Source of the DNA: a virus
Length of the DNA: 21,225 nucleotides
Reading direction: 5' to 3' (one strand)
Virus record (IMG/VR): IMGVR_UViG_3300025030_000453
Span: 1-21,225 of that record
Below, in pieces: positions 1 to 21,225 of this stretch. The position numbers were made by a program, and so were the translations under genes. The stretch's first letter is position 1; every line of letters starts with the position of its first letter. The notes under the pieces are model-generated. The model was not told the origin of the DNA, did not search any database, and saw nothing but the letters and a program-made list of their open reading frames with translations.

Positions 1-735
1 CTTCTGGCCCTCGGTCAGCTTGATGGGCACAGGCAACTCATCGGCTTTGGCTTGGCGCAACGTGGCCATGTCCACACCAGCTGAACCACCAGATGCGCCA
101 GTGCCTGGTGTGGGCCTCTTGGTCGTTGAGCTGGGCATCATCTCACGAATCGGCTCAGCTACTTTGGCCACGGCCTGGCCAGCTCGCTTAGTTGCGGCTA
201 CAACTGGTGCAGCCACTCGACCGGCTGTAGCTGCAACAACTGGTGCCGCCATCTTGGTGCTGGCGGCCACGGCTCCGATCGGACCAACAACTGGGATGAC
301 AGGAGGGACGTTCTGGAGCACTTCGCCGACGGCTTGTACTTGCTCTTGGCCCGACTGCGTGCGAGGCGCGTAGGTCAACGCCTGGGCTCCCTGCATGGCA
401 GACTTCTGGACCAGGTTGGCCGCCTCCTGGCTGCCGAACTGGCCAGACAGGATCTGCTCAGCCAGGCCTTTCAGTGTGCCACCGATCAGACCAGCCGTGC
501 CACCAATCGCTCCAGTGCCGATCGTCAAAGCAGCTTCACCGGTGCCGACGATCTTCTCACCAAGCGATGGCTCGACGTACTCAGGCGTCGTCCCAGGCAC
601 TGTGGAGTCTGGGATCTGGTTCTTGACATCTTGGCGAGCCTGCACAAGTACAGATGCCAAGCGCCGAGCAGCATCGAGGTCGCCCGCCTTGTCGGCGTTG
701 ACCAAGGCTTGCTCAAGTTCTTGGAGTGTTGCCAT
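1..735 (-). CDS. Large internal virion/ejection protein, N-terminal part (P22 gp16 position), runs off left edge
   Basis: An open frame of 245 codons starts with ATG at 735 and has no stop before the window edge, so only the N-terminus is visible. It begins MATLQELEQALVNADKAGD and continues DAARRLASVLVQA. That amphipathic helix resembles the N-terminus of many large phage virion or ejection proteins and polyvalent proteins. Two glycine/alanine-rich hydrophobic stretches follow, at about residues 68-90 and 145-175, and could insert in a membrane during DNA ejection. The ATG overlaps the stop of the upstream gene (TAATG), which indicates translational coupling. Following P22-type gene order, this is the third ejection protein (gp16 place). 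The role is inferred mainly from position and composition, and any catalytic domain would lie outside the window. Confidence 0.72.
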   Translation of the reverse strand, partial: MATLQELEQALVNADKAGDLDAARRLASVLVQARQDVKNQIPDSTVPGTTPEYVEPSLGEKIVGTGEAALTIGTGAIGGTAGLIGGTLKGLAEQILSGQFGSQEAANLVQKSAMQGAQALTYAPRTQSGQEQVQAVGEVLQNVPPVIPVVGPIGAVAASTKMAAPVVAATAGRVAAPVVAATKRAGQAVAKVAEPIREMMPSSTTKRPTPGTGASGGSAGVDMATLRQAKADELPVPIKLTEGQK

Positions 736-2030
736 TAGCGGGCTCCTTGTGTGTACTTCTTCACGAGCGCGTCGATGTCACTGCCAGACGTGCTCACGGC
801 AGGCGTGTCGGGGATCGTCTCAGGCAGACCGGCACGCGCAGTCATGTTCTTGCGCGCCTTCATGACCAGACGCTGGGCTTCCTTGACGTTCTCAAGCAGA
901 CGCTCTGGGGACTGCTTGAGGCTGAAGTTCTGCAGAGCAGCTTGGAGCTTCTCGCCCTCGGCGTTAGACAGCGCGCCCATGCCCTTGATGTTGGGAATCT
1001 GGGCCATGAATGACTGAGACCCGAGTGTCTCGACCAAAGCCTCGAAGTCGGCCGTATCCTGGCTGAGAGTGGGCATGCGCGACGACACCGGACCGGCTGC
1101 CGAACCGATGACGCCGATCGGAGTCTTCAGGATGCGGTCGGCCGTGTTGAGCATGTTGTCCATGTTCGTGCGGGCAGACTCGAGATCGGCAGCCTTTTCG
1201 CGCACAGCACTGTCGCGCTTCTGCACCAGGTCTTGAAGCTTGAGTTGGTTCTCTTCGCGCTTGATCTGGTTGCCCTCACGAGCAATCTGAGCGTTGAGGG
1301 CGGCGATGCCAGCATTCTGCTTAGCGATCTTGATGTCCTCTTGGATCTTCGTGATGTCCCAACCTTTCTTCTGCAGGTCGAGCACGGCGCCAGACTCGGC
1401 GAACTTGGCCTCGACTGCCGCCTTCTGGGCCTTGGCCTGAGACTCAGTCAGCTTCGACGGCTGGAGCTCAGCATCACGCTGCTCACCTTGGAGCTTGGTG
1501 AATGTCTCAGTGAACTTGTCAGGACCCATGGCCGACGCCAGGAAGAGACCGGTCGAGGTCTTAGCCGTCTCGGGGCTGGTCTTGATCAGAACACCGAGGT
1601 CCTCAAGCGTCTTGGCTTCGCGCTCTTGGCCAGAGTTGCGGTAGGCCGTGGCTTGCTCAGTCAGCAGCTGCTGGGCAATCTCAGGCTTGCCTGATTGAAG
1701 CGCGGCGTAGACCTGGGTGGCTTGGCCCAGGCGCGCGTCCTTCTGCTCGGTGCTGAGCACGTCATAAGTGCGTTTGAAGTTCTCGCTCAGACTGGGGTAC
1801 TTGACCATCATGCTGGCCAAGGCCGACGGAGTCGGGTTTTGAGACAGGGCACCAAGATCAGTCTCCATCTGGATCTGCGTCTCACGCGCCTTCTGGAGGT
1901 CGAGAGCTTTTTGCTCCGCCAGATTCCGCTGGGACATCATGTTGGAGATGTTGAGTGCATTTTGAACGCCACCCATGACCGACTGAGTCGGGTCAGGGAC
2001 GTTGAGCATGTAGTTGAATGGTTGGGCCAT
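735..2030 (-). CDS. Ejection/internal virion protein (P22 gp20 position)
   Basis: This 431-aa protein starts MAQPFNYMLNVPDPTQS, a start I associate with a phage internal virion protein family that lies next to gp7-like DNA transfer proteins. The middle (about residues 190-290) is rich in K, E, Q and A with long helical or coiled-coil character. The C-terminal third has the segment IPNIKGMGALSNAEG, followed by LKQSPERLLENVKEAQRL, typical of this family. It has no membrane segment or enzymatic motif. In P22 the equivalent place is gp20 (471 aa), which is ejected with DNA and helps form the conduit through the cell envelope. The start lies 2 nt after the stop of the gp7-like gene, with AAGGTG upstream as a weak ribosome site. 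Family assignment is from pattern memory, not alignment. Confidence 0.72.
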   Translation of the reverse strand: MAQPFNYMLNVPDPTQSVMGGVQNALNISNMMSQRNLAEQKALDLQKARETQIQMETDLGALSQNPTPSALASMMVKYPSLSENFKRTYDVLSTEQKDARLGQATQVYAALQSGKPEIAQQLLTEQATAYRNSGQEREAKTLEDLGVLIKTSPETAKTSTGLFLASAMGPDKFTETFTKLQGEQRDAELQPSKLTESQAKAQKAAVEAKFAESGAVLDLQKKGWDITKIQEDIKIAKQNAGIAALNAQIAREGNQIKREENQLKLQDLVQKRDSAVREKAADLESARTNMDNMLNTADRILKTPIGVIGSAAGPVSSRMPTLSQDTADFEALVETLGSQSFMAQIPNIKGMGALSNAEGEKLQAALQNFSLKQSPERLLENVKEAQRLVMKARKNMTARAGLPETIPDTPAVSTSGSDIDALVKKYTQGAR

Positions 2031-2032
2031 GA

Positions 2033-2677
2033 TTAAAACACCTTCAAAGCTTTGAGCGTGGCGACATTGCCGATGCTGCTACCGATATTTCCCCACATCT
2101 GAGCTTGGGCCTGACCGGATGCTAGGGCCGCGCCTGCTGCCGCCTGACCTTGTTGCGTCAGAGCGTTGCCGATGTTTGCGCCAGTCTGCTGAGCTGCTGC
2201 GGCTTGGCCTGCGGCCGATGCCTGGCCGAGACCAGACACCTGACCGAGTTTGCTGAACTGAGACTCGATCAGCTGGCTCAAGAGCTGTGGGCGGAACTGG
2301 GCCAGTGTCGCCTGGACGTTGCCGCCGCGCAGCCCGCCCGTTGCTGAAGCGTTCTGCAAGATGGCGTTCTCGCCCTGCTGCATCATTGAGGTGAACTGCG
2401 GAGATTTTTCAAGCGCCTTGATGGCAGCTGCTTGGGCGTTCCCGCCAGAAAGTCCGAGTAGATCTTGTTGGCCACCAACTGCTGATTCACCGGCGTTGAC
2501 GTAAGGCGCAAGAAGTTTCTGCACCGCGTCAAACTGGCGCCGCTGTTCTGCAATAGATGCCGCACTGGCTTCGGTTTGGGCTCCTGCAGCAGACTCAGCG
2601 GCATCCGACTGGGCATTGCTTGACATGACTCCAGTGATAACAGACCCGGCCACGACAGCCGTTGCAATTCCACTCAT
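2033..2677 (-). CDS. DNA transfer/ejection protein, P22 gp7-like
   Basis: This is a 214-aa, Ala/Gly/Gln/Ser-rich protein with a hydrophobic N-terminus (residues 3-20, VVAGSVITGVMSS). Its central helix has EQRRQFDAVQKLLAPYVNAG, and then GGLRGGNVQATLAQFRPQLL. The GLRGGN...LAQFRP...LLSQLI signature is characteristic of the gp7-like DNA transfer proteins of podoviruses and their prophages. P22 gp7 is 229 aa, a comparable length. Family members sit inside the virion and are ejected into the host envelope with the genome. A strong AAGGAG ribosome site precedes the ATG, which overlaps the upstream SET gene stop (ATGA). The order gp7-like, gp20-like, gp16-like matches P22. Confidence 0.82.
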   Translation of the reverse strand: MSGIATAVVAGSVITGVMSSNAQSDAAESAAGAQTEASAASIAEQRRQFDAVQKLLAPYVNAGESAVGGQQDLLGLSGGNAQAAAIKALEKSPQFTSMMQQGENAILQNASATGGLRGGNVQATLAQFRPQLLSQLIESQFSKLGQVSGLGQASAAGQAAAAQQTGANIGNALTQQGQAAAGAALASGQAQAQMWGNIGSSIGNVATLKALKVF

Positions 2678-3540
2678 TTGGTTTCTCCTTCGATTAAATT
2701 GATGCCTGAAAGGGCAAGAGCTTGGCGGTAGTCAACTGTGACTTCCTCACCTTGACTTCCACCAGTGCAACCGGCGATGCGTTGAGTTGCCACAAGCCAA
2801 ATAGTGTCGTCATCATCTTTGACAAACTTGGCATTAGGGGTCTTCGAGTGGTTGGTGTACCTGCCAGCAGGTGTGCGGTGACCTAAGACTCGAGCTGGGG
2901 CAAGTACCTCCCCAACTTCTGCTGGCGAACTGAGGAAGACTCCCAGACCTTCGATGGTGGATGGCCTGACAGTTAACTTGGTGCCAAACCCCTCTGGCAT
3001 GTCAATCTGATCATGTGGGTTTTCAGATTGTGCACGAACAACCTCTGGCGTGAAACCGGCAAGACGAACAACTAGTTCAAAGTCTTCGCGATCTTCGCGG
3101 CGTTGATAGGTCTCAAGTTGCTTGGCGGCTTCAGCATGGGCTTGCCAAGTGGCACTCTTGTCGAGAAACATTGATTCGAGTTTGTCGATGTCACGCTCCT
3201 CGGTGGCGTAGACATTCTGCCAGATGCAGGTCTCAAGCACATAACCAAGTTTTCGACCAGGCTTACCCACAAAGATCATGGGGGCTCGTAGCACCTTGGT
3301 TTGACCATCGTCACCAACCATTGCAACGGCGCCAGTAAGCATGATATTCAGGTGGTCAAATCTCTGCGCGTGGCCAATGGCAAGAGTGCCGGCAGGCAGA
3401 GTAACTTCGCGGATGTAGATACCCGGTCCGAAGTGGTGGACAACTGGGCACTCGACTTGAGGCAGGTCCAAGAGGTGTGATTCAACCTGCTCGATTTTAG
3501 CAGGATCCACAATACTGTGAGATTGAGGCGTAGCCAGCAT
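2674..3540 (-). CDS. Cupin-SET domain fusion, putative protein lysine methyltransferase
   Basis: This 288-aa protein has two domains. Residues about 35-110 look like a cupin barrel: PAGTLAIGHAQRFDHLNIML is followed by the turn-and-strand pattern of a small-molecule-binding beta-barrel. Residues about 188-275 carry the SET hallmarks: GLGVF (198-202), the substrate/SAM motif RYTNHSKTPNA with NHS at 230-232, and GEEVTVDYR (264-272), whose Tyr is the usual catalytic residue. The Cys-rich post-SET motif is absent, as in minimal bacterial and viral SET proteins. SET enzymes transfer methyl from SAM to protein lysines; the target here is unknown. It lies between fibre-like genes and ejection-protein genes, behind its own promoter-like sequence and a strong AAGGAG site 7 nt before ATG. 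Domain identity is fairly sure; enzymatic activity is inferred. Confidence 0.85.
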   Translation of the reverse strand: MLATPQSHSIVDPAKIEQVESHLLDLPQVECPVVHHFGPGIYIREVTLPAGTLAIGHAQRFDHLNIMLTGAVAMVGDDGQTKVLRAPMIFVGKPGRKLGYVLETCIWQNVYATEERDIDKLESMFLDKSATWQAHAEAAKQLETYQRREDREDFELVVRLAGFTPEVVRAQSENPHDQIDMPEGFGTKLTVRPSTIEGLGVFLSSPAEVGEVLAPARVLGHRTPAGRYTNHSKTPNAKFVKDDDDTIWLVATQRIAGCTGGSQGEEVTVDYRQALALSGINLIEGETK

Positions 3541-3626
3541 TCAAACTCTCCTTTTTCAGGGCGGTATGAGCTGCTGGCTGCTCGTTAGGCTCAGCTGCTG
3601 TGGCATCTAGTACCACAGGTGGGCAG

Positions 3627-3657
3627 ATACTAACACGCATCCGACCACCTTGTAAAC
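3627..3657 (-). promoter_or_regulatory. Sigma70-like internal late promoter ahead of the cupin-SET gene
   Basis: The only gap over 100 bp inside the late operon (3541-3659) contains, on the minus strand, GTTTAC (3657-3652) and TAGTAT (3632-3627). This corresponds to a TTTACA -35 box and a -10 box separated by 18 nt. The GTTTAC core is the same as in the four plus-strand promoters of this window, with one extra spacer base. A start near 3620 would give an 80-nt leader before the SET gene. The leader contains a small CTGTGG...CCACAG inverted repeat. This is inferred from sequence only. Confidence 0.5.
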
Positions 3658-3659
3658 TA

Positions 3660-3995
3660 TTAGGTGATCTCTCGTCCTGATGCACTGATAGTGAGGGCTG
3701 TTGCAGCGCTGGCCAATGTGGAGATGAACCCACCAGGTTCCAGCACCTGACCAACAAGCTCTGGACAAGTATAGGCCTCGTTTGGCGCAATGGCCCGAGC
3801 TTTGACCACAAGATTGGAGTCACCGACTGCACCGGCTTCAGGAACAAGGTTGCAGTTGAACGTGGCATTGACAGCGCTTGTGTTTGTTACCGTGAACTTG
3901 TCAATAATGGTCTTGCAGTTCTGGGCGGTGTATTGGGCTGTGTCAGAGGCTTCCGCCTGCTTACGAGGGATAATGTTTTTGACGGTGACGGTCAT
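3660..3995 (-). CDS. Small virion-associated protein, unknown
   Basis: This is a 111-aa protein with no family I recognise with confidence. After a short basic start (MTVTVKNIIPRKQAEASD) it alternates beta-strand-like runs, such as DKFTVTNTSAVNATFNCNL and SNLVVKARAIAPNEAYTCPE, then GG and a Ser/Thr/Ala-rich tail ending TISASGREIT. It looks like a compact all-beta decoration, fibre-associated or head-tail accessory domain. A good AAGGAG ribosome site lies directly upstream and contains the stop of the fibre-like gene, so the two are probably co-translated. It is followed by the gap with the internal promoter. A structural role is inferred from position and fold character only. Confidence 0.7.
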   Translation of the reverse strand: MTVTVKNIIPRKQAEASDTAQYTAQNCKTIIDKFTVTNTSAVNATFNCNLVPEAGAVGDSNLVVKARAIAPNEAYTCPELVGQVLEPGGFISTLASAATALTISASGREIT

Positions 3996-4006
3996 GGTAG
4001 TTCTCC

Positions 4007-5752
4007 TTATGTGACTGATATATCGCTGATTGCTCCAGCAATAAACGTGTGGTAAAGCAGGGCGATGTCAATATTAGTGATGATTGTGCTCGTGAAGGTA
4101 TTGTCAACCGTCACTTGCAAGTAGACGTTTTTAGCGGCATTATCCGATCCAGCATCTTGGGACACAGCCCAAGTAATGGTTGGAGCTGTTCCACCACTTG
4201 CCGCATAGGCCAGGCTTTTTTCAGTACTAGTGACAACAGCAACAGGGGCGGCGGTAGCGGCATCTTGATACCCGCGCGAAATGGCACCTTGCACCTTGCC
4301 GTAAGTCGCTTGCCAATTGCGAGTAGAGGACTGTCGTGACGTCGTTATCACATAGCTGGCCTCAAACCCAACGCTGACATGGTGGCTAAACGCCGTTAAC
4401 TGAGGAATGGTGAACGTGAAGACTGTTGTAAGAGTGTTATCAACAAGAGACAGTGATTTGCTAGACACCCGGCATGGTTTTCCATTGACGGACAATGTCG
4501 TGAATGCCCCAGTATTTGGAGACGAGGCGCCGACAGGTGTTCCATCAATCGACCCGCCATCGATGTTAACAGCAGTGGCATTCTGACCAGCCATTGTGCC
4601 AAGCGTGCCAGCCAGCGCGTTCAACTCAGCTTGTGTGGCCATGTCAACAGCAAAACCAGGGTTTGGGTACGACCCACTGAGCACACCACCAGCCGTGCCT
4701 GTTGGTGCAGCACCAGCCACATCAATTGTAATGGAGCCGTCCGCATTTGTGATGGAGACGTTTGTACCAGCTGTGATGAAGGCAGATTCCCAACGATCCT
4801 GGACAGCGTCGTAAATCAAGATGTTACCAGCTGCAGGAGATACGGCATGGACGTCATCGGAGTCCCCGAGTTTCATACCAACGGACATCCTGACGAAGAT
4901 AGACCCGTTTCCTGTGCCTGTCACAACTACAATGGCCTGAGGTGTCTTCAACTGTGGTGATTCAGGTTGGACATTGGTCAAACCACCTGGAGTGGTTGGG
5001 CTGAAGTAGATCAGGTCTCCGTCAGACCAGACTTCTCCATACGGCGCACCGGTGGTGTTGATGTTTCTGACCAAACCGAAGCTGGTCACGTAGCCAAATT
5101 GGTTCGGCGCAATGTCTTGAGTAGCAATGCCAATCATGAAATGGGCCGGCACAGAACCATCGGCGACGGCCTTGGCAATTGTCAACTTGCCAGAAGCACC
5201 GACCGACCCAGTGGCCATGACTGACTGGCCATTGACAATGGCCACGCCAGACGTGTTCTTGGCGTAGTAGTGCATCTCCTGACCTGCTTGGAGAGTAACT
5301 CCATTGAACAACCCAACATCAATTGTCCCGTCGTCTGAGTTCCACTGGAGTCGGCGCTCCTGCGTGACGTGAGGTCCATCAAGAGGGAAGTCAATATAGT
5401 CAACAGTGACTGCATGGTCTTCGCGCGGCGCAGGAGCTTGGGCAAGGACCTCAAGTGCGCTGGCAATGCGGCTGAGTTCAGCCAAAGCCTGGTTGACCTT
5501 GGTGTCAGTCACAGCCTGGTTGACTTGGTTATCTTGGGCAACTGATGCCAACAGGTCCATGACAAGTTGCGCTTTAGCAGAAGCGCTGTTGGCATCAATG
5601 GAGGCCTCCTGTGACAGCCGTGCCAATGTGGCAACGTCAGCTGGAAGAATATCTCCGACCATAGAGAACAGCTTCTCGAATCGCCGTATGGATTCTTGAT
5701 CTGGCAGGAACTTTGCCAGTTGGTCTCGTGATAGTGGTTTAGGATCTGCCAT
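4007..5752 (-). CDS. Tail fibre/appendage-like structural protein
   Basis: The best start is MADPKPLSRDQLAKFLPDQ at 5752, 2 nt after the gp10-like stop. A longer frame to 5869 would overlap gp10 by 115 nt with an unlikely N-terminus. The product is 581 aa. Residues 1-110 are helical (oligomerising stalk-like, rich in A, L, Q and D). The middle (about 130-310) is a beta-rich domain with YIDFPLDGPH and LQWNSDDGTIDVGLFNG, a type seen in podoviral tail appendages. Around residue 350 comes the collagen-like/fibre linker AGGVLSGSYPNPGFAVD, common in phage fibres. The C-terminal ~170 residues are beta-rich and end IDIALLYHTF followed by a short tail. It lies where P22 has the gp26 needle/gp14 genes. 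It could be the needle or fibre, and receptor specificity cannot be read from sequence. Confidence 0.75.
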   Translation of the reverse strand: MADPKPLSRDQLAKFLPDQESIRRFEKLFSMVGDILPADVATLARLSQEASIDANSASAKAQLVMDLLASVAQDNQVNQAVTDTKVNQALAELSRIASALEVLAQAPAPREDHAVTVDYIDFPLDGPHVTQERRLQWNSDDGTIDVGLFNGVTLQAGQEMHYYAKNTSGVAIVNGQSVMATGSVGASGKLTIAKAVADGSVPAHFMIGIATQDIAPNQFGYVTSFGLVRNINTTGAPYGEVWSDGDLIYFSPTTPGGLTNVQPESPQLKTPQAIVVVTGTGNGSIFVRMSVGMKLGDSDDVHAVSPAAGNILIYDAVQDRWESAFITAGTNVSITNADGSITIDVAGAAPTGTAGGVLSGSYPNPGFAVDMATQAELNALAGTLGTMAGQNATAVNIDGGSIDGTPVGASSPNTGAFTTLSVNGKPCRVSSKSLSLVDNTLTTVFTFTIPQLTAFSHHVSVGFEASYVITTSRQSSTRNWQATYGKVQGAISRGYQDAATAAPVAVVTSTEKSLAYAASGGTAPTITWAVSQDAGSDNAAKNVYLQVTVDNTFTSTIITNIDIALLYHTFIAGAISDISVT

Positions 5753-5754
5753 AG

Positions 5755-7173
5755 TCAATACGCCAAAGGTTCGACGCGTGCCTCTAAGCGCGCAACTGAG
5801 ATGTGTGCTTTGCTTGTACCACGGAAACGTTGGATGCGCCAATTGCGCATATGGCCCTGCTGCAACCAAATGATGCGCTTGTTTCTATCACCGAGTTTCC
5901 CAACTTTCGCCATCTTTTCTTGACTCCATGTCTCACCATCTGCTGAGTATGATGTTGAGATTGTCGGGTCATCGCCAAATGCGACACGGCCAGTCAGGCA
6001 CACGAGCTCAAGCTCATGGAAGATGGCTCCGCGCCCTTCGTTGTAGACGACGATGGTGCCAAACTCCCAGCGCACGTGGTCGCCATAGTGAGATGAGATG
6101 TTCTCGACAAGGTGGCCGTGAGTCGTAGACTGCGTATCGCCGCACAGCCATTTGTCATAGCACCAGACAAGGTTTCGTGCGCGGTATTGACTCCAACCAT
6201 CAAGTGAACTTGTTAAGTGGAACCACACAGGTTCCTCAAGTTCGGCAGACGCCGTCGCATCGTAGACGAGAGTCTGATCTGCAAGATGGATGAACAGGTG
6301 CTGGTGGCCCTTATCTACACGTGCCTCCATGACGATTTGCGACAATTGTGCCTCGGTGTAGGTGGCCAAGATCTGGTCTACTTCGCGCGTGGCAATCTTG
6401 ATGGCTTGCGAGTTTGACCCGATGTAGACAGATGGAGCCTCATTCCTGCCGCCACCAACAAACGCCGCCGCCTCCATGAACATGGCGCATGCATGTGTGC
6501 CAACGCAACCCTTCTGAACCTGGGCTCCATCAATTCGCTGGAACGGAAAGAAGTCGCCACCAATGTTGTCAAACACTTCGATGGTGTACCTGTTCAGTGC
6601 GTAGACTTCATTGCGGATCTTGACGAGGGCTTTGACAGGATCAGGATCGGCTTCAGAGCTTCCGTACTTCAAGGGATTGATGACGAACGGGTTGTTGAGC
6701 TCAGTGACAATGAGGAACTCACCGTCGGTCGTCATGAAGTAGCCATCGACCCAGACAAAGTCGACGACGTAGCCAATGGTTTGGTCTAGGCCCTGGGCAG
6801 CACCAGTGAGACGACGCAGGCGGACCCCGTCGTACAGGTACAACTCGCCAGATGAGGCGATGCCAAGGTAGTCAAATGAATAGTCGAAGGTAACCTGCCC
6901 AGAGCCGCCGACAAAGCCGATTGATTCGTGGGACCCGTCAGAGAGAATCTTGATCAGTTCACCACCCATCACGCGGTAGCAAAAGCCGTTCCAGTTAATG
7001 CCACCACGGTCAACACCAGGACCAATGCCAAATTGGACCAGACCATCTGCCGGGCGGAGGTAACCATTTGAGATGCCCTGCTGCTTAGGCACTGGTACCA
7101 TGTTCACTGGGTACGACGTGCGGAAGTCTGCGACGCCGTCAGTGTAAATGCCGTTGAGGACTGGGATCTGCAT
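5755..7173 (-). CDS. Packaged DNA stabilisation protein, P22 gp10-like (tail hub)
   Basis: The protein is 472 aa, the same length I recall for P22 gp10. Recognisable family segments are PVNMVPVPKQQGISNGYLRP near the N-terminus (P22: PVNMLATPKE...SGYLRS), the central APSVYIGSNSQAIKIATREV, the VYDATAS strand, and near the C-terminus NKRIIWLQQGHMRNWRIQRF. In P22, gp10 forms a hexameric ring below gp4 that plugs the portal so packaged DNA does not leak, and it holds the needle and tailspikes. It follows the gp4-like gene (after a 151-aa ORF), as in P22, and overlaps nothing. The ribosome site (GGGTGGGC) is weak. The call is strong. Confidence 0.93.
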   Translation of the reverse strand: MQIPVLNGIYTDGVADFRTSYPVNMVPVPKQQGISNGYLRPADGLVQFGIGPGVDRGGINWNGFCYRVMGGELIKILSDGSHESIGFVGGSGQVTFDYSFDYLGIASSGELYLYDGVRLRRLTGAAQGLDQTIGYVVDFVWVDGYFMTTDGEFLIVTELNNPFVINPLKYGSSEADPDPVKALVKIRNEVYALNRYTIEVFDNIGGDFFPFQRIDGAQVQKGCVGTHACAMFMEAAAFVGGGRNEAPSVYIGSNSQAIKIATREVDQILATYTEAQLSQIVMEARVDKGHQHLFIHLADQTLVYDATASAELEEPVWFHLTSSLDGWSQYRARNLVWCYDKWLCGDTQSTTHGHLVENISSHYGDHVRWEFGTIVVYNEGRGAIFHELELVCLTGRVAFGDDPTISTSYSADGETWSQEKMAKVGKLGDRNKRIIWLQQGHMRNWRIQRFRGTSKAHISVARLEARVEPLAY

Positions 7174-7176
7174 GGC

Positions 7177-7632
7177 TTAGCCCACCCGATACCAAGTGTC
7201 TGTCACGCCATCGAAGCGCAGGCGGAAGAACGCGTTGGCCGCCAAGGCAGTTGGTGCACCAGTGACCGTTGCCCCGTTTGCGTTGATCGTCAACGTCGTC
7301 ACGGCTTGCGTGCAATTCACCAGAATCTCCTGCCGATCGACGCAGTTGGCCACGGCAGGAAGGATCAACGTACCGGCTGCAAAGCCGCCAGTTGGTGTGA
7401 GCACCAACCACACGCTGTCGGAGTCATTGTTGATCTGGACGCTAAAACCAGTTGCTGACGGTGCGGCGTACTGAGTGATTTTGTCGTCAGCCGCGGTGAT
7501 GCCTTCTTGGAAGAAGGACTTCAACAGCGAGAGCGAAGACTTGCGGGCATCGCCGTTCGATGACGAGTAGATGGGAACCTGATCGCCTGGCTGGACTTGA
7601 TCGGTGGCCGTGAGTTGATTGATTTGTGGCAT
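7177..7632 (-). CDS. Small structural protein, unknown (between gp4-like and gp10-like)
   Basis: This 151-aa protein starts with the pattern INQL...DQVQPGDQVPIYSSSNGDARK, then a helix (SLSLLKSFFQEG). I know this kind of N-terminus from phage head- or tail-associated proteins whose function is undescribed. The remainder (about residues 60-151) is beta-rich with Thr/Val repeats and ends WYRVG, which fits a small jelly-roll or Ig-like decoration domain. It is preceded by AGGAGAACC at good distance and separated by 11 nt from the gp4-like gene. In P22 gp4 and gp10 are adjacent, so this is an insertion relative to P22. A capsid/tail decoration role is a guess from position. Confidence 0.75.
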   Translation of the reverse strand: MPQINQLTATDQVQPGDQVPIYSSSNGDARKSSLSLLKSFFQEGITAADDKITQYAAPSATGFSVQINNDSDSVWLVLTPTGGFAAGTLILPAVANCVDRQEILVNCTQAVTTLTINANGATVTGAPTALAANAFFRLRFDGVTDTWYRVG

Positions 7633-7643
7633 TGTTGGTTCTC

Positions 7644-8123
7644 CTAGTTGAACTCGATTTGGCTGTCTTCGCCTGCAAGCAGCGGATCAACCGGGTGGCG
7701 AAGGAATGGGTTGTCGATGCGCCAAGGCTTGTGGCCAGAACCAGCAGGCATCATTCCAGGTAGTTGCTGCTCAGGAGGCATTGCCGCCAGTGCCAACAAC
7801 GTGTCGTAGGACATCTTGGCCGAGGCCTTGGTCTCAACTGCAACAGCTTTGCCAAACCCAGGGGCGATGCGGATCCCGAGGTTCAAGTAGATGGCCTCAT
7901 TGGCAGAATCAGGCACGTTGGTTGCTTCATCGAGGTCACTGTTCTGAGGGCTCGATGGGATTGGGTAACCAAGCCGGATCCCCTTAGCATTCCAAGATGC
8001 CATCATGGAGTCCAGCCGGTTCAAGGCGCTTTGCAGCTGCTCAGGAGTCAGGTCGAAGACGTAAGCCGCCAACCCGACTTCTTCGAAGGCCTGTGTGACG
8101 AATTGGCGCTTAGTCCAGCCCAT
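7644..8123 (-). CDS. Tail accessory factor, P22 gp4-like (portal-binding head completion)
   Basis: A 159-aa protein (P22 gp4 is about 166). The N-terminal half is helical: FVTQAFEEVGLAAYVFDLTP, then ALNRLDSMMASWNAKGIRLGY. This matches the gp4 pattern of two helices around the LxxMMAxW core and the GI..GY segment. The family feature of a conserved NLGIRIAPGFGK helix follows (P22: NLACRIAPDYAL), and the C-terminus has PTGSG-like AGSGHKPWRI. P22 gp4 binds the portal dodecamer after packaging and extends it for gp10. An AAGGAG ribosome site precedes ATG and contains the upstream stop. Assignment is based on residue pattern, length and synteny. Confidence 0.9.
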   Translation of the reverse strand: MGWTKRQFVTQAFEEVGLAAYVFDLTPEQLQSALNRLDSMMASWNAKGIRLGYPIPSSPQNSDLDEATNVPDSANEAIYLNLGIRIAPGFGKAVAVETKASAKMSYDTLLALAAMPPEQQLPGMMPAGSGHKPWRIDNPFLRHPVDPLLAGEDSQIEFN

Positions 8124-8126
8124 GGT

Positions 8127-8456
8127 TTACTCCTTAGCGATTGCTGCCGTGATCGCGGCGCTGAGTTCAGCGTCGGCCGTCTTATTTGTGAACTTGATGC
8201 CCAGCTCCTTGGCCTTGGTCTCGAGCTCCTTACGGGTCGGCGGAGCCGTGTCATCAGACTTCACCGCAGGCTTGTCCTGGGCATCGATGGCTTCAGGCAG
8301 CGTGGTGAACCAACCGTCGGCCAGCTTGGCGTCAAGGTCTTCTTGGTCATTGGCTGGGGCAAAGTCGTACGTGCCACCGGCGCGGGAGTGCGGGCCATGG
8401 CCCTTGTAGACGAGCGTGGGGAACTGGTCGTCAGCAGCTTGAACTTTTTCAGTCAT
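8127..8456 (-). CDS. Small acidic protein with C-terminal HeH/SAP-like helical domain
   Basis: The start MTEKVQAADDQFPTLVY at 8456 is preferred, because it has AGGA 7 nt upstream, whereas a longer frame to 8519 would read through the coat-gene terminator. The product is 109 aa. Residues about 12-55 contain a beta-rich segment (GGTYDFAPANDQEDLDAKL, DGWFTTLPEA). The last ~35 residues (PTRKELETKAKELGIKFTNK, then DAELSAAITAAIAK) form a helix-extended loop-helix of the HeH/SAP type that often caps phage head proteins and may bind nucleic acid. It sits between coat and gp4-like genes, where P22 has nothing. The role (head accessory or DNA contact) is inferred. Confidence 0.7.
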   Translation of the reverse strand: MTEKVQAADDQFPTLVYKGHGPHSRAGGTYDFAPANDQEDLDAKLADGWFTTLPEAIDAQDKPAVKSDDTAPPTRKELETKAKELGIKFTNKTADAELSAAITAAIAKE

Positions 8457-8489
8457 TTCGGTGTCCTCAGATGGGTTGATCAACAGGTT

Positions 8490-8513
8490 GAAGAAAGGGG
8501 CCGAAGCCCCTTC
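8490..8513 (-). terminator. Rho-independent terminator behind the coat gene
   Basis: On the minus strand the 7-bp stem AAGGGGC / GCCCCTT (8512-8506 and 8501-8495) encloses a TTCG loop (8505-8502) and is followed by a T-rich run (TCTTC). It lies about 12 nt beyond the coat stop and 40 nt before the next start. This placement suggests partial termination, giving more coat mRNA than downstream tail mRNA. Confidence 0.8.
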
Positions 8514-8524
8514 CCTCAATCAGC

Positions 8525-9799
8525 TTAGGTTTGGCTGAACATCATGATGCCGGCCATTTCAGGCTGCTTGCACACGACACCGAAGAGAGTGTCCAAGCGG
8601 TACTTGGTCTTCATCGTGTTGATGTCGTAGAACTTCTGCATGACCAGCTCGATGCCCTGATCGGTGGAGGCGCGCATCACTGCGGTACCAGCATCGGACG
8701 GGACGGCGTAACGGCCGGGCAGGATTTCCAGCGCGTCCTTTTGCCAGAAGGGGTTCTGGTAGGCGGCGACGGTGTTCAAGAACACGATGGCCGAGGTCGC
8801 AGACTTGGTGTTCACCACGCAGTTCTGGTACTGTGCCGAAGCGTCGTCGGCCACCTGGTTGCTGATGATCGGCGGGCTGATGACCATCGTGGTGCCGTTG
8901 GTGATGCTGATGACACGGAAGGTCTTCAGCTGGCCAGTGTCGCCCTTGGTGATGGCATGCACGCTGTTCACACCAGCGATCGTGAAGGCATCACCGGCAG
9001 CCACGTTGGTGGTGCTGGAGACAGTCACGGTCTGGTAGCGGTTGTCAACGTTGATCTTGCCGCCCACGGAGGTGCTCGTGGACTTGGGGATGTAGTAGTT
9101 GACAGCAGCGTCCAGGGTGCTGATCGTCAGACCTGCGCCGCCGGCAGCGGCCACCTTGCGGTTGGCGTAGTCCAGCTTGTACGTGTCGAACGAGGCGATC
9201 ATGCCGACGTAGGCGCGGCGGTAAGCTTCTTTGGGCAGGTCAGTCACATTCTGACGACCAGCCAGGTTGCCTGCCATGCCGTTGTAGTCACGCGTGCTCA
9301 GGGCGAGGTAGCGATCGTACGAGGGCACGCCGATTTCGTTGAACACGGCTTCAGCTTGGGCCACGTCATCGAAGCCGGTAGCGGCAGCCGTGCGCTTCAC
9401 GAACAGGGTGCCCTGGGCGGATGCCACGTTCATGAGTGCCACGTTGATGTCGCTCGCCAGCTTCTGCTTGGCGGCATCGCCGAGACGACCTTCTTGCAGA
9501 GCGTCGCGCAGCTCCTTGGCGTTCAGAGTCCAAGGCACAGTCTTGCTGAAGCCAAGGGTGGCGGGCACAGACAGCTGGACCATGTCCTTGTACAGCGCGG
9601 AGATGTCAGTACCAGGCGCGCCGTCGATCGAGTTGGCGATGTACGGTTGGGGACGCCAGATGGTGTCTTGCGAGCGCTCCATCTCGGTGCTGCTGGTGTT
9701 GTAGGTCGCGACGTTGCGGCTCAGGACCAAGGCGTCGTTGAAGCCTTCGAGGATGTCTTCAAACGCGACGCGCTCTTCTTTGGAAAATGCATTTGCCAT
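8525..9799 (-). CDS. Major capsid (coat) protein, P22 gp5-like, HK97 fold with I-domain type insertion
   Basis: The 424-aa length is close to P22 coat (430). Family landmarks in order are the helical N-arm (FEDILEGFNDALVLSRNV), the segment METERSQDTIWRP-type MERSQDTIWRPQPYIANS (P22: MQRSSNTIWMP), VPATLGF...WTLNAKELRDAL, and the DYNGMAGNLAGRQNVT loop. Then come NVDNRYQTVTVSSTTNVAAGD (P22: VNVDNRFATVTLSAT) and C-terminal residues. The P22 coat is an HK97 fold whose extra I-domain stabilises the T=7 procapsid. It is placed directly after scaffold as in P22 and has TAGGAG upstream of ATG. A terminator follows. The most abundant virion protein. Confidence 0.95.
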   Translation of the reverse strand: MANAFSKEERVAFEDILEGFNDALVLSRNVATYNTSSTEMERSQDTIWRPQPYIANSIDGAPGTDISALYKDMVQLSVPATLGFSKTVPWTLNAKELRDALQEGRLGDAAKQKLASDINVALMNVASAQGTLFVKRTAAATGFDDVAQAEAVFNEIGVPSYDRYLALSTRDYNGMAGNLAGRQNVTDLPKEAYRRAYVGMIASFDTYKLDYANRKVAAAGGAGLTISTLDAAVNYYIPKSTSTSVGGKINVDNRYQTVTVSSTTNVAAGDAFTIAGVNSVHAITKGDTGQLKTFRVISITNGTTMVISPPIISNQVADDASAQYQNCVVNTKSATSAIVFLNTVAAYQNPFWQKDALEILPGRYAVPSDAGTAVMRASTDQGIELVMQKFYDINTMKTKYRLDTLFGVVCKQPEMAGIMMFSQT

Positions 9800-9823
9800 G
9801 ATTGGCTCCTATTTCAATGTGGT

Positions 9824-10738
9824 TTACTTGGCTGCTTGCTTCGACTTCTTGTACTGGATGACTTTGGTGAAGTCGCCAGACTTTGCCGCCTCAGTGCGCA
9901 GCCGCTCGAGGGTTGAGTCCACAGTCCCAGACTTGTTGCCAGTTCCCTGGACGGTGCGTTCCGGTGCTGTGGCTGCTTTGCGTTGTGTAACTTTCAATTG
10001 AGTCTCCAGTTTAGCCACCGCGAAAGCAAATTTCACGGGGTCGGTGATGGTCGAGATTTCCTTGGCCTTCTTCGGGTTCTTGCCCAGCGCGTAGATGACC
10101 AATGCGGGGTTCTCAGCTCCTTGCAGCATGATGCCTTGCTGGGTGACATTGAAGACGTCCTGAGCTACTGCCTCGGCGTCATCGAAGTCCTTGACCTTCA
10201 GCTCAGCTTTCGCTTTGCCGTAGGCGTCCAGTTTGGCCTGCCAAGCTTTCTGCTGCTCCTTCTGAGCGGCTTCGGCTTGGGCTGCAGCTTGGTCGGCTTC
10301 CCGTTTCCGGTCGTACCAAGCTGTCAGTGCTTGCTCGAACTTCTCAGTGTCGTAGTCGTGGTCTTCGAGAGTAGGCTTCTTGCCCAGGGTTGCCGGCTTA
10401 GTCTCAGCAGCCTTTGTGGCGTTCAGCTTCTCTTCCAGTTCACGGATGCGACGCTTGTCCTCGCGGTTGGTCTTGCGCAGTTCACGCACCCATTCAGGCG
10501 CTTGGGTCTCTTCCTCGGTGGGCGGCGTTTCCTCACCAATGGTTACCACAACGTCATCGGACTCAGTGTCAGTTTCCTGGGTTCCTTCGCCTTCGTTGTC
10601 ATCGGACTGGGTTTCGTCGGTGCTACCGTCTTCGCCTTCACCGTCCACAACCGTGGTTTCGTCTTCCAAGGTTACCACTTCATCGTCTGCCGCTGTTTGA
10701 CCGTCTGCCTTTTTGCTCATTTCAATGACCCCATTCAA
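9824..10738 (-). CDS. Scaffolding protein, P22 gp8-like
   Basis: This 304-aa (298 from the internal ATG) protein is strikingly acidic at the N-terminus (long D/E-rich run about residues 15-80), then helical and charged (KTNREDKRRIRELEEKLNA, YDRKREADQAAAQAEAAQKE). It has a basic helical C-terminus ending QYKKSKQAAK, as expected of a coat-binding helix-turn-helix. Length equals P22 gp8 (303 aa). Scaffold guides coat assembly and leaves through the procapsid holes. The start at 10738 has GGTGAG at good distance; the alternative ATG at 10720 begins MSKKADGQT, which is also a natural start. It lies between portal and coat, as in P22. Confidence 0.9.
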   Translation of the reverse strand: MNGVIEMSKKADGQTAADDEVVTLEDETTVVDGEGEDGSTDETQSDDNEGEGTQETDTESDDVVVTIGEETPPTEEETQAPEWVRELRKTNREDKRRIRELEEKLNATKAAETKPATLGKKPTLEDHDYDTEKFEQALTAWYDRKREADQAAAQAEAAQKEQQKAWQAKLDAYGKAKAELKVKDFDDAEAVAQDVFNVTQQGIMLQGAENPALVIYALGKNPKKAKEISTITDPVKFAFAVAKLETQLKVTQRKAATAPERTVQGTGNKSGTVDSTLERLRTEAAKSGDFTKVIQYKKSKQAAK

Positions 10739-10785
10739 AACTCACCCATTAAAGCGGCTGGGTGGAAACCGCATGATAAAGGATC

Positions 10786-12864
10786 TTACAGTGGAATGCC
10801 GTTCTGTGATACAGTTTCGGCCCCCTGTGGTTGGACTTGGCCCAAACCACCGAACTTTTCAATGACCTCCATGGCCTGGCGCTGTTCTGACGAGTCTACT
10901 TCAGCCAAAGTCTTCATGGTCTTGGCCTTAGTTTCATCAGCCTGCGCCACCGTGAGGATGGTCTTGGCACGAGCCTGAGTGGCGTTGGCCGTCGCTTCAT
11001 CGGCTGCTGCCTGCAGGTACTGAGTATTCGGATCAGGCTGTTGGTTGGCCTGTTCTTCAGCCATGGTCTGCTGTTCTTCCTCTGTGGGCTTGACAACTCC
11101 CATGCGGAGCAGCTTCTTGCGGAAGTAGTCACGCACCTCAGTGATGCCTTCGCCTTCCATGTTCATCATGGCCATGGCGCCCAGGACCTGCTTGGTCTCA
11201 GCATCGTCGGTCAAAGAGGCCATGCCGGTCAGGGCACGGACCGTAGCAGCACGCTTGCTTGAAGACGACGGGCCAACGTCCACATTGACGTCGAACTCGG
11301 CTTCAGACAGGTCGTTCTCAGTCTCAATCTCGCCTTTGTCATTGACTACAGGCTTGGCCAACTCGACAGATTGCATCTCGTTCTGTGGACCGATGGACTT
11401 CATCTTACGGCCTTCTTCGACTAGTACGTCCTTGGCCATGCTCAACCAGATTTCGCCCGAGCGCTTGACGGCCTTAGCCATGTTGCTCATGTAGATGAAG
11501 GTCTGCATGTCAAGTTTGTTCTGGATCAGCTCAACCGCCTTGCCGCTGACATTGGGTTGAAGTTCCTCGCCGGCCTGCTGGTTGCCAAGCAGGTCTTGCA
11601 TGTCCTGTTCAGTGATCTGCAGCAAAGCAGCCAAGGCCTGGGGGATCTGAGGCGGCTTGGTGTAGCCGATCGGGCCTGAGATGGCTTGGTTGCCGTTGGC
11701 GTCGGTGATGGGGTTCACCAGTAGGTAGGGGAAGTTCTTGATGTTGTCGTCAGCCCACATCATCTGATGGCCAGCGACCTGCTCAGGAGTCAGGATCGGC
11801 TTCTCAACCGAGGACAGGGCACTGATTTCGCCGAGCTTCGACAGCTGCATGTTCTTCAGGCGCTGAGCATCCTTGGCCAAGCGGACATGACCCATGCAGC
11901 GTTCCACGTTGTCGACGAACCAGCGCTTGCCGTACATGGGCACGATGGGGATGCACTTGCCGGCGATGTAGCCACAGTCCTCGAGGACCTTGCCACCGGA
12001 CAGGATGTACTTGCGGACACGGCGACGCTTGATGTTCTTCTGGCGGACTTCCTTGCTGCCCACTGCAAGCAGGCGCTCTTCCAAGGTCTCATCCGCCTCG
12101 AAGTCGGCGTCCTTGTAGCGTTCTTCCTCGCCGTCAATGGTCTCCCAGACGTAAACGGTCTCGCGAGTTTCCTCGACGCGGTAGTACTCAGCCACGAAGA
12201 CGACGTCAGGCGTCAGCCAGTCGAACTCGTACTGGTGGACTTCCTTCGGCCACGAAGCAGGGTCATCGCCCCACTCGTCCTTGTAGGCTTGGCGCGTCAT
12301 GGACGTGATGACGAAGCAGCGCTTGGCATCGGCCTTGTCTTGGCGCTTGGCGTTCAGGTCGAAGAACACAGACGAGTCGGCATCGAAGATCGGCTCAATG
12401 CGGATCCGCTGCTTCTCGTCTTCCTCGTCCTCTTCATTCTCGTACACAGTGCGCAGACGCCAGGCTCCAAAGCCGCCAGCCACACCTTCCTCAAAGGCGT
12501 TGTCATAGGCTTCCTCAGCACCGCTGTCCTGCTCGTCGGCACGGTACAGACCGTCGCAGGTATCAGCCAACTTGTCGTACTCCTTGCCTTCCTTGCTCAC
12601 GAAGTCGACGGTGATGCGGTTGTTGCGGTACTCGTTGATGATGCGGATGACGGCCAAGTGGATCTTGTTGACCTCGAACTTGGGCTTGTTCTCGAACTGC
12701 TCACCCAATGGACCTTCCCACTGGGCACCTGCGATCGAGTAGAAGCGGCGGTCTTGGAGGCACTGCAGTCGCTCATCGCGCATGGCAGATTGGATGTTGT
12801 CAAACTCAGCGAGCGCCTCCTGGTGGATGGCAGCAAGTCGTTGCTCTTTGGTTGGTCGGGCCAT
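10786..12864 (-). CDS. Portal protein, P22 gp1-like
   Basis: The 692-aa length compares with 725 in P22. The start (MARPTKEQRLAAIHQEALAEF, RDERLQCLQDRRFYSIAG) and the wing/stem motifs such as FEVNKIHLAVIRIINEYRNN and EQDSGAEEAYDNAFEEGVAGGFG match the P22 portal class. A helical C-terminal barrel follows, rich in A, E, Q, K (about residues 600-670), the P22 'barrel' equivalent. It forms the dodecameric ring at one capsid vertex through which DNA is pumped and ejected. The TAAGGA site overlaps the TerL stop and is 8 nt before ATG. The gene is directly downstream of the terminase genes. A high-confidence call. Confidence 0.94.
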   Translation of the reverse strand: MARPTKEQRLAAIHQEALAEFDNIQSAMRDERLQCLQDRRFYSIAGAQWEGPLGEQFENKPKFEVNKIHLAVIRIINEYRNNRITVDFVSKEGKEYDKLADTCDGLYRADEQDSGAEEAYDNAFEEGVAGGFGAWRLRTVYENEEDEEDEKQRIRIEPIFDADSSVFFDLNAKRQDKADAKRCFVITSMTRQAYKDEWGDDPASWPKEVHQYEFDWLTPDVVFVAEYYRVEETRETVYVWETIDGEEERYKDADFEADETLEERLLAVGSKEVRQKNIKRRRVRKYILSGGKVLEDCGYIAGKCIPIVPMYGKRWFVDNVERCMGHVRLAKDAQRLKNMQLSKLGEISALSSVEKPILTPEQVAGHQMMWADDNIKNFPYLLVNPITDANGNQAISGPIGYTKPPQIPQALAALLQITEQDMQDLLGNQQAGEELQPNVSGKAVELIQNKLDMQTFIYMSNMAKAVKRSGEIWLSMAKDVLVEEGRKMKSIGPQNEMQSVELAKPVVNDKGEIETENDLSEAEFDVNVDVGPSSSSKRAATVRALTGMASLTDDAETKQVLGAMAMMNMEGEGITEVRDYFRKKLLRMGVVKPTEEEQQTMAEEQANQQPDPNTQYLQAAADEATANATQARAKTILTVAQADETKAKTMKTLAEVDSSEQRQAMEVIEKFGGLGQVQPQGAETVSQNGIPL

Positions 12865-12873
12865 GGTGGTTCC

Positions 12874-14199
12874 TTATCGGTTGAAGTGATGGGTGGACGC
12901 GATCGGCTCGACCTTGACGTCCTTCTTGAAGTTGATCGGCCATTCGTAGTCGACACAATAGCCGACAGCCGTTGTGATGTGTTGGTACTCGCTGTCTTCC
13001 TCGAGGAAGGTGCTGCCCTTCTTGATCTGCACGGTGGCAAAGCCCTTGTGAACGTACTTGGCCTTCTCGATGTTCACGAACAGACTGACCTCGCCCTTGG
13101 CATTCTTGATCTTGGCGCGCACAGCGTTCTGCCGATCCTTGATGGCCGGTGCCGCGTTCTTCACCTTGCGTGTCACGGTCCAGTTGTTGGAGCGCAGCAC
13201 CTGTTCCATCTCGGTGTAGTCAGAGGCGTGTCCATGCTTCTCACCGGCCCGACCTGCTGGGTCGCCGTAGATGATGACGCTGCGGTTCTGGTGGTTCTTG
13301 AACTTCTCCACGAACTCAAGGGCCGACTGCCTGGCCACAGCTGACTGGAGGACAATCTCATCAAGGATGAAGAAGTCATTGCCACGACGCACACCAACGC
13401 CTGAGCTCATGGGCGTGAAGTTGAAGTCATGGTGCCACATCAGCTGCTCATTGGGCTTGATGACCTCGTTCGTGTAGTTGTCTGGGCTGTAGTCCTCGTA
13501 CACGCGGCCTGATGCGGTCTCGAAGCTGGCCTCGTACTCCTGGCGGTACTGACGAGGCGACATGCGGCGCTTGGCGGCATCGATCACGTCCTTGGGCAGG
13601 ATGTCAGCCGACTTCCACGTGTACAGTTTCCAATCAGGGTCGCCACCAGTCCGAGCGTACTCAGCCATCTCGAAGTAGTGGTTCAAGCCGTCAGGAACCC
13701 CAATCAGCCAGCACCATGGGCGGTAGTCAGGCTTCAGCGGGTTGAACGTGTCGAGTGCCGGGCTGATGTTCTCCTGCCAAGCACCTTCGCGCACGTCGGC
13801 AATCTCATCGATGACGCCGCCAATCCAAAGCACACCCTCCATGCGCTGAGGTTGATCAAGGCCGATGAGGCTGATTGTGCTGCCGTTGGGCAGGCGGATC
13901 TGAAGCTCAGACTCACTGACTGAGCGGTCACCAAGGACTGAGGTGAAGCAGAGGCGCTTAAGGTCTTGCCAGTAGATCCGCTTGACCTGGTCCCGAGTTG
14001 GTGCAGCGACGAAGTAGGGTCCTGGTTCCCTCATGGCCTCACGCACCACGAAGCGCTTGGCTCTTTCAGTCTTACCTGAGCGCCGACCAGCAGGAACCAC
14101 CTTGAACCGCACCTTGTCATTGACCAAGGCGGTTTGAACGGAGTGCTCAGTCAGCGGGTACCAGCGCTCCATGTCCTTCTGATGGGCGAGTTCGATCAT
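12874..14199 (-). CDS. terL: Terminase large subunit (packaging ATPase/nuclease)
   Basis: A 441-aa protein. Residues 34-45 hold a Walker A, VVPAGRRSGKTE (GRRSGKT). The hydrophobic strand plus DE of Walker B lies in VLWIGGVIDEIADV (about 125-137), followed by a coupling-type LIGVPDG. The C-terminal RNase H-like nuclease is suggested by HHDFNFTP (about 255, first acidic residue) and the strand VIIYGDPAG (second Asp). It pumps DNA into procapsids and cuts the concatemer; P22 gp2 is 499 aa, so this one is somewhat short. Start codon overlaps the TerS stop (ATGA). Functional assignment is strong, though exact catalytic residues were not aligned. Confidence 0.95.
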   Translation of the reverse strand: MIELAHQKDMERWYPLTEHSVQTALVNDKVRFKVVPAGRRSGKTERAKRFVVREAMREPGPYFVAAPTRDQVKRIYWQDLKRLCFTSVLGDRSVSESELQIRLPNGSTISLIGLDQPQRMEGVLWIGGVIDEIADVREGAWQENISPALDTFNPLKPDYRPWCWLIGVPDGLNHYFEMAEYARTGGDPDWKLYTWKSADILPKDVIDAAKRRMSPRQYRQEYEASFETASGRVYEDYSPDNYTNEVIKPNEQLMWHHDFNFTPMSSGVGVRRGNDFFILDEIVLQSAVARQSALEFVEKFKNHQNRSVIIYGDPAGRAGEKHGHASDYTEMEQVLRSNNWTVTRKVKNAAPAIKDRQNAVRAKIKNAKGEVSLFVNIEKAKYVHKGFATVQIKKGSTFLEEDSEYQHITTAVGYCVDYEWPINFKKDVKVEPIASTHHFNR

Positions 14200-14564
14200 A
14201 CTGGAAGCTTCTCCGCGATCGACTTGAGGGTCTCGGACACAGCATCTGAGTTGCCGCTGACGGAGACGGTTTGTACGGCAAGGCGCGGCGCGTAGAACGG
14301 AGCAGCTGCCTTTGCAGCATCGATGCGGGTGGGGAAGTCTGCATAGACCTCTTCTTCCACAAGCTCTTTGCTCTTCTCATTGCCCTTGGTGTCGTACTTG
14401 ACGACCCAGCGCTTGTGCACGATGCCTTCACCACGGCTGACTTTCAGCAACCACTCATGTGGAAGCAATCCGGTCTCCATGGCGGCTTCGCGGGCCTTGG
14501 CAGTGACTTTCGTCACCGAGCCTTTCGGCCGTCCACTGCCTGGTCTTGGTCCACCAACTGCCAT
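14196..14564 (-). CDS. terS: Terminase small subunit
   Basis: This 122-aa protein starts with the basic glycine/proline-rich hook GPRPGSGRPKGSVTK (residues 5-19), an AT-hook-like segment seen at the N-terminus of many phage small terminases. A helical region follows, then WVVKYDTKGNEK and the helical PTRIDAAKAAAPFYAPRLA motif, also typical of this group. Small terminases recognise the packaging start and stimulate TerL. It is the first gene of the leftward operon, has GGAG about 8 nt before ATG, and sits beside TerL with overlapping stop/start. The family call rests on the hook, size and position. Confidence 0.82.
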   Translation of the reverse strand: MAVGGPRPGSGRPKGSVTKVTAKAREAAMETGLLPHEWLLKVSRGEGIVHKRWVVKYDTKGNEKSKELVEEEVYADFPTRIDAAKAAAPFYAPRLAVQTVSVSGNSDAVSETLKSIAEKLPV

Positions 14565-14592
14565 AATCTAATCTCCGCAAAGGTTTTCTGGT

Positions 14593-14622
14593 TGTTTACC
14601 ACAATGGAGGTGGATCGTAAAC
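14593..14622 (-). promoter_or_regulatory. Second leftward GTTTAC box (weak promoter or operator)
   Basis: On the minus strand GTTTAC (14622-14617) is followed after exactly 18 nt by TAAACA (14598-14593). The -10-like hexamer is poor. On the plus strand the same place reads GTTTAC (14594-14599) facing GTAAAC (14617-14622), an inverted pair. It may be a regulator site rather than a promoter. Confidence 0.35.
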
Positions 14623-14643
14623 CGTTTCACTGGAGGTGTAAAC
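14614..14643 (-). promoter_or_regulatory. Leftward late promoter for the terminase/structural operon
   Basis: On the minus strand GTTTAC (14643-14638; -35 TTTACA) is followed after 18 nt by TACGAT (14619-14614; -10 with 4 of 6 consensus bases). This is the same architecture as the plus-strand promoter family. Its start would be near 14607, leaving about 43 nt of leader before terS. Its -10 overlaps the next GTTTAC box. Confidence 0.55.
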
Positions 14644-14703
14644 CGCTCTAACACATGTGGGAAACCTCGTACACCCTCTAAATGGGCGAACACTCACTCT
14701 GAT

Positions 14704-14732
14704 GGAGCGGCCTGTGTAGCGAGTTGTGTAGC
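14704..14732 (+). repeat. Left copy of spaced direct repeat
   Basis: Blocks in order: GGAGCGG (14704-14710), 5-nt gap, GTAGCGAGT (14716-14724), 2-nt gap, TGTAGC (14727-14732). The same three blocks in the same order occur at 14862-14896. The two copies flank the AT-rich core. Confidence 0.75.
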
Positions 14733-14759
14733 AACCTAAGTTGTTGATCTGTAAGGAGT

Positions 14760-14868
14760 TTTTCAGTATCTACAGAAAATATAGTCCTCTTCCCTTTCTT
14801 TCTTAAAAAAGGAAGGAAGTAAAATAATAATAAGATTAAAAAGTAAGGGAATATTTATAAAGGAGCGG
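14760..14868. other. AT-rich core with hairpin, candidate origin/unwinding region
   Basis: A strongly A+T-rich stretch, purine-rich on the plus strand, within otherwise GC-rich sequence. It contains a near-perfect 11-bp hairpin: CTTTCTTTCTT (14794-14804), AAAA loop, AAGGAAGGAAG (14809-14819); it pairs fully if two G-U wobbles are allowed in plus-strand RNA. AT-rich DNA beside repeated sites and replication genes suggests an unwinding element; it could instead be a promoter/UP-element or an RNA leader feature. Confidence 0.45.
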
Positions 14869-14896
14869 AGGGCCCAGTAGCGAGTAGTTCTGTAGC
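14862..14896 (+). repeat. Right copy of spaced direct repeat
   Basis: GGAGCGG (14862-14868), 8-nt gap, GTAGCGAGT (14877-14885), 5-nt gap, TGTAGC (14891-14896). It abuts the -35 box of the rightward promoter, so a protein bound here could touch RNA polymerase. Confidence 0.75.
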
Positions 14897-14897
14897 G

Positions 14898-14927
14898 GTT
14901 TACAACGGCCATAATCTAAGTTAAGAT
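14898..14927 (+). promoter_or_regulatory. Rightward early promoter P1 (GTTTAC-N18-TAAGAT)
   Basis: -35 region GTTTAC at 14898-14903 and -10 TAAGAT at 14922-14927, with the 18-nt spacing shared by three other plus-strand sites. Its start is predicted near 14934, just before the first early gene. Confidence 0.65.
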
Positions 14928-14942
14928 TGCAGCAACTTAACT
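14919..14942 (+). promoter_or_regulatory. Operator candidate: 7-bp inverted repeat over P1 -10 and start
   Basis: AGTTAAG (14919-14925) and its exact reverse complement CTTAACT (14936-14942) are separated by 10 nt, and TTG/CAA pairs continue inward. It covers the -10 box and the expected transcription start, so a bound dimer would block P1. The next gene, with an HTH-like C-terminus, is a natural candidate ligand. Confidence 0.45.
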
Positions 14943-14952
14943 GGAGATAAGT

Positions 14953-15300
14953 ATGACTGCTAAACGCGATAAATACCAGCACGCCCTCTACGAACTTGTT
15001 TTGGAATTACCACTCGCTACGCGACGGAGATGCGAACCACACATCAGGCTGCTGCAAGACATCTTGAACGACGACACAGACTTGTTCTCCGATCGCCGTG
15101 GTAAACATTGGGCAGAACGCCGAGTGGAACCACAATTGTCCGTAGAGATTCGTGGTCAAGGCTCACAAAATATGAGTTATGAGGAAGCATCACAATTGAT
15201 TCGAAGGTCTCCAAAGCAGTTGCAAATGGCCATGTCAATTGGGCGAGGTGTAGCCCACTTCAGAGTAGATGATGACAGCATCTCAGTTCGTAAACTGTAA
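14953..15300 (+). CDS. Small early protein with HTH-like C-terminus, possible regulator
   Basis: A 115-aa product, the first gene of the rightward operon, with GGAG 6 nt before ATG. It is unlike any family I can name. The N-terminal half is helical and basic (ALYELVLELPLATRRRCEPH, then LLQDILND). The C-terminal ~40 residues, SYEEASQLIRRSPKQLQMAMS followed by GVAHFRVDDDSISV, resemble a short DNA-binding helix-turn-helix of the type that reads sYeeAaklL...sp..l...i..G, ending in a strand. Position beside an operator-like inverted repeat suggests an autoregulator or early switch protein. Function is inference; the coding call is secure from start, length and lack of competing ORFs. Confidence 0.75.
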   Translation: MTAKRDKYQHALYELVLELPLATRRRCEPHIRLLQDILNDDTDLFSDRRGKHWAERRVEPQLSVEIRGQGSQNMSYEEASQLIRRSPKQLQMAMSIGRGVAHFRVDDDSISVRKL

Positions 15301-15310
15301 ATAACCAACC

Positions 15311-15340
15311 GTTTACGTCAGCCGACAATCGAACTAGAAT
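15311..15340 (+). promoter_or_regulatory. Promoter P2 (GTTTAC-N18-TAGAAT)
   Basis: -35 GTTTAC (15311-15316) and -10 TAGAAT (15335-15340) with exactly 18 nt between them, followed by CTA. It lies just after the first early gene and would start near 15347, giving a long leader before the primase-helicase. Confidence 0.7.
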
Positions 15341-15418
15341 CTATCTCGGCCGCCCCGGTTGTGACGTCTCCTTCGGTTGTCATCAGCCTTGGTCCCGTCG
15401 ATCCCCTCAGCAAGGTTC

Positions 15419-15568
15419 ATGGTCGGGGTGGCCACCTTTTTCATGCGGCTGAGCGCATGGTTGGCCGATGCTGAGGCGGCTATGATCGACGAATTGAGGA
15501 CCGAAACAAGATGGCAACGACAAAAAAGAAGACTGCTCCTGCAGCCGACCACAAAGCTCTTTCCTTAG
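15419..15568 (+). CDS. Possible 49-aa small ORF in primase leader, overlapping the primase start
   Basis: This frame runs from ATG 15419 to a stop at 15568 and overlaps the first 58 nt of the primase-helicase gene in another frame. The peptide begins MVGVATFFMRLSAWLADAEA and ends in a basic segment (WQRQKRRLL), so it would be amphipathic to membrane-seeking. An AAGG sits only 3 nt before ATG; a shorter start at 15482 has a better spaced GAGG and gives 28 aa. The long leader after P2 leaves room for it, but nothing else supports translation. It may be a leader peptide or simply chance. Confidence 0.28.
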   Translation: MVGVATFFMRLSAWLADAEAAMIDELRTETRWQRQKRRLLLQPTTKLFP

Positions 15569-17613
15569 GGGAAACCAAACTCAAGTCAAGTGGGCTCACG
15601 CTCGAAGATGCCAAGCTGCTTAGTATGCACTGCTTGGGCCAGCAGCAGACTGCGGCTCAGCACCAAGCATTCAAGCAGCTTTGTAGTTTGCGCATCGATT
15701 ACATTGGGCCTGACGGTCAGCCGATCGGCGACTGGCCAGGATCCAAACCGTTCTACCGCATCAGGTACCTTGAGACGCCATCGGACTTCTCCAGCCTGAC
15801 CGACAAGAAGCCTGTGCGCTACGTGCAGGAACCCAACACGGCACCGGTCGCCTACTACCCGGCCAATCAGGACTGGGAAGGTTTGCTTCACGACACCGAC
15901 CAGCCACTGATCCTGACTGAAGGCGAGCTCAAAGCCGCCAAGGCCTGCAAGGAGGGCTTCCCCACCATCGGGCTGGGTGGCGTGTACAACTGGCGCAGCC
16001 ACAAGCTGGGACTCGATTGGCTTCCCAGCCTCGACCTCGTCAAGTGGGCCAAGCGCAACGTCTACATCTGCTTTGACAGCGACTACAAGACCAACCCCAT
16101 GGTGTGCGCGGCCCTTCGTGAGCTTGGTGAGGAGCTGCATCGCCGCGGCTGCTTCGTGCATCTGGTCTCGCTGCCTCAGCTGCCTGGTCTTGAGAAGGTG
16201 GGGCTTGACGACTTCCTCGTACATGCCGGGCCATCAGCCGTCTCGATGTTTCGTGGTCTCCTCACAGAAGCCGAGCCGTTGGGCCTGACCGCTCCGCTTT
16301 GGGGACTCAATGAGAAGTACGTCTACGTCCAAGACCCTGGTCTCATCGTCGACCAAGACACTCGGTTCAAGGCCAGTCCATCTGCCTTCAAGGAGCACCT
16401 GCAGGCTCCCCTGAACTACCACGAGCGCAGCCTCAAGCAAGACGGCACCGTCTCCTTCAAAGCGGTCTCAGCTGCTGCAGCCTGGCTCAAGTGGCCGTTG
16501 CGGACTGAGGTCACGAAGATTACGTACAAGCCAGGCGATGGCCGCTTCATCGCTGAGCCGCGCCCCATGTTCAACATCTGGCCGGGCTGGGGTGTCGAGC
16601 CGGTTGAGGACGACGTCACGCCGTTCTTGGAACTGGTCTCTCACATCTTCAAGGGGTCAGAGCCTGAAGCCATGAACTGGTTTCTCAACTGGTGTGCCTA
16701 CCCGCTGCAGCATCCGGGCACGAAGCTGTTCAGCTCAGCGGTCCTGCACGGTATCCGTCACGGCACCGGTAAGTCACTGATCGGCTACACGCTGGGCAGG
16801 ATCTACGGACAGAACTTCACTGAGATCAGTCAGATGGACTTGCACAACAGCTTCAACGAGTGGGCTGAGGGCAAGCAGTTCGTCATGGGTGACGACGTGA
16901 CTGGGTCCAACAAGCGGGCTGATGCCGACTTCTTGAAGAAGCTCATCACGCAGCGTGAGCTCCGAGTCAACGGCAAGTACGTGCCGACCTACGTCGTGCC
17001 TGACTGCATTAACTACTTTTTCACGGCCAACCATCCTGACTCGTTCTTCCTTGAGGACGACGACCGCCGCTTCTTCATCCATGAGGTGCAGGTCGGTCCC
17101 ATGGAGGAAGAGTTCTACATGAACTATGACCTGTGGCTGGACACTGGCGGGAGCAAGGCCGTCTTCCACTACCTGCTTCAGCGCGACACCGGCGACTTCA
17201 ACCCGGCTGCTCCCGCCTTCAAGACTGCTGCCAAGGAGCGCATGATCGCCAACGTGCAGAGTGACTTGGCCGGTTGGGTGCGTCAGCTCTTGGCCACGCC
17301 GAACCACGTCCTCAAGGTTGGCGAGATTGTGGTTGACAAGGACTTGTTCACGTCGAAGGAGCTGCTGCAGTTCTACGATCCGTCAGGCAAGACTGGCACA
17401 ACAGCCAACGGACTAGGTCGCGAGCTGGCCAGGGCCGGAGTCCGTCAGATTTGTGGTGGCAAGCCGATCCGCTTGGCCGACGGTGGGCAAGGTCGCTTGT
17501 ACGCGTTGCGGAACATCGAGTTTTGGATGACCGAAGCCGCTCCGCAAGCTGCTGTGAAGCACTTGGAAGACTGGTCGAAGAAACAAACTGGCGCAAAAGC
17601 CGCAAAATATTGA
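15511..17613 (+). CDS. Primase-helicase: TOPRIM-like (DUF3854 type) plus SF3 (DUF5906/NrS-1 type) domains
   Basis: A 700-aa replication protein. The N-terminal part has a TOPRIM-like core: LILTEGELKAAKAC (residues 133-146, catalytic Glu137) and VYICFDSDYKTNP with DSD at 189-191, followed by GLDDFL, matching the DUF3854 class. The C-terminal part is an SF3-type helicase: Walker A GIRHGTGKS (414-422), Walker B FVMGDDV (457-463), FTANHP sensor (504-509) and DDDRRFF arginine finger (516-522), resembling the NrS-1-type DUF5906 helicase. It probably primes and unwinds at the phage origin. No zinc-finger is seen. The ribosome site (GAGG, 11 nt from ATG) is long-spaced, and in-frame upstream a stop (TGA) blocks any longer start. 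Confidence 0.9.
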   Translation: MATTKKKTAPAADHKALSLGETKLKSSGLTLEDAKLLSMHCLGQQQTAAQHQAFKQLCSLRIDYIGPDGQPIGDWPGSKPFYRIRYLETPSDFSSLTDKKPVRYVQEPNTAPVAYYPANQDWEGLLHDTDQPLILTEGELKAAKACKEGFPTIGLGGVYNWRSHKLGLDWLPSLDLVKWAKRNVYICFDSDYKTNPMVCAALRELGEELHRRGCFVHLVSLPQLPGLEKVGLDDFLVHAGPSAVSMFRGLLTEAEPLGLTAPLWGLNEKYVYVQDPGLIVDQDTRFKASPSAFKEHLQAPLNYHERSLKQDGTVSFKAVSAAAAWLKWPLRTEVTKITYKPGDGRFIAEPRPMFNIWPGWGVEPVEDDVTPFLELVSHIFKGSEPEAMNWFLNWCAYPLQHPGTKLFSSAVLHGIRHGTGKSLIGYTLGRIYGQNFTEISQMDLHNSFNEWAEGKQFVMGDDVTGSNKRADADFLKKLITQRELRVNGKYVPTYVVPDCINYFFTANHPDSFFLEDDDRRFFIHEVQVGPMEEEFYMNYDLWLDTGGSKAVFHYLLQRDTGDFNPAAPAFKTAAKERMIANVQSDLAGWVRQLLATPNHVLKVGEIVVDKDLFTSKELLQFYDPSGKTGTTANGLGRELARAGVRQICGGKPIRLADGGQGRLYALRNIEFWMTEAAPQAAVKHLEDWSKKQTGAKAAKY

Positions 17614-17621
17614 AACCACAT

Positions 17622-17651
17622 GTTTACAGCCATGGCGGCGTAGATTAGAAT
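17622..17651 (+). promoter_or_regulatory. Promoter P3 (GTTTAC-N18-TAGAAT)
   Basis: GTTTAC at 17622-17627 and TAGAAT at 17646-17651 with 18 nt between. It begins 8 nt after the primase-helicase stop. It shares a TTGAAA upstream block with P4. The start would be near 17658, about 50 nt before the 68-aa gene. Confidence 0.72.
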
Positions 17652-17707
17652 CGCAACTGCTGAGGGAATTCTCCCAACGCGTTATCAACCACTTGAAGGA
17701 GTGAATC

Positions 17708-17914
17708 ATGAATGCAAAAGAGATCAAGGCCGCACTGGCCGACGAAGGTGTGCAAGCTGCTATCGAGAAGCAAGTCGCTGCCGCTGTGAAGGCCGAGACC
17801 AAGCGCGTCCTGGCTGTGGTCAAGGAAGCCGAGCTGCCCGAAGACAAGGTCGCTGCCAAGGCAACCAAGGCCGTGCTGAAGTCCATCGTGGACGGCATCA
17901 AGGAAGCTGCGTAA
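17708..17914 (+). CDS. 68-aa helical Lys/Ala/Glu-rich protein, unknown
   Basis: A short gene with a strong AAGGAG 7 nt before ATG. The protein is almost wholly helical and made largely of A, K, E and V, with a nearly balanced charge (about 12 basic and 11 acidic residues). It has no hydrophobic membrane stretch, cysteines or aromatic residues. The first 30 residues and the last 20 are both amphipathic helices around a short ELPEDK turn, suggesting a helical hairpin or dimeric coiled coil. It has its own promoter (P3) and a strong terminator directly behind, so it is expressed as a unit, perhaps at high level. I do not recognise the family. Possible roles include host-protein binding or nucleoid binding; this is only a guess. 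Confidence 0.82.
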   Translation: MNAKEIKAALADEGVQAAIEKQVAAAVKAETKRVLAVVKEAELPEDKVAAKATKAVLKSIVDGIKEAA

Positions 17915-17933
17915 GCCAGCTGTCCAATCGGAT

Positions 17934-17960
17934 AGGAGACTTCGGTCTCCTTTCTTTTTC
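17934..17960 (+). terminator. Rho-independent terminator behind the 68-aa gene
   Basis: Perfect 7-bp stem AGGAGAC (17934-17940) / GTCTCCT (17945-17951) with a TTCG loop and then TTCTTTTTC. It has the same stem length and tetraloop as the terminator behind the coat gene on the other strand. Confidence 0.88.
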
Positions 17961-17986
17961 ATCTGAATGTAAGTAAGGAGTTTCAC

Positions 17987-18202
17987 ATGCGTTGCTACCT
18001 CGTCACTGGCCCTGGTGCCAAGCGTTACGCCGCCACGAATGCCGATGCTCGCGCCACCCGCGACGCGTTGGTTGAGCAGCTCGACTGCAAGAAGAAGGAC
18101 GTCGAGATTGAGCAGACCGACATCCCAGTCGCCAAGGCTGAGTTACTCGAGTTCATCAACACCTTGTGCGCCGAGACCGACGCAAAGGACGCAGAAGAAT
18201 GA
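17987..18202 (+). CDS. 71-aa protein, unknown
   Basis: Starts with ATG at 17987 after AAGGAG spaced 7 nt. The predicted fold is one beta strand (MRCYLVTGPGAKRYAATN), a helix (ADARATRDALVEQL), a charged strand (KKKDVEIEQTDIPV) and a second helix (AKAELLEFINTLCAE), ending in a D/E-rich tail. This compact beta-alpha-beta-alpha arrangement is common among small phage proteins, but I do not recognise a family. Its stop overlaps the ThyX start (ATGA), so the two are probably co-translated. Its only obvious promoter is upstream P3, through the terminator, so read-through or a weak unseen promoter must supply it. Confidence 0.75.
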   Translation: MRCYLVTGPGAKRYAATNADARATRDALVEQLDCKKKDVEIEQTDIPVAKAELLEFINTLCAETDAKDAEE

Positions 18203-18867
18203 GCCAAGTCCGTCTGATCGCGTTCACCCAGCCGATTGAGTTGGAAGGTGTTCAGACGGGCGAGGAGCTGGTGGCCTACTGTGCACGGGTCTCGAACCCT
18301 GCCAATCAGGCCAACCATGAAACGGCTCCTCGTCTGCTCAATTACCTCGTGCGCAACCACCACTGGTCTCCCTTCGAGATGGCGCATGCAGTCATCGAGA
18401 TCCAGACGACCCGCGACATCGCCCGTCAGATTCTCCGCCATCGGTCCTTCAGCTTCCAAGAGTTCAGCCAGCGTTACGCCGCCGTGGTCGAAGATGCAGT
18501 GATCCGTGAGGCTCGCATGCAAGACACCACGAATCGCCAGAACAGCTTGGCCATCGAGGACGACGACATGCGCAAATGGTGGGAGTACCAACAGAACGAA
18601 GTGGCCAAGAAGACCAGTGAGGTCTACGCGGCCGCTCTGCGCATGGGCATCGCCAAGGAGGTTGCTCGCTCGGTCCTGCCTGAGGGCCTGACTCCAAGTC
18701 GTCTTTACATATCCGGCTCAGTTCGCAGCTGGATTCACTACATCCAACTCCGTGCCGGCAACGGTACCCAGAAGGAGCACCGCGAGATTGCCGTCATGTG
18801 CAAACTGGCTCTGCTCCATGTCATGCCCTCAATCAAGGAGATTCTCGATGCAACGCAAGATCACTAA
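18199..18867 (+). CDS. thyX: Flavin-dependent thymidylate synthase ThyX
   Basis: A 222-aa protein starting MSQVRLIAFTQP at 18199, the ATGA overlap with the previous stop; an upstream extension to 18166 adds only basic out-of-family residues. The diagnostic ThyX motif RHRxxSxxxxSxR is present exactly as RHRSFSFQEFSQR (residues 80-92). It also has the family's NHHWSPFEMA (53-62) and the C-terminal LTPSRLYISGSVRSWIHYIQLR helix-strand. ThyX uses FAD and methylenetetrahydrofolate to methylate dUMP to dTMP, feeding phage DNA synthesis. It lies in a nucleotide-metabolism/replication cluster. Its end overlaps the DUF3310 gene by 20 nt. Confidence 0.97.
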   Translation: MSQVRLIAFTQPIELEGVQTGEELVAYCARVSNPANQANHETAPRLLNYLVRNHHWSPFEMAHAVIEIQTTRDIARQILRHRSFSFQEFSQRYAAVVEDAVIREARMQDTTNRQNSLAIEDDDMRKWWEYQQNEVAKKTSEVYAAALRMGIAKEVARSVLPEGLTPSRLYISGSVRSWIHYIQLRAGNGTQKEHREIAVMCKLALLHVMPSIKEILDATQDH

Positions 18868-19105
18868 GCCGGCTCCTGCCAAGGACATGGTAAACCACCC
18901 ATCTCACTACACCGAGACCGACAACGGGGTCGAGTGCATCGATGCCATCCGTGCCGCCCTGGGCAAAGAGCAGTTCATTGGCTTCCTGCGCGGCCAAGTC
19001 ATCAAGTACCAGTGGCGCCTGGGCAAGAAGGACAGTTCGGTGCAGGACAACAAGAAGGCCATCTGGTACGCTACCAAGCTCGATGAGGTGCTCAATGAAG
19101 CGTAG
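18848..19105 (+). CDS. DUF3310 family protein (small phage nucleotide-kinase-like)
   Basis: An 85-aa protein with ATG at 18848, preceded by AAGGAG 7 nt upstream and overlapping thyX. It shows the DUF3310 pattern: VNHPSHY, ECIDAIRAALG, FIGFLRGQVIKYQWRLGKKD, and NKKAIWYATKLDEVL. This domain is known from many phages; related proteins are often labelled nucleotide kinase by similarity to T7 gp1.7, though the small version's biochemistry is unproven. Its neighbourhood with ThyX agrees with a role in nucleotide supply. Its 3' end overlaps the next small membrane-protein gene by 11 nt. Confidence 0.9.
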   Translation: MQRKITKPAPAKDMVNHPSHYTETDNGVECIDAIRAALGKEQFIGFLRGQVIKYQWRLGKKDSSVQDNKKAIWYATKLDEVLNEA

Positions 19106-19256
19106 TCGTTACCTCTACACCTGGGTCGACTGGGTCAAGGAGATTCTGGGCTGGGGCTTTGGTCTGATCGCTGGGTTCATCCTGCTGCCAGTCCTGGGCT
19201 TCATCCTGAAGCTCCTCTGGGTCTTCTTCATGGTCGGTTGGGACTTGATCAAATGA
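19095..19256 (+). CDS. 53-aa small membrane protein
   Basis: Starts MKRSRYLYTWVDWVKEILGW with ATG at 19095, in a frame different from the DUF3310 gene it overlaps. Residues about 17-50 hold a long hydrophobic stretch (WGFGLIAGFILLPVLGFILK, then LLWVFFMVGW), long enough for one kinked or two short transmembrane helices, after a basic N-terminus. No signal peptidase site is obvious. Possible roles are a membrane-acting host modulator, superinfection-exclusion factor or lysis-related protein, but I see no family signature. Its stop overlaps the start of the J-domain gene (ATGA). Confidence 0.75.
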   Translation: MKRSRYLYTWVDWVKEILGWGFGLIAGFILLPVLGFILKLLWVFFMVGWDLIK

Positions 19257-19531
19257 GCAAAGCTTTCGCGACTCTGGGCCTTCCTGATACCGTGACGCCT
19301 GACGAGGTCAAGGCGAAGTGGCGGGAACTCTGCATGATTCATCACCCAGACCGCGGAGGCAACTCCGTGGAGTTCAACACGATCCGCAAGGCCTACAAGC
19401 AGGCGTTTGCTGAAGCCAGCGAGCCCAAGCCATGTGTTCCATGCAATGGCAGCGGCAAGGTCAAGGTCAACAGCGGTTGGTCATCGATCGATATGCCATG
19501 CCAAGCATGTGGAGGTTCTGGTCATGGCTAA
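19253..19531 (+). CDS. Mini J-domain protein with C4 zinc knuckle
   Basis: A 92-aa protein with ATG at 19253, overlapping the previous stop. Residues 1-57 form a J domain: helix II with TPDEVKAKWRELCMIHHPDRGG and the invariant HPD at 31-33, then NTIRKAYKQAFAE. The C-terminal part has CVPCNGSGK (Cys61, Cys64) and CQACGGSG (Cys83, Cys86), i.e. two CxxCxGxG-like halves that can bind one zinc, as in DnaJ's zinc-finger. No substrate-binding domain is present. J proteins stimulate Hsp70 ATPase, so it may divert host DnaK, for example to assembly or replication complexes. The domain call is firm; the partner is inferred. Confidence 0.9.
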   Translation: MSKAFATLGLPDTVTPDEVKAKWRELCMIHHPDRGGNSVEFNTIRKAYKQAFAEASEPKPCVPCNGSGKVKVNSGWSSIDMPCQACGGSGHG

Positions 19532-19982
19532 GAAGCCCAAGACCGTGCAAGTCGGCAGCCATGAGTACTTCAACGCCTTGTTGACCTACTACACAAACCG
19601 CTCGACTGCTGTCATGCGTGGTCGTGGCAACCTAAGCCGCGAGGACCTTGAGTATGTCGCCCAAGCAGCTGAGAAGCTGAAAGACAAGCGACTGCAGGAA
19701 TGCATTGCTGAGCTGATCGGCTGGGGCGACGATGAACGGTCTGAACTTGAGACGCTGTTGGCGCTCGGCTTCGAGGCCATGAAACTTTGCAGCCCAAGTC
19801 GCTTGCGTGAAGCAGCGATGCGGGTCAGTTTGAAATACTACGTGAAGAAGGAATTTAGCCATGCCCAAGAATCAATCGACCAGTCAGCTGGTGGCGTATC
19901 TGGTACCGAAGCAGCTGCCAGTCATTCTGGCCCGAGTGATGGGGTTCCGAGCACCGCCGTGTCTGGCAGTGTTCAAGGATAA
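19524..19982 (+). CDS. 152-aa protein, unknown
   Basis: Starts MAKKPKTVQVGSHEYFNALL with GGAGG upstream, and the ATG lies inside the end of the J-domain gene. Residues 1-110 are helical with charged segments (LSREDLEYVAQAAEKLKDKR, ERSELETLLALGFEAM) and end YYVKKEF. After about residue 112 the composition changes to a Ser/Gly/Ala tail, which coincides with the region where a second ORF (19861-20022) is read in another frame. I do not recognise its family. The globular part is convincing as coding sequence; the tail could reflect constraints from the overlap. Confidence 0.7.
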   Translation: MAKKPKTVQVGSHEYFNALLTYYTNRSTAVMRGRGNLSREDLEYVAQAAEKLKDKRLQECIAELIGWGDDERSELETLLALGFEAMKLCSPSRLREAAMRVSLKYYVKKEFSHAQESIDQSAGGVSGTEAAASHSGPSDGVPSTAVSGSVQG

Positions 19983-20022
19983 AGTCACCACGCAAGTTGA
20001 CATCGTTGAGGTGCCACTATGA
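19861..20022 (+). CDS. 53-aa protein overlapping the 3' end of the preceding gene
   Basis: An ORF too short for most automated finders. ATG 19861 is preceded by AAGGA about 8 nt upstream. It encodes MPKNQSTSQLVAYLVPKQLP, then a hydrophobic-basic stretch (VILARVMGF), and ends DKVTTQVDIVEVPL. The stop overlaps the ligase start in ATGA form, the usual coupling in this operon, which supports it as real. It shares 122 nt with the preceding gene in a different frame. No family recognised. Confidence 0.6.
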   Translation: MPKNQSTSQLVAYLVPKQLPVILARVMGFRAPPCLAVFKDKVTTQVDIVEVPL

Positions 20023-20894
20023 AACCCATGCTCGCCTCGCCTGCTGGACCGGTCATCCCGTTCCCAATGCTGCTCAGCCCCAAGCTGGACGGCATTCGTT
20101 GCTTGATCATTGATGGCGTGGCCGTTGGCCGCAGCCTGAAGCCGATTCCCAACAAGTACGTGCAGCTGCTGTTCGGCCACCACGAGTTCAATGGCCTCGA
20201 TGGGGAGCTGATCGTCGATTCGCCCATTGCCAAGGAAGTGTTCCAAGTGACCTCATCCGGCGTCATGAGCATCGAGGGCCAGCCCAAGGTGAAGTTCTAC
20301 GTGTTCGACGACTTCAGTCACGAAGCTGGATTTGCCAAGCGCTTGGACATGGCCTTCAAGCGGACCCGGCGTCATACCCATTTCGTGCAGGTGCCGCATG
20401 ACAAGGTGAACCGTGAAGCCGCCATCCTGACCTGGGAAGAAAGCTACCTGGCTGCCGGCTACGAAGGCGTGATGCTGCGCCATCCTGATGGTCCATACAA
20501 GCATGGTCGCTCGACTGCCAAGGAGGCGTGGCTACTGAAGGTGAAGTGCTTTGTTGACGCCGAAGCCAAGGTCATTGGCTACTCAGAAGCCCAGCACAAC
20601 GCCAATGAGGCCAAGCGCAACGAGCTGGGCCAACTTGAACGATCAAGTCACAAGGCTGGTAAGGTCGGCAAGCAGACGCTGGGTGCTCTCATGGTCAAGG
20701 ACCTGAAGACTGGCGTGGAGTTCGACATCGGCACTGGGTTCACTGAGTCTCAGCGACAGTTGCTTTGGGCACAAGGTGATGGTCTGCTTGGCAAGGTTGT
20801 GAAGTACAAGAGCCAGCCAACTGGTGTGAAGGACAAGCCGCGCTTCCCAGTGTTCCTTGGCTTCCGCGACAAGGTGGACATGGACGCAAAATAA
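20019..20894 (+). CDS. ATP-dependent DNA ligase
   Basis: A 291-aa enzyme of the small T7-like ligase type. The adenylation motif is SPKLDGIR, with Lys22 as the AMP-linked lysine. DGEL at 61-64, FYVFDDF (93-99), the strand EGVMLRH (149-155) and WLLKVK (Lys174, Lys176) correspond to ligase motifs Ia/III, IV and V. The C-terminal ~100 residues (from about 180) are an OB-fold domain. It seals nicks in replicating phage DNA. Its start overlaps the preceding small gene's stop. A promoter (P4) follows its stop. Ligase identity is sure; metal or cofactor details are not visible beyond family knowledge. Confidence 0.95.
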   Translation: MKPMLASPAGPVIPFPMLLSPKLDGIRCLIIDGVAVGRSLKPIPNKYVQLLFGHHEFNGLDGELIVDSPIAKEVFQVTSSGVMSIEGQPKVKFYVFDDFSHEAGFAKRLDMAFKRTRRHTHFVQVPHDKVNREAAILTWEESYLAAGYEGVMLRHPDGPYKHGRSTAKEAWLLKVKCFVDAEAKVIGYSEAQHNANEAKRNELGQLERSSHKAGKVGKQTLGALMVKDLKTGVEFDIGTGFTESQRQLLWAQGDGLLGKVVKYKSQPTGVKDKPRFPVFLGFRDKVDMDAK

Positions 20895-20908
20895 ATTTGA
20901 AATTACCT

Positions 20909-20938
20909 GTTTACACCGCAGAGATTTCACTCTAGAAT
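20909..20938 (+). promoter_or_regulatory. Promoter P4 (GTTTAC-N18-TAGAAT)
   Basis: GTTTAC at 20909-20914 and TAGAAT at 20933-20938 with exactly 18 nt between, followed by CTAATC. It lies 14 nt after the ligase stop and has the same upstream TTGAAA block as P3. It would drive the pentapeptide gene, with about 40 nt of leader. Confidence 0.72.
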
Positions 20939-20984
20939 CTAATCACGGTCAACAACGATCGCAACCAAACTTGCTGAGGTTACC

Positions 20985-21225
20985 ATGAAGATTGAAATCA
21001 AATGCCGGTTCAGCGGCAGCGTTTTGTTCTCACACGAAGCTGAGGATAACTCGATGAAGCTGACCTTAGAGGCTGCGGTCTCTGCCCGTGCCAACCTGGA
21101 CGGTGCCAACCTGGTCCGTGCCAACCTGTACGGTGCCAACCTGGACGGTGCCAACCTGGACGGTGCCAACCTGGACGGTGCCAACCTGGACGGTGCCAAC
21201 CTGGACGGTGCCAACCTGGACGGTG
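20985..21225 (+). CDS. Pentapeptide-repeat protein, N-terminal part (runs off right edge)
   Basis: ATG 20985 has GAGG 5 nt upstream. The first ~33 residues are beta-rich and charged ([20 protein letters not shown]). From Ala36 the protein becomes a pentapeptide repeat of form ANLxx: [15 protein letters not shown] and then six identical ANLDG to the edge, nine visible units. Such repeats form a right-handed quadrilateral beta helix; some members mimic B-form DNA and inhibit or protect gyrase (Qnr/MfpA types), but many have unknown functions. It has its own promoter P4. The true length and C-terminus are outside the window, so a role cannot be set. Confidence 0.85.
21090..21225 (+). repeat. 15-bp tandem repeat array inside the pentapeptide gene
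   Basis: The unit GCCAACCTGGACGGT repeats six times without a mismatch at 21135-21224, after three less perfect units from 21090. The array continues to the last base of the window. Perfect DNA identity exceeds what protein conservation needs and points to recent unit expansion or exchange. Confidence 0.95.

Follow-up and report, generated by a model that had tools for sequence, protein, structure and literature searches.

The SET fold is best known from eukaryotic histone enzymes, and a gene predicted to encode a SET domain within the virion operon of a phage raises the question of what such a domain would do there. The window analysed here is the whole 21,225-nucleotide stretch (IMG/VR virus record IMGVR_UViG_3300025030_000453, positions 1 to 21,225); this 21.2-kb virus fragment, from a short-tailed phage, carries a P22-type morphogenesis operon on its minus strand, on which all features below lie unless marked (+). 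The operon encodes a terminase large subunit, portal, scaffold, coat, gp4-like adaptor and gp10-like nozzle, together with a fibre-like protein, a 111-aa protein, a cupin-SET fusion and two ejection proteins, the first of them gp7-like. The fusion gene (2674-3540) is a complete ORF with an ATG start in the ORF list and is assigned through Pfam and PHROG profiles and 47 relatives. Its 288-aa product, matched over its whole length by PHROG 34170 (E 2e-90), comprises, from the N terminus, a cupin barrel (residues ~14-130), then a bundle of helices (131-185) and finally a SET domain (186-276). Elsewhere in the record, 15-nt tandem repeats at 21058-21225 (+) read A-N-L-x-G/R and belong to a pentapeptide-repeat protein truncated by the record end, and a short protein encoded at 19238-19531 (+), possibly a mini-DnaJ, has an HPD motif like that of J-domains and, after it, zinc-finger-like CxxCxGxG pairs.

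The original prediction placed the fusion in a virion operon between fibre-like and ejection-protein genes, and this setting holds with one amendment. Upstream lie the genes for the tail nozzle/head-closure protein Hc3 (P22 gp10; 5755-7173, PF11134, E 2.5e-43) and for a weakly classified fibre-like protein (4007-5752; PHROG 28023, E 7e-4, and position), but an additional gene encoding the 111-aa protein (3660-3995; ORF list and PHROG search), which is also found 5' of the cupin in near relatives, intervenes on the fibre side. Downstream are a P22 gp7-like DNA ejection protein (2033-2677; PF25688, E 1e-10) and a second ejection protein annotated as 'released from the phage upon host infection' (735-2030; PHROG 2534, E 2e-31). 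The ATG of the gp7-like gene shares the sequence ATGA with the stop codon of the fusion gene, which suggests that the two are translationally coupled; overlaps of this type with the gp7-like gene are present in 45 of 100 SET-positive loci.

The DNA upstream of the fusion gene contains a putative sigma-70-like promoter (3627-3656, read from 3656 to 3627; TTTACA-18-TAGTAT, 9/12) that is kept in near relatives. The late promoter claimed for this gene is therefore present as a sequence match, and its function as a promoter is putative. Closer to the start codon is a conserved 30-nt element, AGCTGAGCCNNNNGAGCAGCCAGCAGCTCA (3567-3596), recognised by its conservation in relatives and retained even where their proteins share only ~65% identity. 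The element preserves the reading frame AEPxExPAAH; a small gene was ruled out by a start codon that is inconsistent among relatives, and an RNA hairpin by an insignificant z of -1.2.

Several independent searches identify residues 186-276 (2713-2985) as a mini-SET domain. Pfam PF00856 matches residues 221-271 with 24.9 bits against a curated cut-off of 22.4 (E 2.9e-5), and a second search independently gave the same position. Compared with solved structures, a profile of 22 relatives matched the SET domains of MLL1/MLL2 (E 4e-8) and PBCV-1 vSET (E 9e-4), with EZH2 also among the matches; a second profile, built from 54 SET cassettes, matched more strongly still (MLL1/MLL2, E 4.5e-13; vSET, E 2e-9). 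Structure prediction against the SET fold, which had been proposed as a check, gave a confident AlphaFold model (50 SET cassettes; pLDDT 95, pTM 0.88) for which Foldseek returned EZH2, MLL1 and vSET, each with probability 1.00.

The catalytic motifs are where they had first been noted: GLGVF at residues 198-202 (2935-2949), part of the SAM site; TNHSKTPN at 229-236, containing motif III NHSKTPN at 230-236 (2833-2853); and motif IV GEEVTVDY at 264-271 (2728-2751), which ends in the catalytic-type Tyr271. Among the matches listed, S194, G198, G200, T223, N230, H231, E266 and Y271 are invariant in 81/81 non-redundant phage relatives (<80% pairwise identity), a count in which T223, N230 and H231 were partly preselected by the search pattern and the other five were not; P235 is kept in 79/81 and N236 in 80/81. 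The Asn and Tyr, whose loss in close homologues would have spoken against a SET enzyme, are thus both retained throughout. A chance match to SET motifs is excluded because relatives occur on 47 independent viral contigs, 41 of which also encode the SET domain, and is ruled out as well by the invariant residues and the confident model.

The core had also been described as complete-looking, which is true of the catalytic motifs and not of the whole fold, as most of SET-I is missing. In the profile alignment SET-I is shortened to 7 residues versus 41 in MLL2, and in a stand-alone relative it has 12 residues versus 34 in vSET. SET-I of characterised enzymes contributes to peptide binding, and its length differs among SET proteins; we therefore regard the loss as a variant and not as grounds for exclusion from the family. 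It follows that the peptide groove and one active-site aromatic are either absent or supplied from elsewhere. Judged from sequence, the domain retains the SAM site and Tyr, with the usual peptide groove trimmed.

The N-terminal half supports the cupin-like domain that had been claimed, although with a different meaning. The domain (residues 14-130; 3151-3501) was delimited with PHROG, AlphaFold, Foldseek and invariant columns, the last including an invariant signature, ECPVVHHFGPG, at residues 30-40. A beta-barrel is modelled by AlphaFold at residues 41-112, and KdgF and other cupins are among the top Foldseek matches (probability 1.00); a Pfam search of the protein matched no cupin model. When the metal motif G(X)5HXH(X)3-4E(X)6G is compared, H57 is invariant, the second His is Gln here and His63 stands at the place of Glu, with His57 and His63 conserved or nearly so in 22 aligned relatives. 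The profile matches are to PHROG 12032 (E 6e-32) and PHROG 24280 (E 1.3e-25), both 'short tail fiber / tail adhesin' families, a label that is a database annotation, and homologous cupins without SET are encoded by Bordetella phage BPP-1 (bbp23), by Vibrio, Shewanella and Dickeya phages and by a T7-like Sphaerotilus phage. The closest kin being tail proteins, the suggestion that the cupin senses a metabolite is disfavoured, and the domain is best read, from these relationships, as tail-structural.

Gene position agrees with this reading. In P22-like, BPP-1-like and T7-like phages the cupin slot is constant, directly ahead of the gp7/gp14-like gene, and in most loci the downstream neighbour encodes a small Ala/Gly-rich gp7-like protein; P22 gp7 and T7 gp14 have been equated as ejection proteins (PMC8954989). 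A slot after the nozzle and ahead of the ejection genes argues for a role of the cupin in the tail or its assembly. Conservation in a broad cupin alignment was too low for scanning, and a search for published virion proteomics of phages P26218 and X14 found none.

Between the two domains lies a helical segment (residues 131-185; 2986-3150), whose second part (DREDF...DQI) recurs ahead of stand-alone phage SETs; PHROG 34170 aligns with these from about profile position 155 onward. Because most stand-alone SETs carry it, the segment belongs to the SET cassette. The cassette and the cupin combine in more than one arrangement. The 121 distinct SET cores among the matches listed comprise 110 cupin-SET fusions, five reversed SET-cupin fusions (L123, L224, L226-L228), one split pair in which a SET gene adjoins a cupin gene (L136, 240-1277) and five stand-alone domains; as the searches were seeded with the cupin-SET family, these counts are uninformative on its share among all phages. 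Two of the cupin-less SETs lie immediately 3' of portal-like genes (L126, L132), the portal being called by size and order. In another type of phage, stand-alone mini-SETs were also observed 3' of long, repetitive genes that resemble tail genes (L130, 4781-5194; L134, 5872-6264). On a tree of 191 cupins, built from few columns and with many unresolved forks, the presence of SET requires nine changes, at least six of which are forced by well-supported branches.

The same architecture, which the original prediction proposed to seek in other phages, is thus widespread there: relatives of the fusion are numerous in freshwater and other metagenomes, and the pattern scan of relatives gave at least 464. 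A search for prophage copies in genomes found just two metagenome bins, each with a phage contig: L217 (DYMC01000001.1), labelled Lentisphaera sp., and L218 (JAJYTY010000013.1), labelled Proteobacteria bacterium. These bacterial labels are likely binning errors. A plasmid search gave no SET match and matches to the cupin only.

We favour, with moderate confidence, the interpretation that the fusion is a virion-assembly enzyme in which a tail cupin anchors the mini-SET so that it methylates lysines on neighbouring virion proteins during assembly. The protein would be a late product of the tail operon, coupled with the gp7-type ejection protein; its cupin would be a tail-associated structural module holding the mini-SET by fusion, the mini-SET would act as a SAM-dependent protein methyltransferase, and lysines of tail, nozzle or ejection proteins, or of the protein itself, would be methylated in the cytoplasm. 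The analysis establishes the fold, the conservation of its motifs, the gene slot and the recurrence of the fusion, whereas catalysis, particle location, substrate and timing are inferred. The cytoplasm contains SAM, which makes methylation during assembly likelier than methylation after ejection. Taken together with the late tail operon and the tethering of SET to a tail module, this makes methylation of virion proteins the simplest mechanism.

A candidate substrate was sought by lysine conservation. Position K128 of the cupin is Lys in 67% of SET-positive versus 9% of SET-negative cupins, a difference confounded by relatedness, and was ruled out as a substrate call on that account. In the gp7-type proteins of SET-positive phages the search gave no clear target; their lysine content is 2.1% versus 3.2% in SET-negative phages, which is likely a lineage effect.

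The position of the gene could also be taken to mean that the enzyme is aimed at the host. A protein with a tail-family cupin and a constant place beside ejection-protein genes might plausibly be packaged, enter the cell with the ejection proteins and methylate a host protein early in infection. We regard this as improbable: a cupin on the tail exterior would remain outside the cell, where it would be without SAM, and both the fusion to a tail module and the stand-alone SETs beside portal-like genes indicate particle proteins and not a host target. Aims such as blocking a defence or redirecting metabolism, as examples of what such an effector might achieve, are correspondingly unlikely.

The shortened fold raises the opposite doubt, that the domain transfers no methyl group at all and either only binds SAM or serves as a structural beta-fold appendage of the tail. 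SET and some structural proteins have the beta-clip fold in common, and a domain lacking most of SET-I would fit such a role. However, for a structural part it is unexpected that GxG, the NH pair and the catalytic Tyr stay invariant among the matches listed (81/81), and the domain is gained and lost, reversed and split as an enzyme cassette behaves, so that we give this explanation little weight. It is similarly doubtful that the enzyme is active on something other than lysine side chains of particle proteins, for instance an N-terminal amine, a different residue or a small amine that the cupin binds. An active site left open without SET-I could admit other substrates, small ligands are common in cupins, and conservation of His57 and His63 is full or nearly full across the 22 aligned relatives, but this cupin has its nearest kin among tail proteins, and the segment conserved most strongly in it, ECPVVHHFGPG, precedes the barrel and therefore resembles an attachment site more than a ligand site.

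The assembly interpretation might extend beyond SET. In 77 of the 81 BPP-1-clade loci (L050, L137-L216) a GNAT acetyltransferase gene lies upstream of the cupin, mostly directly adjacent. A phage-like cluster on a Massilia violaceinigra plasmid (L300, 5439-6306) contains a tail-type cupin gene whose start overlaps a gene for an Asp/Asn beta-hydroxylase, and a T7 gp13-family (PF11090) gene is directly 5' of one tail cupin (L275). No GNAT was found among 49 upstream neighbours outside the BPP-1 clade, nearly all of SET-negative cupins, and only one among 50 upstream neighbours of SET-positive cupins; beyond the GNAT, hydroxylase and gp13 cases, neighbours of SET-negative cupins included no common enzyme. 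Protein-modifying enzymes beside the tail cupin are thus suggestive of a pattern that is not general. We propose, tentatively, that the interval from the nozzle gene to the outer-membrane ejection-protein gene is a 'modification slot', in which the cupin recruits interchangeable modifying enzymes whose targets would be tail or ejection proteins in the course of assembly. That the mini-SET methyltransferase, the GNAT acetyltransferase and occasionally an Asp/Asn hydroxylase occupy one such slot is conceivable, though we would not call it likely. Post-translational modification would, if the slot exists, be a regular step of podovirus tail building.

Work on SET methyltransferases has dealt almost entirely with their role in chromatin. 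If the tail-operon SET family is what it appears to be, many phages methylate protein lysines for assembly or infection, and such methylation may have been overlooked by virion structures and proteomics. The analysis offers a testable function for an 'unknown' PHROG and for the cupin 'short tail fibre' proteins of P22-, BPP-1- and T7-like phages, and the shortened SET may reveal the minimum fold sufficient for catalysis. The open-access literature searched held no description of the cupin-SET family, the tail-cupin link or the loss of SET-I, and nothing on SET proteins in phages or cupins in podophage tails; an 'I-set domain' match was unrelated to SET. The SET assignment is not unprecedented, since single deposits already carry such names: one relative has a vSET-derived name, and BFVD A0A6J5PTS6 is deposited as 'SET domain containing'. 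PHROG 34170 contains the same two-domain protein at full length, including gp30 of the freshwater isolate Rhodoferax phage P26218 (E 3e-168) and Pseudoalteromonas phage PH1 ANY29560 (E 3e-155), under an entry that reads 'unknown function' and is silent on SET, the tail-cupin nature and the modular history.

Among characterised SET proteins, the best sequence and fold matches are MLL/KMT2 and EZH2, which have identical catalytic residues but, unlike the phage mini-SET, a full SET-I, accessory domains and eukaryotic histone substrates. PBCV-1 vSET (PDB 1n3j/3kma), a minimal chlorovirus SET lysine methyltransferase, is likewise viral and compact, with GxG, NHSxxPN and GEE...Y, and differs from the phage fusion in its longer SET-I and in having no cupin. 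The target of vSET is host histone H3K27, for which we know of no counterpart for a bacterial phage. On the side of the tail, Bordetella phage BPP-1 bbp23 ('short tail fiber protein', PHROG 12032) is a homologous cupin in a slot adjoining a small gp7/gp14-like protein; it has no SET, and the gene ahead of it is bbp24, of the GNAT family. In T7, gp13 (internal virion protein A, PF11090) lies between the nozzle gp12 and the ejection protein gp14 (PMC4517105, PMC4925675), the same slot as that of the phage cupin-SET gene, a likeness of gene position.

Follow-up and report, generated by a model that had tools for sequence, protein, structure and literature searches.

A GTTTAC promoter-like element of T4 early design in an uncultured virus and its relatives

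The window analysed here, a 21,225-nt stretch of viral DNA, repeatedly carries the hexamer GTTTAC at a fixed distance from a −10-like TANNAT. This raises the question of whether the pairs form one promoter family used on both strands, and which RNA polymerase would read them. A sequence-only reading had proposed a strongly selected family of sigma70-like promoters, and had suggested that the fixed −35 might call for an additional factor. The first proposal is supported by the analysis below, as the sites are intergenic and are absent from phages with another replication module; the second was not borne out.

Paired hexamers between genes

The window contains six copies of the pattern GTTTAC-N17..19-TANNAT; 100 dinucleotide shuffles yielded none. 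These copies comprise the four plus-strand and two minus-strand pairs already reported, and each lies directly ahead of a gene (Table 1). The hexamers are separated by 18 nt at five sites and by 19 nt at 3657–3627 on the minus strand; counted otherwise, TANNAT follows TTTACN-N17 at five sites and TTTACN-N18 at one. GTTTAC alone is present in 14 copies, where 3.4 are expected. All six paired copies fall wholly within intergenic DNA, which makes up 5.3% of the window, so the pair is not equally frequent inside genes. None of the eight unpaired copies has TANNAT 16–20 nt downstream. The earlier list of partnerless copies named four of these eight, one of which lies at 9822 rather than 9817, and lacked those at 12151, 14594, 14617 and 15101.

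Table 1. Features of the window; gene distances are counted from the last −10 base to where the next gene on that strand begins.
Feature	Sequence elements	Position	Strand	Context
Putative promoter P6	GTTTAC-N19-TAGTAT	3627..3657	−	87 nt before ORF 3540-2674
Putative promoter P1	GTTTAC-N18-TACGAT	14614..14643	−	50 nt before small-terminase-like gene and virion operon
Palindrome	CACATGTG	14652..14659	−	8 bp upstream of P1 GTTTAC, replacing the A-rich element
Putative promoter 14898	GTTTAC-N18-TAAGAT	14898..14927	+	26 nt before 115-aa ORF 14953-15300
Putative promoter P2	GTTTAC-N18-TAGAAT	15311..15340	+	171 nt before primase gene; same place in relatives
D5-type primase/helicase gene		15511..17613	+	Marker of the replication module accompanied by the promoter family
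Putative promoter P3	TTGAAA (17610-17615), GTTTAC (17622)-N18-TAGAAT	17610..17651	+	57 nt before next gene; TTGAAA overlaps stop codon of primase gene
P3 leader	CTGCTGAGGGA, short hairpin GGGA-ATTC-TCCC	17659..17707	+	Before 68-aa gene
Putative promoter P4	TTGAAA (20897-20902), GTTTAC (20909)-N18-TAGAAT	20897..20938	+	47 nt before gene
P4 leader	Hairpin CGGTC (20946-20950) / GATCG (20957-20961)	20945..20979	+	Predicted start at A 20945; GCTGAGG ribosome-binding stretch 20973-20979; ATG at 20985

The site at 14898 has no counterpart at the corresponding place in the records of any of the 24 primase relatives. It appears specific to the window, lacks the conserved upstream element described below, and is the least certain of the six. 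The ORF behind P6 has tail-fibre matches in PHROGs and a SET domain by Pfam; a Pfam match to RA also turned up.

Conservation and the replication module

The other five window places are also occupied in relatives. Every one of the 24 primase relatives carries the pattern in its full record, G014 solely as a single off-type match. Across 105 sequences, a spacer of 18 nt was counted 107 times, 19 nt 13 times and any other length at most five times, in a tally of overlapping loci without deduplication; kinship among loci raises these conservation counts. The 19-nt spacer of P6 is likewise kept in relatives, and P3 is conserved there although its spacer has diverged.

The family accompanies the replication genes of this lineage. 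In P22-type phages, which have the same virion genes but a different replication module, the pattern was present in none of seven records. In contrast, it is carried by the siphoviruses AXL3, PW916 and MW202621, which have the replication genes in common. Stenotrophomonas phage AXL3 (Axeltriavirus) shares with the window phage a primase (57–58% identical), a ligase, a DnaJ-like protein, a helicase and a polymerase, as well as a TTTAC promoter with a hairpin leader. It differs in having a siphovirus virion, and three of its four TTTAC sites lack the full GTTTAC. The promoter family travels with the replication module across virion types. This tie, like the upstream element and the leader hairpin, extends a signal of which the sequence-only reading had correctly recognised the hexamer pair.

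By deposited annotation, all four AXL3 sites, predicted on the minus strand with TTTAC at 29982, 30660, 40808 and 47509, are intergenic, and five of eight MW202621 sites lie ahead of an annotated same-strand gene. Of the other three, one lies within the terminase gene and looks like a chance match; the remaining two retain the upstream element together with a GCTGAGG leader. A mechanical ORF picker places spurious ORFs in leaders and therefore scored 40 of 95 family sites as coding; this split was rejected as unreliable, and homology-supported or annotated genes were used instead. A blind search for paired 5-mers performed no better than shuffles, as a single genome holds too few exact pairs. 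When the upstream element and −35 were scanned across 2.9 million viral contigs with no −10 in the query, 32 of the 41 matches were followed by a −10 at 16–19 nt; because the query derives from known family members, the 41 include many records already known.

In favour of chance, or of AT-rich intergenic spots inherited free of selection, TANNAT is generally over-represented outside genes, with 12 of its 35 copies in that 5.3% of the DNA. However, the pair does not arise in shuffles, the reversed pattern gave no match in any of 32 records, and the hexamers stay while spacers diverge; G014 retains GTTTACA with a shifted −10. Conservation largely refutes this explanation, which we regard as hardly credible.

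Resemblance to T4 early promoters

The make-up of the family closely resembles that of T4 early promoters, which are described in PMC1524935 as having GTTTAC at −36 to −31 and A-rich DNA at −40 to −44; the hexamer of that definition is present at all six window sites. Among 105 non-redundant family sites, the base frequencies are 0.82 for A at −44, 0.76 for A at −43, 0.80 for A at −40, 0.75 for T at −37 and 0.73 for G at −36. The same pattern scan recovered 37 sites in T4, 35 of them on one strand, and the 31 distinct ones have A at −44 and −40 with frequencies of 0.68 and 0.94. In both, TANNAT follows after 17–18 nt. The A-rich element is high in the family average; within the window it is strong at P3 and P4, partial at P2 and P6, and absent from P1 and 14898.

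The two groups are not identical. TGn before the −10 is rare in the family (1/6 in the window, 11/78 overall) compared with T4 (22/31), so the window promoters are better described as built and working like T4 early promoters than as being such promoters. Unlike those of T4, the family sites have a TGWAA left arm, include copies without the A-rich element, and also serve virion genes, in virions unrelated to T4. No Alt-like ADP-ribosyltransferase was found by sequence (PF03496 in 0/9 family records, which are possibly fragments), while T4 Alt was detected as the control (E 4.4e-38).

According to PMC2988021, host sigma70 polymerase reads T4 early promoters by itself. The fixed −35, which had been called unusual, has a published counterpart in these promoters. 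We consider it likely that the sites are strong promoters of T4 early design, read by the host housekeeping (sigma70) RNA polymerase. Sigma70 identity is assumed here, since a genome scan for the host pointed to no single one: its ten matches were MAG or draft contigs spread over many phyla.

The fixed hexamer, common to both strands and all operons, could also be the mark of a sigma factor or RNA polymerase encoded by the phage, but the −10 and spacing are those of ordinary sigma70 promoters. Sigma factor domain PF04542 was found in 0/9 records, with 10 of 14 control genomes above the cut-off, and the T7-type polymerase domain PF00940 in 0/7 family records, with the T7 control detected. The latter agrees with the earlier statement that no phage RNA polymerase gene is visible, and a phage-encoded reader is very improbable.

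The plan is an A-rich element (−44 to −40), GTTTAC (−36 to −31), 17 bp and TANNAT, and in this phage lineage it forms a standard cassette. Under the host-polymerase reading, transcription would start at an A 7 nt past the −10. A short hairpin, followed by the GCTGAGG ribosome-binding stretch, would open many of the RNAs. The cassette would drive replication genes rightward, and copies with a different upstream element would drive virion genes leftward. GTTTAC would most likely be fixed by selection for contacts made at once by the alpha C-terminal domains and by sigma region 4.

Our literature search found this promoter family unreported outside T4-like phages. The word 'promoter' is absent from the accessible text of the AXL3 paper (PMC7504290), and the AXL1 paper (PMC9206674) gives promoters predicted by software. 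With the T4 early design now placed in small phages that are not related to T4, GTTTAC with an A-rich element looks less like a T4 peculiarity than like a recurring answer to the problem of host polymerase takeover. Exact start sites can also be predicted from the family for many uncultured phages. Moreover, promoters and leaders moving with replication genes between virion types could allow mosaic phages to keep their timing.

Upstream dyad and predicted leaders

In many copies, TTGAAA-TA-TG precedes GTTTAC, and the TGWAA within this element is more exact than a plain A-rich UP element requires. In the podovirus group it lies exactly 7 bp before TTTAC at 30 of 67 paired sites and at none of the 252 unpaired ones; the siphovirus counts are 9 of 17 and 0 of 44, and in the other seven phages none of 393 TTTAC is preceded in this way. 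At least four of the six positions of TGTAAA are matched at only 52 of 105 sites, versus 45 of 677 in the background. Perfect or near-perfect TGTAAA-N6-TTTACA dyads are present in L232, L196, L263, L241 and G014, and perfect ones in some distant phages. Regulator dyads of the TyrR-box type have this form, and the most symmetric family members share their arm sequence and spacing; in the family, unlike in that type, the right arm doubles as the −35 and the left arm is mostly TGAAA in the window clade.

These observations suggest a second explanation, in which the promoters carry an operator, the imperfect dyad TGWAAn-N6-TTTACA, bound by a dimeric regulator. Such binding would explain why the third −35 position is always T. 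The candidate is the conserved P5-gene product, which would itself be expressed from such a promoter. Homologues of the gene occur in all three siphoviruses, with the promoter ahead of them at most loci, and the structure model of the product has a C-terminal three-helix, HTH-like domain. However, structural comparison gives the product a weak match (best Z 5.5; nothing below E 1 in Foldseek, among regulators contained in the structure lists), and the P5 gene is simply part of the same module. Positions −44 and −40 are A-rich in T4 too, where the left arm is nearly missing (TGWAA 1/31); P1 and 14898 lack it as well, and 13 dyads of the distant set have no −10, a number that includes the opposite-strand reading of several places. 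A dedicated regulator on this dyad is possible, yet the operator as the explanation of the promoters is doubtful.

At P1, the A-rich element is replaced by the palindrome, and CACAYGTG occurs at 19 of 20 distinct P1 places (chosen by eye). A broader proposal would combine these features into a portable regulon, in which a dyad bound by the P5 product and fused to the −35 would form, with the hairpin leader, a self-contained expression cassette. This cassette would have passed, along with the replication module, from one virion type to the other (podovirus and siphovirus), and a separate CACAYGTG switch would have brought the virion operon under it. This is slightly more doubtful still.

The predicted leaders are the remaining part of the picture. 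In many copies, a 5′ hairpin lies at a constant distance from the −10 and shows compensatory changes. In nine chosen P5-type leaders of relatives with equal loop length (7 distinct, out of 42; the shifted G014 P5 leader was left out), 63 of 63 cells are paired and three pairs have changed on both sides, versus 17–38% paired in slid controls. The best stem starts at offset 7 in 28 of the 42 leaders, and no 5-pair stem is found in seven; shuffles of single leaders are mostly weak (p 0.00–0.47 where a stem exists). The P3 leader element recurs in relatives as GGGAATTGTCCC and GGGAACCGTCCC, as read by eye. Stem-loops at 5′ termini protect bacterial and phage mRNAs. The leaders here resemble them in covariation and in having the hairpin at the predicted first RNA bases, but differ in that it belongs to a repeated promoter-leader unit, with a putative effect on stability. 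Slower RNA decay would be the simplest guess for its function.

Paired sites in the window and its relatives

The window is a single IMG/VR virus record of 21,225 bases. Its minus-strand virion genes are of the P22 type (portal, scaffold, coat, closure and ejection proteins), and the plus strand carries replication genes, the first of which encodes a D5-type primase. GTTTAC occurs 14 times (3.4 expected), and six matches to the pattern GTTTAC-N17..19-TANNAT were found where none is expected. All six lie wholly between genes, as the sequence-only reading had described for the four on the plus strand, in a window with an intergenic share of 5.3% on a hand-curated gene list. The claim, made for four unpaired copies, that they have no −10 partner held for all eight in the window, with 16–20 nt checked. 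Gene starts were set partly by hand, and related sequences were counted jointly. Site 14898 is a putative promoter, recognized by the pattern alone.

The nearest relatives are 24 contigs with primases 83–99% identical, six of them 37–39 kb long. Whole-record scans found at least one pattern match in all 24 primase relatives; one of them, G014, has a single off-type match, and retains GTTTACA with a −10 (CATAAT) shifted 1 base downstream. A record with a 78% identical primase (G025) has two matches. The same scan found the pattern absent in seven other P22-type phages, which have portals 70–76% identical and no detectable relative of the window primase. Matches in relatives occupy homologous places, with hexamers kept and spacer sequences diverged. 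Spacers of 18 nt occur 107 times and of 19 nt 13 times, with every other length at most five times (105 sequences, overlapping).

Predicted promoter sites, their places in relatives, and the leader stem
Feature	Position	Strand	Place or property
P1	14643-14614	-	ahead of small-terminase gene
Site 14898	14898	+	
P2	15311	+	ahead of primase or of inserted gene
P3	17622	+	behind primase
P4	20909	+	behind ligase
P4 leader stem	20946-20961	+	
P5			ahead of conserved gene outside window
P6	3657-3627	-	ahead of tail-fibre-like gene; spacer 19 nt

The ORF at 2674-3540 (-) shows PHROGs short-tail-fibre matches and a Pfam SET-domain match barely above cut-off (24.9 versus 22.4 bits). At 20985-21225, a gene start with many pentapeptide-type repeats is ended by the record edge.

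The upstream element and the comparison with T4

The −35/−10 pair proposed earlier stood, but the signal is longer, with a conserved upstream element and a leader that had gone unnoticed. The upstream consensus at 105 non-redundant sites is TGAAAnTAnnTG-TTTAC, with frequencies of 0.82 (A −44), 0.76 (A −43), 0.80 (A −40), 0.75 (T −37), 0.73 (G −36), 0.55 (T −47) and 0.50 (G −46); this set, for which G or A was demanded before TTTAC, surely includes some chance matches. TGWAA accompanies the presence of a −10 when placed exactly 7 bp before TTTAC: 30/67 with versus 0/252 without a −10 in the podovirus group, 9/17 versus 0/44 in the siphoviruses, and 17/78 versus 13/555 in 50 mostly distant loci. 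In the seven other P22-type phages it was found at 0 of 393 TTTAC. Three TGWAA-TTTAC places in G014 lack TANNAT, and two of these have CATAAT. A scan of 2.9 million viral contigs with the upstream element and −35 alone gave 41 matches, 32 of which then had a −10.

The A-rich/TGWAA element is borne by P3, P4 and P5, and at P1 it is replaced by CACAYGTG, 8 bp before GTTTAC (19 of 20 distinct places, picked by eye). These two types of copy could separate early from late expression. In the window this replacement is a palindrome, CACATGTG/CACACGTG, conserved upstream of P1, the virion-operon promoter (14652-14659, minus strand). Between P1 and P2 (14660-14930) is an AT-/purine-rich stretch with flanking repeats of the TGTAGCG...CTAAGTnGTTGAT type; both are kept in relatives, adjoining the primase gene, and the stretch is likely a replication origin.

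T4 early promoters are described as having GTTTAC at −36 to −31, a T at position −33 and an A-rich stretch over −40 to −44, with the G at −36 retained to varying degrees in related phages (PMC1524935); they are read by the host sigma70 polymerase and termed UP/−35/TGn/−10 promoters in the account of PMC2988021. Run on T4 as a positive control, the same pattern detected 37 sites, of which 35 share a strand, and the 31 distinct sites have A frequencies of 0.94 at −40 and 0.68 at −44. TGn, the extended −10, is present in 22/31 T4 sites versus 11/78 of the promoter family, and TGWAA in 1/31 T4 sites. Given the shared core features and the rarer TGn, the family appears to be built like a T4 early promoter, minus the extended −10. 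It also differs from T4 early transcription in that an Alt-like protein was found in none of nine records by a search that detects the T4 control.

The leader hairpin and candidate factors

At many sites the leader reads CTAAYCACGGTCAA...GACCG...CTTGCTGAGGAG-ATG. With the last T of the −10 numbered −7, +1 falls on the A of CAC, and the stem starts at +2, the offset at which the best stem starts in 28 of 42 leaders. Among nine equal-loop leaders (seven distinct), all 63 cells of the nine stem pairs are paired, compared with 17–38% in a slid-partner control, and both sides have changed in three pairs. RNAalifold recovers the same stem unprompted. Because the stem sits exactly where the promoter's RNA would begin, the predicted transcription start is independently supported.

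Sigma region 2 was detected in none of nine records. In agreement with the earlier remark that no phage RNA polymerase is visible, a T7-type polymerase was found in none of seven family records, and the T7 control was detected. The promoter precedes the P5 gene in most of 32 loci, and the gene's product, conserved in podo- and siphoviruses, has a predicted C-terminal three-helix domain with weak resemblance to HTH folds that recurs in a second module protein. This product is a candidate regulator. The dyad TGTAAA-N6-TTTACA might be an operator; we consider this improbable, and it stays alive because the dyad is perfect in some distant phages.

The domain common to both module proteins (GKTNQEVW...YPTWYR, HTH-like prediction) is found in L163 2501-2926 and homologues and in G017 29346-30023. 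The apparent start of the first of these genes, MVLDRTNLAED, is translated leader, and its real start is likely MTTKTY. About 52 bases upstream of P5, the records G002, G009, G016 and G017 share another conserved pair that resembles a promoter, GTTTGACG-N18-AATART.

Association with the replication module

The promoter family goes with the replication module, not with virion type. Genes for primase, ligase, helicase and polymerase, among others, are common to the podovirus group and the siphoviruses AXL3, PW916 and MW202621, which have one, two and eight GTTTAC-form matches (−10 variants allowed) and four, five and eight TTTAC-form matches, respectively. Twelve other named phages, most of which have a distant primase or share single genes, were scored for the TTTAC match alone and have one or two matches in four cases and none in eight; three P22-type named phages have three TTTAC matches in one and none in two. 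When loci L195–L283 were ranked by primase identity, the pattern was usual at identities of at least 70%, thinning below. The whole module would seem to have been exchanged between podovirus and siphovirus virion types. Compared with loci L145, L146 and L149, window positions 15511-20894 form a replication module common to P22-type podoviruses and Axeltriavirus/Mesyanzhinovviridae-like siphoviruses.
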